From NCBI RefSeq assembly GCF_025143985.1, contig NZ_CP083564.1:3246001-3310000 (forward strand): a stretch of 64,000 nt of DNA. The letters run 5' to 3'. The stretch's first letter is position 1, and every line of letters begins with the position of its first letter. Source of the stretch: Sulfitobacter sp. W027 (GTDB lineage Bacteria; Pseudomonadota; Alphaproteobacteria; Rhodobacterales; Rhodobacteraceae). The notes beneath the pieces were generated by a model. The model made no database searches, was not told where the DNA came from, and saw only the letters and a list, made by a program, of their open reading frames with translations. Positions 1-64,000 of this stretch are shown here, piece after piece. The position numbers and the translations under genes are program-made.

Positions 1-535
1 CATCCGCCGCAACGCCAAGGCGATCAACTTTGGTGTGATCTATGGCATTTCCGGCTTTGGCCTTGCGCGCAACCTGCGTATTCCGCGGGCCGAGGCGCAG
101 GGTTTCATCGACCGCTATTTCGAGCGTTTCCCCGGCATCCGTACCTATATGGATGACACCAAGGCTTTCGCCAAAGAGCATGGCTATGTCCAAACGCTCT
201 TTGGCCGCAAGATCAACACGCCCAACATCGGCGCCAAGGGGCCGCAGGCCGGGTTCGCCGCTCGCGCAGCGATCAACGCGCCGATCCAAGGCACCGCCGC
301 CGATGTGATCCGCCGCGCGATGATACGCATGCCCGAGGCGATTGCTGATTTGCCCGCGACGATGCTGTTACAAGTGCATGATGAATTGCTGTTCGAGGTG
401 GAGAAGGGTGCCGAAGACGCGCTGATCGCGGCGGCGCGTGAGGTGATGGAGAACGCCAATTACCCGGTGGTCAAGCTTGATGTGGAGCTGACCGTGGACG
501 CTGGCGTGGGTGCGAATTGGGCGGAGGCGCATTGA
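1..535 (+). CDS. polA: DNA polymerase I, C-terminal part (5' end outside window)
   Basis: Only the last 177 or so codons are present; the reading frame is open from base 2 and continues upstream of the window. The fragment begins in family A polymerase motif B (RRNAKAINFGVIYG, the O-helix that binds the incoming dNTP) and contains motif C as LLQVHDELLFEV, whose Asp and Glu bind catalytic metal. This is the C-terminal palm/fingers domain that performs DNA repair and Okazaki-fragment synthesis. Its TGA overlaps the ATG of the next gene by one base (TGATG), so the two are probably co-transcribed. Whether exonuclease domains are present cannot be seen. Confidence 0.97.
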   Translation, partial: IRRNAKAINFGVIYGISGFGLARNLRIPRAEAQGFIDRYFERFPGIRTYMDDTKAFAKEHGYVQTLFGRKINTPNIGAKGPQAGFAARAAINAPIQGTAADVIRRAMIRMPEAIADLPATMLLQVHDELLFEVEKGAEDALIAAAREVMENANYPVVKLDVELTVDAGVGANWAEAH

Positions 536-741
536 TGGAGCATATAGACCTCCCCGAAGACCTCGCCCAAGCGCTGGAAGAGACCGGCGCACGGGCGGGC
601 TGGGACGGATACAGCGATGAGTTGCGCGCCGATGCGCTGGCATGGATCGACGCGGCGCGGACCACAACAGCGCGGTCTAAGCGGGTGGATGATGTGGCGC
701 GCTTTGCGGGCAAGGGGCTGCCGCCGACACCGTTTCAGTGA
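535..741 (+). CDS. Small YdeI/OmpD-associated (OmdA) family protein
   Basis: A 68-residue protein, MEHIDLPEDLAQALEETGAR..., ending KGLPPTPFQ. The stretch YSDELRADALAWIDAARTTTARSKRVDDVARF resembles the C-terminal helical motif of YdeI/OmpD-associated proteins (tryptophan, then an Ala-rich helix with a basic turn). Family members are often longer, so this is a compact version holding only that motif. The ATG shares a base with the polA stop, which fixes the start and suggests translational coupling. The molecular function of the family is not established, and no catalytic residues are visible. Confidence 0.7.
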   Translation: MEHIDLPEDLAQALEETGARAGWDGYSDELRADALAWIDAARTTTARSKRVDDVARFAGKGLPPTPFQ

Positions 742-747
742 GAGAGA

Positions 748-930
748 GGGCCATCGCCTGCCCGCGGGTCGGCGATCCCAACGCTTGTTCATGCCACTTT
801 ATAGTTCAGCCATGATGTGACTTAGCTAAGTTGCGCCAAGCCTCACCAAATCGCCTACCCGGTCGCACTTGAGGTGCGCCCATCATATAGCGGCACGCCT
901 TTGGCGTGACGGGCGGGCAGGCGATGGCCC
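748..930. repeat. Segment bounded by an 18-bp perfect inverted repeat (MITE-like candidate)
   Basis: Bases 748-765 (GGGCCATCGCCTGCCCGC) recur as an exact reverse complement at 913-930. The 147-bp interior has no credible ORF but holds a 10-bp palindrome (CTTAGCTAAG), a GCAC/GTGC hairpin and a CACGCC-TTT-GGCGTG hairpin. The element fills most of the gap between the YdeI-like gene and the GST gene. Long terminal inverted repeats around a non-coding, structured core suggest a miniature inverted-repeat element, but no target-site duplication is obvious. It could also be a large cruciform or a transcription terminator. Confidence 0.5.
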
Positions 931-1016
931 GGCGCCTGCGGCTTGATTCCGGGCCGGATGGCGTAGATCGTCGTCTGCGCATAGAATCTCGAACCTTTTG
1001 GCGCTATTCACACACC

Positions 1017-1634
1017 ATGACCCCAATCCTCTACTCCTTCCGCCGCTGTCCCTACGCCATGCGAGCCCGTCTCGCCCTCGCTGCCGGGCAGACGCCCGTC
1101 CACCTGCGCGAAGTCGTTCTGCGGGACAAACCGCAGGCCTTCCTCGAAGCCTCCCCCAGTGCTACTGTCCCCTGCCTCGTTACCGAATCTGGCCCTATCG
1201 ACGAGAGCCTCGACATCATGAAATGGGCGCTGGCCCAGAACGATCCCGAAGGCTGGCTCGACATGCCGCCCGAAGGCCACGACTGGATTGCCCGCGCCGA
1301 TGGTCCATTCAAAAACGCACTGGACCGCACTAAATACGCGATCCGATACCCGGAGGAAGACCCCAGAGATCAGTGCCGCAAGGCCGCGGCCTTCCTCCAT
1401 GACCTCGACACGCAACTGGGCGAGTGGATCTTCGACCGCCCCACGCTGGCGGATTACGCTATCCTGCCCTTCGTACGGCAGTTCGCCTTTATCGACCGCG
1501 CTTGGTTCGGCGCACAGGATTGGCCCGCAGTGCGCGGCTGGCTCGACCGGTTTCTGGAATCGTCCCGCTTCGAAAGCGTGATGGACAAATACCCCCAGTG
1601 GCAGCCCGGCGACGCGCTGGTGTCATTCCCCTAG
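1017..1634 (+). CDS. Glutathione S-transferase family protein
   Basis: A 205-residue protein with an N-terminal thioredoxin-like GST domain. MTPILYSFRRCPYAMRARLAL carries the CPYA redox-type motif, and SATVPCLV supplies the cis-Pro loop that contacts glutathione. A helical C-terminal domain follows (about residues 85-205, with STLADYAI-like LADYAILPFVRQFA). It probably conjugates or reduces substrates with glutathione in the cytoplasm. The reading frame is open to 906, but the family N-terminus begins at this ATG. The 3' end overlaps the convergent hydroxypyruvate-isomerase-like gene by 12 bases. The substrate is unknown. Confidence 0.88.
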   Translation: MTPILYSFRRCPYAMRARLALAAGQTPVHLREVVLRDKPQAFLEASPSATVPCLVTESGPIDESLDIMKWALAQNDPEGWLDMPPEGHDWIARADGPFKNALDRTKYAIRYPEEDPRDQCRKAAAFLHDLDTQLGEWIFDRPTLADYAILPFVRQFAFIDRAWFGAQDWPAVRGWLDRFLESSRFESVMDKYPQWQPGDALVSFP

Positions 1635-2387
1635 GGCGGTCACCCACCCCAAGGTTTGCTCCGTCGGGCCGCCCGGAATATACTCCCCGCTGACAAAACC
1701 GTCATAGCCCGCTCGCAGCGCGGCAAAAAGCCCGTCGACATCAACTTCGCCACTGCCCGGCGCGCCGCGCTCTGGCGTGTCGCCTAGCTGCACATGGCGG
1801 ATCAGGGGGCGATATTCCTCGTAAACCGCCACGGCATCGCCATGGATCATCTGGGCGTGAAAACTGTCGAATTGCAGCGCCACATTGGGCGCATCTACCG
1901 CCGCTAGCAGATCCGCCGCCTGTGCGTAATCGTTCAAGAAATACCCCGGCTTGGCCTGCGGGCAAAGCGGCTCAATCATCAAAGTCACACCCGGCGGTGC
2001 CTCTGCGGCGGCATAGCGGAGGTTCGTCACAAACGCCTCACGCGCCGCAGGCCCTTCGGCCTCTCCGGCCATGACATGCACCATCTTGGGCCGCAGCGCC
2101 TCAACATAGCGCCAGACACGGCGCATATCATGGGCAAACCGCGCCTCCCCGCCCGGAATGGCGGCATAACCGGGCTGACCGCCTGTATAGTTCGGCGGCG
2201 GCGCATTGATCAGGGCAAGTGTTAACCCGTTGCGCAGCAGGGCACGCTGCGTCTCTTTCGCGGGCATATCATAGGGAAACAACACCTCAACCGCGCCAAA
2301 CCCCGCCTTGGCCGCCGCGTCGAACCGATCCAGATAGGGCAGCTCGGACCAGAGCAGCGACAGGTTGGCGGCGGGGGTTATCGGCAT
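1623..2387 (-). CDS. hyi: Hydroxypyruvate isomerase-like TIM-barrel protein
   Basis: A 254-residue protein of the xylose-isomerase-like TIM-barrel superfamily, closest in pattern to hydroxypyruvate isomerase (hydroxypyruvate to tartronate semialdehyde). Visible family blocks are NLSLLWSELPYLDRF at the N-terminus, MIEPLCPQ (metal/proton-relay Glu), LQFDSFHAQ, RHVQLGDTPERGAPGSGEVD and SGEYIPGG with the second catalytic Glu. Length matches the family (about 255-260). It is convergent with the GST gene, overlapping it by 12 bases. Other members isomerise different sugars, so the substrate assignment is by family only. Confidence 0.83.
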   Translation of the reverse strand: MPITPAANLSLLWSELPYLDRFDAAAKAGFGAVEVLFPYDMPAKETQRALLRNGLTLALINAPPPNYTGGQPGYAAIPGGEARFAHDMRRVWRYVEALRPKMVHVMAGEAEGPAAREAFVTNLRYAAAEAPPGVTLMIEPLCPQAKPGYFLNDYAQAADLLAAVDAPNVALQFDSFHAQMIHGDAVAVYEEYRPLIRHVQLGDTPERGAPGSGEVDVDGLFAALRAGYDGFVSGEYIPGGPTEQTLGWVTALGE

Positions 2388-2405
2388 TCGGGTCTTTCGG
2401 TCAAC

Positions 2406-2981
2406 TTACGGCAGGTCTTCCGACGGGATGATGCCAAAGAATTTCCCGCCCGACCAGACACCAAACCAGCCATCGCGGTGCTGGCTCAGATCAACCAAAC
2501 GGTAAAAGCTCTTGCGGTCAATCAGCGCCTCAAGGTTTCGACGTACCAGCACATAGGGCGACGGCTCGCCCGTCTCCTCATCACGGACCACGCGGATCGG
2601 ATGTTCCGGCCCCGCCTCGGCCACATCGCCTAGGTTGGTGAGAAACCGCAACTGCTGCGCCTCGCCCTCGCCTTCGGCCTCGAAATCCACGGCGACAAAG
2701 GGCGCATCTTCGACCGTGATGCCCACCTTCTCGACCGGGGACTTGAGGAAATAGTCATCCCCCTCTCGCCAGAGAATCGATGCGAACAACTTGACCAATT
2801 CAATCCGCCCGATCGGCGTGCCTTGGTAGAACCACGTTCCATCACGCTTGATCTGCATGTCCAGATCGCCGCAGAATTCCGGGTTCCACTTCTCAAGCGG
2901 CGGGGTTCCGCGCGCTTTTGCGGCCTTGGCGGCTTCGATCAGGCTGTCTGCGGTGGGTGTCACGGTATTTTGTCCGCTCAT
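2406..2981 (-). CDS. DUF1285 domain-containing protein
   Basis: A 191-residue soluble protein matching DUF1285: PPLEKWNPEFCGDLDMQIKRDGTWFYQGTPIGR followed by FASILWREGDDYFLKSPVEKVGI. The family is widespread in Proteobacteria, and its biochemical role is not known. The start is chosen as MSGQNTV; an alternative ATG four codons upstream (2993) lies only one base from a GGG. The frame stays open far upstream, but that part is antisense to the MoxR gene and is not credible. It is divergent from the MoxR operon, with 70 bases between the two starts. Confidence 0.85.
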   Translation of the reverse strand: MSGQNTVTPTADSLIEAAKAAKARGTPPLEKWNPEFCGDLDMQIKRDGTWFYQGTPIGRIELVKLFASILWREGDDYFLKSPVEKVGITVEDAPFVAVDFEAEGEGEAQQLRFLTNLGDVAEAGPEHPIRVVRDEETGEPSPYVLVRRNLEALIDRKSFYRLVDLSQHRDGWFGVWSGGKFFGIIPSEDLP

Positions 2982-3051
2982 TGGTTTTGCCATTCCCTTT
3001 GGTCGCGATACACTTACACCTGAAAGATATAACTCCGGAGAAAGAAATGTC

Positions 3052-4059
3052 ATGGCCGAAGCGGATGATCTGATCGCGCAAATCGAAGCGCTGACCGAAA
3101 AGCTGGGCGAGGCCAAGCAATCGATCACCGGACGGTTCGTCGGGCAAGAGCAGGTTGTGGACCTCGCGCTCACGGCTCTGCTATGCGGTGGCCACGGGCT
3201 GCTGATCGGCCTGCCGGGCTTGGGCAAGACCCGTCTGGTTGAGACTTTGAGCACCGTCATGGGCCTGCACGGCAACCGCGTGCAGTTCACCCCCGATCTG
3301 ATGCCCGCCGATATCCTCGGCTCCGAAGTGCTCGACACCGCGCCTGACGGCAGCCGTGCCTTTCGCTTTATCGAAGGGCCGATCTTTTGCCAGTTGCTGA
3401 TGGCCGATGAGATCAACCGCGCCAGTCCGCGCACGCAGTCGGCGCTTTTGCAGGCGATGCAGGAACGAACGGTCACCGTGGCGGGACAAGACCGCGCCTT
3501 GGGCCAGCCCTTCCACGTCTTGGCCACCCAAAACCCGATTGAGCAAGAAGGCACCTATCCTCTGCCCGAAGCGCAGCTTGACCGGTTCCTCGTTCAGATC
3601 GACGTGGCCTACCCCGACCGCGCGACGGAGCGGGGCATCCTGATCGCCACCACCGGCGTGGAAGACGGCGCGGTGCGTCCTGTGTTCACCGCCGACGATC
3701 TGCTGGCCGCACAAAACCTGCTGCGCCGGATGCCGGTGGGCGACAGTGTGGTGGAGTTGATCCTTGATCTCGTCCGCGCCTTCCGCCCCGATGAGCCGGA
3801 GGCCATGTCTGCGGTGCGCGACAGTGTCGCTTGGGGGCCGGGGCCACGTGCAGCGCAGGCACTGATGATGACCGTGCGTGCGCGGGCGCTGCTGGATGGG
3901 CGGCTTGCCCCTTCTGCCGAAGACGTGCTGGCGATGGCCCGCCCGGTGCTAAGCCACCGGATGGCGCTGAACTTCGCCGCCCGCGCACGCGGCGAAAGCC
4001 TGCAAGGGCTGATCGATGCCACCGCCGGTCAACTGATCGGGAAAAAGGCCGCCGCGTGA
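3052..4059 (+). CDS. MoxR family AAA+ ATPase
   Basis: A 335-residue MoxR-type AAA+ ATPase. Walker A is GLPGLGKT at residues 53-60 and Walker B is LLMADEIN at about 115-122. The family segments PDLMPADILGSEV and ATQNPIEQEGTYPLPEAQLDRF (sensor 1) are intact. Members act as chaperones that insert metals or cofactors, or otherwise mature von Willebrand/DUF58 partner proteins. A GGAG at 3037-3040 precedes the ATG. The stop overlaps the DUF58 gene start in GTGA, making this the first gene of a tightly coupled four-gene operon. Confidence 0.94.
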   Translation: MAEADDLIAQIEALTEKLGEAKQSITGRFVGQEQVVDLALTALLCGGHGLLIGLPGLGKTRLVETLSTVMGLHGNRVQFTPDLMPADILGSEVLDTAPDGSRAFRFIEGPIFCQLLMADEINRASPRTQSALLQAMQERTVTVAGQDRALGQPFHVLATQNPIEQEGTYPLPEAQLDRFLVQIDVAYPDRATERGILIATTGVEDGAVRPVFTADDLLAAQNLLRRMPVGDSVVELILDLVRAFRPDEPEAMSAVRDSVAWGPGPRAAQALMMTVRARALLDGRLAPSAEDVLAMARPVLSHRMALNFAARARGESLQGLIDATAGQLIGKKAAA

Positions 4060-4943
4060 CCCATTCCCCCCTAACCCTCAGGGCCGACGCCGAGGGCGAA
4101 GCGGCCCGGCTTCCCGCGCTTTTGGCGCGGGCCGAGCATTTGGCAGGTGCCGTGCTGCCCGGTGCCCATGGCCGTCGCCGTGCAGGGACGGGGGATGATT
4201 TCTGGCAATACCGCCCCGCGCAGATGGGCGACAGCCGCCGCATGATCGATCACCGCCGCTCTGCCCGGGGCGATCATGAGTTCGTGCGCGAGCGGGAATG
4301 GCAGATTGCCCAGTCGGTAATGCTCTGGGTCGATCAGGGGGCGTCGATGCGCTTTGCCTCTGACAAAGGGCTGCCCGATAAAGCAGATCGCGCACGGTTG
4401 CTGGGGTTGGCGCTGTCGATCCTGCTGCTGCGCGGGGGCGAGCGTGTGGGCCTTACCGGGACTGCCCTGCCGCCCCGGCGCGGCAACCCGCAGATCCTGC
4501 GTCTGGCCGAATTGCTCTGCCGCGAGGATGATCGCGAGTATGCCCCGCCCGAACATCGCGGCATGATCCCCCATGCCCGGGCAATTTATATCTCGGATTT
4601 CATGGGCGATCTCGACCCCGTCCGTACCGCGCTGACCAAGGCCGCAGATCGTGGCGTGCGCGGTGTGCTGTATCATCTGCTCGACCCGGCCGAAGAGGCC
4701 TTCCCCTTCGCGGGCCGTACCATCTTTGAGAGCGTCGGCGGCACGCTGAGCCATGAGACACTCAAGGCGAACGACCTGCGCGACCGCTATCTCGACCGGC
4801 TGGCAGCGCGCAAAGACGCGTTGCAGCAACTCTGCGCTCTCACCGGTTGGCGCTATGGGTTGCACCACACGGATGCCTCGGCGCAATCGGCGCTGCTGTG
4901 GCTCTTTGGCGCGCTGGACGCGCGGCAGGGGAGTGCGGCATGA
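4056..4943 (+). CDS. DUF58 domain-containing protein
   Basis: A 295-residue protein starting at a GTG within the GTGA overlap with the MoxR gene. The DUF58 signature is seen in GDDFWQYRPAQMGDSRRMIDHRRSARGDHEFVREREWQIAQSVMLWVDQGASM, where the DxSxSM motif usual in DUF58/VWA proteins is relaxed to DQGASM. DUF58 proteins are the regular partners of MoxR ATPases; the fold is a von Willebrand A-like domain with a possible MIDAS. No membrane segment is obvious. The next gene again starts in an ATGA overlap. Confidence 0.9.
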   Translation: MTHSPLTLRADAEGEAARLPALLARAEHLAGAVLPGAHGRRRAGTGDDFWQYRPAQMGDSRRMIDHRRSARGDHEFVREREWQIAQSVMLWVDQGASMRFASDKGLPDKADRARLLGLALSILLLRGGERVGLTGTALPPRRGNPQILRLAELLCREDDREYAPPEHRGMIPHARAIYISDFMGDLDPVRTALTKAADRGVRGVLYHLLDPAEEAFPFAGRTIFESVGGTLSHETLKANDLRDRYLDRLAARKDALQQLCALTGWRYGLHHTDASAQSALLWLFGALDARQGSAA

Positions 4944-7705
4944 GCGTCTTTGGCGGCATCGGTTTCACCGCGCCTTGGCTGTTGCTGGCCCTGCTGGCGT
5001 TGCCAATCCTCTGGCTGATCCTGCGTGCCGTGCCCCCGGCCCCCATCCGCCGCCGCTTTCCCGGTGTGGCGCTTTTGCTGGGGCTGGCAGATGACGAAAG
5101 CACGACGGACCGCACGCCGTGGTGGCTGCTTTTGCTACGGATGCTGGCCGTGGCCGCGATCATTATTGGCCTTGCCGGGCCGGTGCTGAACCCGCAGGCC
5201 GAGACGGAACAGGGCAGTGGCCCAATTTTGATGGTGCTCGATGGCTCTTGGGCCGGGGCCAGCGGCTGGGATCGCCAGTTGGCCGCCGTAGACGCGCAGC
5301 TGACCCGCGCCGGGCGGGCCGAGCGGACGGTGGGCATCCTGACACTGACCGACCCGCAGGTGCCGACTTTCCAATCAGCAGATGCGTGGCGCAGCCGCCT
5401 TGCCGGGCTTTCCCCCGCGCCATGGCAGCCGTCCCCGACAGAGATCACCCGTGCGACCGAAATCATAGCAGAGCTGCCTGCCTTCGACGCGATGTGGTTC
5501 AGCGATGGCTTGGACTATCCGGGCCGCGATGACCTGCTCGCCACGCTGCAATCCAAAGGCGCGGTTGAGGTGCATCAGTCCGCAAGCAACGTCATCGGCA
5601 TCGCCCCCGCTGTCTACCAAGATGGCGCGATCGACCTCACCCTGCGCCGCGCCATTCCCGGCCCGGAACGCGAGGTCGTGGTGCAGGCCCATGGTCGCGA
5701 CCCCGCAGGCAATGCCCGCATTTTGGCCACCGCCAATGCCAGTTTCGAGGCGGGGGCGACAGAGGCCACCACCTCCCTGTCGCTGCCCGCCGAACTGCGC
5801 GCGCGACTGACCTCCTTCGACATCGCAGGCCAACGCTCTGCCGGGGCGCGTACCTTGGTCGATGACGGGCTGCGCCGCCGTGAGGTCGCGCTGATCAGTG
5901 GGCGCGGGGCGCAGGAAGGGCTGCAACTGCTCTCTCCGCTGCATTACATTGAACAGGCGCTGGCCCCGAGTGCCGACCTGATCGACGGCACCCTGACCGA
6001 TGTTCTGCCCGCCAACCCCGATGTGATCGTGCTGGCCGATGTCGCCACGCTTAGCCCCGCCGAGGCAGAGCCACTGCAAGAGTGGATTGACGCGGGCGGT
6101 ATGCTCATTCGCTTCGCCGGACCGCGCATTGCGGCGAGTGACGTGAGCCGCATCGACGAAGACCCGCTGATGCCCGTGCGCCTGCGCGCCGGGGGGCGCA
6201 GCGTGGGCGGGGCAATGTCTTGGGGCGAGCCGAAGGCGCTGGCCCCTTTCCGCAACGGTTCTCCCTTCTTCGGCCTGCCGGTGCCAGATGACGTGACCGT
6301 TTCCGCGCAGGTCGTGGCGCAACCGGACCCGACACTGGCCGACCGTGTTATTGCGTCACTTAGCGACGGCACACCGCTGGTCACGCGCAAGGCTGTGGGT
6401 CAGGGGCAGATCGTGCTCTTCCACGTCACCGCCACAGCGGAATGGTCAACCCTGCCGCTCTCGGGTCTTTTCGTGCAGATGATGGAGCGGCTGGCCGTGT
6501 CGTCAGGCGCCAGCACTCCCGAGGCCGACAGCCTTGACGGCACCTCATGGACCCCACTGCGGGTGATGGACGGTTTCGGCACCCTGTCGGATGCAGGGAA
6601 TCTGCCCGGAGTCGCGGGGCCAGAGCTGATCTCGGCCCCCGCGGGCCCCGCCCTGCCGCCCGGCATCTACGGGTCAGAGGATCGACGGCTCGCGCGGAAT
6701 GTGCTGACCCAAGAGACCACTCTCACCCCCGCCGCGTGGCCTGCCGATGTGCCGCTGCGTGGCCTTGCCCTGCCGCCGGAACAGCCGCTGGCCGGGGCGC
6801 TTTTGAGCCTCGCAATCCTGCTTCTGGTCGCGGATGTGCTGGCCTCCCTCGCCCTTTCGGGCCTGTGGCTGCGGCGCTCGACCGGGACCTTGGCGCTGGT
6901 CTTGGGGCTGGGATTGCCACAGATGGGGGACGCGCAGGAAACCGATCCTGAAAGCTTTGCAATCCGCTCGGCCTCCGAGGTCACACTGGCTCATGTGTTG
7001 ACCGGCAACCCGGATGTTGACGAAGTCGCGCGCGCTGGTTTGACCGGCCTATCAGACACGCTTTATTTCCGCACCACGGTCGAACCTGCCTTGCCCACCG
7101 GCGTTGATCTTGAGCAAGACGAACTGTCTTTTTTCCCGATCCTCTATTGGCCTGTCATCCCTGAGCAGCCGCAACCTTCGACTGAGGCCTATGGCAAGCT
7201 GAATGACTATCTCCGCTCGGGCGGGTTGATCCTGTTTGATACCCGCGATGCCGATATCGCGAGCTATGGTGCCGCCAGCCCGAACGGGCGCAAGCTGCAA
7301 GAACTTGCCGCCCCGCTCGACATCCCGCCGTTGGAGCCGCTGCCCGGTGACCATGTGCTGACCCGCACCTTCTATCTGCTACAAGACTACCCGGGCCGCT
7401 ACACCAGCCGCGATGTCTGGGTCGAGGCCGCGCCGCCCGACGCCGAACGGATCGAGGGCATGCCATTTCGCAACCTTAATGACGGGGTCACCCCGGTGGT
7501 GATCGGCGGCAACGATTGGGCCGCCGCTTGGGCCGTGCGCCGTGATGGCGCGCCGCTTTTGCCCATAGGGCGCGGCTATGCCGGGGAGCGGCAGCGCGAG
7601 TTGGCCTACCGCTTTGGCGTGAACCTCGTGATGCATGTACTGACGGGAAATTATAAATCCGATCAGGTCCATGTGCCTGCGCTGCTGGATAGGTTGGGCC
7701 AATGA
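4940..7705 (+). CDS. DUF4159 domain-containing membrane protein with BatA-like N-terminus
   Basis: A 921-residue protein. The N-terminus (about residues 1-90) has a BatA-type membrane anchor, with APWLLLALLALPILWLILRAV and later MLAVAAIIIGLAG. A VWA-like stretch (ILMVLDGSWAGAS) follows, then a large GATase-like middle region. A central hydrophobic segment near residue 620-645 precedes a C-terminal DUF4159 domain (about 690-905), recognised by TLYFRTTVEPALPTGVDLE and LNDYLRSGGLILFDTRDADIAS. It is translationally coupled to both neighbours by ATGA overlaps. The operon MoxR-DUF58-DUF4159 is conserved in alphaproteobacteria, and its substrate is unknown. Confidence 0.88.
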   Translation: MSVFGGIGFTAPWLLLALLALPILWLILRAVPPAPIRRRFPGVALLLGLADDESTTDRTPWWLLLLRMLAVAAIIIGLAGPVLNPQAETEQGSGPILMVLDGSWAGASGWDRQLAAVDAQLTRAGRAERTVGILTLTDPQVPTFQSADAWRSRLAGLSPAPWQPSPTEITRATEIIAELPAFDAMWFSDGLDYPGRDDLLATLQSKGAVEVHQSASNVIGIAPAVYQDGAIDLTLRRAIPGPEREVVVQAHGRDPAGNARILATANASFEAGATEATTSLSLPAELRARLTSFDIAGQRSAGARTLVDDGLRRREVALISGRGAQEGLQLLSPLHYIEQALAPSADLIDGTLTDVLPANPDVIVLADVATLSPAEAEPLQEWIDAGGMLIRFAGPRIAASDVSRIDEDPLMPVRLRAGGRSVGGAMSWGEPKALAPFRNGSPFFGLPVPDDVTVSAQVVAQPDPTLADRVIASLSDGTPLVTRKAVGQGQIVLFHVTATAEWSTLPLSGLFVQMMERLAVSSGASTPEADSLDGTSWTPLRVMDGFGTLSDAGNLPGVAGPELISAPAGPALPPGIYGSEDRRLARNVLTQETTLTPAAWPADVPLRGLALPPEQPLAGALLSLAILLLVADVLASLALSGLWLRRSTGTLALVLGLGLPQMGDAQETDPESFAIRSASEVTLAHVLTGNPDVDEVARAGLTGLSDTLYFRTTVEPALPTGVDLEQDELSFFPILYWPVIPEQPQPSTEAYGKLNDYLRSGGLILFDTRDADIASYGAASPNGRKLQELAAPLDIPPLEPLPGDHVLTRTFYLLQDYPGRYTSRDVWVEAAPPDAERIEGMPFRNLNDGVTPVVIGGNDWAAAWAVRRDGAPLLPIGRGYAGERQRELAYRFGVNLVMHVLTGNYKSDQVHVPALLDRLGQ

Positions 7706-9744
7706 CCGGAACGGTGCTTTTCGATCCGCTGATCCCGCTGCCGCTGCTTATCGGACTCGCGGTGCTGGCCGCCTTTGGCATTCTGCTGGCGCTTTGGCGT
7801 GGGCTGTCAGGCTGGGCGCTGCGCGGATTGGCGGCAGCGGTGGTTTTGGCGGCGCTCGCTGGCCCCTCCTACCAGACCGAAGACCGCGCGCCGCTGAGCG
7901 ACATCGTCCTGCTGCTCGAAGACGAAAGCGCCAGCCAGCGGCTGGCCGACCGCGCCGATCAGACCGATGCCGCCGCTGAGGCGATGGCCGACCGTATCAC
8001 TGCGCGCCCGAACACGGAACTGCGCCGGATCAACGTCCCCGACGGGGCCGAGGACGCAGGCACCCGGCTAATGACCAAGCTGGCCGATGCGCTGGCCGAG
8101 GAACCGCGTTCCCGCATAGCCGGAATTCTGGCGGTTAGTGATGGCCGGGTGCATGATGCTGACCTACCGCTTGACCTTCCCGCGCCGCTGCACCTTCTGC
8201 AAACAGGCCTTGCCGAGGATTGGGACCGCCGCCTGACCGTCCGCAACGCTCCGGCCTTTGCCATCATCGGTGAGCCAGTGACACTGACGTTGCGCATCGA
8301 CGATCTGGGCGCTGCGCCCGAGAGTGACGGGCTGACCCAGCTTGATATCTCTGTCGACGGCGAGGAACCGCAAAGCTTTAACGTCCCCGTAGGCCAAGAC
8401 ATCGACCTGCCCGTCACCCTGCCCCACGGCGGGCGCAATGTGATCCGCTTTTCCCTGCCTAAAGCCGATGGGGAACTGACCGACCGCAACAATGCCGCGC
8501 TGATCCAGATGAACGGGGTGCGCGACCGGCTGCGCGTGCTGCTGGTCTCGGGCGAGCCGCATCCCGGGGGGCGCACATGGCGCAACCTGCTGAAGTCCGA
8601 CAGCGCGGTCGATTTGGTGCATTTCACGATTCTGCGCCCGCCCGACAAACAGGATGGCGTGCCGGTGAACGAGTTGTCGCTGATCGCCTTTCCGACGCGC
8701 GAATTGTTCATGGACAAGATCGACGACTTCGATCTGATTATCTTTGACCGCTACCAGCGGCGCGGCATCTTGCCTGCGCTCTATCTTGATAACGTGGCGC
8801 AATATGTGCGCAAGGGTGGGGCCGTGTTGGTCGCTGCGGGGCCGGATTTTGCCAGCGCCGACAGCCTCTACCGCTCGCCGCTTGGCACGGTCCTGCCCGC
8901 CACCCCAACCGCGCGGGTGCTGGAGGAGGCTTTCCCCCCCGTCGTGACTGACATTGGTCAGCGACACCCCGTCACCGCTGAGTTGCCCAGCAAGGGCGAT
9001 TGGGGCCGCTGGCTGCGTCAGATCGACGTGACCGCTGAGCGCGGCGATGTGGTGATGAGCGGCGCAGACGACCGTCCCTTGCTCGTATTGGACCGCGTCG
9101 ACGAAGGCCGCGTGGCACTGCTGGCGTCGGATCACGCATGGCTCTGGAATCGGGGCTATGAGGGCGGTGGCCCGCAGTTGGAACTGTTGCGCCGTCTGGC
9201 CCATTGGATGATGAAAGAACCCGAGCTTGAGGAGGAGGCCCTGACCGCCACCGCCCAAGGTCGCACCATGCGCATCACCCGCCGCACCTTGGATGAGACG
9301 GTGCCCCCGGTCACGATTACGGCTCCTGATGGCAGCACCAGTGAACTGACCCTCTCTCCCGCCGGGCCGGGACGGTTTGAGGCGGAGCATACTGGCGAAG
9401 AGATCGGTCTCTACCGGCTCGAAAATGGCGATGAGGTCACCGTCATCGGCCTTGGCCCCGCCGCCCCGCGTGAATTTGTTGAGACGATTGCCAGTGACGA
9501 AGCTCTGCGCCCGGTGATCGACGCGCTGCGTGGCGGTATGGCGCGGGTCGAAGACGGGCTGCCCCGTCTGCGCGATGTGCGTCTGGGCCGCCCCGCTGCC
9601 GGGCGCGGTTGGCTGGGCCTGACCCCGCGTGGCGCCTATGAGACGCGCGATGTGCGGCAAACGCCGCTGTTGCCCGGCTGGCTGGTGCTGTTGCTTTCGG
9701 CCCTGTTCATCACCGCCGCTTGGTTGCGCGAAGGCCGCCGCTAA
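7702..9744 (+). CDS. Large membrane protein of the MoxR-DUF58-DUF4159 operon (GATase-like fold)
   Basis: A 680-residue protein with two N-terminal membrane segments (LPLLIGLAVLAAFGILLALW and LRGLAAAVVLAALAG) and one at the C-terminus (LLPGWLVLLLSALFITAAW), leaving about 600 residues outside the bilayer. The central part (RVLLVSGEPHPGGRTWRNLL ... GGAVLVAAGPDF) resembles class I glutamine amidotransferase-like membrane proteins found beside BatA/DUF4159 genes. No catalytic Cys-His pair is evident. It starts in an ATGA overlap and ends overlapping the convergent NicO gene by four bases. The function is probably shared with the preceding three genes and is not known. Confidence 0.8.
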   Translation: MTGTVLFDPLIPLPLLIGLAVLAAFGILLALWRGLSGWALRGLAAAVVLAALAGPSYQTEDRAPLSDIVLLLEDESASQRLADRADQTDAAAEAMADRITARPNTELRRINVPDGAEDAGTRLMTKLADALAEEPRSRIAGILAVSDGRVHDADLPLDLPAPLHLLQTGLAEDWDRRLTVRNAPAFAIIGEPVTLTLRIDDLGAAPESDGLTQLDISVDGEEPQSFNVPVGQDIDLPVTLPHGGRNVIRFSLPKADGELTDRNNAALIQMNGVRDRLRVLLVSGEPHPGGRTWRNLLKSDSAVDLVHFTILRPPDKQDGVPVNELSLIAFPTRELFMDKIDDFDLIIFDRYQRRGILPALYLDNVAQYVRKGGAVLVAAGPDFASADSLYRSPLGTVLPATPTARVLEEAFPPVVTDIGQRHPVTAELPSKGDWGRWLRQIDVTAERGDVVMSGADDRPLLVLDRVDEGRVALLASDHAWLWNRGYEGGGPQLELLRRLAHWMMKEPELEEEALTATAQGRTMRITRRTLDETVPPVTITAPDGSTSELTLSPAGPGRFEAEHTGEEIGLYRLENGDEVTVIGLGPAAPREFVETIASDEALRPVIDALRGGMARVEDGLPRLRDVRLGRPAAGRGWLGLTPRGAYETRDVRQTPLLPGWLVLLLSALFITAAWLREGRR

Positions 9745-10622
9745 AGCGCGCGGTACAGCAACCCGCTTGCGAGTGTGACAACGATGAGCCCCGCCGTCAG
9801 CTCGGCCACCGCTGCGGCTTGCGCCAGCCTCGGCGATCCAGCCAGCCCTCCAAGCACCCCCGCCCGCAAACCCGTCGCGGCAAGCCCGGTCGCGATGGTG
9901 ACCAGACCGGTGCCAAGGGCCATGGCAAAAGCCCCCAAAACACCGACGCCGCCAATCCCCATGTGCCAAGTGATCACCAGTACAAACAGCGCACCGGTGC
10001 AGGGGCGGATGGCGATCCCGGCGATCAAAAGCAGCGCATCGCGCAGGCTGCCTGCCTGCTGGACCTGGGCCAAGCTTGGCCCATGGGCATGGCCGCAATG
10101 GCCGCAGACCGCTTCGCTATGCGCCGCCTTCTCCTGCCGCGCATGGCGCAACCCGCGCCAGATCAGCCAAAGCCCGATCAGGGCAATCGCGCCATAACTT
10201 GCCGGGGCCATGATGTCTTCGGTCACGCCTACCAGCGCCTCACGCCCAAGTCCCAAAAGCAGAATCCCCGCATAGACCAAGACCACCGCCGTTACCGCTT
10301 GGCCCAAAGACGCCGCCAAAGCGATCAGCGACAGGCGCAGCATCGGCACCGAGCGCGCCAGCCCATAGCCGCCAATCACGATTTTGCCGTGCCCCGGTCC
10401 CGCCGCATGCACGACACCATAGGCAAAAGACGCCAACAGCACCGTCCAGAACGCCGCCGTATCGCCCCCCCGCGTGGCGCGCAGCCCGCTGGCGATGCTG
10501 TTCTGAAACCCACGCTGCTGCCCTGCCGTCCAGTGGGCCAAGGCGTTAAAGCCCCCCGTCCACCACAGCGCCGCCAGCGCCAGTAGGGTAGCCAAGGCGG
10601 CCAGCGCTATGATGCGTCGCAT
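9741..10622 (-). CDS. NicO family nickel/cobalt exporter
   Basis: A 293-residue polytopic membrane protein. SFAYGVVHAAGPGHGKIVIGGYGLA is the NicO/RcnA signature, with the HxxGPGHGK core that coordinates metal. A cytoplasmic loop contains a Cys/His-rich patch (VCGHCGHAHG), and IAIRPCTGALFVLVIT is the second conserved block. It most likely exports Ni2+ or Co2+ across the inner membrane. Its start overlaps the end of the DUF1007 gene by 16 bases, a pairing seen repeatedly in proteobacteria. Cobalt export would fit a genome with active cobalamin synthesis, but the metal is not shown by sequence. Confidence 0.88.
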   Translation of the reverse strand: MRRIIALAALATLLALAALWWTGGFNALAHWTAGQQRGFQNSIASGLRATRGGDTAAFWTVLLASFAYGVVHAAGPGHGKIVIGGYGLARSVPMLRLSLIALAASLGQAVTAVVLVYAGILLLGLGREALVGVTEDIMAPASYGAIALIGLWLIWRGLRHARQEKAAHSEAVCGHCGHAHGPSLAQVQQAGSLRDALLLIAGIAIRPCTGALFVLVITWHMGIGGVGVLGAFAMALGTGLVTIATGLAATGLRAGVLGGLAGSPRLAQAAAVAELTAGLIVVTLASGLLYRAL

Positions 10623-11257
10623 GTGATCACCACTTCATTGGCCAAGGCTTCGCCGATCTCCGGCAGGCCGACATCGTTCGGATCGGTATTCGCGTCCAGC
10701 GCGCTCAAGTCCTGCTGAAGGGCGCGCAGATCGGCGCTCATATCCGGCATCTTGACACGCGCGCGGCAGGCGTCATCGCCTTGGACAGTCACTTTCTGAG
10801 TCACCTCATAGGCGGTGTAATAGGTCGGGTCATAGGGTTTGATGACCAGCCCATTCGCGTCAGGCGCATCGCCCTCGACCGCCCGCAGATGGCTGGTGAT
10901 GATCCGGCCCTCGGAAAAGGTCGTCGCCACCTCTTGCGGGCTAGAAAGCGCGATCTCTTCACCGCCGCTCAGCAAGACTGTATCGCCGTTGAACCCTTCG
11001 ACCCAACGCATGTCGAACCCGTTGAGTGAGGCCACCTCTTGCTCGGTCAACACGCCATCGTAATCGGGGTCGAGCCCGCGATCCTCGGTCACCAAGAGAG
11101 AGTAGAATTCGTCATAGGCCCATGTGATCCGCAGGTGGGTCAACCGCCCCTCGGCATCGACGATCACTTCGAACCCGGTATCGACGAAGATATGCGGATG
11201 CGCGCCAAGCGGCGTGGCGCAGGCAAGAAGGGCGGCGGTAACAAGCGGGTATTTCAT
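10607..11257 (-). CDS. DUF1007 family secreted protein (NicO partner)
   Basis: A 216-residue protein with a signal peptide (MKYPLVTAALLACATPLGA, probably cleaved before HPH). The mature start HPHIFVDTGFEVIVDAEGRL and the segment ITWAYDEFYSLL are typical of DUF1007, a periplasmic family encoded next to NicO transporters. An EF-hand-like DPDYDGVLTEQE stretch is visible. The start is the ATG directly before the signal peptide; an upstream in-frame extension lacks family similarity. It is co-transcribed and overlapping with the downstream transporter, so it is probably an accessory metal-binding or docking subunit. Confidence 0.85.
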   Translation of the reverse strand: MKYPLVTAALLACATPLGAHPHIFVDTGFEVIVDAEGRLTHLRITWAYDEFYSLLVTEDRGLDPDYDGVLTEQEVASLNGFDMRWVEGFNGDTVLLSGGEEIALSSPQEVATTFSEGRIITSHLRAVEGDAPDANGLVIKPYDPTYYTAYEVTQKVTVQGDDACRARVKMPDMSADLRALQQDLSALDANTDPNDVGLPEIGEALANEVVITCDAS

Positions 11258-11347
11258 GGCGCTAGGTCTACCCCCCTTCGCCATGCGCGGCAATTGCCCG
11301 GCGGGTGGCATGTGGCGGGATCGCGCGCATTGCCCCCCGCCCCCCGA

Positions 11348-12127
11348 TCAGGTCGACGGATAGGGCCGGACAAAGACCGGACGCTCGGGGGTCGAGGCAT
11401 CGGGCTGATAGGCATAGCCGCCGCTGTCGAAATCCTGCAACCCTTCGGGATCATTCACCCGGTGCTGCACGATATACCGCGCCATGGCGCCGCGCGCTTT
11501 CTTGGCAAAGAAGCTGACGATCTTCGGCCCCTTACCGTCGCCCTTGTCCTCCATGAACTGCGGGGTGATCACGCGCAGTTTCAGCGCCTTGAGGTCCACC
11601 GCGCCAAAATATTCCTGACTGGCGCAGTTCACCAGAACATCGCTGCCGGTCGCCTCGGCCTGCGCGTTCAGCGCCTTTGACAAGCTGTCGCGCCAGTAGT
11701 CATAGAGGTTGCCGCCGCGACGGGTCTTCAGTTTGCTGCCCATCTCCAACCGGTAGGGTTGGATCGCATCCAGCGGGCGCAGCACGCCGTAAAGCCCCGA
11801 CAGGATGCGCAGGTGGTCTTGCGCATAGGCCATCTCATCCGCATCTAGGCTCGCGGCCTCCAGCCCCTGATAGGTGTCGCCCGCAAAGGCCAGCGCGGCG
11901 GGGCGGGTGACATCGGCAGCGGGCCCGGCCTCAAACGCCTGAAATCGGTCGCGGTTGAGCCGCGCCAGATCGTCGCTGAGCCCCATCAGACCTTTGAGGT
12001 TGCCGAGTGTGAGATTGCGCGCCGTTGTTGCCAGCCGCACGGCATCTTCCTGAAAATCAGGCTGTGTCACGGCGATATCGCGCTCGGCCCAATCGAGGCG
12101 CTTGGCGGGGGAAATAACGACGAGCAT
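11348..12127 (-). CDS. yaaA: Peroxide stress protein YaaA (DUF328/UPF0246)
   Basis: A 259-residue protein of normal family length. It opens MLVVISPAKRLDW, the family's signature start, and contains LSGLYGVLRPLDAIQPYRLEMG, NCASQEYF and ARGAMARYI. YaaA lowers intracellular iron and protects DNA from hydrogen peroxide in E. coli, and its fold binds DNA. It is transcribed after recQ on the same strand (29 bases apart), so the two may form a small operon. No signal or membrane segment is present. Confidence 0.93.
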   Translation of the reverse strand: MLVVISPAKRLDWAERDIAVTQPDFQEDAVRLATTARNLTLGNLKGLMGLSDDLARLNRDRFQAFEAGPAADVTRPAALAFAGDTYQGLEAASLDADEMAYAQDHLRILSGLYGVLRPLDAIQPYRLEMGSKLKTRRGGNLYDYWRDSLSKALNAQAEATGSDVLVNCASQEYFGAVDLKALKLRVITPQFMEDKGDGKGPKIVSFFAKKARGAMARYIVQHRVNDPEGLQDFDSGGYAYQPDASTPERPVFVRPYPST

Positions 12128-12156
12128 GGCAGTCTCCTTCGAGCGTTTCGGATGAT

Positions 12157-14202
12157 CTAGCCCGCGTCGCGCAGAACGTCCAGAAAGGCGGGGCCAAAGC
12201 GTTCGGCGCGTTTGTCGCCCAAGAGCCGTTCAATGGCAGAATGATCGGCGCTGCGCAGTTGCGCCACCTTTGCCAGCATCGCCGCCGAGCAGCTCAGCGG
12301 CTTTTCGGTCCCCTGCTCGCCGCGCGCCAGATCAGCCTGCACCTGCAACAACTGGTCATAGACATTGCCCGCCTCACGCCCCGCGAGTTTGCGCCGGGCC
12401 TTATGCATGGGACGCGCTTCGCCGTTGATCACCTCAAGAAAGGCCGCGCCGTAGTTCTCCAACTTCTTCGCGCCCACGCCGCCGATCCGGGCCATCGCGT
12501 CGAGGTCCTGCGGACGCGCCTCCGCCATCTCGATCAGGGTGCGGTCGGTGAAGATGATATAGGCCGGCACGCGGGCCGCCTCGGCCAAAGCGCGGCGCTT
12601 TGCCTTGAGCGCCGACAGCAAAGGCGCGTCTTCATCGCTGACCATCGCTTTGACGGCAGGTCGGCGATTGGCCCCCGCCGCCTTGATCGTGTCCCGCCGC
12701 AGGTTAATCGACGCCTCGCCCCGCAGGATCGGCAGGGCGGCATCGGTCATGCGCAGGGCCCCGTGGCGTTCAGCATCGGGGCGGACAAGGTCATGGCCCA
12801 TCATCTGCCGGAACACCGCCTGCCATTCATTGCGGCTGTATTCGCCGCCGACACCGTAGGTCGGCAGCGACTGATGCCCACGCTGGCGGACCTTATCGGT
12901 CTCATTGCCCAGAAGGATGTCAATCAAATGCCCCGCGCCGAACCATTCGTCCGTCCGCAGCATGGCCGAGAGCGCCTTGCGCACCGCCGTGGTGCCATCG
13001 AACACCTCCGCCGGGGTATCGCAGAGGTCGCAACGGCCACAGGAGATCTCCGTCTCATCGAAATAGCCCAAGAGTGTCTTGCGGCGGCATTCCAGCGCTT
13101 CGGCCAGCCCCAGCAGAGCGTTCAACCGCCCGTGATCTGCCGCGCGGCGCTCGGGCGGGGCAAGCCCCTCGTCAATCTGACTGCGACGCAGGCGGATGTC
13201 GTCGGGGCCAAAGAGGGTCAGCGTCTCGGCCGGGGCACCATCGCGCCCGGCGCGACCGATCTCCTGATAGTAAGCCTCAATCGACTTGGGCAGATCCGCA
13301 TGGGCGACCCAACGGATGTCGGGCTTGTCGATCCCCATGCCAAAGGCCACCGTGGCGCAGACGATCAGCCCGTCTTCCTGCTGAAAGCGCCGCTCAGCGA
13401 TGCGGCGGTCTTCGGCCTCCATCCCGCCGTGGTAATGCAGCGCCGTTTGCCCCTGATCGCGCAGCGCCTTGGCCAGCCCTTCGGTCTTGGCTCGCGTGCC
13501 GCAATAGACGATGCCCGACTGCCCCTTGCGGGCGGCGGCGAAGTTCAGGATCTGATCGCGTGGTTTGTTTTTAGCGGCAAAGGCGAGGTGGATGTTGGGC
13601 CGGTCAAACCCGCGCAGGAAGGCGCGCGGGGGCGTGCCGTCGAACAGTTTCTCAACGATCTCCACCTGCGTTTCGGCGTCCGCCGTGGCGGTGAAAGCTG
13701 CCAGCGGCACGTTCAGCGTGCGGCGCAATTCACCGATGCGCAGGTAATCGGGGCGGAAGTCATGGCCCCATTGGCTGACGCAATGCGCCTCGTCCACGGC
13801 GATGAGATTGACGCCAACGCGCCGCAACATGCCCATGGCAGAGCCTGCGGCGAGCCGTTCCGGTGCCATATAGAGAAGTTTGAGGGTGCCCGCTTCCAGC
13901 GCTTCCCAAACCGCATCTGTCTCTTCCGGCGTGTTGCCGGAGGTCAGCGCACCCGCCGCGACGCCTGCTTCTTGCAAGCTGCGGACCTGATCGCGCATCA
14001 GGGCGATGAGCGGGCTGATGACCACAGTCACCCCCTCGCGCATTAGGGCAGGCAGTTGGAAACACAAGGATTTGCCGCCGCCCGTGGGCATGATGGCGAG
14101 CACGTTCTCGCCCTCGGTCACCGCCTCAACAATCTCTTGCTGGCCGGGGCGATACCCGTCGAAACCGAATACATCACGAAGAAGCGTGGCAGCGCCTGTC
14201 AT
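12157..14202 (-). CDS. recQ: ATP-dependent DNA helicase RecQ
   Basis: A 681-residue superfamily 2 helicase. Walker A is MPTGGGKSLCFQLPAL (Lys44) and motif II is VDEAHCVSQWGHDFRPDY. The aromatic-rich loop, motif VI (YYQEIGRAGRDG) and the zinc-binding four-Cys region (CRRK...CGRCDLCDTP) are intact. An HRDC domain follows near residues 515-590, and the protein ends with a short extra helical tail (about 610-681). It unwinds 3'-to-5' in recombination and fork repair. The gene lies 109 bases downstream of yggT and upstream of yaaA. Length is slightly above that of E. coli RecQ because of the tail. Confidence 0.97.
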   Translation of the reverse strand: MTGAATLLRDVFGFDGYRPGQQEIVEAVTEGENVLAIMPTGGGKSLCFQLPALMREGVTVVISPLIALMRDQVRSLQEAGVAAGALTSGNTPEETDAVWEALEAGTLKLLYMAPERLAAGSAMGMLRRVGVNLIAVDEAHCVSQWGHDFRPDYLRIGELRRTLNVPLAAFTATADAETQVEIVEKLFDGTPPRAFLRGFDRPNIHLAFAAKNKPRDQILNFAAARKGQSGIVYCGTRAKTEGLAKALRDQGQTALHYHGGMEAEDRRIAERRFQQEDGLIVCATVAFGMGIDKPDIRWVAHADLPKSIEAYYQEIGRAGRDGAPAETLTLFGPDDIRLRRSQIDEGLAPPERRAADHGRLNALLGLAEALECRRKTLLGYFDETEISCGRCDLCDTPAEVFDGTTAVRKALSAMLRTDEWFGAGHLIDILLGNETDKVRQRGHQSLPTYGVGGEYSRNEWQAVFRQMMGHDLVRPDAERHGALRMTDAALPILRGEASINLRRDTIKAAGANRRPAVKAMVSDEDAPLLSALKAKRRALAEAARVPAYIIFTDRTLIEMAEARPQDLDAMARIGGVGAKKLENYGAAFLEVINGEARPMHKARRKLAGREAGNVYDQLLQVQADLARGEQGTEKPLSCSAAMLAKVAQLRSADHSAIERLLGDKRAERFGPAFLDVLRDAG

Positions 14203-14219
14203 GGAAAACCTGTAAGATT

Positions 14220-14240
14220 GTCTGCTCTTTTTATGCAGAC
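14220..14240. promoter_or_regulatory. Inverted repeat GTCTGC-N9-GCAGAC upstream of recQ
   Basis: A perfect 6-bp inverted repeat with an A/T-rich 9-base spacer begins 18 bases before the recQ ATG on the minus strand. The size and position suit an operator or a small 5'-UTR hairpin. It does not match the alphaproteobacterial LexA box. Function is a guess. Confidence 0.3.
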
Positions 14241-14311
14241 TCCCACACTAACAAAGCGTGAACAAGGCCAGATAAGCGCGACATCGGCGCGCGGGCGGGC
14301 CGGGGCACAGG

Positions 14312-14599
14312 TCAGTAGAAGGCCGCTGCGTTGTTGGTCAGCACGATCCGCGCAACGGCCACCGCGATCAGCACGATCAGTGGTGCCAGATCAAGCCCAC
14401 CCATTTGGGGAACAACGCTGCGGACCCGGCTATAGACCGGCTCAAGAATGCGGTTCAGCCCATCCCAAATCTGCGCCACCAAGGGCTGGCGCAGGTTCAG
14501 CACCTGAAAGTTGATCAACCAAGACATGATGACATGGGCGATGACGATGAACCAAACGATGTTCAAAAGCAGCATCAAGATTTGGAACAGCGACGTCAT
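14312..14599 (-). CDS. YggT family membrane protein
   Basis: A 95-residue protein with two hydrophobic segments: LFQILMLLLNIVWFIVIAHVIMSWL (residues 4-28) and APLIVLIAVAVARIVL (about 72-87). Between them is the YggT motif LNRILEPVYSRVRSVVPQMGGLDLAPL. YggT proteins are small inner-membrane proteins linked to cell-shape and osmotic phenotypes, and their exact activity is unsettled. It is divergent from the thioesterase gene, with about 130 bases of shared upstream DNA. Confidence 0.9.
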   Translation of the reverse strand: MTSLFQILMLLLNIVWFIVIAHVIMSWLINFQVLNLRQPLVAQIWDGLNRILEPVYSRVRSVVPQMGGLDLAPLIVLIAVAVARIVLTNNAAAFY

Positions 14600-14731
14600 G
14601 GAATATCCCCTTGGTTAGACGAAAGACAGTTAAGCGCCCCGCCCTCAAAGGGCAAGAGTGCCGCGACGTATATGCTTGACCGCGCGGGCCTTCCGCCGCA
14701 GGTCCGCGTCACTATCAAAAAGGAAAGTCTC

Positions 14732-15310
14732 ATGTTCCCGATCATCCGCATGGCCAAAGACGTCATCGTCGCCGCGCGGCAGGCGCCTCTGGAAAACCTG
14801 ACCGACACCCATGTCAGCCACCACATCTGCTGGCCACATGATCTGGACATCTGGATGGAGTTGAACAACGGGCGGGCGCTGTCGCTTTATGATCTGGGCC
14901 GTACCGCCATGGCGCAGCGTGCCGGGCTGATCACGCTGCTGCGGCAGAACAAATGGGCGATTACAATCGCTGGCTCCAGTACGAGGTTCCGCCGCCGTAT
15001 TCGCATGTTCGAGCGCTTCGAGATGCGCAGCCGGACGCTGTGCTGGGATGACAAGTTCATCTATCTTGAGCAATCCATGTGGAAGAAGAACGGCGAATGC
15101 GCGAGCCATGTGCTGTATCGCTCTGCCGTGACGGATAAAAACGGGCTGATCCCGCCGGAGAAGGTGCTGGGCGCTATGGGGCGGCAACAACCTTCGCCAG
15201 AGGTGCCCGGCTGGGTGGCCGAATGGATCCGCGCCGATGCGCACCGGCCTTGGCCGCCGATGCAAAACGCTGCCCCCCTGCCCGAAGCAGCACAGCACCT
15301 CTCCGCCTGA
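14732..15310 (+). CDS. THEM6-like thioesterase/hotdog family protein
   Basis: A 192-residue protein with a single hotdog domain. VSHHICWPHDLDIWMELNNGRALSLYDLGRTAMAQRAGL matches the 4HBT/THEM6 pattern, with the catalytic-helix Asp and Asn in DLDIWMELNNGR. FRRRIRMFERFEMRSRTLCWDDKFIYLEQSMWKKNG supplies the substrate-binding strands. It probably hydrolyses an acyl-CoA, with substrate unknown. An AAAGGAAAG ribosome site lies 6-12 bases before the ATG, so the longer open frame upstream (to 14405, antisense to yggT) is rejected. Confidence 0.84.
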   Translation: MFPIIRMAKDVIVAARQAPLENLTDTHVSHHICWPHDLDIWMELNNGRALSLYDLGRTAMAQRAGLITLLRQNKWAITIAGSSTRFRRRIRMFERFEMRSRTLCWDDKFIYLEQSMWKKNGECASHVLYRSAVTDKNGLIPPEKVLGAMGRQQPSPEVPGWVAEWIRADAHRPWPPMQNAAPLPEAAQHLSA

Positions 15311-15414
15311 CATGACCGCAGAATGACGCTTCGACCCCCGCCACGACTGGCGCTTGCGCCTTGCCCCGCGCCCTGCTCTAACTCGACAAAAGGCAGGCCG
15401 CGAAAGGGCGCAAC

Positions 15415-16788
15415 ATGGCACAGACAGGCAGGCGCAAGCGCATCTGGGGATGGTACTTTTTCGACTGGGCAAGCCAGCCTTACAACACCCTGCTGCTGAC
15501 CTTCATCTTCGGTCCCTATTTCGCCCAGACCGCGACCAATGCACTGGTCGATGGCGGGATGGAGCTCGGCGCCGCGAAAGCCCAAGCTCAGGCCTATTGG
15601 GGCTATGGTCTGGCGCTGGCCGGGATCGCGATTGCTATACTGGCTCCAATCCTTGGTGCGGTGGCGGATTCCTCCGGGCGGCGGATGCCGTGGATCTGGC
15701 TGTTCTCGGCCATGTATGTGATCGGCGCGGGTGCGCTGTGGTGGACCGCCCCGGCGGATTTCTCAATGCTTTGGGCGCTGTTTTTCTTTGGCATTGGCTT
15801 GGTCGGGATGGAGTTTGCCACGATTTTTACCAACGCCTACCTGCCGGAACTGCACCCAGACGCCGATGAGCGCGGGCGCATTTCGGGCGATGGCTGGGCC
15901 TTTGGCTATGCTGGCGGTGTGCTGGCGCTGATCGCGATGATTGCTCTGTTCCAAAGCGGCGCGAATGGGCGCACGATGGCGGGGCTATCTCCGCTCTTCG
16001 GGCTGGATACGGCGACGAAGGCTGACACCCGTATTGTCGGGCCGCTTACCGCGATCTGGTACGCGGTCTTTATGATCCCCTTCTTTCTCTATGTGCGCGA
16101 CACGCCGAAGCCCGATGCCCAACGCTACCGTGTGGGCGCGGGATTGTCGGATCTGGCGCGCACATTACGGGGGCTGCCGAAACACCCTTCGTTACTGGCC
16201 TATCTTGGCTCCTCCATGTTCTACCGCGATGCGTTGAACGGGATGTACACCTTCGGCGGGGTCTATGCGCTTGGCGTGCTGGATTGGTCGATTCAAGAGA
16301 TTGGCATCTTCGGCATCCTTGCCGCCATTTCCGGTGCGGTGTTCTGCGTGCTGGGCGGGCGGATCGACCGGCGCATCGGCCCGATGCCGGTGATCGTGGC
16401 CTGCTGCATCATCCTTGTGGCGACTGCCTGTTTGATCATCTCGCTGGGGCCGAATTCTATCATGGGCGTTTCTTTGCCTGAGGGGTCTGCCCTGCCCGAT
16501 ATCCTATTCTATGTCGCTGGTGCCTCCATCGGGGCGGCGGGCGGTGCGCTGCAGGCGTCTTCGCGTAACATGCTGACACGGCAAGGAAACCCAGAGCGGA
16601 TGACCGAGGCCTTCGGCCTCTATGCGCTTTCGGGCAAGGCCACTTCCTTCCTGGCTCCGGCGCTGATTGCCCTGACCAGTGACCTCACCGGCAGCCAGCG
16701 GCTTGGCATCACCCCTGTCGTGGGGCTTTTCATCGTCGGTTTGATCCTGTTAGCGTGGGTCAAACCCAAGGGAGATTTCGCCACATGA
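15415..16788 (+). CDS. MFS transporter, UMF1/Atg22-like
   Basis: A 457-residue transporter with about 12 hydrophobic segments. The N-terminus RKRIWGWYFFDWASQPYNTLLLTFIFGPYFA carries the WxxFDWAxQPxxT motif of the UMF1/Atg22 branch of the major facilitator superfamily, and the loop GAVADSSGRRMPWIW is the MFS motif A. Yeast Atg22 exports amino acids from the vacuole; bacterial substrates are not known. The stop overlaps the mepA ATG (ATGA), so the two genes are coupled. A GAAAGGG precedes the start. Confidence 0.9.
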   Translation: MAQTGRRKRIWGWYFFDWASQPYNTLLLTFIFGPYFAQTATNALVDGGMELGAAKAQAQAYWGYGLALAGIAIAILAPILGAVADSSGRRMPWIWLFSAMYVIGAGALWWTAPADFSMLWALFFFGIGLVGMEFATIFTNAYLPELHPDADERGRISGDGWAFGYAGGVLALIAMIALFQSGANGRTMAGLSPLFGLDTATKADTRIVGPLTAIWYAVFMIPFFLYVRDTPKPDAQRYRVGAGLSDLARTLRGLPKHPSLLAYLGSSMFYRDALNGMYTFGGVYALGVLDWSIQEIGIFGILAAISGAVFCVLGGRIDRRIGPMPVIVACCIILVATACLIISLGPNSIMGVSLPEGSALPDILFYVAGASIGAAGGALQASSRNMLTRQGNPERMTEAFGLYALSGKATSFLAPALIALTSDLTGSQRLGITPVVGLFIVGLILLAWVKPKGDFAT

Positions 16789-17729
16789 CGCTGCTTCGCA
16801 CCCTCACCTCCGTGGCGCTGGCCTTTGCGCTGGCCTCATGCGGGGGCGGCCGGACCGAAACCGACATCAGCGGCGAGAAAGTCGCCCTGCCGACCATCGG
16901 CTCTTCAGGCGGCGCACTCAGCACTGTCGCGGCCAAGCAGCTTTTCGGGGCCAAGAGCTTTGCCTCCACGCAATCCTCGGCCGCCTTCGGCAGCTACTCT
17001 AAAGGCTGCCTCGCCGGAGCCGAGCAATTGCCCGAGACGGGTCCGACATGGCAGGCCATGCGCCTGTCGCGTAACCGCAACTGGGCCCATCCTGAGATGG
17101 TCGATATGGTCAAGAAACTCAGCCGCAAGGCCGCGCAGCAGCCGGGTTGGGAAGGCATCTATGTGGGCGATATGAGCCAGCCGCGCGGGGGGCCGATGCT
17201 GACCGGTCACGCCAGCCATCAGATCGGCTTGGACGCCGATATCTGGATGCTGCCGCCGAAGTCGCTGAACCTCAGCCGGGCGCAACGCGAGAATATCTCG
17301 TCCATCTCCATGCGCCGCTCCAGCGGGGCCTATGTGAATTCCTCTTGGACCCCTGCGCATCACGAAGTGATCAAGGCCGCAGCCCAAGACCCCCGTACCG
17401 CCCGCATTTTTGTTTTCCCCGGTGCCAAGGTGCAAATGTGCGCCGATGAAAAAGGCGACCGCAGTTATCTGCGCAAAATCCGTCCTTGGTACGGGCATCA
17501 CTATCATTTCCACGTGCGCATCAACTGCCCCAAAGGCGCGCGCGGCTGCGTAGATCAGGCGCCACCCCCACCCGGTGACGGCTGCGCCGATGCGCGCCAG
17601 TGGCAGGCTAATATCCTGAACCCGCCAAAGCCCGATCCGAACGCGCGCAAAACGACACCCAAGCCCAAGCGTGACATCTTGCTTGCGGACCTGCCTGCCC
17701 AATGCAACGCCGTTTTGAACGCAAACTGA
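16785..17729 (+). CDS. mepA: Penicillin-insensitive murein endopeptidase (lipoprotein)
   Basis: A 314-residue protein with a lipoprotein-like signal peptide (LTSVALAFALASCGGG, lipobox LASC). The LAS-type zinc peptidase motifs are present: LTGHASHQIGLDADIWM (HxxxxxxxD zinc ligands) and RKIRPWYGHHYHFHVRINC (HxH). MepA cleaves D-Ala-meso-DAP cross-links in peptidoglycan in the periplasm. The start is fixed by the ATGA overlap with the MFS gene. The C-terminal end is Pro/Lys-rich and contains several Cys that may form disulfides. It overlaps the next gene by 28 bases. Confidence 0.94.
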   Translation: MTLLRTLTSVALAFALASCGGGRTETDISGEKVALPTIGSSGGALSTVAAKQLFGAKSFASTQSSAAFGSYSKGCLAGAEQLPETGPTWQAMRLSRNRNWAHPEMVDMVKKLSRKAAQQPGWEGIYVGDMSQPRGGPMLTGHASHQIGLDADIWMLPPKSLNLSRAQRENISSISMRRSSGAYVNSSWTPAHHEVIKAAAQDPRTARIFVFPGAKVQMCADEKGDRSYLRKIRPWYGHHYHFHVRINCPKGARGCVDQAPPPPGDGCADARQWQANILNPPKPDPNARKTTPKPKRDILLADLPAQCNAVLNAN

Positions 17730-18616
17730 TCCGCGCTTGCCTCCCGTTCTTCCTGCTGATTGCCTGCGTGGCCCCCGCCGCGCAGACAGAGCCGGTGGTG
17801 CAGGTGGACAGCGTGCTGACATGGAGCCACCCGGCCCCGTGGTTCGGTGGCTTTTCCGGCGTCGAGGTCAATGCTGATGGCACCCGCCTAATAGCCGTGT
17901 CGGATCGCGGTCGCGTCGTGCAAGCGCGGATGGTTCGGGAAGAGGGCCGTTTGGTCTCTCTTGAACTTGAGAAGAACGCTCCGCTCAAGGGGCCCAAGGG
18001 CAAAGCCCTTTCGGGCAAGGCGCATGATGCGGAATCACTTGCGCGGGACAACACCGGCCAGCTCTACGTCTCGTTTGAGCATAACCACCGCGTTGCCCGG
18101 CTGGACTCCGAAAACGGGGTCACCACTCCCCTGCCCAAACACCAAGACTTTGCGGGGTTCGAGCCGAACGCGGGAATGGAAACATTGGCCGCCCACCCCG
18201 ATGGGCGGCTATTTACCACACCCGAAAGCGGCGGCCCCGCATCTGGCCCCTTCCCGCTCTATGCCTTTGACGGCAATAGTTGGGCAATCACCGCAGAGAT
18301 CCCGCGCCGGGGGCCGTTCCTGCCGGTGGATGCCGATTTTGCCGAGGACGGCACGCTTTATCTATTGGAGCGGACGATCACCCCGCTGGGCTTTCGCAGC
18401 CGTATCCGCAGCTTCGACCTCACCGCGCCTGCGCTTGGCGAAGAGACGCTGCTGACCTCCGGCCCCGGTCAATATGACAACCTCGAAGCGCTCAGCACAT
18501 GGCAGGACGCGGCGGGGCAAACCCGGCTGACACTACTGTCGGACGACAACTTCTTCGTCATGCAGCGCAATGAGGTGGTAGAGCTGATCCTTGCCAAACC
18601 CGGTCCTGGGGACTAA
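17702..18616 (+). CDS. Esterase-like activity of phytase family protein (secreted)
   Basis: A 304-residue protein with an N-terminal hydrophobic export signal (KLIRACLPFFLLIACVAPAAQT, possibly a lipobox at LIAC). The body is a beta-propeller-like repeat: WFGGFSGVEVNADGTRLIAVSDRGR, HDAESLARDNTGQLYVSFEHNHRVAR, AGMETLAAHPDGRLFTTPES and FLPVDADFAEDGTLYLLERT. This pattern is that of the 'esterase-like activity of phytase' family, whose true substrate is uncertain. The gene overlaps mepA by 28 bases in another frame, which implies co-transcription. Confidence 0.8.
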   Translation: MQRRFERKLIRACLPFFLLIACVAPAAQTEPVVQVDSVLTWSHPAPWFGGFSGVEVNADGTRLIAVSDRGRVVQARMVREEGRLVSLELEKNAPLKGPKGKALSGKAHDAESLARDNTGQLYVSFEHNHRVARLDSENGVTTPLPKHQDFAGFEPNAGMETLAAHPDGRLFTTPESGGPASGPFPLYAFDGNSWAITAEIPRRGPFLPVDADFAEDGTLYLLERTITPLGFRSRIRSFDLTAPALGEETLLTSGPGQYDNLEALSTWQDAAGQTRLTLLSDDNFFVMQRNEVVELILAKPGPGD

Positions 18617-18679
18617 AGCCGTCCCGTCTGCGATCCCCGCAGGCCAAGTCGCCGCACCCTTGCACAAAACGGTTCATAT

Positions 18680-19300
18680 ATGACACGCACCTATCTCCCC
18701 GGCATCCTTGCCATGGCTGCCATCGTCGTGGCCTCGAATATCCTTGTTCAGTTCCTCTTTGGCCAATGGCTGACCTGGGGCGCTTTCACCTATCCGCTGG
18801 CGTTTCTCGTCACCGATGTGATGAACCGCCTTTACGGGGCCTCCGCCGCCCGCCGGGTCGTGCTGGTGGGTTTTGTCGTCGGCTTGATCTGCTCGCTGAT
18901 TGGCACCCAGATCATGGGTGAATTTGGCCCGCTGGTAACCGTTCGCATTGCCGTCGCCTCAGGCACGGCCTTCCTGGTCGCGCAACTGCTTGACGTGACG
19001 ATCTTCAACCGCTTCCGCGACGGCGCATGGTGGCGCGCGCCTTTGGTTAGCACACTGATCAGCAGCGCGATTGATACGGCGCTGTTCTTCTCCATCGCGT
19101 TCTCGGCCAGCCTGTCGTTCATCCATACGGCCACCGATGTGGCATGGGCGGGCGAAGTGCTGCCCCTGCTAGGAGCCGGCCCCCTCGCGCCGCTCTGGGT
19201 CTCGCTTGCCGTGGCGGATTGGTCGGTGAAACTGGCCATCGCACTCGTTGCGCTGATCCCTTTCCGGCTGCTCACTGCCCGGCTGGCGACCCGCCCCTGA
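18680..19300 (+). CDS. Queuosine precursor transporter (YhhQ/VUT family)
   Basis: A 206-residue membrane protein with about six hydrophobic segments. FTYPLAFLVTDVMNRLYGASAARRVV is the family signature (YPLxFLxTDxxNExYG), and ASGTAFLVAQLLDVTIFNRFR and STLISSAIDTALFFSIAF are the other conserved blocks. YhhQ imports preQ0/preQ1 for queuosine synthesis in tRNA. I saw no preQ1-type aptamer in the 63 bases upstream. It appears to be a single-gene unit. Some VUT members have other substrates. Confidence 0.88.
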   Translation: MTRTYLPGILAMAAIVVASNILVQFLFGQWLTWGAFTYPLAFLVTDVMNRLYGASAARRVVLVGFVVGLICSLIGTQIMGEFGPLVTVRIAVASGTAFLVAQLLDVTIFNRFRDGAWWRAPLVSTLISSAIDTALFFSIAFSASLSFIHTATDVAWAGEVLPLLGAGPLAPLWVSLAVADWSVKLAIALVALIPFRLLTARLATRP

Positions 19301-19345
19301 CACCAACGCAAGGGGACAGCCTCCCCCTTGCCGCCTCACCTTCAA

Positions 19346-19359
19346 ACAAAGCGCTTTGT
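19346..19359. promoter_or_regulatory. 14-bp perfect palindrome, LacI-family-operator-like
   Basis: ACAAAGCGCTTTGT is perfectly palindromic and carries the central AAAGCGCTTT seen in operators of many LacI-family sugar regulators. It lies 61 bases before the GTG of the 18-codon leader ORF and 46 bases after the queuosine transporter stop. No LacI-type gene or sugar locus is nearby, so the regulator is unknown. Confidence 0.4.
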
Positions 19360-19419
19360 GAATTTGAAATCCTGTGCAACGCTCAGGGTGAGTTCAACAA
19401 ATGAAAAGGAGGTGATCCA

Positions 19420-19476
19420 GTGTCAAGAAAGGTATTGGAGCGAGGTGTCGGAACAGCCAGTGAGGTTTCGCGCTAG
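19420..19476 (+). CDS. 18-codon leader ORF with near-perfect Shine-Dalgarno
   Basis: GTG-initiated small ORF, product MSRKVLERGVGTASEVSR, ending at TAG. GGAGG at 19408-19412 lies 7 bases before the GTG, an optimal spacing, within a 16-base match to the anti-Shine-Dalgarno region. The peptide is basic, with no signal or membrane segment, and I do not recognise a family. It may be a leader peptide, a short regulatory protein or only a ribosome-loading site. The overlapping ATG at 19401 gives just MKRR before a stop. Confidence 0.45.
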   Translation: MSRKVLERGVGTASEVSR

Positions 19477-19548
19477 GGCAGCCCCTAGCACTGCAACCAC
19501 CTGGTGGACATCGGTCTAACCGAGATCCCCCTCCTGAAACCATTCGAT

Positions 19549-19574
19549 TGGGCCGTTCCGCAAGGGGCGGCCCA
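19549..19574 (+). terminator. GNRA-capped terminator-like hairpin between leader ORF and arfB
   Basis: TGGGCCGTTCC and GGGGCGGCCCA form an 11-bp stem (two G-U pairs) closed by a GCAA tetraloop, followed by TTTC. The short U tract makes it a moderate intrinsic terminator. It lies 61 bases before the arfB ATG, so it either ends the leader transcript or attenuates arfB. Confidence 0.6.
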
Positions 19575-19635
19575 TTTCGCATTCCCCCTTCACCCTTAAG
19601 GCGCAGACTGGCATGTTGCGGGTTAAGGAGAGCAT

Positions 19636-20058
19636 ATGCTGCACATTAACGATAACATCGCTATCCAAGACTGGGAGTTGACCGAGAGCTTCATGCGCGC
19701 CTCCGGCCCCGGTGGGCAGAATGTGAACAAGGTCTCCTCGGCGGTGGAATTGCGGTTCGAGGCCGCCACCTCGCCATCGCTGCCGCAGCCGGTCAAGAAC
19801 CGCCTGCGCCGTCTGGCCGGGCGGCGCTGGACCACCGAAGGCGCGCTGGTATTGCAATGTGATGAAACCCGCAGTCAGGCGCGCAACCGCGAGTTGGTGC
19901 GCGAGCGGCTGGCCGAGCTGATCCGCACCGCCCTGACCCCGCCAAAACGCCGCATCGCGACCCGCCCGACGCTGGGATCGAAGAAACGCCGTCTTAAGGC
20001 CAAGAAGGTACGCGGCGAGGTCAAGGCGATGCGCGGCAAGGTTGATCCGAATACCTGA
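19636..20058 (+). CDS. arfB: Alternative ribosome-rescue factor / peptidyl-tRNA hydrolase ArfB
   Basis: A 140-residue protein. The release-factor-type catalytic loop is RASGPGGQNVNKVSSAVELRF, with the GGQ that hydrolyses peptidyl-tRNA. The C-terminal tail is strongly basic (PPKRRIATRPTLGSKKRRLKAKKVRGEVK), as in ArfB/YaeJ, where it enters the empty mRNA channel of stalled ribosomes. AAGGAG lies 5-6 bases before the ATG. Upstream is the structured leader described separately. The gene is convergent with cobF (three bases apart). Confidence 0.95.
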   Translation: MLHINDNIAIQDWELTESFMRASGPGGQNVNKVSSAVELRFEAATSPSLPQPVKNRLRRLAGRRWTTEGALVLQCDETRSQARNRELVRERLAELIRTALTPPKRRIATRPTLGSKKRRLKAKKVRGEVKAMRGKVDPNT

Positions 20059-20061
20059 GCC

Positions 20062-20811
20062 TTAATTCCGGCGCAGCAGATAGATGTCCATGATCCAGCC
20101 ATGCGCCGCCCGCGCCGCTGCGCGTGTGGCGATAATGTCTTCGGTGACGTCAGCCAGCGGGCCATGACGGATGATCTCTTCGGCCATGCCGACATAGGCG
20201 CCCCACCAGATCGACACGCCCGCAGGGTCCAGCGTCTGAAAAGCGCAATCCCCATCAAGCATGATCACCAACGTATCGACCCCCTCGGGCCAGCCGTGGT
20301 CGCGCAGCTGCCGCCCGGTGGTCACCAAGAAGGGCGCACCGATTTCATTCAGCGGGATCGCATGCGACGCTGTCAGCCCTTGCAGCGAGGTGATGCCGGG
20401 GATCACCGTCATACGGGGTGCAGGCTTTAGCCGCGCGGCAATCCGCAGGGTGCTGTCATAGAGCGACGGATCCCCCCAAACCAGCAGCGCCACCCGCCGC
20501 GCCGTTGGGTGCTGTGCCATTGCCGCGCGCCATGCATCTGCAATCGCGTCATGCCAATGGTCGACGCGGGCGCGGTAATCTTCGATCGCGGGGTCGCGCA
20601 CGGGCAGATCGAAGCCGACGATCTGCACTGCTTCATTGGTCAGCAGCTCGTCGCAGATGCTGCGCCGCAGACCCGCCAGATCATCCTTGCCCGCGCCCTT
20701 TTGCGGGATCAAGATCAGGTCTTGCGCGTTCATCGCCCGGATCGCCTGTAGCGTCAGATGCTCAGGGTTGCCGGTGCCGATGCCGATCAATGTCAGTTCC
20801 AGATCAGTCAT
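20062..20811 (-). CDS. cobF: Precorrin-6A synthase (deacetylating)
   Basis: A 249-residue SAM-dependent methyltransferase. LTLIGIGTGNPEHLTLQAIRAMNAQDLILIPQKGAGKDDLAGLRR is the CobF N-terminus, which differs from other corrin methylases by the IPxKGxxKxDL segment. VIPGITSLQGLTASHAIPLNEIG and WWGAYVGMAEE are also typical. CobF methylates C1 of precorrin-5 and removes the acetyl group in the aerobic B12 pathway. The start overlaps the stop of the upstream DUF1636 gene (ATGA). It is the last gene of the minus-strand cob block and convergent with arfB. Confidence 0.95.
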   Translation of the reverse strand: MTDLELTLIGIGTGNPEHLTLQAIRAMNAQDLILIPQKGAGKDDLAGLRRSICDELLTNEAVQIVGFDLPVRDPAIEDYRARVDHWHDAIADAWRAAMAQHPTARRVALLVWGDPSLYDSTLRIAARLKPAPRMTVIPGITSLQGLTASHAIPLNEIGAPFLVTTGRQLRDHGWPEGVDTLVIMLDGDCAFQTLDPAGVSIWWGAYVGMAEEIIRHGPLADVTEDIIATRAAARAAHGWIMDIYLLRRN

Positions 20812-21110
20812 CCCGGTATCCTCGCGATTGCCTTCAAACGCAGCCCGCCCAGCACCCGCGCATCGGGGAATTTCCCATCAACAGAGGCGGCATAGAGCGT
20901 CACGAAACGGCGCAGGTCATCCATGTCCGCTTCGGTGATCTCGCCAAACAGATAGGCCACCTTGCCCGGCGCGCGAAAGGCAACCGTCTGCGCCCGGGAG
21001 CAACCTGACATACAGTCGATGCCCTCGACCTCCACATCAGACAATCCGGCGCGGACCACATCCAGAAAGCCGCCATCGGCGGTGCAGGAGGTGCAGACGA
21101 AAGCCTTCAC
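20808..21110 (-). CDS. DUF1636 ferredoxin-like protein, copy 1
   Basis: A 100-residue protein with CTSCTADGG near the start (Cys6, Cys9) and DCMSGCSRAQTVAFRAPGKVAYLFGEI later. The CxxC...CxxxC spacing resembles thioredoxin-like [2Fe-2S] ferredoxins, the usual description of DUF1636. ATGA overlaps tie it to cobA upstream and cobF downstream, so it belongs to the cobalamin operon. A role in electron or metal delivery to corrin synthesis is inferred from context only. A second copy lies above cobW. Confidence 0.85.
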   Translation of the reverse strand: MKAFVCTSCTADGGFLDVVRAGLSDVEVEGIDCMSGCSRAQTVAFRAPGKVAYLFGEITEADMDDLRRFVTLYAASVDGKFPDARVLGGLRLKAIARIPG

Positions 21111-21832
21111 GCCTCAAACTCTGCCAACGGCCCGTAGAAGATCAACGCGGGCGTGGTGCTGCTGGCACTCTCCAGATGGCGCGCCAAGGTCTCAATGGTG
21201 AACCGCTGCACCTTTTCCGCCGGGGTCGAAACAGCCTCCGCCAAAAGCGCGGGCGTGGTGCCGGGCAGCCCGTGCTCAATCAATCGCGCAGCGAGGCCCG
21301 CAAAGGTACGTTTGCCCATATAGACAACCGTGGTCGCCATCGGATCGGCCAGAGCGGCCATGTTTACGTCGCTCGGCAGCTCACCCGTCACATCTGCGCC
21401 GGTGATAAACTGGACCCGCCGCGCGGTCATACGTCGGGTCAGCGGGATACCTGCCGTCGCGGCGGCGGCAGAGGCAGCGGTGACACCCGGTACGATCTCG
21501 AAAGGAATATCCGCTGCCCGCAGCGCGATAATTTCTTCTTCCAGCCGCCCAAACATGCCGCTGTCGCCGGACTTCAACCGTACAACGTTCAACCCGGCCT
21601 GAGCATGATCGACCAAGACCCGGCTCACATGGTCTTGCTTGGGCGAAGCACGTCCGGCCCGTTTGCCGACGCCGATCAAGTCCGCATCGGGCCGCGCATG
21701 TTCCAAAATCGGGCCCGCGCTCAGGTCATCAAACAACACCACATCAGCCGCCTGCAACCGCGACACCGCTTTGACGGTCAGCAGTTCCGGATCGCCGGGA
21801 CCGGAGGAGACAAAGGAAACAAAGCCCCCCAT
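21107..21832 (-). CDS. cobA: Uroporphyrinogen-III C-methyltransferase
   Basis: A 241-residue SUMT. FVSSGPGDPELLTVKAVSRLQAADVVLFDDL is the first SAM-methylase signature and VVRLKSGDSGMFGRLEEEIIAL the second, with PGVTAASAAAATAGIPLTRR typical of CobA. It makes precorrin-2 from uroporphyrinogen III, the entry to siroheme and B12. ATG 21832 shares one base with the cobB stop (TGATG); a GTG at 21835 is an alternative. The enzyme is stand-alone, with no fused CysG oxidase/ferrochelatase domain. Confidence 0.95.
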   Translation of the reverse strand: MGGFVSFVSSGPGDPELLTVKAVSRLQAADVVLFDDLSAGPILEHARPDADLIGVGKRAGRASPKQDHVSRVLVDHAQAGLNVVRLKSGDSGMFGRLEEEIIALRAADIPFEIVPGVTAASAAAATAGIPLTRRMTARRVQFITGADVTGELPSDVNMAALADPMATTVVYMGKRTFAGLAARLIEHGLPGTTPALLAEAVSTPAEKVQRFTIETLARHLESASSTTPALIFYGPLAEFEA

Positions 21833-23154
21833 CACAGCGCCGCAATCATGTGAAAGAAGGTCCCCGTGGCGCGTCCGCCGCCCGCGAACTCGCGTACCGA
21901 GCCGGTTTCGGGCACCTCAAGGTCGTTGGCGTCGGTAATGCGGGCCAGCGGGGCGTCGGGCTCGGCAAGGATCGTGGCATAGTGGAACTCATGGCCGCGC
22001 AATTCGGCCCGCGCGGAATGGCCGGGGATCGGCGCGTTAAGATCGGCCTGACGGTAGCCCAGATGCATCTTGCGCTTGGCGAAGGACGTCTCCAGCCCCA
22101 GAAGCCCCGCCATCTCATGCCGCGTGCCTTCTTTGTCGATGATGCCTGCGCCCATCGCCATATAGCCCCCGCATTCGCCGTGCACGGGGCGCGTCTCGGC
22201 GAAGTCGCGCAGCCCTTTGCGGAAATGCGCAGCGGCGGCGAGTTTGCCGGCGTGGAGTTCAGGATAGCCGCCGGGTAGCCAGCAGCAGTCGGCGCTGTCG
22301 TCCGGTGCCTGATCCGCCAGCGGAGAAAAGGGCAGAATCTCCGCCCCCGCCGCGCGCCATCCGGCCAGCAAATGCGGATAGACAAAGGCAAAGGCGTTGT
22401 CCTGCGCCAGCGCGATGCGCTGTCCGGGCGGGGTGATCTGTGCGGGCGCGGGCGGGTTCTGCAAGGTGCCCCGCGCGGCGGCCCGAAGCGCCGGGATATC
22501 GACATGGGCCGCGACGAAGGCTGCCGCCTGCCCCAACAGATCGGGCAGGTTTTCCTGCTCTCCCGCCTGCACCAGCCCGAGGTGACGCTCGGGCATTTCA
22601 ATCTCGACGCGGCGCGGCAGAGCACCGAAAACCTTGATGCCCACAGCCTCCATGCCAGCGTGGACCAAGGTCTCATGCCGGGGGGAGGCGACGCGGTTCA
22701 GGACCACGCCTGCCAATTCTACATCGGGCCGCATCTCGCGAAAGCCAAGCGCCGTCGCCGCCACCGACTGCGCCGCACCCGACACGTCGAGCACCAGCAC
22801 TACCGGCCAGCCCATCAGCGCCGCAACATCGGCGCTGGCGCCATTGCCACAGGCGCCGGGCTTGGCCACACCGTCAAACAGCCCCATCGATCCTTCGCCG
22901 AGGATCAATTCAGCGCCATCGGCATTGCCCACAAGCCCTTCGATCCGCGCGCGGTCCATCGACCAACTGTCGAGGTTGAAAGACGCCCGACCCGAGGCCG
23001 CCGCGTGAAAGGCCGGGTCGATGTAATCGGGGCCGCTTTTGAACGGTTGCACCGCGACACCTTCGGCACGCAGCGCGGCCAGCAGGCCGAGCATCAAGGT
23101 CGTCTTACCGGTGCCGGAAGCGGGGGCAGAGATCAGCAGGCCGGGGGGGATCAT
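21832..23154 (-). CDS. cobB: Cobyrinate/hydrogenobyrinate a,c-diamide synthase
   Basis: A 440-residue amidotransferase. The N-terminal P-loop ATPase domain begins [24 protein letters not shown], with [16 protein letters not shown] and SMGLFDG next. The C-terminal class I glutaminase-like domain holds the nucleophile region [17 protein letters not shown] (Cys in GECGGY). It amidates the a and c side chains of hydrogenobyrinate before cobalt insertion by CobNST. ATG lies in an ATGA overlap with cobM. Confidence 0.96.
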
Positions 23155-23936
23155 GAAGAGGTCTCCGGAAAGCGCGGCTCAGCCCCGACGGGGCGGAAAC
23201 GACGGTCATAATCAGCGGCGTAAAGGCGGCTTTCGCCGAAATCCTCAGCGCCGAGGGCATGGCCCACGAGGATCAGCGCCGTGCGGGCCATTTCTTCGCC
23301 GACCTCGGTGCGCAGGGTTGAAAGCGTCGCTTTGACGATGCGCTGATCGGGCCAGCTTGCGCGCCAGACCACGGCGACAGGGCAATCGGCACCGTAATGC
23401 GGGGTCAGTTCTTCGACGACTTTATCGAGCACATGCACCGACAGGTGGATAGCCAGCGTTGCCCCCGTGCGGGCGAAATTGGCCAGCGTCTCGCCCTCGG
23501 GCATCGCCGTGGCGCGGCCCGAGGTGCGGGTCAGGATCACCGATTGCGCCACGCCCGGCAGGGTCAGTTCGGCGCCGAGCTCGGCAGCGGCAGCGGCAAA
23601 GGACGGCACCCCCGGCGTCACGTCATAGGCGATGCCCATCTCGCGCAGGCGGCGCAGCTGTTCGCCCATCGCGGACCAGACCGACAGATCACCGGAATGC
23701 AATCGCGCCACGTCATGCCCTGCGGCATCGGCGGCGGCGATCTCTTCCATGATATCGTCCAGCGACAGCCGCGCGGTGTTGACGATCCGCGCGCCTTCGG
23801 GGCAGTGGCTCAGCAGCGCTTCGGGCACCAGCGATCCGGCATAGAGGCAGACCGGGCAGGCCGCGATCAGGTCGCGCCCGCGCAGGGTGATAAGATCCGC
23901 CGCCCCCGGCCCCGCTCCGATAAAATGTACAGTCAC
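23151..23936 (-). CDS. cobM: Precorrin-4 C11-methyltransferase
   Basis: A 261-residue corrin methylase. [40 protein letters not shown] is the CobM/CbiF N-terminus, with [22 protein letters not shown] and [19 protein letters not shown] following. It methylates C11 of precorrin-4 with SAM. Translation starts at GTG within a GTGA overlap with cobE. Length matches the family. Confidence 0.95.
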
Positions 23937-24310
23937 GGTGTTTTTCCTTTCGTCTCGGCAATCGCCGCTGTGGCCATGGCATCGCCTGAAACGACGCGCT
24001 CGGCAACCAATACGGCTCCCGGTCCGGCGGCGGCCAATGCGGCGGCTTCCGAGAGTGACCCGGTGCCGAAGCGGTCTTCGATCCGGGCCGATTGCGTGGG
24101 GGTTATCATGCGGCCCAAATCCTCGGTGGTGATGCCCAGCCCCGGCACGCCCAACTCTTGGGCAAAGTCACGAAACACGGTCGCACGGGCCTTTGCCGCC
24201 TCGGTCACCAGCGCGTCGATCTTGAGGCCCTCGGGGTTTGCCCGTGCCAGCGCATCGCGCAGCGAGGCGACGCTTGCCGCGCCCCGAAATCCGATCCCGG
24301 CCATCCTCAT
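23933..24310 (-). CDS. cobE: CobE / CbiG C-terminal-type protein
   Basis: A 125-residue protein matching the C-terminal domain of CbiG, found stand-alone as CobE in aerobic B12 producers. [19 protein letters not shown] is the GxGxRxGxS-type opening, with [40 protein letters not shown] following. The start at 24310 makes an ATGA overlap with cobL; a longer frame to 24325 exists. CobE is linked to precorrin-5 handling, but its exact reaction is not firmly known. Confidence 0.85.
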
Positions 24311-25488
24311 AGTGTTACGCTCCATTGTACCACGGGCCGCAGCGGCTGCCAGCCGCGCATTGTGCCAAGCGGGGCGGCCTGCGCCAGTTCGATCCGCAAG
24401 AGACTGCCCCCATGCGCCGCGTGAAGCTGCGTTAAGAGCGCTTCGGTTTCGAGTGTCACCCCATTAGCGACCAGCCGCGTGCCCGCTGGTAGCGCAGGCA
24501 GCAGGGCATCGTAAAGCGCCGCGTTCCCGCCGCCGCCGACAAAGACAACGCCCGGCAGAGGGTGCCCCGCCCAGACCTCTGGCGCGCGGCCATAGATGGC
24601 CTGCATACGCGCATTCAAGCCGAACTCCGCGATGTTACGGGTGATATTCTCCACCCTTGCCGCGTGCTGCTCAAAGGCGATGGCGTGGCCACCGGCGAGG
24701 CAGAACTCAACCGAGACCGAGCCGCTGCCCGCGCCGATGTCCCACAGCAACTCGCCACGCCGGGGGGCGAGCGCCGAAAGCGTCAGCGCCCTTACCGGCG
24801 CTTTGGTGATCTGCCCGTCGCTGGCAAAGCTGTCATCCGGCAAACCAGGCGCGCGCGGCAGGCCGATGCCGTCGGGCAGGTCCACCCCAACGGCCACCGG
24901 TGCTTGCACATCCGTCAGATCAAACCCGTCAGCCTGCACCGCCCGCAGCCGCGCATCGGGGCCGCCCAGCCGTTCGGCCACATGCAACATCGCCGTGCCC
25001 GCGCCCTGTTCGCAGAGGAACTGCGCCAATGCTGCGGGCGCATCCCCATCACGCAGCAGGCAAATCATCCGCCCCTTGGGACGCATCGCACCGCGCAACT
25101 GCGCCAGCGCTGCGGCGTGGAGCCCGTGGCAGGTGACCTCCTCCAGCCGCCAGCCAAGCGCATTGGCCACTAGCGAGAATGTCGAAGGCGCGGGCAGGCT
25201 GCGCCATTCGCTGGGGTCCAGCGCACCGACGATGCTGCCGCCTGCGCCAAACCAAAAGGGATCGCCTGAGACAAGCATCGCAACGCGCCGGCCCCGCTCG
25301 GCCAGCACCGGCTCGACCGAGAAAGGCACCGGCCAAGCCCGCCCGCGCGCGCCTGCGCCTGCCCGCTCCAGATGACGCGGCCCGCCAAAGATCACCTCGG
25401 CCTCTGCCAGTGCCGCGCGACTTGCCGGGGGCAAGGCATCCGCGCTATCGTCGGGCATTCCGATGATGCTGAGCCAAGGATCACCCAT
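24307..25488 (-). CDS. cobL: Precorrin-6B C5,15-methyltransferase (decarboxylating)
   Basis: A 393-residue fusion. The N-terminal CbiE-like tetrapyrrole methylase (LSIIGMPDDSADALPPASRAAL, LVSGDPFWFGAGGSIV) covers about residues 1-200. The C-terminal CbiT-like Rossmann methylase (about 215-390) has the SAM motif LLWDIGAGSGSVSVEFCLAG. It methylates C5 and C15 and decarboxylates the C12 acetate. The ATG at 25488 is only two bases from the ATG of divergent cobK at 25490 (CCCATCATG); 25491 is an alternative, so the starts touch or overlap. Its promoter must lie inside cobK or farther upstream. Confidence 0.95.
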   Translation of the reverse strand: MGDPWLSIIGMPDDSADALPPASRAALAEAEVIFGGPRHLERAGAGARGRAWPVPFSVEPVLAERGRRVAMLVSGDPFWFGAGGSIVGALDPSEWRSLPAPSTFSLVANALGWRLEEVTCHGLHAAALAQLRGAMRPKGRMICLLRDGDAPAALAQFLCEQGAGTAMLHVAERLGGPDARLRAVQADGFDLTDVQAPVAVGVDLPDGIGLPRAPGLPDDSFASDGQITKAPVRALTLSALAPRRGELLWDIGAGSGSVSVEFCLAGGHAIAFEQHAARVENITRNIAEFGLNARMQAIYGRAPEVWAGHPLPGVVFVGGGGNAALYDALLPALPAGTRLVANGVTLETEALLTQLHAAHGGSLLRIELAQAAPLGTMRGWQPLRPVVQWSVTL

Positions 25489-25489
25489 C

Positions 25490-26236
25490 ATGCGCGTCCT
25501 TCTTTTGGGTGGCACCACCGAAGCCAGCGCCTTGGCCCGCGCCTTGGCCAAAGCCGGGATCGACGCGGTGTTTTCCTATGCCGGACGCACCGACAGCCCG
25601 GTGGCCCAGCCCCTGCCCACCCGTGTCGGCGGTTTTGGAGGCGTTGCGGGGCTGGTGGCCTATCTCGAAGCCGAGGCGATCACCCATGTCGTCGACGCCA
25701 CCCATCCCTTTGCCGCGGGGATGAGCAACAATGCCTTCGTCGCCTGCGCTCGACAGGACCTGCCGCTGGTACGGTTCGAGCGTCCCGCGTGGGAGCCGCA
25801 GGAGGGGGACAACTGGACCTTCGTGCCTGACATCACCGATCTGCCCGCCGCCCTGCCCGACAGCCCGGCGCGGGTGTTTCTGGCCATCGGCAAGCAGCAA
25901 CTGGCGCTCTTCGTCGCGAAACCGCAACATCGCTACCTCCTGCGCCTCGTCGATCCGCCACGCGATCCGCTGCCGCTGCCACGGGCGACGGTCGTGCTGG
26001 CGCGGGGTCCGTTCGACGTGGCGGGCGATACCGCGCTGATGCGCACCCATGCGATCACTCATGTGGTCGCCAAAAACGCCGGAGGCTCCGGCGCGCGGGC
26101 CAAGCTGGATGCAGCCCGCGCGCTCGGCCTGCCGGTGCTTTTGGCCGACCGGCCCGTTCTGCCGGGCGAGGTGGCCGCCAATGATGTGACCGAAGTGATG
26201 CATTGGCTACATCATACCGCGCTGCGCGGCGTATAG
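25490..26236 (+). CDS. cobK: Precorrin-6A reductase
   Basis: A 248-residue NADPH-dependent reductase. MRVLLLGGTTEASALARALA carries the family GGTxEA nucleotide-binding motif. VVDATHPFAAGMSNNAF and THVVAKNAGGSGARAKLDAARALGLPVLLADRP are characteristic. It reduces precorrin-6A at C18-C19. It is the only cob gene on the plus strand: its start abuts cobL and its 3' end overlaps cobJ by 25 bases, so it sits antisense within the minus-strand cob block. No spacer is available for a dedicated promoter. Confidence 0.95.
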   Translation: MRVLLLGGTTEASALARALAKAGIDAVFSYAGRTDSPVAQPLPTRVGGFGGVAGLVAYLEAEAITHVVDATHPFAAGMSNNAFVACARQDLPLVRFERPAWEPQEGDNWTFVPDITDLPAALPDSPARVFLAIGKQQLALFVAKPQHRYLLRLVDPPRDPLPLPRATVVLARGPFDVAGDTALMRTHAITHVVAKNAGGSGARAKLDAARALGLPVLLADRPVLPGEVAANDVTEVMHWLHHTALRGV

Positions 26237-26946
26237 ACATAGCGTCCGACCCGGCGCGTTCCGGAATTGCCGACGATCACCACGGTGCGCATATCGGCCA
26301 TCTCGGGCGTGGCCTCGCCCAGCGTGACGGTATTGAACGCCTCTTCGGGTGTGGTCACGGCGCGGGCGAAGGTGATCAGCCGATCCGGCCCGCATTCGGC
26401 GCGCAGAATCTCCAGCGCTTCGGCGAATTGATGCGGGCGCGACTTGCTGCGCGGGTTGTAGAAGGCCATGGCGAAATCCGCCCGCGCGGCCATGCGCAGA
26501 CGGTGCTCGACCATCGTCCAGGGCTTGAGATTATCGCTGAGGTTGATCGCACAGAAATCATGACCCAAAGGCGCACCAAGCCGCGCTGCTGCCGCCAGCA
26601 TCGCTGTGATACCGGGCAGCACGCGGATGTCGACGCTCTCATACGCCGGGTCACGCTCCACCGCCTCGAACACCGCCGAGGCCATGGCAAAGACGCCCGG
26701 ATCACCCGAAGACACCACCACCACCCGCGCGCCGGCCTGAGCCAATTGCAGCGCGTGTTCCGCCCGGTCCAACTCCACGCGGTTGTCCGTGGGATGCAGC
26801 GTCAGTCCTTCGCGCGGGGCGACGCGGGCAACATAAGGGATATAGCCGATGACATCGGTGGCCTGCGCCAGCGCCTCGGTTACCTCAGGCGTGACCAGTG
26901 CCGCGTCACCGGGGCCAAGGCCCGCGATATAAAGAGTGCCGCTCAT
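26212..26946 (-). CDS. cobJ: Precorrin-3B C17-methyltransferase
   Basis: A 244-residue methylase starting MSGTLYIAGLGPGDAALVTPEVTEAL. VVVVSSGDPGVFAMASAVFEAVE, HDFCAINLSDNLKPW and AMAFYNPRSKSRPHQFAEAL are CobJ/CbiH hallmarks, and VVIVGNSGTRRVGRYVYTPR is the C-terminus. It methylates C17 and drives ring contraction. An ATGA overlap with cobI fixes the start; an in-frame upstream extension lies inside cobI and is rejected. The 3' end overlaps convergent cobK by 25 bases. Confidence 0.95.
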   Translation of the reverse strand: MSGTLYIAGLGPGDAALVTPEVTEALAQATDVIGYIPYVARVAPREGLTLHPTDNRVELDRAEHALQLAQAGARVVVVSSGDPGVFAMASAVFEAVERDPAYESVDIRVLPGITAMLAAAARLGAPLGHDFCAINLSDNLKPWTMVEHRLRMAARADFAMAFYNPRSKSRPHQFAEALEILRAECGPDRLITFARAVTTPEEAFNTVTLGEATPEMADMRTVVIVGNSGTRRVGRYVYTPRSAV

Positions 26947-27680
26947 GTGTCTGCCTCCGGTCTGCGGCCCTGACCGTGGACCAAGACGATCGCGAAATAG
27001 GGGCAATCGTCATCGGCCACCTCGGAGAGTTTCGCCACCCGCTGATCGGGCATGGTGCCACGCTCCACCAGCCATGCATCTTCCAGTTTGCCCGCCGCCG
27101 CCAGCGCCCGGCGCACGGTTGGCAGGTTGCGGCCCGTCTTCATCACCACCAGCGCATCGGCGCGTTTCATATGCTCAGTCAATTCGGCCTCAGGCAAAGT
27201 GCCCATCAGCACGGTCATCACGTCATCGCCCCAAGTGAAGGGGGTATCCAGGGCGTTCCAGCAGCCCACCATGCCGGGGATCGCGGGCAGCACCTCAACC
27301 TCGGCGCGGCCCTGAAGCCGCGTGTGCAGATGCATGAAGGAGCCGTAGAAGAAGGGATCGCCCTCACACAGCACGACCACTTCGTGATCTTGCGCCAGCG
27401 TTTCCAAACGGTCGGCCCATTCCTCGTAAAAAGCGACCATCTGGGCGCGATACTCAGGCGAATCAAACCGCAATTCTGTAGTGACGGGATATTCCATCGC
27501 ATATTCCACGATATCGTCGCGAAGCATCCCCTCGACGATCCGGCGCGCCTGCCCCGCACGGCCCTTCTTGCGGAAATACGCCAGATGCCGCGCGCCGCGA
27601 ATGGCACGGTCAGATTTCACGCTCATCAGTTCCGGGTCGCCGGGGCCGAGGCCCGCGCAGATAACCTTGCCCATCTTCAT
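26943..27680 (-). CDS. cobI: Precorrin-2 C20-methyltransferase
   Basis: A 245-residue methylase. GKVICAGLGPGDPELMSVKSDRAIRGARHLAYFRKKGRAGQARRI is the CobI/CbiL N-terminus, and VVVLCEGDPFFYGSFMHLHTRLQ and EVLPAIPGMVGCWNALDTPFTWGDD are family-specific. It converts precorrin-2 to precorrin-3A using SAM. It is coupled by ATGA overlaps to cobH upstream and cobJ downstream. Confidence 0.96.
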   Translation of the reverse strand: MKMGKVICAGLGPGDPELMSVKSDRAIRGARHLAYFRKKGRAGQARRIVEGMLRDDIVEYAMEYPVTTELRFDSPEYRAQMVAFYEEWADRLETLAQDHEVVVLCEGDPFFYGSFMHLHTRLQGRAEVEVLPAIPGMVGCWNALDTPFTWGDDVMTVLMGTLPEAELTEHMKRADALVVMKTGRNLPTVRRALAAAGKLEDAWLVERGTMPDQRVAKLSEVADDDCPYFAIVLVHGQGRRPEADT

Positions 27681-28306
27681 TCAACCCTGCTTGCCAGCGC
27701 GTTCACCGCCGCCACGGTGATCGCCGAGCCGCCCAAACGCCCCTGCACGATCATCGAGGGCACTGGCAAATCTTGCATCAACGCCTCTTTCGATTCCGCC
27801 GCACCGATAAAGCCCACCGGGCAGCCGATGATCGCCGCAGGGCGCGGGCACTCGGGGTCTTCGAGCATGTTGAGCAGATGAAACAGCGCCGTGGGCGCGT
27901 TGCCGATGGCCACCACCGCGCCTTGCAGATGCGGCCGCCACAGTTCCAGCGCAGCGGCGGAGCGGGTGTTGCTCATCTTCGCAGCCAAATCCGGCACCGA
28001 CGGGTCGCGCAGGGTGCAGATCACCTCATTCTCGCGTGGCAGGCGTTTGCGGGTGATGCCTTCGCTGACCATATAGGCATCGCAGAGAATCGGCGCACCG
28101 TCCTCCAACGCCGCCCGCGCGGCCACGGCCATGCCTTCGGAAAAGCGGATGTGCTCCTCCAGCCCGACCATGCCCGCGGCGTGGATCATGCGCACGGCGA
28201 CGATCTCTTCTTCCGGGGTGAAACGCGCCAGCGCCGCCTCGGCGCGGATGGTGGCAAAGGACTGGCGGTAAATCTCGGCACCGTCGGTGATATAGCTATG
28301 GGGCAT
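27677..28306 (-). CDS. cobH: Precorrin-8X methylmutase
   Basis: A 209-residue protein. The catalytic region VAVRMIHAAGMVGLEEHIRFSEGMA contains the RMIHA motif with the active-site histidine. CDAYMVSEGITRKRLP and AAIIGCPVGFIGAAESKEAL match CobH. It moves the C11 methyl group to C12, giving hydrogenobyrinic acid. The start overlaps the end of cobG by 11 bases, and the stop overlaps cobI. Confidence 0.96.
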   Translation of the reverse strand: MPHSYITDGAEIYRQSFATIRAEAALARFTPEEEIVAVRMIHAAGMVGLEEHIRFSEGMAVAARAALEDGAPILCDAYMVSEGITRKRLPRENEVICTLRDPSVPDLAAKMSNTRSAAALELWRPHLQGAVVAIGNAPTALFHLLNMLEDPECPRPAAIIGCPVGFIGAAESKEALMQDLPVPSMIVQGRLGGSAITVAAVNALASRVE

Positions 28307-29444
28307 CGGCGGACTTTCTAAGGTGAGAGGCGATGGCGGCGGGGGTTAGCCCGCGCAGATCAGGGGCCGCATCGGCGCGGCCATTGCGGATGAGGTCATA
28401 TTGGTCCGGCGCAGTGGCGGTCAGGGTGAGGTCCGTGGCGTGCGGCGCGGCGCAGCCTTTGGCGCAGCCGGAGACATGCAGGCGTTGCCCCTTTGGCACC
28501 ACGGCAGCAAGGTGCCGCGCCAGCTCGCGCGTCTCGCCCCGGCCCTGTGCGCAACCGGGCGCGCCGGTACAGGCGAAGACGCGCAGAAGTGGATCGGCGG
28601 CCTCGGTGATGAGGCCTGGCAGGTCAGGTAGGGCCGTGGCGCCTTCGATCAGCACCATCCGCCATGGGGTCAAGCGCAGCGGGCCAAGGTCGGCAAGGGC
28701 GGTGAGCGTTTCCGCATCCATCTGACCAAAAGCGCAGGCAACCAGCGCGCCCGCTGGGTAGTGGCCAAGCGCCGGTGTGCCTAGGCCGCTCTGTCGGGGA
28801 TGGTCGAAACCAGAAGGGAGGGTCGCCCCCGCCTCCAAAGCACGTGCGGCGCGGCTGGCACCCTGAGCGCGAACCCATGCAGCTAATGCAATGGCCTCGG
28901 TCACGGCGGCATCGCGGGAAATCAGTTTGCCCAATGCCGCCCCCTCAGCGCAGAGCAAAAGCTGCCCCTCCGCCGATCGCTCAAAGCGAATGTCTGCGGG
29001 GTCTGCCTGCAAGACCGGCTGTGGCCCGGCATCGACCGCATAGCCGAACTTGTTGGAGACTTCGGGCAGCGCGTGGCTCTCAGCGGCGGCGGTCAACTGC
29101 TGGGTCAAATGTTCCGTATCACCACCCGCCTGCCAAAAGGGCGTCACCATGAGGTTACGCCGCCGTTCAGCCCCCTCATCTACATCGATCAATGCCAGCG
29201 CACGAAGCGCGTCGATCAGACCCTCATGTCGCTCTGGATCAACACCGCGCAGTTGCAGATTGGCCCGGTTCGACAGGTCGATCACCCCGTTCCCATAACG
29301 CCGCGCCAGATCTGCGACGCCACGTGCTTGCGCTACTGTCAACCGCCCCTGCGGCACCCGGAGGCGGACCACCAGCCCGTCGCCGGACAGCATTGGGCGC
29401 AACGCGCCGGGGCACCAGCCCTTGATGACGGGTGTTACGCTCAC
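28296..29444 (-). CDS. cobG: Precorrin-3B synthase
   Basis: A 382-residue member of the nitrite/sulfite-reductase family. VIKGWCPGALRPMLSGDGLVVRLR and GVIDLSNRANLQLRGV are the ferredoxin-like half-domain. The cluster-binding region is VFACTGAPGCAQGRGETREL plus HVSGCAKGCAAPHATDLTL, supplying four Cys for a [4Fe-4S] centre. CobG is a dioxygen-using monooxygenase, so its presence marks the aerobic B12 route. Translation begins at GTG in a GTGA overlap with cobN. A longer frame upstream lies antiparallel within cobN codons and is rejected. Confidence 0.93.
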   Translation of the reverse strand: MSVTPVIKGWCPGALRPMLSGDGLVVRLRVPQGRLTVAQARGVADLARRYGNGVIDLSNRANLQLRGVDPERHEGLIDALRALALIDVDEGAERRRNLMVTPFWQAGGDTEHLTQQLTAAAESHALPEVSNKFGYAVDAGPQPVLQADPADIRFERSAEGQLLLCAEGAALGKLISRDAAVTEAIALAAWVRAQGASRAARALEAGATLPSGFDHPRQSGLGTPALGHYPAGALVACAFGQMDAETLTALADLGPLRLTPWRMVLIEGATALPDLPGLITEAADPLLRVFACTGAPGCAQGRGETRELARHLAAVVPKGQRLHVSGCAKGCAAPHATDLTLTATAPDQYDLIRNGRADAAPDLRGLTPAAIASHLRKSADAP

Positions 29445-32400
29445 TCCACCCCGTCCAACGCGGCTGAAATCGAGTTGCGGCGCGTCACCCAGAGCCCCGC
29501 CTCGCGCAATGCGGCGAAACGGTCTCGCATGGCCTGCAGCGCGGCAGGGTTCTCGGCCTCCATAAAGGCCACCAGATCGTCGCGGTTCAGCGTGGCGTCG
29601 AAATAGAGATCGAAGAGATGCGCAGGCACCTCGCGCGTCAGATGCGCAAAGGCAGCAAGGTTGTCGAGCGTCGCCGCCACCTCTGCAGCGCCGCGAAAAC
29701 CGTGGCGCATCATGCCGCTGGCCCAGCCGGGATTGGCGGCGCGGGCGCGCACAACACGGGCGATCTCCTCGGGCATGGACCGCGCGCGGGGGCTGCCAGC
29801 GCGGGTATGGTCCAGATGGTACATCGCCGGTTTCTGCGCGCCGAGATGCGCCATCGCGGCGGCAAAGCCGCCTTCGTGGCTGGCATAGTCCGAGGCGAGC
29901 AGGATATCGCTTTCGGCCAAGTCCTGCACATGAGCAAAGCCATCGGCGCGCTGCAACTGCGCCTCCAGCGCGGCGCGGTCCTGATGCGCCTCGCCTTGGG
30001 CGTTGATCGCCCATTCGGAGCCGCTCAGCCACGCCTCCCCCGCTGCCGCGCGGCCTGCGTCGGAATAGTCTTGCAACGCCACTTCCATGTTCACCCCATA
30101 AAGGCCCGGCTTGGGGCCAAAAACGCGCGGCGTGCGGGTGAGATAGGGGTTCATATCCGGCGCGTCTTCACGCTCGGCCAGTGCTGCGGCGCCTGCCTCA
30201 AATATCTGCCCCAGCCCCGGAAACACATCCCGAAACAGGCCCGAGATGCGCAATGTCACATCAATGCGCGGACGGTCCAGCAGGGTCAGTGGCAGTACCT
30301 CAAAGCCCGACACCCGCTCACTGCCGTCGTCCCATTTCGGCGCAAGACCCGCGAGATGCATCGCCATGGCGACCTCTTCGCCTGCCGTGCGCATGGTGGC
30401 CGACCCCCAAAGATCAATCACCAGCCCCCGCGGCCAATCGCCGTTGTCTTGCAGATGCCGACGCAGCAGTTCCTCGGCCAATTTCACGCCCTGCGCATGG
30501 GCGGCCCGGCTGGGCACGCCGCGCGGATCGACGGCATAGAGGTTGCGCCCCGTGGGCAGCACATCCGACCGCCCGCGATAGGGCGAACCGGAGGGGCCAG
30601 CGGTGACACGCCGCCCCGAAAGCGCGGTCAGCAGCCCATCCCATTCGCCCTCCCCCGCGCCAAAGACATGCAGGCCGTCGCCGTATTGGCTTTCCTTGAT
30701 GTCGCAGACAAAACGGTCGATCCGGGTCAGAGCCTCGGCAGCAGAACTGGCGGCATCGAGGCCGAGGTCATCTTCGACCCCCGCCGCCTGCGCCTCAGCG
30801 CGGATCGTATCGACCAGCCGGTCGCGGCGCGCGGGGTCGAGCCCATCGGCGGTGGAATATTCATCGAGCAGCCGTTCCAGCCGCAACAGCCCCTCGGGCG
30901 TTTCGCTGTCTTTCAACGGGGGTGGCAGATGGCCTAAGGTCACCGCGCCGATGCGCCGCTTGGCCTGTGCCGCTTCGCCGGGATCGTTGACGATGAACGG
31001 ATAGATCACCGGCAGATCGCCGGTCAGCGCCTCGGGCCAGCAGTGGTCCGACAGGGCCACGGCCTTGCCCGGCAGCCATTCCAGCGTGCCATGCGCGCCG
31101 ATGTGCACCAGCGCGTGATGCCCCTGCGCGCGCAGCCATAGGTAAAACGCCACATAGGAATGGCGCGGCGTGCGGGCGAGGTCGTGATAGCTGTCTTCGC
31201 GATCCGCCAGATCGCCGCGTTCGGGTTGCAGCGCGACCAGCGCGTTGCCGCAGACTTGCGCGGCAAAGTGGAACGCGCCGTCCTGAGCCAGCGGGTCATC
31301 CTCAGCCTGCCCCCATGCCTGCGCAAGGTCATCGCGCAGCACTTGCGGCAGGCTGGCCAGAGCGGCATGGTAATCAGCCAGCGGCCAAGAGATGCGCTGC
31401 TCGGTGAGGCTAAAGCCAAAGCCGATCTGCGGCGTGACGCTATAGCCCTCGCCCGCCAGACGCATCAGCATGTCTTCGACACTGGCCAGCGCGTCGAGCC
31501 CGACCGCGTGGGCCAGTTGATCGTCCCGCCCCGGATAGGTCGAGAGCACCAGCGCCAGCTTGCGCGTGGCCGCAGGGGTTTGGGCCAGCCGCTGCCAACC
31601 CAGCACACGCGCCACGACGGCGGCGATGCGGGCATCCTCGGCGCGGTGGGCAAAGCGGGAATATTGCAGATCGGGATCGCGTTTTTCGGGGCTTTTGAAA
31701 CTGACGACGCCGGTGAAAATGCGGCCATCCACCTCGGGCAGCACCACATGCATGGCCAGATCGGCGGGCGAAAGGCCGCGCTCGCTCGCGTCCCAATCAC
31801 GCCGCCGCGCGGTGGAGAGGGCCACCTGAAATACCGGGCAGCCCGGCGCGTCGAGCGGGGAGGTGCCGTCATCCCCGCGCCCCGAGAAGGCGGTGGCGTT
31901 GACAATGGAAACGGGGTTCATCACCGCGAGCGCATCGTCCAGAAAGCGCCGCGCGGGATCGGATTTGAGGGAGGGTACGAAAAGCCCGATGGCGTTCAGC
32001 CCTGCCGCACGCAGCGCGCGGATCAGCGCGTCGACGGGCGCGGTATCGGCGGCCAGCAGGTAGCTGCGGTAAAAGGTGACAGCGACGGTATCGCCTGCCG
32101 CATCGGCGAAAGGCACGACGCCTTGATCGGGGTCGTAATAACCACAATCGGGCACCGTTTTCGTGCCCATCACCGGCCCGGCATAGAACCCCGCCGCCAG
32201 CGCCATTTGCGCCAGTGCGGCCTGCGCCGCCACCGGCCCGCCCGCGTCACATAGATGCGCAAGCCGGCGCAGTGTAGAGACAGGCAGCGTTGAATGCGCG
32301 TCCAGCCCCGGATCTTCGCGCCCATCGGCGGGCAGCACGGCCAGTGCGATGTCATTCCGGCGGGCAAAGTCTTGAACCTGCATGATGCCGTAGGGCCAGT

Positions 32401-32683
32401 AATTCTCGCCCCCGATGAGGCGGATCAGGATGCCCTTGGCCCCGGTCAACGTCTGTTCGATGTAGTTGTCGACCGACGCAGGATGCCGCAGCGCGACGAG
32501 GTTGCACAGCCGCAAGGAGGGCAGCTTCCCCTCCTTGCCGCCGCCGCGATGCCAGCCTGCCGCGAAAGCGCCGAGGTCACTGTCGGAAAACGACAGCACC
32601 ACCAGATCAGCGGGCGTTTGACCCGGATCATAGGGGGTGTCGGTATCCTCCAACCCGTGGCTTTCGCGAAAGACGACATGCAT
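29441..32683 (-). CDS. cobN: Aerobic cobaltochelatase subunit CobN
   Basis: A 1080-residue protein. Family blocks include LTGAKGILIRLIGGENYWPYG, YLWLRAQGHHALVHIGAHGTLEWLPGKAVALS, FIVNDPGEAAQAKRRIGAVTLGHLPPPL and NPYLTRTPRVFGPKPGLYGVNMEVAL. CobN is the large catalytic subunit that inserts Co2+ into hydrogenobyrinate a,c-diamide with CobS-CobT, which are not in this window. It is related to the ChlH/BchH magnesium chelatase. It is somewhat shorter than the Pseudomonas enzyme. The start is six bases downstream of the cobW stop. Confidence 0.97.
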   Translation of the reverse strand: MHVVFRESHGLEDTDTPYDPGQTPADLVVLSFSDSDLGAFAAGWHRGGGKEGKLPSLRLCNLVALRHPASVDNYIEQTLTGAKGILIRLIGGENYWPYGIMQVQDFARRNDIALAVLPADGREDPGLDAHSTLPVSTLRRLAHLCDAGGPVAAQAALAQMALAAGFYAGPVMGTKTVPDCGYYDPDQGVVPFADAAGDTVAVTFYRSYLLAADTAPVDALIRALRAAGLNAIGLFVPSLKSDPARRFLDDALAVMNPVSIVNATAFSGRGDDGTSPLDAPGCPVFQVALSTARRRDWDASERGLSPADLAMHVVLPEVDGRIFTGVVSFKSPEKRDPDLQYSRFAHRAEDARIAAVVARVLGWQRLAQTPAATRKLALVLSTYPGRDDQLAHAVGLDALASVEDMLMRLAGEGYSVTPQIGFGFSLTEQRISWPLADYHAALASLPQVLRDDLAQAWGQAEDDPLAQDGAFHFAAQVCGNALVALQPERGDLADREDSYHDLARTPRHSYVAFYLWLRAQGHHALVHIGAHGTLEWLPGKAVALSDHCWPEALTGDLPVIYPFIVNDPGEAAQAKRRIGAVTLGHLPPPLKDSETPEGLLRLERLLDEYSTADGLDPARRDRLVDTIRAEAQAAGVEDDLGLDAASSAAEALTRIDRFVCDIKESQYGDGLHVFGAGEGEWDGLLTALSGRRVTAGPSGSPYRGRSDVLPTGRNLYAVDPRGVPSRAAHAQGVKLAEELLRRHLQDNGDWPRGLVIDLWGSATMRTAGEEVAMAMHLAGLAPKWDDGSERVSGFEVLPLTLLDRPRIDVTLRISGLFRDVFPGLGQIFEAGAAALAEREDAPDMNPYLTRTPRVFGPKPGLYGVNMEVALQDYSDAGRAAAGEAWLSGSEWAINAQGEAHQDRAALEAQLQRADGFAHVQDLAESDILLASDYASHEGGFAAAMAHLGAQKPAMYHLDHTRAGSPRARSMPEEIARVVRARAANPGWASGMMRHGFRGAAEVAATLDNLAAFAHLTREVPAHLFDLYFDATLNRDDLVAFMEAENPAALQAMRDRFAALREAGLWVTRRNSISAALDGVE

Positions 32684-32689
32684 GCGCGG

Positions 32690-33724
32690 TTAGGCTCCCA
32701 ATACGTCGCGGATTGCGGCGAGGTTGATGTCGTCATGTTCGGCGATAACCACCAAATGCCCGGCGCGCGGATCGCTGCCCCAAGGGCGGTCGAACTGCTG
32801 ACGCACCCGTGCACCCACGGCCTGCACCAACAGGCGCATCGGTTTGCCTTCGACCGCGACATAACCTTTGACGCGCAGGATGTTCTGCTCACGCGCGAGA
32901 CGTTCGATTGAGGCGACCAGCGCGTTTACATCCGACACTTCCGGCATCGGGATCACCACGGTTTCAAAATCGTCATGCTCGTGATCGTCGTGGCCATCAT
33001 GGTGCGAGGGGCGCGCGGCGAGGTCGTCTTCGGCAGCGGCGTTGAGGCCCAGCACGACCTTGGGGTCGATCACGCCCTCGGTCATCTCCAGGATCGGAAT
33101 TTCGCGCGGGCTCTCCGCTTCGATCACCTTGCGGGCCTTGGCGAGGCCTTCTGGGCCGGCCAGGTCGGCCTTGGACATCAGGATGATATCGGCGCAGGAG
33201 ATTTGATCTTCAAAGACTTCGGACAGCGGAGTTTCGTGGTCGAGACTGTCATCAGCCAGACGTTGCGCATCAACGGCAGCGACATCGGCGGCAAAAGTAC
33301 CCGCCGCCACGGCCTCGGCATCGGCCAGCGCGATCACGCCATCGACGGTGATCTTGGAGCGGATCGCGGGCCAGTCGAAGGCTTTGAGCAGCGGCTTCGG
33401 CAGGGCCAACCCAGAGGTTTCAATCAGGATGTGATCGGGGCGCGTCGGCAGGGCCATCAGCGCCTCGATGGTCGGGATAAAGTCATCCGCCACGGTGCAA
33501 CAGATGCAGCCATTGGCCAGCTCGACGATGTTCTCGGCCGGACAATCCTCGATGGCGCAGGATTTCAGGATGTCGCCATCCACACCCACGGTGCCGAACT
33601 CATTGACCAGAACGGCAAGGCGACGCCCGCCTGCATTGGTCATCAGGTGGCGGATCAGCGTGGTTTTACCTGACCCAAGAAAGCCGGTGATGACGGTAAC
33701 GGGGATTTTGGCGAGATCGCTCAT
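32690..33724 (-). CDS. cobW: Cobalamin biosynthesis G3E GTPase CobW
   Basis: A 344-residue COG0523 GTPase. The P-loop is GFLGSGKT at residues 14-21, the metal-binding CxCC motif is GCICC at 71-75, and SKAD is the base-recognition motif. A His/Asp-rich stretch (HHDGHDDHEHDD) near residues 250-262 precedes the CobW_C domain. CobW is proposed to deliver cobalt for chelation. The ATGA overlap with the upstream DUF1636 gene sets the start; the longer frame upstream is spurious. It lies directly upstream of cobN. Confidence 0.95.
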   Translation of the reverse strand: MSDLAKIPVTVITGFLGSGKTTLIRHLMTNAGGRRLAVLVNEFGTVGVDGDILKSCAIEDCPAENIVELANGCICCTVADDFIPTIEALMALPTRPDHILIETSGLALPKPLLKAFDWPAIRSKITVDGVIALADAEAVAAGTFAADVAAVDAQRLADDSLDHETPLSEVFEDQISCADIILMSKADLAGPEGLAKARKVIEAESPREIPILEMTEGVIDPKVVLGLNAAAEDDLAARPSHHDGHDDHEHDDFETVVIPMPEVSDVNALVASIERLAREQNILRVKGYVAVEGKPMRLLVQAVGARVRQQFDRPWGSDPRAGHLVVIAEHDDINLAAIRDVLGA

Positions 33725-34095
33725 GAGGAAGGCTCCTGCGGCAGGGTCAGAGGGGGGATACGCGCAAGGCTTTGCTTGCGAAAGATGACCGGACGTTCGC
33801 GCCATGGCACCAGCCCGTCTTGGGTGGCGGCATAGGCGGCGGCTCCGGCGAGGATGTCGGCGGCGTCTTCCTTGGTCAAGCGGCCATAGACATAGGACCA
33901 TTTGCCCGGCGCAGAAAGCGCCACGGCGGCGCCCTGCGAGCAGGCCGAAAGACATTGCACCGGCACGATTATTACGCCCTCGGGCGCGCCTGCGGCGTCG
34001 AGGGCGGCATGAAGCTGCGCGCCGGGGCGCGGTGCGTCTTCTTCCAGCACCTCGCCTGCGCGGCAGGTCATGCAGACATGTAGGGTCGTGCTCAT
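33721..34095 (-). CDS. DUF1636 ferredoxin-like protein, copy 2
   Basis: A 124-residue protein with LHVCMTCRAGE (Cys8, Cys11) and VQCLSACSQGAAVALSAPGKWSYVYGRL, the same CxxC...CxxxC plan and APGKxxYxxG block as the copy between cobA and cobF. It probably adopts a thioredoxin-like [2Fe-2S] ferredoxin fold. The ATGA overlap with cobW and its place at the head of the biosynthetic genes suggest a role in metal or redox supply. Overall identity to copy 1 looks low, so the two are likely old paralogs. Confidence 0.85.
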   Translation of the reverse strand: MSTTLHVCMTCRAGEVLEEDAPRPGAQLHAALDAAGAPEGVIIVPVQCLSACSQGAAVALSAPGKWSYVYGRLTKEDAADILAGAAAYAATQDGLVPWRERPVIFRKQSLARIPPLTLPQEPSS

Positions 34096-34167
34096 CGATC
34101 TGGTCCCATCGGGTTATGCGTGCCGGGTATGCGCTCCGGCCCGTTATGAAAAGGGGAAGCGAGGCGA

Positions 34168-34665
34168 TTATTCAACTGTCAGCACCTCGCGCGCGGTAAT
34201 CGGCGCACCGTTTACCGCCAAGGGGCGGTGGTCATTGGCGTTGAGCGTGACCTCAACCGTGACCTCGCCCTTGGGCAGATCAGGCAGATGCAGCCATGGG
34301 CCGTAGAGCCGCCCGATCTTGGCACCGTTAACATAGACATGGGCATGGCCCTCGCCCGGTTTGTGGTCGCCGCTGGCGTTTTGCGGCGCAAAGGCGAAGC
34401 CGTCGGTTTCCACGTAAAGATTATGGCCCGACATTGGGTCAGGTTTCACGCGGATCGCGAGGCTGGGGGCATCGCCTGCGGCAATGTCGATGGGTTGGCC
34501 GTGCATCCGCGCGTGATCCGCGCTGCCGTGGTCCATCCCGCCATGGGCGGCAGGGTCGCCGTGGTCATGGCCATCGAAGGTCACGCCGTTGCTTGCGGCG
34601 ATGGCAAAACCGATGCCACCGCCAAAGACCAACCCGATGGCGAAAAGCGCCAGTGATCTGTCCAT
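34168..34665 (-). CDS. Membrane-anchored His-rich protein of unknown family
   Basis: A 165-residue protein I do not recognise. Residues 5-24 (LALFAIGLVFGGGIGFAIAA) form one membrane anchor or uncleaved signal. A linker rich in His, Asp and Met follows (HDHGDPAAHGGMDHGSADHARMH, split by Gly and Ala). The remaining 100 residues look like a beta-rich domain (LYVETDGFAFAPQ, HAHVYVNGAKIGRLYGPWLHL). GGAGG lies six bases before the ATG. Position between cbtA and the DUF1636/cobW genes under a B12 riboswitch suggests periplasmic cobalt or other metal binding; that is inference. Confidence 0.75.
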   Translation of the reverse strand: MDRSLALFAIGLVFGGGIGFAIAASNGVTFDGHDHGDPAAHGGMDHGSADHARMHGQPIDIAAGDAPSLAIRVKPDPMSGHNLYVETDGFAFAPQNASGDHKPGEGHAHVYVNGAKIGRLYGPWLHLPDLPKGEVTVEVTLNANDHRPLAVNGAPITAREVLTVE

Positions 34666-34676
34666 CTTGACCTCCC

Positions 34677-35360
34677 TCAGGCGCTGCGTGCGCCTTCACG
34701 TTGCCAAAAGAACCCGGCGAAACTGCCCAGGAGCACCCATGCGGCAAGGCCGATGCCAAGCGCGCGGGCAGCAAACAGCGCGCCGATCTCGGTGGGCACC
34801 GGGCCGCTAAAGCTTTCGGGCTCGGGTGCGCCGACGATATGCGGGGCCATCAGCAGCACCGCCGCGCCGATCCACGCGCCCCAGCCAGTGCCGAAGGCCA
34901 GCAGCCAAAGCGCAACCAGCGCCGCGGCGGCTGTGGCAAACCACCAGATTTGCCGTGCGGTGATGTCCGCTGCGGCCACACCGGGCACCTCCGGCGCAAG
35001 GCTGAACCCCGGCGCGAGGTGGAAAGCGACGAAACCCGCCACGCCCCAAAGGATGCCCCAGCGGCCATCAATCACCGCGCCGCGCTCTTCGCCAAGGCTC
35101 ATCGCGGCCAAAAGGATCAGCGCATAGGCGGTATAGGTCAACATGGTGAAGATCAGGCTCAGCCCATCGCGTACGGCGTCGAAACCGGGCAGATCGGGGT
35201 GCGCGCTGACGGGGTCGGCCCCCAAATGCACCAGCGCGCCGGTCTCATAAAGCTCGGCATGAAGCAGAACGGGCTGCACGAAATAGAGTTGTAGCAGGCC
35301 GGTCAGCAAACCGGCAGAGGCCCCTGCAAATAGGGCGGAAGTCAGAAAACGTGAAAACAT
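34677..35360 (-). CDS. cbtA: CbtA family cobalt transporter subunit
   Basis: A 227-residue membrane protein with about five or six hydrophobic segments. FLTSALFAGASAGLLTGLLQLYFVQPVLLHAELYE is the CbtA N-terminus, and AAMSLGEERGAVIDGRWGILWGVAGFVAFHLAPG is the second conserved block. CbtA with CbtB forms a B12-regulated cobalt uptake system, assigned from genomics. AAGGA lies nine bases before the ATG. It follows cbtB after a 214-base gap that contains a large stem-loop. Confidence 0.9.
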   Translation of the reverse strand: MFSRFLTSALFAGASAGLLTGLLQLYFVQPVLLHAELYETGALVHLGADPVSAHPDLPGFDAVRDGLSLIFTMLTYTAYALILLAAMSLGEERGAVIDGRWGILWGVAGFVAFHLAPGFSLAPEVPGVAAADITARQIWWFATAAAALVALWLLAFGTGWGAWIGAAVLLMAPHIVGAPEPESFSGPVPTEIGALFAARALGIGLAAWVLLGSFAGFFWQREGARSA

Positions 35361-35514
35361 CGCAATGATCCTTGGATGCGAAATGATACTCAGCGCCGCG
35401 CGAAACGCGGGCCGAGGACATTACCCAGCCTCAAGATGTGCCAAAGCCCTCCCGACGCGGCGAACGGCGGGCGCGGGCAAAACAGCGAAAGGCAGGCATT
35501 GATAGAAAGGCAGA

Positions 35515-35559
35515 ATCACAGATAACCGGACTGCGTGATGGCAGCCCGGACCCTGTGAT
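35515..35559 (-). promoter_or_regulatory. Large stem-loop in the cbtB-cbtA gap
   Basis: ATCACAG at 35515-35521 pairs with CTGTGAT at 35553-35559; inside, CCGG pairs with CCGG and CTGC with GCAG around a GTGATG loop. It lies 16 bases after the cbtB stop on the transcript. There is no U tract, so it may be a processing or stability element, or a Rho-type end, that sets the cbtB:cbtA ratio. The rest of the gap (35361-35514) shows no gene. Confidence 0.45.
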
Positions 35560-35574
35560 ACCGAACACGGGCGC

Positions 35575-35745
35575 TTAGTGGCAGGGAAAGCCTGTCGCGT
35601 GGCGCACGTCATGGGCGGCATCATGCAGTGCTGCGGCCTGCACATGGCCGGTCAGCGCCATCAAAGCCACACCCAATACGGCGGCAAACAGCGCCGGTAC
35701 GAGTTTGCTGCGCGTGGCACCGGCGGTCTTAATCATTGTCGTCAT
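35575..35745 (-). CDS. cbtB: CbtB family cobalt transporter subunit
   Basis: A 56-residue single-pass membrane protein. LVPALFAAVLGVALMALTGHVQAAALHDAAHDVRHATGFPCH shows the CbtB plan: one transmembrane helix, then a His-rich tail ending near PCH, the proposed metal-binding end. AAGGAG (35758-35753) is seven bases before the ATG at 35745; the ATG at 35751 is only one base away, so 35745 is preferred. It is the first gene after the cobalamin riboswitch. Confidence 0.88.
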   Translation of the reverse strand: MTTMIKTAGATRSKLVPALFAAVLGVALMALTGHVQAAALHDAAHDVRHATGFPCH

Positions 35746-35758
35746 CTTCATTCTCCTT

Positions 35759-35776
35759 ACCGTCACACCCGACGGC
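35759..35776 (-). promoter_or_regulatory. Hairpin directly before the cbtB ribosome site (riboswitch expression platform)
   Basis: GCCGTC-GGGTGT-GACGGT on the minus strand forms a 5-bp stem plus a G-U pair, ending at the edge of the AAGGAG. Cobalamin riboswitches often form a kissing interaction with such a regulatory hairpin to hide the ribosome site. A partner such as the UGCCC of the aptamer is possible but pairs weakly. Confidence 0.45.
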
Positions 35777-35791
35777 ATCTAGCGTTTCATT

Positions 35792-35983
35792 CGCTTGGCA
35801 GGTCTCCTGGCTCGCGGGTCGTGGCCTTTGCCCGCCTTCCCCGTCCAAAAGGACAAGTGGCACGAGGGGCATTGGCTCACCGCTTACAGTCGCGGGGGCG
35901 GCTTCGGCTTCGGGGTCTTGCGACCCCTTACTGAATTCCCTTTTCGGTCCCACACCCAAAGGCGCTTCTCGGGACACCAAGCG
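35792..35983 (-). promoter_or_regulatory. Cobalamin (B12) riboswitch upstream of cbtB
   Basis: On the minus strand P1 is a perfect 7-bp pairing (CGCTTGG at 35983-35977 with CCAAGCG at 35798-35792). The aptamer core is clear: AAAAGGGAATTCAGT, GCCGCCCCCGCGACTGTAAG, GTGCCACTTGTCC, GGGGAAGGCGGG and the B12 box GAGCCAGGAGACCTGCC. It ends about 46 bases before the cbtB ATG, where a hairpin beside the ribosome site probably switches translation. High adenosylcobalamin should repress cbtBA and the downstream cob genes. Confidence 0.96.
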
Positions 35984-36172
35984 GGTTCAATTACGCATTT
36001 TCGACCCGCGTTGACAAGCCGCATTTGGCCCCTCACCCCCACTGCCGCGCGAAACGCCACGAGGCATACCGTATCTAGTAGATAAACATTGCTTAAACCC
36101 AGTATGCGGGTTGACCCAGAAGCCACGCACAGGGCACATTATCGGCTAGTTTCGGACGAAGGGCGGCGCTTT

Positions 36173-37183
36173 ATGAACAATGATACGGTCTCCGTCAGTC
36201 GGCCGGCTCTGAACGAAGACGTTCTTGGCAAGGTCGTGCGCTATGCCCGCTTACCATTGTGCATCACCGACCCGACGCAGCCGGACAATCCGATTGTCTA
36301 TGTCAACGAGGCTTTCACCGACCTTACCGGCTACCGCATGGAAGAGATCGTCGGTCAGAATTGCCGGTTTCTGCAAGGCCCGGACACGACACCCGAAAGC
36401 GTGGAGACGGTGCGCCAGATTCTCTTGGACCGCCGGGTTGATACGGTGGAAATCGTGAACTACCGCAAAGACGGCAGCCGCTTTGTGAACGCGCTGCAGC
36501 TTGGCCCGATCAATGATGAAGACGGCAAGCTGATCTATTTCTTCGGCTCCCAGCTTGATGTCTCTGAGCGTCGCCGGGTGGAGCGCGAACACCGCCAACT
36601 GGCAGACGATGAACTGCTGCACCGGCTGCGTAATATCGTTAATGTTATGACTGCCATGGTCCGCATTACCGCCCGAGAGGAGCCCAAGCCCGGAGCCTTT
36701 GCCGATAAAGTAATTGATCGGCTGTCAGCCTTGGGTGCTGCGCATTTCGACACGATTGGCCGCAGTGACCAGCAAGAGGTGGATTTCGAGACGTTGATGG
36801 GGCCGATCATGCGGGCATATACCTCAGCAACCGAAGAGCAGATCACCCTCTCTGGAGACAACCCGCTGATATCGCATCGGCTTGTCTCACCCCTGACGCT
36901 GGCCCTGCATGAATTGGCGACAAATGCGGTGAAACATGGATCGCTCAGCACGGAGAGCGGGCAGGTATCACTGGACATCGCGATCCTTCAAGCGCCTGCA
37001 CGTCTGCGTTTCGTTTGGCAGGAAATCGGGGGGCCGAAGGTGACCAAGTCTGATCGCGACAGCGGGTCGCGGATCATCCAATCGCTGACCCGCGCGGTCG
37101 GTGGCACTTTGCATTATGACTGGCAGCCCAAAGGATTGATCGCCACGGCGGAATTTCCGATGACGGCCACGGCGGACGGCTGA
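36173..37183 (+). CDS. LOV-domain HWE-family sensor histidine kinase
   Basis: A 336-residue soluble blue-light sensor kinase. The N-terminal LOV/PAS domain (about 18-130) contains GQNCRFLQG with the flavin-adduct cysteine at residue 64, plus YVNEAFTDLTGY and the PAC end FGSQLDVSERR. The kinase core has HRLRNIVNVMTAMVRIT with phospho-acceptor His150, then LALHELATNAVKHGSLS and FVWQEIGGP, as in HWE/HisKA_2 kinases. The ATG at 36173 is chosen over 36089 and 36104, which lack ribosome sites and extend toward the riboswitch. It is divergent from the cob operon, with no response regulator adjacent. Confidence 0.9.
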   Translation: MNNDTVSVSRPALNEDVLGKVVRYARLPLCITDPTQPDNPIVYVNEAFTDLTGYRMEEIVGQNCRFLQGPDTTPESVETVRQILLDRRVDTVEIVNYRKDGSRFVNALQLGPINDEDGKLIYFFGSQLDVSERRRVEREHRQLADDELLHRLRNIVNVMTAMVRITAREEPKPGAFADKVIDRLSALGAAHFDTIGRSDQQEVDFETLMGPIMRAYTSATEEQITLSGDNPLISHRLVSPLTLALHELATNAVKHGSLSTESGQVSLDIAILQAPARLRFVWQEIGGPKVTKSDRDSGSRIIQSLTRAVGGTLHYDWQPKGLIATAEFPMTATADG

Positions 37184-37186
37184 CCG

Positions 37187-38479
37187 TTAGACGATCACCT
37201 GCTGCGCGGTCTGTTCCCCCACACCGAAGACCCGCTTGTAGCGCGCAATCTCATCCGCCGGGCCCATCGCCTTGTTCGGGTTGTCCGAGAGTTTGACCGT
37301 AGGCCGCCCGTTGGCGCTGACCGCTTTGCAGACAAGGCTGAACGGCGCCAGCGCATCCTTCGGCACCAATCCGCGGAAGTCATTGGTCAGCAAGGTGCCC
37401 CAGCCGAAGGAGACTTTGGCCTTGCCCGCGAACTGCGCGTGCAACTCCTTAATCTTGTCCACGTCGAGCCCGTCGCTAAAAATCACCCGCTTTGTCGTCG
37501 GATCCTCCCCCCGCGTGCGCCACCAGTCGATGGCCGTTTGCGCCGCCGCGGCCGGATCACCGCTGTCGACGCGGATGCCGGTCCAGCCCGCCAGCCAATC
37601 CGGCGCGTGATCAAGGAAACCCTTGGTGCCGTAAGTGTCGGGCAAGATGATCCGCAGATTGCCGTCGTGTTCATCGTGCCAGTCCGACAGCACGTCATAG
37701 GGCGCGCGGGCGAGTTCAGCATCATCATCGGCCAGCGCGGCATAAACCATCGGCAACTCATGCGCGTTCGTACCAATCGCCTCAAGCTCACGCATCATAG
37801 CAATGCGGCAGTTAGAGGTGCCGGTGAACGCATTTCCCAGCCCCTCGTGCATCGCCTGCACGCACCAGTCTTGCCACAGGTATGAATGCCGCCGCCGGGT
37901 GCCAAAATCAGCGATCGAGAGGTTGTCCACTTCGCGCAGCGCTTCGATCTTTTCCCAGACGCGGGTCATGGCGCGGGCATAAAGCACCTGAAGCTCAAAC
38001 TTTCCCATCGGGTCCAGTGCTGCACGGCTGCGCAGTTCCATCAGCACGGCCAGCGCAGGGATCTCCCACAGCATGACCTCGTGCCACTTGCCCTCAAAGG
38101 TCAGCTCATATTGATCGCCCTTGCGTTCCAGATGATAGGGCGGCAGGCGCATGCCCTCAAACCACTCCATGAAATCGGAACGGAACATCTGCCGCTTGCC
38201 GTAGAAGGTATTGCCGCGCAGCCAAGTGCTTTCGCCGCGGCTGAGGCTAAGCGAGCGGATGTGATCCAACTGCTCGCGCAGTTCGCCTTCGTCGATCAGA
38301 TTGGCCAGCGGGATATGCGTGGAGCGGTTGATCAGGCTAAAGGTGACCTGTGTGTCCGGCTTGTTGCGAAACACCGATTGGCACATCAGCAGCTTGTAGA
38401 AATCCGTGTCGATCAGCGACCGCACGATGGGGTCGATCTTCCACTTGTGGTTATAGACGCGGGTGGCGATGTCGACCAT
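37187..38479 (-). CDS. pncB: Nicotinate phosphoribosyltransferase
   Basis: A 430-residue protein. SLIDTDFYKLLMCQSVFRN and VTFSLINRSTHI are the PncB N-terminus; FGTRRRHSYLWQDWCVQAMHEGLGNAFTGTSNC holds the conserved FGTRRR and TSN segments; WTGIRVDSGDP and VIFSDGLDVDKI form the phosphoribosyl-binding barrel. It makes nicotinate mononucleotide from nicotinate and PRPP in NAD salvage. AAGGA lies eight bases before the ATG, so the 18-residue upstream extension is rejected. The nicotinamidase gene is next upstream on the same strand. Confidence 0.96.
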   Translation of the reverse strand: MVDIATRVYNHKWKIDPIVRSLIDTDFYKLLMCQSVFRNKPDTQVTFSLINRSTHIPLANLIDEGELREQLDHIRSLSLSRGESTWLRGNTFYGKRQMFRSDFMEWFEGMRLPPYHLERKGDQYELTFEGKWHEVMLWEIPALAVLMELRSRAALDPMGKFELQVLYARAMTRVWEKIEALREVDNLSIADFGTRRRHSYLWQDWCVQAMHEGLGNAFTGTSNCRIAMMRELEAIGTNAHELPMVYAALADDDAELARAPYDVLSDWHDEHDGNLRIILPDTYGTKGFLDHAPDWLAGWTGIRVDSGDPAAAAQTAIDWWRTRGEDPTTKRVIFSDGLDVDKIKELHAQFAGKAKVSFGWGTLLTNDFRGLVPKDALAPFSLVCKAVSANGRPTVKLSDNPNKAMGPADEIARYKRVFGVGEQTAQQVIV

Positions 38480-38548
38480 GGGAGGTTCCTTATTGCATGC
38501 CCCTTCATGCCAAGGGGGCGGGCAGATGGGCAAGGGGAAAGCGGCGGA

Positions 38549-39145
38549 TCAGGCCAGCGTGACCCCGGCGGCGCGCATCCCTTCGCGGGATTGGCCAAGC
38601 GATCCGTCCAGATCAATCGCGCGGCAAAGCTCTTCGCGGACGTCTACCTTGAACCCCAGCTTCGCCGCATCCACAGCCGAGAAGTTCACGCAGAAATCCA
38701 GCGCCAGCCCGACCATGGTCAGCCGTTCAATCCCGCGCGTGCGCAGGTAGCCTTCAAGCCCCGTGGGGGTGCTGTGATCATTCTCAAAAAACGCCGAATA
38801 GCTGTCGATGTCGGGGTTAAAGCCCTTGCGGATGATCAGATCGGCCCGGTCTGTTTGCAGATCAGGATGGAACTGTGCGCCGATGCTGCCTTGGATGCAG
38901 TGATCGGGCCAGAGTACCTGCGGGCCGTAGGGCATGGTGACAACTTCATAAGGCGCATTGCCGTCATGCGAAGACGCGAATGACGAATGCCCCGCCGGGT
39001 GCCAGTCTTGCGTCAGAACAACCGCGTCAAACTCGGGCATCAGCGCGTTGATGCCGCGCAAAATCTCATCGCCTTGGGGCACTTCCAGCGCGCCACCGGG
39101 GCAGAAATCATTTTGGACATCGATCACGATCAGGGCATGGGTCAT
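38549..39145 (-). CDS. pncA: Nicotinamidase
   Basis: A 198-residue isochorismatase-fold hydrolase. HALIVIDVQNDFCPGGALEVPQGDEI has the catalytic Asp, VLTQDWHPAGHSSFASSHDG the metal-binding D-x-H-x-x-x-H region, LIIRKGFN the catalytic Lys, and MVGLALDFCVNFSAVDAAKLGF the nucleophilic Cys. It converts nicotinamide to nicotinate, the substrate of PncB, whose gene lies 69 bases downstream. Together they recycle NAD. Confidence 0.96.
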   Translation of the reverse strand: MTHALIVIDVQNDFCPGGALEVPQGDEILRGINALMPEFDAVVLTQDWHPAGHSSFASSHDGNAPYEVVTMPYGPQVLWPDHCIQGSIGAQFHPDLQTDRADLIIRKGFNPDIDSYSAFFENDHSTPTGLEGYLRTRGIERLTMVGLALDFCVNFSAVDAAKLGFKVDVREELCRAIDLDGSLGQSREGMRAAGVTLA

Positions 39146-39244
39146 GGGCAGTCTCCTTCGTTCAAAGGGGTAGGGCTGTGCATGGGGTAGGTCAATGGCA
39201 CGCCCCGGATTGAGCTTTGCGCCCGAAGCGCTTATTTGACGCTT

Positions 39245-40144
39245 ATGTATACCATTGCCGCCCTATATCACTTCACCCGTTTTGAAGATCCCGCCGCGCT
39301 CAAGCCTGCGCTGCTGGCGCTTTGCGAGGCGCAATCGGTCATGGGCACGCTGCTTTTGGCCCCCGAAGGGGTGAACGGCACGATCGCCGGACCGCGCACC
39401 GGAATCGACGCGGTGATCGCCCATCTGCGCGCCCTTCCCGGCTGCGCAGATCTAGAGTGGAAAGAGGCCACCAGCGACAAGCCGCCCTTCGGCAAAATGA
39501 AGGTCCGCATCAAACGCGAGATCGTCACCATGGGCCAGCCCGATGTCGATCCGCGCGTCAAGGTTGGGCATTACGTCGATCCCAAAGAGTGGAACGAGTT
39601 GATCCGCTCTCCCGATGTGGCGGTGATTGACACGCGCAACAACTACGAGGTTGCCATCGGCACCTTTGAAGGGGCGGTCGATCCGCAGACCGAAAGCTTC
39701 GGCGAATTCCCAGAGTGGTGGGAGGTGAACAAAGACCGTTTCCACAACAAGAAGATCGCGATGTTCTGCACTGGCGGCATCCGTTGCGAGAAATCGACCA
39801 ATTACCTCATTGATCAGGGCGTTGAGGATGTCTTTCACCTCAAAGGCGGCATTCTGAAATACCTCGAAGAAGTGCCCGAACAGGAAAGTACTTGGGAAGG
39901 CGATTGTTTTGTCTTCGACAACCGCGTCAGCGTCGGCCACGGGCTGCGCGAAGGGCCTCATATGCTCTGCCATGGATGCCGCCGCCCGATCCTGCCTGAA
40001 GACACGAAACATGCCGCTTATGAGGCTGGGGTGTCCTGTCATCAGTGTGCGGAAGAGACTTCGGAGGCTGACAAGGAACGATTCCGCGAACGTCAGCGCC
40101 AGATCATGTTGGCGAAAGAACGTGCCGCGCGGGAGCAGGGCTAA
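39245..40144 (+). CDS. trhO: tRNA uridine(34) hydroxylase, rhodanese-type (TrhO/YceA)
   Basis: A 299-residue protein. The N-terminal acylphosphatase-like domain (GTLLLAPEGVNGTIAGPRTGID, about 30-60) precedes a rhodanese domain (about 115-220) with catalytic Cys in IAMFCTGGIRCEKSTNYL. A Cys-rich C-terminal region follows (LCHGCRRPILPED...CHQCAEE), possibly a zinc site. TrhO makes 5-hydroxyuridine at the tRNA wobble position using oxygen. ATG 39245 begins the family motif MYTIAALYHF; a TTG three codons upstream is less likely. No strong ribosome site is visible. Confidence 0.94.
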   Translation: MYTIAALYHFTRFEDPAALKPALLALCEAQSVMGTLLLAPEGVNGTIAGPRTGIDAVIAHLRALPGCADLEWKEATSDKPPFGKMKVRIKREIVTMGQPDVDPRVKVGHYVDPKEWNELIRSPDVAVIDTRNNYEVAIGTFEGAVDPQTESFGEFPEWWEVNKDRFHNKKIAMFCTGGIRCEKSTNYLIDQGVEDVFHLKGGILKYLEEVPEQESTWEGDCFVFDNRVSVGHGLREGPHMLCHGCRRPILPEDTKHAAYEAGVSCHQCAEETSEADKERFRERQRQIMLAKERAAREQG

Positions 40145-40150
40145 AAGCCA

Positions 40151-41479
40151 TCAACGATCCGACAGCGCGAACCCCGCATAGGCAAAAGGCATGACCGCCC
40201 GGCGAAAGCGGCCCAACTCGAACCGCGCCAAGGGGGCGCGCATTGGGGCAGGATAGGGCCGGCCTGGCGTCTTTCCGCGCACCAAATCGGCCAAGAGCGC
40301 GCCGGAATAGCTCGCCATCGCCACGCCGTTCCCGTGGTAGCACAGGCCCGCGAACATCCCCGGCTGATCTGGCACTTCCCCCACAAAGGGCATCCGTTTG
40401 CGCGCGATACAGACCATGCCCGACCAGCCGTGCGGTGTCTCTACATCGCGCCACGCGGGGAACATCGCCTCGAAATCCGCCCGTGCGCGGCGCAGGGCGC
40501 GCGCCTCGGACGCCGGGTTAGACAGCAGCCCACCGCGCACGCCGAACAGCATGCGGTTGTCGGGCATCAGGCGGAAGTAATGAAGCAAGTGGCGGCTGTC
40601 ATAGCAGGCTTGCTGGCTCGTCCAGCCTTGGGCAGCCAGCTCGGCTTCGGTCATCGCGCGGGTGACGATCACGCTGGACTGCGTCGGCATGTAGCGCGCG
40701 GCAAGCCATGGCGGCAGGTCTTCGGAGGAATAGCCGTTGGTGGCGATGATAACGCGCTCGGCGCGGATGCGGCCCGTGGGGGTGGTGACATCGAATGCAC
40801 CATCACGCCGGGTCACGTCGAGGGCTGGGCTGTTTTGATAGATCACCGCTCCCGCCTCCTCGGCGGCCTGCGCCAAGGCGGTGATATACTTACGGGGGTT
40901 CAGGCCAAAGCCAATCGGCACGGTGATCGCGCCTTCGAAATCCGCATTCAGCCCTTCGGCAGCAAGGTCGGTCTTTTCGGTCAGCCGCGCCGTGACGCCG
41001 TAATTCTCTGCGTAATAGTCCAGCTTGCCGCGCATCTCATCGAAATCGCGGGGGCGGTGGGCAAGCTGGGTTTCGCCTTGGGAATGCCGGTCGACATCGA
41101 CACCGCGGGTGGTGATAAAATCCTCCACTTGCCGGACCGCGGCCAATTCGGCCTGCCGCCATGCAAGCCGCTCCTCCCGCCCGAATTTGCGATCAAGCGT
41201 GGCGTCATCCAACATCCCGCCGCCGAGACAACAAAAGCCCCCGTTGCGGCCAGATGCGCCAAAGCCCACGCGCTCGGCCTCCAGCACCGTGGCCCCTACC
41301 CCGGCCTGCGCCAAATGCAGCGCCGCGTTGAGGCCGGTGAACCCGCCGCCGATGATCACCACATCGGCCTGCGCGTCCCCTTGCTGCGCCGGACGATCCG
41401 GCGCGGCGCAGGTTTCATCCCACCAGCAGCCCGCGCGGGGTGCTTCGGAATAGGCGAAGGCCGGGTAGATGCGCCTCAT
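40151..41479 (-). CDS. FAD-dependent oxidoreductase, gamma-glutamylputrescine oxidase-like
   Basis: A 442-residue DAO-family flavoenzyme. The dinucleotide fold is DVVIIGGGFTGLNAALHLAQAG at about residues 39-60, followed by GFGASGRNGGFCCLGGGML, a PuuB-like block. RVIIATNGYSSEDLPPW and MFAGLCYHGNGVAMASYSG (FAD-binding C-terminal motif) are present. In PuuB the substrate is gamma-glutamylputrescine. Here the gene is coupled (ATGA overlap) to a putrescine-type ABC transporter, so a polyamine or derived amine substrate is likely. No gamma-glutamylputrescine synthetase is in the window. Confidence 0.88.
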   Translation of the reverse strand: MRRIYPAFAYSEAPRAGCWWDETCAAPDRPAQQGDAQADVVIIGGGFTGLNAALHLAQAGVGATVLEAERVGFGASGRNGGFCCLGGGMLDDATLDRKFGREERLAWRQAELAAVRQVEDFITTRGVDVDRHSQGETQLAHRPRDFDEMRGKLDYYAENYGVTARLTEKTDLAAEGLNADFEGAITVPIGFGLNPRKYITALAQAAEEAGAVIYQNSPALDVTRRDGAFDVTTPTGRIRAERVIIATNGYSSEDLPPWLAARYMPTQSSVIVTRAMTEAELAAQGWTSQQACYDSRHLLHYFRLMPDNRMLFGVRGGLLSNPASEARALRRARADFEAMFPAWRDVETPHGWSGMVCIARKRMPFVGEVPDQPGMFAGLCYHGNGVAMASYSGALLADLVRGKTPGRPYPAPMRAPLARFELGRFRRAVMPFAYAGFALSDR

Positions 41480-42297
41480 GTGGCAGGCCGTTCCGCCGCA
41501 CGCGTCTCCTCCTGTGCGCGTAGGCTTGAGCGCTTGCTGACCAGCGAGGCGGTGATGACCCCCACGGTGACGATGGCGATCATGATCGTCGAGAGCGCAT
41601 TGATCTCTGGCGAGACGCCAAGCCGCACTGCCGAGAAGATCTTGATCGGCAGCGTTGTGGCCGATGGCCCTGCGGTGAAGGAGGCGATCACCAGATCATC
41701 AAGGCTGAGCGTGAATGCCAAAAGCCAGCCTGAGATCACCGCAGGCGCGATGATCGGCAGGGTGACAAGCCGGAACGCTTCCCAAGGGGACGAACCCAGA
41801 TCAAGCGCGGCCTCTTCTAGCGAGCGGTCAAAGGACACCAACCGCGACGACACGACGACCGAGACATAGCACATCGAAAAGGTCGTATGCGCCAGCACAA
41901 TGGTCAGCACCCCCCGGTCCAGCCCGATGCCAATGAACAAGAGCAGCAGCGACAGGCCGGTGATGACTTCGGGCATCACCAGTGGCGCGTAGATCATCCC
42001 CGAAAACAGCGTCCGCCCCATGAATCGTCCGCCGCGCACCAGCACATAGGCGGCCATTGTGCCCAAGACAGTGGCGATGGAAGACGACACCACGGCGACT
42101 TTGATCGTCACCCAAGCGGCGTTCAAGAAGGCCTCGTTTTGCAGCAATTCGCCATACCACTGGGTCGAAAAGCCAGCCCAGACCGTCACCAGTTTAGAGG
42201 CGTTAAAGCTGTAGATCACCAGAATGATCATCGGCAGGTAAAGAAAAGCAAACCCCAGCGTCAGCGAGGTCACGTTGAACCATGTCATCCGCTTCAT
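41476..42297 (-). CDS. potI: Putrescine/spermidine-type ABC transporter permease (PotI-like)
   Basis: A 273-residue inner-membrane permease with six predicted segments. FLYLPMIILVIYSFNASKLVTVWAGFSTQWYGELL is the PotI/PotC N-terminus. The EAA loop, which contacts the ATPase, is DRSLEEAALDLGSSPWEAFRLVTLPIIAPAVISGWLLAF. It overlaps the other permease gene by ATGA and the flavin oxidase gene by ATGA. It acts with PotH, PotG and PotF in polyamine uptake. Confidence 0.92.
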   Translation of the reverse strand: MKRMTWFNVTSLTLGFAFLYLPMIILVIYSFNASKLVTVWAGFSTQWYGELLQNEAFLNAAWVTIKVAVVSSSIATVLGTMAAYVLVRGGRFMGRTLFSGMIYAPLVMPEVITGLSLLLLFIGIGLDRGVLTIVLAHTTFSMCYVSVVVSSRLVSFDRSLEEAALDLGSSPWEAFRLVTLPIIAPAVISGWLLAFTLSLDDLVIASFTAGPSATTLPIKIFSAVRLGVSPEINALSTIMIAIVTVGVITASLVSKRSSLRAQEETRAAERPAT

Positions 42298-43175
42298 TGT
42301 TCGGCCTCCGCCTGTTTCTGCTGGTTACGTTGGAACAGGATGATCGGAATGATCAGGATCAGCAGCAAGATCACGGCAACGGCGCTCGCCACCGGCCAGT
42401 CGCGGTTGTTAAAGAACTCTTCCCAGAGCACTTTGCCGATCATCAGCGTGCCCGAACCGCCCAAAAGCGAGGGGATCACGAATTCGCCCAAAGCGGGGAT
42501 GAAGACCAGAAAACTGCCCGCCACGATGCCATTGCGCGACAGCGGGATGGTCACCAGCCAGAAGGCTTGCAGCCGCGAACAGCCCAAATCCTCAGCCGCC
42601 TCATTTAGCGATTCATCCAGCCGGTCCAGCGCGGCGTAGATCGGCAGGATCATGAAGGGCAGGTAGGTATAGACGATGCCGATATAGACTGCCGTGTTGG
42701 TGTTGAGGATTTGTAAAGGCTCTGCGGTTACACCCACCCACATCAGCAGTTGGTTTAGCAGCCCTTCGTTGCTGAGGATGCCCATCCACGCATAGACGCG
42801 GATCAGGAAGGAGGTCCAGAACGGCAGGATCACCAACATCATCAAAGTGGCGCGCCACTCTTCTGGTGCGCGGGCCATGCCATAGGCAATGGGATAGCCG
42901 ACCAGCAGCGTAAAGGCTGTCGAAATCAGCGCGATGCGGAGCGAACTGAGGTAGGCCTTCCAATAAAGATCATCGGAAGCGAGGAAGGCGAAATTCTCGA
43001 AATCCAGCTGCGCGATCAACGCGCTGATGCCGTCCTTGATGGTCGGCGTATAAGGGGGGATTGCCAGAGCCGTGTCAGACAATGAGATTTTGAAGACGAT
43101 GAGGAAAGGCACCAAAAACAGCGCGACCAACCAGAAGTATGGGACCGCGATCAGGGCAAAGCGACGCATATTCAT
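42294..43175 (-). CDS. potH: Putrescine/spermidine-type ABC transporter permease (PotH-like)
   Basis: A 293-residue permease. PYFWLVALFLVPFLIVFKISLSDTA is the first segment, and ILPFWTSFLIRVYAWMGILSNEGLLNQLLMWVG is the PotH/PotB signature. The EAA loop is LDESLNEAAEDLGCSRLQAFWLVTIPLSRNGIVAG. The start at 43175 creates an ATGA overlap with the ATPase gene; the longer frame to 43232 lies inside that gene. It pairs with PotI in the membrane. Confidence 0.93.
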   Translation of the reverse strand: MNMRRFALIAVPYFWLVALFLVPFLIVFKISLSDTALAIPPYTPTIKDGISALIAQLDFENFAFLASDDLYWKAYLSSLRIALISTAFTLLVGYPIAYGMARAPEEWRATLMMLVILPFWTSFLIRVYAWMGILSNEGLLNQLLMWVGVTAEPLQILNTNTAVYIGIVYTYLPFMILPIYAALDRLDESLNEAAEDLGCSRLQAFWLVTIPLSRNGIVAGSFLVFIPALGEFVIPSLLGGSGTLMIGKVLWEEFFNNRDWPVASAVAVILLLILIIPIILFQRNQQKQAEAEQ

Positions 43176-44299
43176 TGCCCCAGCAAAACGCCTGCGGTGG
43201 CGCTCCATGAAATCCAGACCGGGTCTTCCCATGTAATGTCACGTCGGGCAATGCGACGGGTGTTGGCAGTCTGCGCCTTGATCACCTGACCACCGGGCAG
43301 TTCTACGTGATAGGTAGAGAGGTTCCCCAGATAAGCAATGTCGAGCACTTTGCCCTGTAGCGCATTGGGCGCGTCCTCGGGTCGGTCGGTCGTGATGCGG
43401 ATCTTCTCGGGGCGGATCGCCAGATGGGCCTGCTGGCCTTCGCTGAATGGCACGGCGGAGGTCGCGGTCAGCGGCGGCTGCCCCTCGATCCAGTTCAAAT
43501 GGTATTGATCTTGACCGATGGCCTTGGTGTTGGCCTCGATGATGTTCACGTCACCGATGAAGTCGGCCACATAGACGGAATTGGGTGCTTCATAGATCTC
43601 GGCCGGGGTGGCCACCTGAATGACGCGGCCCTCGTCCATCACCGCCACGCGGGAGGCAACGGTCATCGCCTCTTCTTGGTCATGGGTCACGATGACGAAG
43701 GTGGTGCCGGTGGATTCTTGGATATCCATCAGCTCAAACTGCGTATCTTGGCGCAGCTTTTTGTCGAGCGCGCCCAGGGGTTCATCCAGCAGCAAAAGCT
43801 TCGGTGCCTTTGCCAGAGACCGCGCCAGCGCCACACGCTGCCGTTGGCCACCGGAAATCTGATGGGGCTTACGGCGAGCAAATTTCTCAAGACGGGTGAG
43901 CTTGAGCATCTCGGCCACGCGGGCCTCAATCGCGTCTTTGCTCATCTTATCGCGGCGCAGGCCAAAGGCGATATTGTCCCAAATGCTTAGATGTGGGAAC
44001 AGCGCGTAGGACTGGAACATCATGTTCACTGCACGTTTGTTCGGCGGCACCGGCGCGATGTCTTGCCCTGCCAATTCGATCCGCCCCGATGTCGGGTTTT
44101 CAAACCCCGCCAGCATCCTCATCATCGTGGTCTTGCCACAGCCAGAAGGCCCAAGCAGGGCAAAGAATTCCTGTGCGTAGATGTCCAAAGACAGATCATC
44201 GATGGCGACGAATTCACCGAATTTCTTGGTCACATTCTTAAAGCGAATGAGCGGCTTTTCGTCAGGGTTGTTCCAGGGGGCGAAAACGGTTGGGCTCAC
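43172..44299 (-). CDS. potG: Putrescine/spermidine-type ABC transporter ATP-binding protein
   Basis: A 375-residue ABC ATPase. Walker A is LLGPSGCGKTTMMRMLAGF, the Q-loop is MMFQSYALFPHLSIWDNIAFGL, the signature is HQISGGQRQRVALARSLA, Walker B is KLLLLDEPLGALD and the H-loop is VIVTHDQEEAM. The C-terminal TOBE domain (about 285-370) includes HLAIRPEKIRI. It energises polyamine import. It is separated from potF by 79 bases containing a terminator hairpin, so its level is probably lower than that of the binding protein. Confidence 0.94.
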   Translation of the reverse strand: MSPTVFAPWNNPDEKPLIRFKNVTKKFGEFVAIDDLSLDIYAQEFFALLGPSGCGKTTMMRMLAGFENPTSGRIELAGQDIAPVPPNKRAVNMMFQSYALFPHLSIWDNIAFGLRRDKMSKDAIEARVAEMLKLTRLEKFARRKPHQISGGQRQRVALARSLAKAPKLLLLDEPLGALDKKLRQDTQFELMDIQESTGTTFVIVTHDQEEAMTVASRVAVMDEGRVIQVATPAEIYEAPNSVYVADFIGDVNIIEANTKAIGQDQYHLNWIEGQPPLTATSAVPFSEGQQAHLAIRPEKIRITTDRPEDAPNALQGKVLDIAYLGNLSTYHVELPGGQVIKAQTANTRRIARRDITWEDPVWISWSATAGVLLGQ

Positions 44300-44336
44300 G
44301 ATTGAGACATCCTTTGATCAGGTCGCGGAGGGCAAG

Positions 44337-44368
44337 AAAAAGGGGCGCGACCAGACTGGCCGCACCCC
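44337..44368 (-). terminator. Intrinsic terminator/attenuator between potF and potG
   Basis: On the minus strand GGGGTGCGGCC and GGTCGCGCCCC form an 11-bp stem with an AGTCT loop, followed by TTTTTCTT. It starts 10 bases after the potF stop. Such internal terminators after a binding-protein gene commonly allow partial read-through, keeping binding protein in excess over the membrane complex. Confidence 0.8.
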
Positions 44369-44378
44369 TTGTCTCAGA

Positions 44379-45464
44379 TCAGGTACCGGACTTGATCTTA
44401 GTCCACATGCGGGTCACAACCCGTTGCACTTTCGGGCCATAGGGGCTGGTGGTGTAGAGGTTCTCCAGCGTTGCCTCATCAGGGTAGATCGCCGGATCAC
44501 CGATCACGTCTTCAACAAGGAACTCCTGGCTCGCCTTGTTGCCGTTGGCGTAATACACATAGTTCGAGGCCGCCGCCATGTTCTCGGCGTTCAGAATGAA
44601 GTCGAGGAACTTATGCGCCCCATCGGGGTTCGGCGCATCCACCGGGATCGCCATATTGTCGAACCACATCAGTGCACCCTCTTTCGGCGCGTTATAGGCG
44701 ATTTCCACACCGTTTTTGGCTTCGGCGGCGCGGTCGCGGGCCTGCAAGATGTCACCGGACCAGCCGAAAGCCACGCAGATGTCACCGTTGGCCAGCGCGT
44801 TGATATACTCGGAACTGTGGAATTTCTGCACATAGGGTGCGATGGCGCTTAGCACCGGCTCGGCCCTTTCCAGCACTTCGGGGTCTTGGCTGTCGGGGTC
44901 TTCGCCAATATAGGCCAGCGCAGCCGGGATCATTTCAACCGGGGCGTCAAGGAAATGCACGCCGCAGTCTTGCAGCTTTTTCATGTTCTCTGGTTCAAAA
45001 ACCAGTGCCAGCGAATCCGTTGGCGCGTCTTCGCCAAGCACCTCTTTGACCTTATTGACGTTCACGCCAAGGCCGGTGGTGCCCCACATGTAGTTGATCG
45101 CATATTCGTTGCCGGGGTCATATTTGGTGACCCGCTCGGCAATCACATCCCACACGTTGTCGATGTTCGACAGTTTGGATTTGTCCAGCTTCTGGAAGGC
45201 CCCGGCGCTGATCTGGCGCTGCAGGAAGGTGCCCGACGGTACAACCACGTCATAGCCCGACCCACCGGCTAGCATTTTAGTTTCCAGCACTTCGTTGCTG
45301 TCAAATACGTCATAGACCAGTTCGATGCCGGTCTCTTCTTCGAATTTATCCAGCAGGGATTCGTCGATATAGTCGGACCAATTGTAAACCCGGACCGTTT
45401 CGGCAGAGGCGGCACCTGCCATCAAGGTGGCAACGGCGACGCTGCTTAGTATCGCATGTTTCAT
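44379..45464 (-). CDS. potF: Periplasmic putrescine/polyamine-binding protein
   Basis: A 361-residue solute-binding protein with a signal peptide (MKHAILSSVAVATLMAGAASA). ETVRVYNWSDYIDESLLDKFEEETGIELVYDVFDSNEVLETKMLAGGSGYDVVVPS is the PotD/PotF pattern, in which YNWSDYI and FDSNE contribute ligand contacts. The C-terminal segment HKFLDFILNAENMAAASNYVYYANGN is also typical. It is the first gene of the potFGHI operon and divergent from the GntR regulator gene. Confidence 0.94.
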   Translation of the reverse strand: MKHAILSSVAVATLMAGAASAETVRVYNWSDYIDESLLDKFEEETGIELVYDVFDSNEVLETKMLAGGSGYDVVVPSGTFLQRQISAGAFQKLDKSKLSNIDNVWDVIAERVTKYDPGNEYAINYMWGTTGLGVNVNKVKEVLGEDAPTDSLALVFEPENMKKLQDCGVHFLDAPVEMIPAALAYIGEDPDSQDPEVLERAEPVLSAIAPYVQKFHSSEYINALANGDICVAFGWSGDILQARDRAAEAKNGVEIAYNAPKEGALMWFDNMAIPVDAPNPDGAHKFLDFILNAENMAAASNYVYYANGNKASQEFLVEDVIGDPAIYPDEATLENLYTTSPYGPKVQRVVTRMWTKIKSGT

Positions 45465-45509
45465 TTCATACTCCCGTTAGACAGGTCGGGTTGATCCCCA
45501 CCTTTCGTC

Positions 45510-45523
45510 AATTTGATCAAGTT
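45510..45523. promoter_or_regulatory. Candidate GntR operator, site 1
   Basis: AATTTGATCAAGTT is palindromic at 6 of 7 base pairs and lies in the 145-base region between divergent potF and gntR. The first ten bases recur exactly in the aminotransferase promoter (site 2). Combined consensus is AATTTGATCAAATT. Confidence 0.55.
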
Positions 45524-45609
45524 TTGCCTCTCCGGGCAAGATGGTTTATGCTTTTATGTAGAATGAAATGCTGCAAGTTACGGCGAAACAAGACGGAAAG
45601 ACCGCTCCC

Positions 45610-46311
45610 ATGGGTTCAGAAAAAACCGATTCGAGACTGCTTCCCCCCGCCGACTCGGCGGTTAAGACACCCATCCATCAGCATGTTTACGAGCGCCTGC
45701 GCAAGATGATTCTCTTTGGTGATCTGGCCCCTGGGCAGGGGGTTACGATACAGGGTCTGACCACCGCGCTTGATGCGGGCATGACCCCCGTGCGGGAAGC
45801 CATTCGCCGCCTGACATCCGAAGGGGCGCTGACCCATTTGGGCAACCGTCGCGTCACCGTACCGGAGCTGACCCATACGGGCTTGGAAGAGCTGGGCTTC
45901 ATGCGTGAAACACTTGAGCCCGAACTGACCAAACGCGCCGCCGACCGGATGACAGAAGCGCGCCTAGATGCCTTAAAAGACTGTGATTCAGCGCTGAACC
46001 ACGCCATTGATCGGGGCGATGTCGGTGGCTATCTGATGCAGAACTATAACTTCCACACAATGATCTATGACCTTGCCGAGGCACCGATTATGGCCGCTAC
46101 GGTGGACCGGCTGTGGCTGCGTTTTGGCCCTTCTCTCCGCGTGGTTTGCGGGCGCTATGGCACCAGCAATCTGCCCGATAAACATGCAGAACTTCTTGCT
46201 GCCTTTGCTGCCGGAGATGCCGCCCTCGCGGGTGAGGTCATGACAGGTGACGTGGCCCAAGGGATGACCCAAATTCGCGCAGCGCTCGATGGTTTGCCGG
46301 TTCCACGTTGA
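45610..46311 (+). CDS. GntR family (FCD) transcriptional regulator
   Basis: A 233-residue regulator. The N-terminal winged helix (about 25-85) reads PIHQHVYERLRKMILFGDLAPGQGVTIQGLTTALDAGMTPVREAIRRLTSEGAL. The C-terminal FCD helical domain follows, with His-containing effector/metal-site elements (YNFHTMIYDLAEAP, DKHAELLAAFAAGD). The ATG at 45610 has a purine-rich GGAAAG upstream; ATG 45568 in frame is an alternative that adds 14 residues. It lies between the pot operon and the aminotransferase gene and probably controls both, responding to a polyamine or a catabolite. Confidence 0.9.
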   Translation: MGSEKTDSRLLPPADSAVKTPIHQHVYERLRKMILFGDLAPGQGVTIQGLTTALDAGMTPVREAIRRLTSEGALTHLGNRRVTVPELTHTGLEELGFMRETLEPELTKRAADRMTEARLDALKDCDSALNHAIDRGDVGGYLMQNYNFHTMIYDLAEAPIMAATVDRLWLRFGPSLRVVCGRYGTSNLPDKHAELLAAFAAGDAALAGEVMTGDVAQGMTQIRAALDGLPVPR

Positions 46312-46328
46312 TTAGATTGACATGGTAT

Positions 46329-46342
46329 AATTTGATCATATT
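46329..46342. promoter_or_regulatory. Candidate GntR operator, site 2
   Basis: AATTTGATCATATT, palindromic at 6 of 7 pairs, 45 bases before the aminotransferase ATG. It shares AATTTGATCA with site 1 in the potF/gntR gap. Confidence 0.55.
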
Positions 46343-46386
46343 CTGCACCAAAGCTCATTTTTCACGCAGATAGAAGGTGCACACCC

Positions 46387-47781
46387 ATGCCGCCCATTAC
46401 GAATCACCTCCCCACCGCGGACCTTCAGGCTTTGGACGCGGCGCATCACATGCACCCTTTCACCACCAATGATGAGTTGGGCGACAAGGGCGCGCGGATT
46501 ATCACACGGGCCAAGGGCATCTATCTGACCGACAGCGAGGGGAACGAGATCCTCGATGCGATGGCGGGGCTGTGGTGCGTGAACCTTGGCTATGGCCGCG
46601 AAGAAATGGGTAAGGTGGCAGCGCGGCAGATGAACGAACTGCCCTATTACAACACCTTCTTCCAGACGACCCATGTGCCCGCCATCGCGCTGGCCAAGGA
46701 ACTGGCCGACCTCGCCCCCGGTGATCTGAACCACGTCTTTTTCGCCGGCTCCGGGTCAGAGGCCAACGATACCAACCTGCGCATGGTCCGCACCTATTGG
46801 GCGCAAAAGGGCAAACCAGAGAAGAGCCATATCATCAGCCGAAAGAATGCCTATCACGGCTCCTCGGTCGGGTCGGCCAGTCTGGGCGGCATGACCTATA
46901 TGCATGAACAAGGCGGCCTGCCGATCCCCGGCATCCACCACATTGGACAACCTGATTGGTATGCTGAAGGCGGGGATATGTCGCCCGAGGACTTTGGCCT
47001 GAAACGCGCACAGGAGTTGGACGCGAAGATCACGGAACTGGGCGCCGATAAGGTTGCCGCCTTTATTGCCGAACCCGTCCAGGGCGCAGGCGGCGTTGTC
47101 ATCCCGCCCAGCACCTACTGGCCTGAAATCCAGCGCATTTGTGAAAAGCACGACATTCTGCTCATTGCCGACGAGGTGATCTGCGGCTTTGGCCGGACAG
47201 GCAACTGGTTCGGCTCGCAAACCATGGGTATCAAGCCGCATATCATGACCATCGCCAAGGGGCTCAGCTCGGGCTACGCGCCGATTGGCGGGTCGATCGT
47301 TTGTGACGAAGTGGCCGAGGTCATCAACGCTTGCGAATTTAATCACGGCTACACCTATTCCGGCCACCCTGTCTGCGCTGCCGTGGCATTGGAAAATCTG
47401 CGGATCATGCAGGAAGAGAATATCGTCGAGCATGTGCAAAAGGTTGCCGCCCCCGCGCTGAAAGAGGCGCTGGACAAACTGGGGGAGCATCCGCTGGTGG
47501 GCGGGGTCAATGTTTCGGGCCTTATGGCCTCCCTGCCCCTGACGCCGCATAAGGAAAGCCGCGCGAAATTCGCGGATCCGGGCAAAGCGGGCTACACCTG
47601 CCGCGAGCATTGCTTTGCCAATAATCTGGTGATGCGCCACGTCGGCGACCGGATGATCATCTCTCCACCGCTAGTCATCACGCCCGAAGAGATCAAAATC
47701 TTTGCTGAACGGGCGACCAAGGCGCTCGATGCGACCTACGCTGATCTGAAAGCCAAGGACATGCTGAAGGCAGAGTCCTGA
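46387..47781 (+). CDS. Class III aminotransferase, putrescine/polyamine-type
   Basis: A 464-residue PLP enzyme. HPFTTNDELGDKGARIITRAKGIYLTDSEGNEILDAMAGLWCVNLGYGREEM is the omega-aminotransferase N-terminus. FAGSGSEANDTNLRMV binds the cofactor phosphate, LIADEVICGFGRTGNWFGS holds the PLP-stacking Asp, and MTIAKGLSSGYAPIGGSIV contains the Schiff-base Lys. The pattern resembles SpuC-type putrescine-pyruvate aminotransferases, and the context with pot genes supports that, but beta-alanine or taurine aminotransferases look similar. GAAGGTG lies before the ATG. Confidence 0.88.
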   Translation: MPPITNHLPTADLQALDAAHHMHPFTTNDELGDKGARIITRAKGIYLTDSEGNEILDAMAGLWCVNLGYGREEMGKVAARQMNELPYYNTFFQTTHVPAIALAKELADLAPGDLNHVFFAGSGSEANDTNLRMVRTYWAQKGKPEKSHIISRKNAYHGSSVGSASLGGMTYMHEQGGLPIPGIHHIGQPDWYAEGGDMSPEDFGLKRAQELDAKITELGADKVAAFIAEPVQGAGGVVIPPSTYWPEIQRICEKHDILLIADEVICGFGRTGNWFGSQTMGIKPHIMTIAKGLSSGYAPIGGSIVCDEVAEVINACEFNHGYTYSGHPVCAAVALENLRIMQEENIVEHVQKVAAPALKEALDKLGEHPLVGGVNVSGLMASLPLTPHKESRAKFADPGKAGYTCREHCFANNLVMRHVGDRMIISPPLVITPEEIKIFAERATKALDATYADLKAKDMLKAES

Positions 47782-47787
47782 ACGATT

Positions 47788-47815
47788 GGGCTGCCCCCAA
47801 ACCGGGGGGGGGCCC
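47788..47815. terminator. GC-rich hairpin between convergent genes
   Basis: GGGCTGCCCCC and GGGGGGGGCCC form an 11-position stem (one mismatch, one G-U) with an AAACC-type loop, filling the 34-base gap between the aminotransferase and transglycosylase stops. It can act on both strands, although U tracts are poor. Confidence 0.5.
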
Positions 47816-49114
47816 TCACTCTTTGCGCAGTCGCGCCAACAGCCGGGGCGAGGCATAGCCATCCGGTGCGATGCCCTCGGCCTGTTGATAGCTGCGCACG
47901 GCGTTGACGGTGAGCGGCCCGATTTTGGCGTCGATTTTCTGGGTATCAAAGCCCGCCTTGGTCAGCAGGGTCTGCAATTCGATCCGCTCATCAAAGCTCA
48001 GCGCGCGGTCTTCGCGGGGCCACTCTTGCTTTATCTCCCCCGCGCCACCGATCCGGTCTGCCAAATGGCCCACCCCGATCACATAGGCATCCGCGGTGTT
48101 ATAGCGCTCGATCACCTCGAAATTCGGGAAGATCATAAAGGCGGCACCCTGTGCCCCTGCGGGCAGCAAGATTGACCCCGGCCCGTGATCCGCCACCACC
48201 GTGCCATTCAATCCGGTCACGCCGATTTCAGCCCATTCCGCGGGGGATTTGGTGACCTCACGGTCGGCCAGCAGATAGTCGAACCCCTCGGGCAAGGCCA
48301 CTTCGACGCCCCAAGGCTGACCTTCGGTCCAACCGAAATGCTTGAGATAGGCTGCGGTCGACGCTAGCGCGTCACCGGGGTCATCGCCCCAAATGTCGCG
48401 CCGCCCGTCACCATCCCAGTCAACGGCATGGGCGTGGAAGGATGACGGCATAAACTGCGTATGCCCCATCGCGCCCGCCCAAGAGCCGCGCAACTGCTCG
48501 GCATCGGTATCCCCCGCCTGAAGGATGCGCAGCGCATCGATTAATTCGCCCTCAAAAAACTCGGCCCGCCGCGCGTCATAGGCAAGGGTGGCCAGCGAAG
48601 ACAGCACACTATCGCCGCCCCGGAAGCTACCATAGGCGCTCTCTAACCCCCAGATCGCAGTGACGATCTCTTTCTCGACGCCGTATTTCGCTTCGATATC
48701 TTCCAGCGTGCGCTGCCATTGCGCCAGCGCCTTCTGCCCGTTCTGCACCCGCAGGTCCGAGGTGGCCGTATCGAGGTAGTCCCAGATCGTCTTGGTGAAC
48801 TCCGATTGGTTGCGATCGCGGCGGATCACCTCGGGGTCATAACTTACGGTATCCAGCGCGCGGTCAAAAATATCCGGGTCGATGCCCTGCTGTAGGGCGC
48901 GGGGGCGGAATTCCGTCACCCAGACGCGCAGCCCGGCATCATCGCCACTGGCCTCTGCCGGGGTGGTTTGCTCAGCCGGGGGCGCGGAAACGAGCACGGC
49001 CTGTCCCGCGCGCGGCGCAGGCCGTGTGGAGTCAACCGGACCCGCCCCAAAGGCCGGAGCCCCCATGCCCGCGGTCGCCAGAATACCTGAAATCATCGCG
49101 TAATGCCGGATCAT
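47816..49114 (-). CDS. Lytic murein transglycosylase (MltB type) with peptidoglycan-binding domain
   Basis: A 432-residue exported protein. The signal is MIRHYAMISGILATAGMGAPAFGA. The SLT/MltB catalytic domain (about 65-345) includes IWGLESAYGSFRGGDSVLSSLATLAYDARR, with catalytic Glu in GLESAYG, and SWAGAMGHTQFMPSSFHAHAVDWDGDGRRDIW. A C-terminal PG_binding_1 domain spans about 365-430. It cleaves glycan strands to 1,6-anhydroMurNAc products. Glu in the IWGLES context is the hallmark of this family. Confidence 0.93.
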   Translation of the reverse strand: MIRHYAMISGILATAGMGAPAFGAGPVDSTRPAPRAGQAVLVSAPPAEQTTPAEASGDDAGLRVWVTEFRPRALQQGIDPDIFDRALDTVSYDPEVIRRDRNQSEFTKTIWDYLDTATSDLRVQNGQKALAQWQRTLEDIEAKYGVEKEIVTAIWGLESAYGSFRGGDSVLSSLATLAYDARRAEFFEGELIDALRILQAGDTDAEQLRGSWAGAMGHTQFMPSSFHAHAVDWDGDGRRDIWGDDPGDALASTAAYLKHFGWTEGQPWGVEVALPEGFDYLLADREVTKSPAEWAEIGVTGLNGTVVADHGPGSILLPAGAQGAAFMIFPNFEVIERYNTADAYVIGVGHLADRIGGAGEIKQEWPREDRALSFDERIELQTLLTKAGFDTQKIDAKIGPLTVNAVRSYQQAEGIAPDGYASPRLLARLRKE

Positions 49115-49154
49115 AATCGCCTCACTTCATAGAGTTGCGGTAAATCCTATGCGC

Positions 49155-49181
49155 GCCCCGCCCCGGTGGGAAGGGCGGGGC
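49155..49181 (-). terminator. GC hairpin downstream of rnr
   Basis: GCCCCGCCC and GGGCGGGGC form a perfect 9-bp stem with a 9-base loop in the 101-base gap between the rnr stop and the transglycosylase start. There is no U tract. It is probably a transcript 3' end or a stabilising hairpin for rnr. Confidence 0.45.
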
Positions 49182-49215
49182 GGGGCCATCCGCGAAGCTC
49201 CGCCGGTTTGCCGCC

Positions 49216-51483
49216 TCAGCGGCGGGTGCGGGTCACTTTGCGTTTGATCTTGTCTTTCTTGCGCTTGGCCTTCACGGCCTTGCCGCGCGGGTTGCGACCC
49301 GCCGGGCTACGCCGACCAGCGCTCCCGCCTTGTTTTACCTTCTGATCTTCGATCTCAAGCAGTTCCAGCGCGATGCCCCCTGTCACCGGGACCGCCTCGG
49401 CCAAGCGCACGGTCACGCGCTGGCCGATGCCGATGATCATGCCGGTATCGGAGCCCATCAGCGTCTGCGCCTCGGCGTCGTGGTGGAAATACTCGCGCCC
49501 CAAAGAGCGCATCGGCACCAGCCCATCGGCGCCGGTTTCGTCCAGCTTCACGAACGCGCCGAACCGCGCGATGCCGCTGATGCGCCCGGTGAATTCATTG
49601 CCCACACGTTCTGACAGAAAGGCAGCGAGGTAGCGGTCGGTCGTGTCCCGCTCCGCCACCATCGAGCGCCGCTCGGTGTCCGAGATATGCGCGCCGGTCT
49701 GTTCCAGCCCTTCAATTTCTTCCACCGTCAGCCCGTCTTTGCCCCAGCCATGCGCCGTGATCAGCGCACGGTGGACAATGAGGTCGGCATAGCGCCGGAT
49801 CGGGGAGGTGAAATGCGCGTAGGACCGTAAGGCGAGGCCAAAATGCCCGATATGCGCAGGGCCGTAATAGGCCTGTGTCATCGACCGCAGGGTGCTGAGG
49901 TTAATCAGCTCCGCGTCATTCGTCCCCGCGGCCTGATCCAAAAGCCGATTCAGATGCGCGGTCTGCAAAACCTGCCCTTTGGCCAACGTAAAGCCAGCCG
50001 CCTGCGCCGTCTCGCGCAGGGATTCCAGCTTCTCTGGCGAGGGCTCCTCGTGGATGCGGAACAGCAGCGGGGTTTTCTTTTTCAGCAAGGTCTCGGCGGC
50101 GGCGACATTGGCCAGCACCATGAACTCTTCGATCAGCTTATGCGCGTCGAGCCGTTCGCGGAAGTTGACCGATTTCACCTTGCCGTCGTCACCCAACTCA
50201 ATCCGGCGTTCCGGCAGGTCCAACTCCAGCGGTTGCCGCTCGGCCCGCGCGGTTTTCAGCGCGGCGTAGGCGGCATAAAGTGGTTTCAGCACCGGCTCCA
50301 ACAGAGGACCGGTGCGGTCGTTCGGGTTGCCGTCGATGGCGTCCTGCACCTCTTCATAATGCAATGACGCGGGCGAGCGCATCAGACCTCGGTGGAACGT
50401 ATGGCCGAGCTTATTGCCCTTGGCGTCTAGCACCATGCGCACGGCGATACAGGCGCGCGGGACGCCTTCATGCAGAGAGCACAGATCCCCCGACAGGCGG
50501 TCAGGCAACATCGGCACAACGCGATCGGGGAAATAGGTGGAGTTGCCCCGTTTGCGCGCTTCGATATCCAGCGCTGAACCGGGCGTGACATAGGCGGCCA
50601 CATCGGCAATGGCGACCCAAACGACGTGGCCGCCCTCGTTCTTGGGGTCTTCATCCGCATGGGCATAGCAGGCGTCATCATGGTCACGCGCATCCGACGG
50701 GTCGATGGTGACCAAGGGGAGATCGCGCAGGTCTTCGCGGCCCTTGAGGCCCTGCGGTTTGGCGGCATCGGCCTCAGCCACCACGTCATCGGGGAAATCG
50801 TCCGGAATGCCGTGCTGGTGAATCGCGATAAGCGACACCGCGCGCGGCTCTGACGGGTCGCCCAACCGCTCGACAATCCGTGCACGGGGGGAGCCCATGC
50901 GGCCTTTTGGCCCGGCCTGCTCGGCCTCGACCAATTCGCCGTCCTTGGCCCCGTGGGTGTGATCCGCACCGACGCGCCATTCGCGGTCTGCGCCCTTGTC
51001 GATCGGCACGATCCGCCCGCCTTCGGCAGCCTTGCGGAAGATGCCCAGCACCTTTTTCGGGTTGCTGCCAATGCGGCGGATCAGCCGCGCTTCATAATGG
51101 TGGTCTTCGCCCTTCACCAGCGTCAGCCGCGCCAGAATCCGGTCGCCTTCGCCAAGAGCGGGATCACTGTCGCGCGGGATCAGCAGCACAACAGGCTCTG
51201 TCCCCTCGCCGTGCCACTCCATCGGCTTGGCAAAGATGTCGCCATCCTTGTCCGGCCCCGTGACCAACAGCACCGAGACCGGCGGCAAGCGATCCGGATC
51301 CTGATAGCTGCGCTTGCGCTTCTCCAGATGGCCTTCGGCCTCCAGCTCTTTCAGCACGCGCTTCAGATCGATCCGGGCCGCGCCTTTGATGCCAAAGGCT
51401 TTGGCGATGTCGCGCTTGGCGGTCAGCGTGGGGTTCTGTTCGATCCAGTTAAGGATCTCGGATTTGCTGGGTATCTTGCTCAT
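49216..51483 (-). CDS. rnr: Ribonuclease R
   Basis: A 755-residue 3'-5' exoribonuclease. A winged-helix start (KSEILNWIEQNPTLTAKRDIAKAFGI) is followed by cold-shock domains. The RNB catalytic core contains DLPLVTIDPSDARDHDDACYA, with the metal-binding Asp cluster, and FPDRVVPMLPDRLSGDLCSLHEG. Then comes an S1 domain (GRISGIARFGAFVKLDETGADGLVPM, about 620-700) and a very basic tail (AVKAKRKKDKIKRKVTRTRR). It degrades structured RNA and acts in trans-translation quality control. Confidence 0.96.
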   Translation of the reverse strand: MSKIPSKSEILNWIEQNPTLTAKRDIAKAFGIKGAARIDLKRVLKELEAEGHLEKRKRSYQDPDRLPPVSVLLVTGPDKDGDIFAKPMEWHGEGTEPVVLLIPRDSDPALGEGDRILARLTLVKGEDHHYEARLIRRIGSNPKKVLGIFRKAAEGGRIVPIDKGADREWRVGADHTHGAKDGELVEAEQAGPKGRMGSPRARIVERLGDPSEPRAVSLIAIHQHGIPDDFPDDVVAEADAAKPQGLKGREDLRDLPLVTIDPSDARDHDDACYAHADEDPKNEGGHVVWVAIADVAAYVTPGSALDIEARKRGNSTYFPDRVVPMLPDRLSGDLCSLHEGVPRACIAVRMVLDAKGNKLGHTFHRGLMRSPASLHYEEVQDAIDGNPNDRTGPLLEPVLKPLYAAYAALKTARAERQPLELDLPERRIELGDDGKVKSVNFRERLDAHKLIEEFMVLANVAAAETLLKKKTPLLFRIHEEPSPEKLESLRETAQAAGFTLAKGQVLQTAHLNRLLDQAAGTNDAELINLSTLRSMTQAYYGPAHIGHFGLALRSYAHFTSPIRRYADLIVHRALITAHGWGKDGLTVEEIEGLEQTGAHISDTERRSMVAERDTTDRYLAAFLSERVGNEFTGRISGIARFGAFVKLDETGADGLVPMRSLGREYFHHDAEAQTLMGSDTGMIIGIGQRVTVRLAEAVPVTGGIALELLEIEDQKVKQGGSAGRRSPAGRNPRGKAVKAKRKKDKIKRKVTRTRR

Positions 51484-51515
51484 AATTCAGCAGGTAGCAC
51501 GCAGCCCCCCTGTCG

Positions 51516-52085
51516 TCATGGCAAATCGTGAATTTCATCTACGTCGCGCAGGTTTGAGACTTCGGCAATCCGGTAGCCCGGCAGGGTCGCGCGGCTGTCT
51601 GTCAGCGCATGTGGCCCGGACCAGCGCACAGCGTCAAACAGGCTGGGCGGCGCGCGGCGTGGGTGCTTCAGGCCAACGAGCCAATAGCCCCCATCCGGCG
51701 CGGGACCAAACACCGCGTCGTGATTGCCAAGGGCGGCAAAGGCCCGCGCAAGTTCCTTGCGGTTAATACCGGGAATATCCGCGCCAATCACACAGGCCGG
51801 GCCGGGTGCCGCGCGCAGCATCCGGGCCATACGGTCTCCCAGATTGCCCCTGCCCTGTGGCCATCGTGGCAGATGTGCGGGCCAGATGCGGCTTTGCAGC
51901 CCTTCGACGTCCGGTGCCACAGCCAGCACCACCTGCCAGCGCGGATCTTCGATCCGGCACAGCAGCGCCCGCGTTTGATGACGAAACCACCACGCCGCGC
52001 CCACCATACCGATGTCGCGGCCCAGCCGGGTTTTCACCCGACCGGGGCGCGGTTCTTTCACCATGACGATGAGCGTTGGTTTCAC
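51516..52085 (-). CDS. TIGR04282/DUF2064 family glycosyltransferase-like protein
   Basis: A 189-residue nucleotide-sugar-transferase-fold protein. [23 protein letters not shown] is the family start, [25 protein letters not shown] carries the GxDxP motif, and [21 protein letters not shown] is the third signature. Relatives are annotated as arsenosugar biosynthesis glycosyltransferases, but no arsenic gene is nearby, so the substrate is open. ATG overlaps the dapE stop region by four bases, indicating co-transcription. Confidence 0.85.
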
Positions 52086-53227
52086 GTGAAATAATTCTGC
52101 AGCACGCGGGTGTAGATGGATTTGAGTTGTTCGATATGCTCAACCCGCACATGCTCATCAACTTGGTGCATGGACTGGCCGACCAGACCGAATTCTACCA
52201 CCGGGCAGTGTGCCTTGACGAAGCGTGCGTCTGAGGTGCCGCCCGTGGTAGAAAGCTCCGGCTTTACACCCGTTTCCGCCTCAACCGCGCCTGCGACGAG
52301 ATCTGACAGCGCACCGGGAGGGGTGATGAAACTCTCGCCCGAGATGGTGATCTCCACATCCAGCTGAACACCGAACTCTTTCGCAATCTTATCCGCCTCG
52401 CTCCGCAGCCAATCGCTGAGGCTTGCGCCCGAATGGTGGTCGTTGAACCGAATGTTCACCGCGCCACGACACTGCGCCGGGATCACATTGGTGGCCTTGT
52501 TGCCGGTGTCGACAGTAACCACAGCCAGCGTCGAAGGATCAAAGTGATCGCTGCCCTGATCCAGCTCATGGCTCGCCAAACGGTCCATCAGCCGCATCAT
52601 CGCGGGCAGCGGGTTGTTGGCGCGGTGCGGATAGGCGGCGTGGCCCTGTTTGCCCGTCACCTTGAAATGCGCATTCATCGACCCGCGCCGCCCGATCTTG
52701 ATCATGTCGCCCATGGTCTCGGGGCAAGTCGGCTCCCCCACAAGGCAGACATCCATCCGCTCGCCGTTTTCGGCCATATAGTCCAACAGCGCCGTGGTCC
52801 CGTCGAGGGCGTCGCCCTCTTCATCCCCGGTGATCGCCAGCACGATGGAGCCATCAGGCGGTGTGTCTTTGACGAAATCAACCGCCGCCGCAACAAAGGC
52901 CGCCACGCCGGATTTCATATCCGTGGTGCCGCGGCCATACATGATGCCGTCTTTGATCTCGGCTCCGAAAGGGGGCATCGACCAATCAGCCTCATCCCCG
53001 ATGGGGACCACATCGGTATGGCCGTTAAAGCCAAAAGACTTGGTGTTGCCCTTGTTGCCCCAGCGGGCAAAAAGGTTGCAAATGCCGCCCCGGTCCACGC
53101 GCGTGCAGTCGAACCCAGCCGCGCCCAGCACCTCTTCCAGCACTTCCAACGCACCATCGTTAACGGGGGTGACAGAGGCGCAGCGCACCAGTTTTGCGGT
53201 GAGATCAACAGGGTCGAGACCGGACAT
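52082..53227 (-). CDS. dapE: Succinyl-diaminopimelate desuccinylase
   Basis: A 381-residue M20 metallopeptidase-fold enzyme. [18 protein letters not shown] has the first zinc His and Asp, [19 protein letters not shown] the bridging Asp, and [15 protein letters not shown] the catalytic Glu-Glu. NIPAQ-type [19 protein letters not shown] is the dimerisation strand, and [25 protein letters not shown] is the DapE C-terminal block. It releases L,L-diaminopimelate for lysine and cell-wall synthesis. dapD lies about 830 bases upstream on the same strand. Confidence 0.95.
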
Positions 53228-53328
53228 ATCGGCTCCTTTTCAGGGGTTATCGCTTGTCCGGTAACTTGTGTGGGCAAATCGCGCCGATGCCAAGGGGGCG
53301 CTATGCAATTCACTGTGTATTGCTATCG

Positions 53329-53667
53329 TCAATCGAAAAACGGGGTCATCTGTGCGACGATGACTGAGTTTTCTTCCAATGCGCGCTGCATCAGCTCACG
53401 CTCTTCGGCGTCTATTTCTTGACCCTCGGCCTCACGCTCTTCGAGCGTGCCATAGCCGGTCACGTCAAGCGGATTGGTGTCGGCCTGTTTCAGGATCGCA
53501 ACGGTCTCGCGCACGGCCTCGGCCTCATCTATGCCAGAGGCGAAACACATCAGCGCAGCACCTGTCGCCTTGTCGGGCAGGCCATCGCCATCCTTGCGGC
53601 CGATTTGAACCAATAGGGTAAAGACCTGCTGGCGCGAGGGTTTCTTGTTTTTCTTGGGTTCAGACAT
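53329..53667 (-). CDS. Conserved-looking hypothetical protein between dapD and dapE
   Basis: A 112-residue soluble, acidic protein that I cannot assign to a family. It opens with a basic stretch (MSEPKKNKKPSRQQVF). A helical body (GRKDGDGLPDKATGAALMCFASGIDEAEAVRETVAILKQADTNPLDVTGYGTLEER) and an acidic tail follow. No signal, membrane segment or metal motif is visible. It lies on the dapD-dapE strand and may be co-transcribed; a role in lysine synthesis is not implied. Confidence 0.72.
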   Translation of the reverse strand: MSEPKKNKKPSRQQVFTLLVQIGRKDGDGLPDKATGAALMCFASGIDEAEAVRETVAILKQADTNPLDVTGYGTLEEREAEGQEIDAEERELMQRALEENSVIVAQMTPFFD

Positions 53668-53720
53668 GATGAGGGCCGCCGATTGCTTTCGGCAGCCCTA
53701 ACCTTTTCGCTCAGATTTGG

Positions 53721-53736
53721 AAAGGGGCCGCGCCCC
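53721..53736 (-). terminator. Short terminator-like hairpin downstream of the GlsB-type gene
   Basis: On the minus strand GGGGC-GCG-GCCCC is followed by TTTCC, seven bases after the stop. A second, longer imperfect stem (AGGGC/GCCCT with GCCGA/TCGGC) lies at 53671-53698. Together they probably end the upstream transcript. Confidence 0.5.
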
Positions 53737-53742
53737 CCGCCG

Positions 53743-53997
53743 TTAGGTCCTGCCGCGAACCAATCGTGTGACCCAGATCAACAGGCAGGCACCGATGATA
53801 CCCACTACAAGTTGACCGAACCAACCGCCCAGCGTGCTGCCGACGATCAGAACCAAGAGCCAGTTCGCGACCAAGGCACCAACGATGCCGAGGATAATGT
53901 TCATGATCAGACCCATGTCCGACTTCATGATTTTTTCTGCGATCCAGCCTGCGAGGCCGCCTACGATGATTGCGGCAAACCAACCGATACCTGTCAT
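53743..53997 (-). CDS. GlsB/YeaQ/YmgE family stress-response membrane protein
   Basis: An 84-residue, almost wholly hydrophobic protein. IGWFAAIIVGGLAGWIAEKIMKSDMGLIMNIILGIVGALVANWLL contains the family's GxxxGxxAG and MGxxxNIxLGIxGA patterns. Three membrane segments are expected (about 3-20, 27-47, 58-76). Members are general stress or transglycosylase-associated proteins of unknown activity. The gene lies between dapD and the 112-residue unknown. Confidence 0.93.
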   Translation of the reverse strand: MTGIGWFAAIIVGGLAGWIAEKIMKSDMGLIMNIILGIVGALVANWLLVLIVGSTLGGWFGQLVVGIIGACLLIWVTRLVRGRT

Positions 53998-54053
53998 GTC
54001 GTTAATCTCCTTTAAATTCAGGGATCAACGCCATGACCAGGCATTTGGTTCCA

Positions 54054-54881
54054 TCAGTCGCGCAGCAGCTCGTTGATCGAGGTCTTGGAGCGGGTCTTGG
54101 CATCCACCCGTTTGACGATCACGGCGCAATAAAGGTTCACGTTGTTCTTGGAGGGCATGGAGCCCGCCACGACAACCGACCCTGCGGGCACTTCGCCATA
54201 CATGATCTCACCGGTTTCGCGGTCCACGATCTTGGTCGACTGGCCGATGAACACGCCCATGCCCAGCACCGAACCTTCGCGCACGATGCAGCCTTCGACG
54301 ACTTCCGAACGCGCGCCGATAAAACAATTGTCTTCGATGATGGTCGGGCCTGCCTGCATCGGCTCCAACACGCCGCCAATGCCGACGCCGCCCGAGAGGT
54401 GAACGTTCTTGCCGATCTGGGCGCAGCTGCCAACGGTCGCCCATGTGTCAACCATGGTGCCGCTGTCCACATAGGCGCCGATGTTCACGAAAGACGGCAT
54501 CAACACCACACCCGGTGCGATAAAGGCCGAGCGGCGCACGACGCAGTTCGGCACGGCGCGGAAACCGGCCTCTTTCCACTCGGCATCGCCCCAGCCTTTG
54601 AACTTGCTGTCGACCTTGTCCCACCAGCCAGCGCCCTGCGGGCCGCCCTCTTGATGCTCCATATCCTTGATGCGGAAGCCCAGCAGCACGGCCTTCTTGG
54701 CCCATTGGTTGACCTTCCAGTTGCCCTCGTCTTGCTTTTCGGCCACGCGCAGCTTGCCGCTGTCGAGCGCGTTCAGCGTCTCTTCGATGGCGTCGCGGGT
54801 CTCTCCGGTGGTGGCGGATGTGATCTGGTCGCGGGTATCCCAAGCGGCTTCGATGGCGGTTTCAAGTTGGGCGTTGGACAT
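54054..54881 (-). CDS. dapD: 2,3,4,5-Tetrahydropyridine-2,6-dicarboxylate N-succinyltransferase
   Basis: A 275-residue left-handed beta-helix acyltransferase. Hexapeptide repeats run from about residue 100 to 230, e.g. [59 protein letters not shown]. It succinylates tetrahydrodipicolinate in the lysine/DAP pathway upstream of DapE. GGAG lies eight bases before the ATG at 54881; a TTG two codons upstream is less likely. Confidence 0.96.
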
Positions 54882-55052
54882 GGGCAAGTCTCCGAATGTG
54901 AAAAGGCCTTTTGAGGGCTATAGCCTTGCACCGCCAAGGGTGCAATTGCCGGGCAAAGTGAGGCGTGGTCATTCTGCGACCAACAAGGCATGTTGACCTG
55001 AACGCCCATCGCGCCACCTGAGCCAAGCCCTAGACCAAGGAAAGACCCGAGG

Positions 55053-55910
55053 ATGAACGAGGACCACCGCCACCCGCTGCGCCGCGCCACCGTTGACCGT
55101 GCCAAGGCCGAAGACGCGCCCGACACGCCACAGACCCGCGCGCCTGCCTATCGCCTGGCCTTTACCGACGACGACTTCATGTGCCGCGAAGAGCTGCGCC
55201 CGGTGCGTCTGCAACTGGAACTGCTCAAGCCCGAACTGCTGCTCGATGCCCATGGCATCCAATCAACCATTGTGCTGTTCGGCGGGGCACGCATTCCCGA
55301 ACCCGCACAGAAACACACCGCCCGCACCAAGACGCTGGCCGATCTTTCGCGTTTTTATGATGAGACCCGCACCTTTGCCCGGTTGATGACCGAAAAGTCT
55401 ATGGAGACCGGCGGCGTGGAGAACGTCATCGTCACCGGCGGGGGACCGGGTGTGATGGAGGCGGGCAACCGCGGCGCGCTGGATGCAGGCGGCCATTCCA
55501 TCGGCCTGAACATCGTGCTGCCGTTTGAGCAGGCACCCAACGAATATGTCACGCCGGAGCTTTGCTTTAACTTCCACTATTTCGCGATCCGCAAGATGCA
55601 CTTCCTGATGCGCGCCCGCGCGATCTGCGTCTTCCCCGGTGGTTTCGGCACCATGGACGAGCTGTTTGAGGCGCTGACCCTGATCCAGACAGGCCGGATG
55701 AATCGCGTGCCCTTCCTCCTGTTCGGGCGTGAGTTCTGGGAAAAGATCATTAACTGGGACGCGCTGGCCGATGCCGGAACGATCTCTGCCGAAGACCTCG
55801 ACCTGTTCCGCTTTGTCGAAAGCGCGGATGAGGCGATGGAAGTGATCGACAATTGGGAAACCGCCCCCGCCCGAGAGCATGTGCCGGGCCGGGAGGAAGT
55901 AGAGAACTGA
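55053..55910 (+). CDS. LOG family (TIGR00730) Rossmann-fold protein
   Basis: A 285-residue protein. IVLFGGARIPEPAQKHTAR begins the nucleotide-binding fold. NVIVTGGGPGVMEAGNRGALDAGG carries the PGxMEAxNxGA motif, and CVFPGGFGTMDELFEALTLIQTGR carries the GGxGTxxE motif of LOG phosphoribohydrolases. Such proteins release cytokinin-like bases or hydrolyse AMP/PPN-type nucleotides; the bacterial substrate here is unknown. It is divergent from dapD. Confidence 0.9.
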   Translation: MNEDHRHPLRRATVDRAKAEDAPDTPQTRAPAYRLAFTDDDFMCREELRPVRLQLELLKPELLLDAHGIQSTIVLFGGARIPEPAQKHTARTKTLADLSRFYDETRTFARLMTEKSMETGGVENVIVTGGGPGVMEAGNRGALDAGGHSIGLNIVLPFEQAPNEYVTPELCFNFHYFAIRKMHFLMRARAICVFPGGFGTMDELFEALTLIQTGRMNRVPFLLFGREFWEKIINWDALADAGTISAEDLDLFRFVESADEAMEVIDNWETAPAREHVPGREEVEN

Positions 55911-55963
55911 GCCACATTGCTTCTTAAGCAGGCAACCAGTTTTCGACGGGTCGGCTAAGGAGC

Positions 55964-55988
55964 GGGTCGGTGCCCTCGGCACCGGCCC
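55964..55988. terminator. Hairpin between LOG gene and nitronate monooxygenase gene
   Basis: GGGTCGGTGCC and GGCACCGGCCC form an 11-bp stem (one G-U) with a CTC loop between convergent stops. No U tract is present, so it is a weak bidirectional terminator candidate. Confidence 0.5.
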
Positions 55989-55994
55989 GGACGC

Positions 55995-56960
55995 CTAGCG
56001 CAAGAAGCGCTGCGCTAATGAGGCCTCTGCACCACCTACGATATCACGCAGGATATCTGCAGCGGGTTTTACATCTCGGATCAGCCCTGCAACCTCTCCA
56101 ACGAAGGCGTTGGCAGTGCGGGCATCGCCCTTCGCCACCGCCGATTGCCAGCGCGGCAACTCCTGATCCAGCGCCGCGCGCAGCCCTTTGGGATCGTCAT
56201 GCCAGCGGTCGGTGAATGCATTGCGCAGCACCCGACCCGTATAGCGCTCGGGCCAGTCATAGCCGCGCATGATGTCGGTCACCGTACTGCGCAGCGTGTC
56301 ATCGCCGCTCGCTTTGATCGCTGCCTCAAGCATAGCGGGATGCACCAGCGCCTCTTCTGACGCCCAGAAACGTGAGCCCACGACCACCCCATCGGCCCCC
56401 AGCATCAGTGCTGCCGCCAGCCCGCGCCCATCGCCCACGCCACCTGCGGCACAAAGCAGCGTGTCAGGTGCGTGGCGGGCAATGTAATCGGCAATCTCGG
56501 GGACCAGCGTGAAAGTCGCGCGCTTCTCACCATGGCCCCCGGCCTCGGACCCCTGCGCAACGATGATCTCGGCCCCCAAGTCAATCGCGTGGACCGCGTC
56601 GCGCAGCGTTTGCACCTGACAGATCAGCGGTACCTTTGCCTCGCGGATTTGGGGCACGAACTCTGCCGGATCACCGAAAGAAAGAAAGACCGCTGCCGGA
56701 TCGCGGGCGAGGACCTGCTCCAGCGCCTGCGGATGCTCGCGCAGCTTCCAAGTGATGAAGCCGCAGCCGACCGACTGATTGCCCGCCAGATCCTGCTGCT
56801 CAGCAATCCATTCGCCGGAATCGTAAGCGCCACCGATCATCCCCAAGCCCCCGGCACCTGAGACCGCCGCCGCCAGCCGCCCGCCCGCCGCAAAGGCCAT
56901 CGGCGCTTGGATGATGGGGTGGCTGATCCCCAGCCGCTCGGTCAATCGCGTGCTTAACAT
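55995..56960 (-). CDS. Nitronate monooxygenase family protein
   Basis: A 321-residue FMN TIM-barrel protein. ISHPIIQAPMAFAAGGRLAAAVSGAGGLGMIGG is the NMO/2-nitropropane dioxygenase N-terminus, IIVAQGSEAGGHGEKRATFTLVPEI has the GxEAGGH FMN/catalytic His block, and AAGGVGDGRGLAAALMLGADGVVVGSRF binds the phosphate. It oxidises nitronates to carbonyl compounds and nitrite. The start is ATG 56960, four bases beyond the upstream GMC gene stop, so the two are co-transcribed. Confidence 0.9.
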   Translation of the reverse strand: MLSTRLTERLGISHPIIQAPMAFAAGGRLAAAVSGAGGLGMIGGAYDSGEWIAEQQDLAGNQSVGCGFITWKLREHPQALEQVLARDPAAVFLSFGDPAEFVPQIREAKVPLICQVQTLRDAVHAIDLGAEIIVAQGSEAGGHGEKRATFTLVPEIADYIARHAPDTLLCAAGGVGDGRGLAAALMLGADGVVVGSRFWASEEALVHPAMLEAAIKASGDDTLRSTVTDIMRGYDWPERYTGRVLRNAFTDRWHDDPKGLRAALDQELPRWQSAVAKGDARTANAFVGEVAGLIRDVKPAADILRDIVGGAEASLAQRFLR

Positions 56961-56964
56961 ACCG

Positions 56965-58578
56965 TCACCGCCCCGCCAAAATCGCGTCGGCAGCCTTTTC
57001 GGCAATCATCACCGTGGGCGATGCCGTGTTGCCCGATACGATCTTGGGCATGATCGACGCATCAATCACCCGCAGCCCGCGCAGCCCATGAACCCGCAGA
57101 TCGGAATCGACCACGGCCATCGGATCACTGCCCATCTTGCAGGTGCCAACGGGGTGAAAGATCGTCGTGGCAATATCGCGCGCTTTGTCGAGCAGGTCTT
57201 CGTCGCTCTGCACAGCAGGGCCGGGCAAGATTTCCTCGGGCGCGTAGGGGTGAAGCGCCTTTGCTGTCATGATGTGCCGCGCTTGTTTCATCGCCGTAAC
57301 CGCCACGCGCTTGTCGCTTTCGGTAGAGAGGTAGTTGAGGCGAATGTCGGGTTGCACGGCACTGTCGCGGCTGGTCAGGTGGCAACTGCCGATGCTCTCA
57401 GGCCGCAGGTTACAGACCGAAACGGTGATCGCCGGGAAGGGATGCAGCGGATCGCCCAGCTTGTCGGTCGACAGGGGCTGCACGTGGTATTCCAGATCGG
57501 GCGTCTCCAACGCGGGGTCGGACTTGGTGAACATGCCGAACTGGCTGGGTGCCATCGCCAAAGGACCGCTGCGCCGCATGAGATATTCCAGCCCCATCCG
57601 TCCCTTGCCCCACAGCGAATGGGTCATCGTGTTGAGCGTCTTGGTGTTCTGCACCTTGTAGACGGTACGAATTTGCAGATGGTCCTGAAGGTTTTCCCCC
57701 ACGCCGGGCAGCTCATGCAGCGTGGTGATCCCCATGCCACTCAAAAGCTCACTCTGCCCGATGCCCGAGAGTTCTAGGATTTTGGGCGAGTTGATCGCCC
57801 CGGCGGCCAAGAGCACCTCCCCCTCGGCCACGGCCCGCAGGGCGCGGCCCTTATGGGTGAAACGTACGCCGGTCACACGCTTGCCCTCAAGGATCAGCCC
57901 ATTGGTATGGGCATGGGTCATCACCCGAAGATTGGGGCGCTGCATCGCCGGGCGGAGGAAGCCGCGCGCGGTGTTCCAGCGCACGCCGTCCTTTTGGTTC
58001 ACTTCGAAAAAGCCCGATCCTTCGTTGTCGCCGTCATTGAAATCGGCACGCGGTTCGATCCCGAACTCCCGCGCCCCGTCTTGCACGGCCTCCAGAATGT
58101 CCCACCGCAGACGCTGCTTGCTGACCTTCCACTCGCCCCCCGTGCGGTGCATGTCATTATCGCCCGCGTGGTGATCTTCGGACTTCAGGAAATAGGGCAG
58201 AACATCGTCCCAGCTCCACCCGGTATTACCAAGCTGCCGCCAATGGTCATAGTCCGCCGCCTGCCCACGCATGTAAATCATGCCATTCACCGAAGAGCAG
58301 CCACCCAACACCTTGCCGCGGGGATAGGCCAGAGAGCGTCCGTTCAACCCCGGCTCAGGGGCGGTTTTCATCATCCAATCGGTGCGCGGATTGCCGATGC
58401 AGTAAAGATAGCCCACCGGCACCTTGACCCAGTGGTAATTGTCATCCCCCCCGGCCTCGAGCAACAAAACCTTATTGGCGGGATCGGCGCTGAGACGGTT
58501 GGCAAGTACACAGCCCGCAGTGCCCGCGCCGACGATGATATAGTCATAGCGACCTTCTAGCTGTGTTTCATCGTGCAT
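56965..58578 (-). CDS. GMC oxidoreductase, choline dehydrogenase-like
   Basis: A 537-residue FAD enzyme. YDYIIVGAGTAGCVLANRLSAD is the ADP-binding fold, YPRGKVLGGCSSVNGMIYMRG the GMC signature 1, GAINSPKILELSGIGQ signature 2, and IFHPVGTCKMG ... VSGNTASPTVMIAEKAADAIL the catalytic His and C-terminal FAD contacts. It oxidises an alcohol, possibly choline or another primary alcohol. No betaine-aldehyde dehydrogenase is adjacent, so betA is not assigned. Confidence 0.9.
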   Translation of the reverse strand: MHDETQLEGRYDYIIVGAGTAGCVLANRLSADPANKVLLLEAGGDDNYHWVKVPVGYLYCIGNPRTDWMMKTAPEPGLNGRSLAYPRGKVLGGCSSVNGMIYMRGQAADYDHWRQLGNTGWSWDDVLPYFLKSEDHHAGDNDMHRTGGEWKVSKQRLRWDILEAVQDGAREFGIEPRADFNDGDNEGSGFFEVNQKDGVRWNTARGFLRPAMQRPNLRVMTHAHTNGLILEGKRVTGVRFTHKGRALRAVAEGEVLLAAGAINSPKILELSGIGQSELLSGMGITTLHELPGVGENLQDHLQIRTVYKVQNTKTLNTMTHSLWGKGRMGLEYLMRRSGPLAMAPSQFGMFTKSDPALETPDLEYHVQPLSTDKLGDPLHPFPAITVSVCNLRPESIGSCHLTSRDSAVQPDIRLNYLSTESDKRVAVTAMKQARHIMTAKALHPYAPEEILPGPAVQSDEDLLDKARDIATTIFHPVGTCKMGSDPMAVVDSDLRVHGLRGLRVIDASIMPKIVSGNTASPTVMIAEKAADAILAGR

Positions 58579-58753
58579 GGTGACCCTCTCCCGATATCCC
58601 GCAACATTGGTAGAGCGCCGGGCGGCAGGTCACAATCCCTGCCGTAATTTCGCGCTATCCCCCCCGCGCCACCTGACTTTTGCTCCAAAGCCACAATCTT
58701 CGCTCTTCGTGCCCGAACTGCATCCGTTTGTTGCTTTTTTTGACCCGCAGGTG

Positions 58754-58776
58754 AATATGGCCGGATTGGACATATT
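58754..58776. promoter_or_regulatory. Inverted repeat AATATG-N11-CATATT upstream of the CHASE-type kinase
   Basis: A perfect 6-bp inverted repeat 70-92 bases before the kinase start, in the 267-base divergent gap between the GMC gene and the kinase gene. The gap is otherwise without a convincing gene. The repeat may be an operator; nothing identifies the regulator. Confidence 0.3.
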
Positions 58777-58845
58777 GCCCCACGGCGCTAGACTTTTCCC
58801 GGGGGGAAGAAAACTTCGTCGCCTTTTGGTGGCCACATACGAAGG

Positions 58846-61800
58846 TTGAAACTGTTGCGGCGACCCGAATTTATATTGTTTCTCGGATGTCTCGCCATCA
58901 CCTTTGGGGTGTTCCTCTATAGCAGTCGCAGCAACGACGCTGCCGCCGAACGGGCCTTTGATCGAATTGCTGAAGAAAGTCTGCAAAGCCTCGACGCGCG
59001 CATGCATACCTACCTGCAAAGCCTCAACGGTATCGCCGCCTTTATGAACGCCTCTAACGAGGTGACCGCCCGCGACTTTGCGCATTACGTCGACACGCTT
59101 GAGATCGACACCTTTTTGCCCGGCATCAATGGCATCGGCTTTGTTGCCCCCGTGGCCAGAGGGACCGAGGATGCTTTCGTCAAAGAGGTTACCGCGCTCG
59201 GCATCGAAAATTTCCGAATCCATCCAAATACCGGCAATGCCGAGAAGATGGTGATCCAATACATCTACCCCCAAGGCCCAAATGCGGAGGCCGTGGGCCT
59301 CGACATCAGCTTTAACGAAGACCGCCGCCGCGCTGCCCTGCGCGCTCGCGATACTGGAGAGCCGCAGTTAACGCCGCGCATCCTGCTGGTACAGGATAAG
59401 ACCCGGCAGCCCGGTTTCCTTCTGCTTCGCCCGGTCTTTGCCGCCGCCAACAGCCCAGCTCAGAGCACGGCGGGCTTTGCCGGCTGGGTCTACGCTCCCT
59501 TTGTTGGTGCAAACCTTTTGAACGGGCTGACTCCAACGCAGGGAGAGGCCTATGACATCAAAGTTTTCGATGGGCTGACCACTGCGCCGGAAAACCGCAT
59601 TTTTGATAGCACGCCGGAAGGTGCCGAAACTGGCCGCCATAGCATCACCCAGACGATCGAACGCTTTGGCCGGCCTTGGACCGTGGTCCATGTCAGCACG
59701 CCTCGTTTCGATAGCGCCATGCACAGTGCCGTGCCGGAGATATTGCTCGTTTCGGGTATATTGCTGGCGATCCTTTTCTTTGTCGCTTTCCGTAGTTTGC
59801 GCCAACGCAGCGCGGCGCTTAGCCAGCTTGCCGTCCTGCGCGAACGCCAAATTGACGCCCATGAAGAGGAAAACCGCTCGGTCATCGAAAACTCTGTGAC
59901 GCCTGTGTTCCTGCTCGACAGCACGGACCGCGTGCTCTTCGCCAACCAAGCGGCGCTGGTCTGCTTTGGCTATGGACGTGAAGCGCTCAAGGGCATGGAT
60001 TTCGCCGACCTCGTTACCGACTTGATTAAAGATCACGACCACGAACAGGTCAATGCTGCGGGCAAGACCTGCTTTGGCCAGGAACTGAAGCTTGATCTGC
60101 AACGCAACAATTGGACCACTCACACCGGCGAGCGGCGTGTGACCGCGATTGTGCGCGATCTCACCTCTGAACTAGCGGTGCAGGATGAGCTGGCGCGGAA
60201 CAAAGCGCTCTATGACCTCGCACTTGAAGGTGCGCAGATTGGTGTCTTCGACATCGACCTGCGCACCGGCAAATCCGAGGTATCGGATACATGGCGGCGC
60301 ATTCTGGGGATGGCCGATTACGAGCGGTTGACCGACCCGCAGGCGGAATTTTTACGACGTGTTCACCCCGACGATCTGCCATTGCTTACCCAAACCGATC
60401 AGGCCTGCATCTCTGGGCAGCAAAAACGATCTGTGACCGAATACCGGATGAAGATCGGCACTGGTGAATGGCGCTGGATGCGCTCTGACGCGGTAGTGAC
60501 TGGGCGCGACGAAAATGGCATGGCCCTGCGGATGGTCGGCACCCAAACGGATGTGACCGATATCGTCCATGCGCGCAACGCACTTGAGACCAGCGAACGT
60601 CGCTTCCGACAGGTGCTGGCAGTGGCCCCCGTCGGCATGGCGATCCTGGGCGAGGGCGGTGTCTTTAACAGCGTCAACAGCGCGCTCTGCACGCTTTGTG
60701 GCTATAGCGAAGAAGAACTGCTGTCGAATACCAAACTGGGCGATCTGATGCCCGAGAGCGATCTAGACACGCTCTACAAAGAGGTGCGCGGGCTCGTCGA
60801 ATCCCGCAGTTCGCAAAACTATCAAGCAGAATACCGCATCACCCATAAGCTCGGCTATGAACGCTGGGGGCTGTTCAACGTCTCTTGGACTTTCGACAAA
60901 AACGCCCGCGGCTATGTCTTTATCGTTCAGATCAACGACATTACGGATCAAAAGAAGCTGGAGCAAATCAAGAGCGAGTTTGTCTCAACCGTCAGCCATG
61001 AGCTGCGCACGCCGCTCACCTCAATCAAAGGGGCCTTGGGCCTGATCGACACCACGGACAACACCCGCCTTCTACCGGCGCATGTCCGTCTCATTGATAT
61101 CGCGCGCAGCAATGCCGATCGGCTGTCGCATATCGTGAACGACATTCTCGACCTTGAAAAAATCTCGTCTGGTGAAGTGCTGTTCGATTTTCACGATGTC
61201 GATCTCAGCAGCGTGATCAACGACTCGGTCAATGAAATGTCGCCCTTTGCGATCACACATAACAACACACTGGGCGTACAACTGCCCGACAACCCGCTGA
61301 TGGTCCGGGTGGATGAAAGCCGCACGCGGCAGGTGCTGGCCAACCTGATTTCCAATGCCTGCAAATACTCCGATGCAGAGTCCGAGGTGCAAATTCGGGC
61401 GGAGAGGTTGGGAGACCGGGCGATTGTCTTTATTCAAAACACTGGTCCCGGCGTGCCCGAAAACTTCCGCCCGCGGATCTTTCAGGCCTTCTCTCAGGCA
61501 GATGGATCAGACACCCGCGCCAAGGGCGGCACCGGGCTGGGGCTGAACATCACCCGGCAGATTATCAAACGTCAGGGCGGCACGATCGGATTTGAGAGCA
61601 TTCCAAATGGCGTTACCGTCTTTTGGTTCACCTGCCCCATCGCCGATGCAGAATCCGCGCAGGCCCCGTCCCTACCCAATTCCCATTTTGGTGAACGGGA
61701 TACCAAGCTGCGCGTGCTGCACATCGAAGACGATTTGGACTTTGCGGAGGTGATCCGCACCGGGTTGGACAGTGTCGCGGACGTAACCAACGTTAACAAC

Positions 61801-62055
61801 CTTGCACAGGCGCGGCAGATGATCGGTCGGGAAGAGCTTGATGTCGTGATCCTTGATTGGTCCCTGCCAGATGGAGACGCCCGCTCCCTTCTGGAAGACA
61901 TCACCCGGCTGCACCCCGCCGCCAAGATCATCAGCCTATCTGCGGATAACAACCGCGAGCCTGACCCTCGCGTCGGGATAAACCTGATCAAGTCGCGGAG
62001 CGGCATCAGTTCGGTGGTCAGCTCGATCACTGGAAACACGGCACGCGCATCTTGA
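58846..62055 (+). CDS. CHASE-PAS hybrid histidine kinase with C-terminal receiver
   Basis: A 1069-residue membrane sensor. Membrane segments are at 8-26 and 298-316, flanking a periplasmic CHASE domain (about 45-290; INGIGFVAPVARG, GLDISFNEDRRRAALRARDTG). Three PAS domains follow (about 345-445, 450-575, 582-700). The HisKA domain has His718 in FVSTVSHELRTPLTSIKG. An HATPase domain (about 815-930; NLISNACKYSD, GGTGLGLNITRQI) precedes a receiver (955-1060; LHIEDDLD, phospho-acceptor Asp1004 in VVILDWSLPDG). There is no ATG or GTG near the start: TTG 58846 or TTG 58855 must serve. CHASE ligands are often small, cytokinin-like molecules. Confidence 0.92.
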   Translation: MKLLRRPEFILFLGCLAITFGVFLYSSRSNDAAAERAFDRIAEESLQSLDARMHTYLQSLNGIAAFMNASNEVTARDFAHYVDTLEIDTFLPGINGIGFVAPVARGTEDAFVKEVTALGIENFRIHPNTGNAEKMVIQYIYPQGPNAEAVGLDISFNEDRRRAALRARDTGEPQLTPRILLVQDKTRQPGFLLLRPVFAAANSPAQSTAGFAGWVYAPFVGANLLNGLTPTQGEAYDIKVFDGLTTAPENRIFDSTPEGAETGRHSITQTIERFGRPWTVVHVSTPRFDSAMHSAVPEILLVSGILLAILFFVAFRSLRQRSAALSQLAVLRERQIDAHEEENRSVIENSVTPVFLLDSTDRVLFANQAALVCFGYGREALKGMDFADLVTDLIKDHDHEQVNAAGKTCFGQELKLDLQRNNWTTHTGERRVTAIVRDLTSELAVQDELARNKALYDLALEGAQIGVFDIDLRTGKSEVSDTWRRILGMADYERLTDPQAEFLRRVHPDDLPLLTQTDQACISGQQKRSVTEYRMKIGTGEWRWMRSDAVVTGRDENGMALRMVGTQTDVTDIVHARNALETSERRFRQVLAVAPVGMAILGEGGVFNSVNSALCTLCGYSEEELLSNTKLGDLMPESDLDTLYKEVRGLVESRSSQNYQAEYRITHKLGYERWGLFNVSWTFDKNARGYVFIVQINDITDQKKLEQIKSEFVSTVSHELRTPLTSIKGALGLIDTTDNTRLLPAHVRLIDIARSNADRLSHIVNDILDLEKISSGEVLFDFHDVDLSSVINDSVNEMSPFAITHNNTLGVQLPDNPLMVRVDESRTRQVLANLISNACKYSDAESEVQIRAERLGDRAIVFIQNTGPGVPENFRPRIFQAFSQADGSDTRAKGGTGLGLNITRQIIKRQGGTIGFESIPNGVTVFWFTCPIADAESAQAPSLPNSHFGERDTKLRVLHIEDDLDFAEVIRTGLDSVADVTNVNNLAQARQMIGREELDVVILDWSLPDGDARSLLEDITRLHPAAKIISLSADNNREPDPRVGINLIKSRSGISSVVSSITGNTARAS

Positions 62056-62194
62056 ATGCTGGCATCTCAGAGAAGTGACGCTAAAGTGCGACATGCCATA
62101 TTATTGCCAACATGCTTTGGCAGTTTGATTAAATTACAATGCATAAGTCATGCTACGATTAGCTGCATGTCCGCTTCTGGGCGAGGATCTACGA

Positions 62195-63847
62195 GTGTCG
62201 TCAAAGTCATTTAACAAGCGTACCGCCGCCACATTTTTTCTGGGCACTGCCATTTCAGGCAGCTGGTACACCGCAACTTCCGCACTAATTACCGGCCAGA
62301 CTGGGGAAATTATTCCCGTGGTCGGCGCTATCGTTCTGGCGGGGCTGACGCCTCTTGCCGTGAATGCATTGCGACCCGGAGACGATAGGGTCTCTGGCAA
62401 ACACTATATGGCACAACGGCTTAAGGCTTTTGACAGCCATGCCATCGTCAACATTGTCGATCCCGAGGGTTTGCTGGAACAGGTAAACGACCGCTTTATC
62501 GAACTGACGGGCTATACCCGCGCGCAGCTGATCGGCCAACCTGTTTCGATGCTTTACCAAGAAGAGTTTCGCGAACTCGCTACAAAAATTCGCGCGACAT
62601 TGATGCAAGGCAAGACATGGCAGGGCGAGACCCCGATGCGCTGCGCCGACGGGCGGGTGATCCAAACGCAATGCACAGTGATGCCGCTTTTCGACAAGAA
62701 AGGGGCTTGGGCCGGGTCGATCTCTGCCCGCACCGATGTGACCCACGCGAATGAGCTTTTGGCCGAGCGTGACACGTCTGAAACCCTCTACGAACTGCGC
62801 GATGACATCTGGATCGTCGATGCCGAGACGCATTGCTTTAGCTATATGAACCGCGTCGCAATGAGCCGCACCGGCTGGCACAGTGACTCCTACTCAAAGC
62901 GAACGCTTGAAGACCTTGCTAAGAAAAGCGGCAATCAAACCGTGCTGGATGCCTGTCGCTCCCTCGCCACCGCGGGCAAGACGATGACCCAGTTTGACAC
63001 CGAACTGTTTGGCAATCACTTTCAGGTTACCATCAAACTGCTGCCCATCGGCGGTACGGCGGGGCGTTTTCTGATCATGCTGCACGACATCTCGGACATC
63101 ATCAACGAAGAGCGGATGAAGTCCGAGTTTATCTCGATGGTCAGCCACGAACTGCGCTCGCCGCTCACGTCGATCAAGGGGTCTATGGGGCTGCTCTTGT
63201 CACGGGCGGCGGGTGAACTGCCCAGCAAGGCGCGCGCATTGTTGGAGATATCGCACCGCAATGCCGACCGCTTGGTGTTGATCATCAACGACATTCTCGA
63301 TCTGGAAAAAATCGCAAACGGGCGGTTGGAGTTTAATCTCGAAGAAACTGATATCGCAGAGCTTCTTCGCGAAACCAGCGCGGCTAATTCCTCGCTTGAA
63401 CAGCGGCATGGCGTGCGCATTCATGTTGAGAATAACGATAGCCCGATGCAGGTCACCACGGATCCAAACCGGGTCATTCAGGTGCTGACCAACCTCCTGT
63501 CCAACGCAGCCAAATTTTCAAAACCCGGAGAGCGGATCACCATTCGCGCTGAAGAGAATGAGGATGAACTGCGCATCTCTGTGACGGACCGCGGCCCGGG
63601 CATTCCCGCCTCCGAGGAGCATAAAGTCTTCCAGCGGTTTGCCGATCTGTCCAACTCCAACCGGGCGGATAAGGGCGGCACCGGGCTGGGTCTGAGCGTC
63701 TGCAAAGCAATCGTTGAAAATCTTGGCGGTAAAATAGGTTTTGACAGCCGCGAGGGATTTGGTACGACATTTTACTTTACCCTGCCGAAGAAAAATTCTC
63801 AGGTAGCGGCAGAGGAACCGGCTTCGTTGCTGCGCGAAGCCTCCTAG
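62195..63847 (+). CDS. Membrane PAS histidine kinase
   Basis: A 550-residue kinase. Two N-terminal hydrophobic segments (about 10-32 and 37-58) leave little periplasmic sequence. A PAS/PAC domain spans about 75-185 (IVDPEGLLEQVNDRFIELTGYTR), with a second PAS-like region at 195-300. HisKA has His318 in FISMVSHELRSPLTSIKG, and the HATPase has NLLSNAAKFSKPGERI and KGGTGLGLSVCKAIVENLGG. The GTG at 62195 has GAGG eight bases before it; ATG 62150 lacks a ribosome site. It lies 139 bases after the CHASE kinase and 12 bases before a response-regulator gene. Confidence 0.9.
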   Translation: MSSKSFNKRTAATFFLGTAISGSWYTATSALITGQTGEIIPVVGAIVLAGLTPLAVNALRPGDDRVSGKHYMAQRLKAFDSHAIVNIVDPEGLLEQVNDRFIELTGYTRAQLIGQPVSMLYQEEFRELATKIRATLMQGKTWQGETPMRCADGRVIQTQCTVMPLFDKKGAWAGSISARTDVTHANELLAERDTSETLYELRDDIWIVDAETHCFSYMNRVAMSRTGWHSDSYSKRTLEDLAKKSGNQTVLDACRSLATAGKTMTQFDTELFGNHFQVTIKLLPIGGTAGRFLIMLHDISDIINEERMKSEFISMVSHELRSPLTSIKGSMGLLLSRAAGELPSKARALLEISHRNADRLVLIINDILDLEKIANGRLEFNLEETDIAELLRETSAANSSLEQRHGVRIHVENNDSPMQVTTDPNRVIQVLTNLLSNAAKFSKPGERITIRAEENEDELRISVTDRGPGIPASEEHKVFQRFADLSNSNRADKGGTGLGLSVCKAIVENLGGKIGFDSREGFGTTFYFTLPKKNSQVAAEEPASLLREAS

Positions 63848-63859
63848 AGAGAGTATGGA

Positions 63860-64000
63860 ATGATCAAACTGCTGCACGTCGAGGATGACGCGGATATTCG
63901 GGAAATTGCGCTGATGGCGCTAGAGCTCAGCGGCGATTTCGACGTCGTTCAATGCGAGACCGGGGAAGCTGCGCTGAAGCAAGTTCAGTCCTACACGCCT
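63860..64000 (+). CDS. Response regulator receiver protein (3' end outside window)
   Basis: The first 47 codons of a CheY-like receiver are present: IKLLHVEDDADIREIALMALELSG, with the acidic pair ED/D that binds Mg2+. It starts 12 bases after the kinase stop, so it is the likely partner of the upstream kinases. The phosphorylation Asp and any output domain lie beyond the window. Confidence 0.9.
   Translation, partial: MIKLLHVEDDADIREIALMALELSGDFDVVQCETGEAALKQVQSYTP

Follow-up and report, generated by a model that had tools for sequence, protein, structure and literature searches.

We describe a short element of Sulfitobacter sp. W027, located beside the ribosome-rescue gene arfB, which we read as a free-standing small mRNA gene, this lineage's rreR, whose opening, translation and decay would depend on binding of the 30S ribosomal subunit (probability roughly 0.7). 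Comparison among relatives has shown its architecture to consist of a promoter-like block and a ~180-nt unit with a 16-nt extended Shine-Dalgarno (SD) sequence, a GTG-started open reading frame (ORF) of 18 codons, a terminator-type hairpin and a predicted conserved fold. The element is very widespread in its family. Its apparently self-masking fold provides a concrete, testable model for an RNA that reads 30S supply. It also serves as a caution, in that a leader-like element beside arfB would be an independent gene that is conserved regardless of arfB.

Element architecture

The window is the whole stretch of DNA that was analysed (64,000 nt), and positions below refer to its forward strand unless marked otherwise. 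A promoter-like block (TTGTGA, 16 nt, AACGCT; 19356-19383) aligns with TTTG...GTGccAnccT of relatives and is kept in 83 family loci; a consensus scan of 19250-19700 found no sigma-70-like promoter. The extended SD follows at 19405-19420 and reads AAAGGAGGTGATCCAG in the window sequence. The 18-codon ORF, MSRKVLERGVGTASEVSR, encoding the putative rreR peptide, occupies 19420-19476, with a GTG start at 19420-19422 and a TAG stop at 19474-19476 that is held in a 7-bp hairpin, P5 (GCTAGGG/CCCTAGC; 19472-19489). Downstream are a candidate mimic of the 16S rRNA tail, GATCCCCCTCCT (19524-19535), and the terminator-type hairpin P6 (19549-19578), in which GGGCCGTTCC-GCAA-GGGGCGGCCC at 19550-19573 forms the stem and a GNRA loop, GCAA. 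An initial annotation, made from the window alone, had reported both a GTG-started 18-codon ORF with its stop inside a 7-bp hairpin and a GNRA-capped, terminator-like hairpin beyond the mimic, and both are present. The U-tract after P6 is weak in W027, and the consensus scan (criterion, five T in eight) found no terminator-like site in 19250-19700; for most relatives in the 71-sequence alignment the tract runs from TTT to TTTTT.

The element occurs once in the W027 genome, and its single-strand fold has a z-score of -4.43. Two neighbouring genes lie outside it on the same strand, a VUT/queuosine-precursor transporter gene upstream (18680-19300; TIGR00697, 96.8 bits, cut-off 50.95; PF02592) and arfB downstream (19636-20058, with its ATG at 19636; NF006718 ArfB, 188.9 bits, cut-off 100; PF00472). 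A tetrapyrrole methylase gene is found at 20062-20811 on the reverse strand. ARAGORN found no tRNA or tmRNA within the 64-kb window, and a Cobalamin riboswitch (122.8 bits) is located elsewhere in it, at 35780-35996 on the reverse strand.

Complementarity to the 16S rRNA tail

An Rfam 16S search, which matched just 9 of 14 control genomes, detected no 16S gene in the W027 assembly. The complement was therefore checked on 16S tails of same-family relatives using the pattern TGCGGCTGGAYCACCTCCTTT, in which one base is free and the others are fixed. Among 198 same-family genomes, 20 yielded a total of 28 matching tails and 178 yielded none. The free base was T in 28/28 tails, giving CTGGATCACCTCCTTT, so that the exact 16-base complement of the 16S 3' end claimed for W027 is borne out at 16 of 16 bases against these tails.

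The 14-base complement GGATCACCTCCTTT has one occurrence in the 4.1-Mb W027 assembly, at the element, and the SD pattern AAAGGAGGTGRTCCAGTG was found in 134/198 family genomes; the reversed control pattern gave no match among the matches listed for those genomes. A chance match was rejected on the basis of these two results and the fold z-score. An SD variant, AAAGGAGGTGGTCC, makes up 49 of the 134 matches (hand count) and would give a G-U wobble with 16S. Co-evolution of this variant with 16S is unsupported, as all 28 tails read ATCACC, including those of the variant carriers G422 and G443.

Complementarity of the element body to the SD is not significant alone in W027 (z -1.51, p 0.09). It beats shuffled sequences at p <= 0.05 in 16/29 genus loci, 21/55 family loci and 5/30 class-type loci, and the last of these counts does not demonstrate a general 16S-tail mimic beyond the family. 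Several class relatives (L031-L043) carry TGGATC...GCCTCC within the ORF, encoding W-I-V-A-S, a sequence similar to the 16S tail except for a small bulge; this group is not significant.

Distribution among genomes

A search of Rhodobacteraceae genomes, which the initial annotation had proposed as a check, found the element to be conserved well beyond W027. By DNA search it is present in 57 of 58 genus genomes, its own included, and 40 class genomes yielded 3 further matches that span just the 5' end. A structure model, R1, whose rows came from 55 of the 198 family genomes searched, matched 175/198 of them at E <= 0.001, some weakly. Second strong copies were seen in G049 (contigs C27 and C158; this genome is 4% contaminated) and G479 (C19 and C41), and further family genomes have more than one R1 match.

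The Rfam model of the Caulobacter sRNA CC2171 found a match in 160/198 family genomes, with 0/198 above its cut-off, and in 49 of 240 genomes sampled from the class, 7 of them above it; among 14 control genomes it matched in Caulobacter alone. The 29 class loci considered below are the best-scoring matches out of those 49 matching genomes. R1 scored at most 33.0 bits on them (top, L049) versus 146.7 on the W027 genome. These scores do not demonstrate that the bodies share an origin; the parts that family and class have in common are the SD-start block and the terminal hairpin.

The reading frame and its match to rreR

The ORF has 18 codons and a GTG start in 79 of 85 family loci, W027 included, and 20-26 codons in the other six. 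Among the 79, the stop is TAG in 47, TGA in 19 and TAA in 13. TGG, which is also reachable by the two variable stop-codon bases, occurs in none (Fisher p 3.9e-10, uncorrected for kinship); because these loci were picked for a stop at codon 19, the test shows that the two bases are chosen jointly, with the six longer ORFs as exceptions. The N-terminus, MSRxxLE(R/K)GVGT, is conserved. Across family loci pN/pS is 0.53 at codons 2-12 and 0.94 at codons 13-18, from which selection on the peptide would be weak or blended with selection on the RNA. Judged from these comparisons, the reading frame and its end are mostly retained, and the C-terminal residues drift. It is very unlikely that the 18-residue peptide is itself the selected product, with the RNA features merely tuning its synthesis: the conserved N-terminus and mostly constant length would suit such a role, but not the pN/pS of the C-terminal third, nor the class loci, where the same SD precedes different peptides of 18-35 residues.

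Our preferred reading, a small mRNA gene in its own right, was the alternative that the initial annotation had named as a free-standing transcript encoding the peptide, and the comparison of sequences supports it. We match the element to rreR, an already described kind of gene that it fits, on the strength of its extended SD, its GTG-initiated frame of 18 codons and its lineage. rreR is reportedly an 18-residue small mRNA counterpart, with an extended SD, of rreB of the Bradyrhizobiaceae, the latter being the case said to have been studied. The rreB RNA is said to co-sediment with 30S subunits and to be translated weakly, impeded by its long SD and GTG, and removal of its start codon reportedly stabilises it. 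What the W027 element has in common with these genes is complementarity to the 16S 3' end over 16 nt or more ahead of a small ORF, a GTG-started 18-residue ORF (in the 79/85 loci above), conservation across the Rhodobacter/Roseobacter lineage (the 175/198 family genomes matched by R1) and the putative form of a free-standing small transcript. To our knowledge, the account of rreR describes no SD-masking mimic, start-codon hairpin or arfB neighbourhood, and we know of no function for an rreR-type gene. Within the literature on CC2171, rreB/rreR, extended SDs, anti-SD sRNAs and Caulobacter sRNAs, no title among the matches listed concerned the element; the rreB/rreR reference, Hahn et al. 2017 (RNA Biol 14:1353), is cited in PMC7298713.

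Conserved fold

The alignment used for folding (A1) comprised 71 sequences. L063, L106, L100 and 11 close genus relatives were omitted, L006 was dropped for lack of the SD pattern, and L059, L096, L107, L108 and L118 were dropped as duplicates. With no structure supplied, RNAalifold paired the SD with the mimic and placed the start codon in a hairpin. In W027 coordinates, the first of these helices, P1, joins the SD core (19408-19414) to 19528-19534 of the mimic, and 98.6% of its 495 cells are paired. P2 surrounds the GTG start (19416-19423 with 19432-19439; 97.9% of cells paired in the 71 sequences). P3 (19448-19451 with 19520-19523) and, inside it, P4 (about 19457-19460 with 19501-19504) enclose the stop-codon hairpin P5.

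Of the 39 pairs counted over the 71 sequences, 20 show changes on both sides, and 94.7% of cells are paired. Cells with both-sided changes number 189 versus 74 in shuffles, and covariation is 0.284 versus 0.183, a value reached by 0/500 shuffles, with every slid version far lower; the counted structure, being 39 of the 41 pairs predicted from this same alignment, is favoured in these controls. Both-sided changes occur in 3/4 pairs of P3 (97.5% of cells paired), 5/5 of P4 (81.2%), 4/5 of P5 and 8/10 of P6 (97.3%), and the covariation support for the predicted fold comes from these four helices. P1 differs from them. Against a nearly invariant SD it has 43 wobble changes that keep the pair, 7 that break it and 2 gaps, and in the covariation test the shuffles tie in 500/500 cases. 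Since the SD is invariant, P1 varies on one side only, and covariation cannot prove it; the changes that keep its pairs are transitions, a class of substitution also favoured by mutation bias. P2 likewise changes on one side only in the 71 sequences. We consider P1 and P2 to be compatible with the alignment rather than proven. The compensatory changes that the initial annotation had hoped to see are accordingly found in the hairpins P3-P5 and P6, and in the pairing of SD with mimic the changes are one-sided.

Thermodynamic prediction gave a pairing probability of at least 0.5 to P1 in 64/71 sequences, P2 in 58/71, P3 in 20/71 and P4 in 35/71. Pairedness of the SD core was 0.93 versus 0.68 in shuffled bodies, and higher in 66/71 sequences; for the start codon it was 0.85 versus 0.58, and higher in 62/71. 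The W027 helix between SD and mimic is interrupted by a single mismatch (T19413 with C19529) that is missing from most relatives. If about 15 bases past the terminator hairpin are included, the minimum-energy fold of W027 pairs the SD elsewhere, and P1 is missing from the minimum-energy fold of L061. The suggestion that the mimic pairs with the ribosome site agrees with both the predicted consensus fold and the P1 probabilities. A self-masking fold of this kind, with the mimic on the SD core and the start codon in a hairpin, looks new as modelled here.

The nearly invariant CTCC core of the mimic also invites the explanation that the RNA acts in trans, its CCUCC binding the SDs of other mRNAs, or that the RNA buffers 30S subunits, which an extended SD could hold, with the ORF incidental. 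We think this unlikely. P1 is predicted within the molecule itself in most sequences (the 64/71 above), so that the mimic would mostly be occupied, and an incidental ORF sits poorly with a stop that is preserved across TAG, TGA and TAA in 79/85 loci.

Proposed mechanism

As a small mRNA gene, the element may work as follows. The free RNA would be closed, with the mimic on the SD core in P1 and the start codon in P2. A 30S subunit would open it as its 16S tail pairs with up to 16 nt and displaces the mimic; this is plausible because the computed duplex of 16S tail and SD, at -28.1 kcal/mol, outweighs an opening cost of 6.7 in W027 (mean 8.3). Release into elongation would be slowed by a duplex of such unusual length and by the GTG start, and the RNA would then be mostly a 30S-bound, weakly translated species. 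Once the ORF is translated, the ribosome would unzip P2-P5 and leave the RNA labile. With opening by 30S and unzipping by translation, free 30S and initiation could determine how much RNA and peptide is made and how long each lasts. The proposed mechanism agrees, by analogy, with the behaviour reported for rreB.

Relationship to arfB and other neighbours

arfB is a frequent neighbour of the element and, by the comparison of loci, no requirement. Neighbours were tested by tblastn on the downstream stretch, mostly about 1.5 kb per locus. Of 85 family loci, 76 have arfB as a downstream gene of the same orientation (29/29 at the genus level and 47/56 in other genera), compared with 0/29 class loci outside the family. 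The synteny with arfB that was to be checked therefore holds throughout the genus and in most loci of other genera, and fails in the class. The transporter gene is upstream at 28/29 genus and 51/56 other-genus loci and near none of the 29 class loci. Neighbour proteins were identified in 10 cases. Those checked at class loci were a CoA-transferase III, DnaX, a pseudouridine synthase, a TetR protein, a serine dehydratase, a metallo-beta-lactamase fold protein and an FGGY kinase. In the other genera, 9/56 loci carry the element but show no arfB over the stretch searched (486 nt only for L085), and three of these that were checked have an amidase, a RimK-like or a flavodoxin-fold gene downstream.

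The initial annotation had favoured a switch that sets arfB expression, and had taken conservation of the element at loci unrelated to arfB as the observation that would count against it. The class loci, with arfB at none of 29, are such loci. The constant linkage expected of a cis-regulatory leader is also absent from the family (76/85), and control of arfB is hence not supported as the conserved function. As an attenuator-like leader, the element would let 30S binding or translation of the leader set terminator read-through or arfB translation, linking the rescue factor to ribosome state. The position of arfB as the next gene on the same strand in most family loci would fit this, as would the weak U-tract in W027. 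The gap between the terminal hairpin and arfB, obtained for 63 loci, is <40 nt in 17, leaving no room there for a separate promoter, 40-170 nt in 42 and about 470-510 nt in 4. These four are all among the 29 genus loci, and in one, L019, an opposite-strand ORF of 145 residues (1695-2132, reverse strand) lies between element and arfB; the gaps of L016, L022 and L029 are similar to that of L019. Such distances, together with the arfB-less loci of other genera and the class, make a leader of this kind quite unlikely. A terminator hairpin with T3-T5 also parts the element from arfB in most of the 71 relatives in the alignment. Control of arfA-type rescue factors and leader-peptide attenuators are alike in placing a small ORF and a terminator-type hairpin ahead of a ribosome-rescue gene, but the W027-type element is also maintained where arfB is missing, and it carries a promoter-like block of its own. 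An improbable extension of the 30S-dependent mechanism is that the RNA senses free 30S, its own copy of the 16S tail masking the SD, and that within the family the choice feeds arfB through terminator read-through; if true, this would tie the rescue of ribosomes to their supply.

Relationship to Rfam families

The element shares with RF01867 (CC2171) the CAACAA..GA.AAGGAGGUGAUCCAGUGUC block, which is near-identical in the two, and a GC-rich hairpin at the end. It differs in that W027 scores 37.1 bits against a gathering cut-off of 75, with the body aligned at low confidence, and membership of the window sequence in CC2171 was rejected on that score. The long-range helix that precedes the terminator in CC2171 (CAUUGUC/GACAAUG) is matched in L032 and L037; in the window it is aligned with a mispair, at a mean accuracy of 0.64. 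The Bradyrhizobiaceae sRNA BjrC68 (RF02353) is not among the two window matches listed at E <= 10, and it gave a weak match at L037:1594-1669 (25.5 bits, cut-off 39) that overlaps the CC2171 match. This overlap hints that a single gene may lie behind RF01867 and RF02353. BjrC68 might be linked to rreB.
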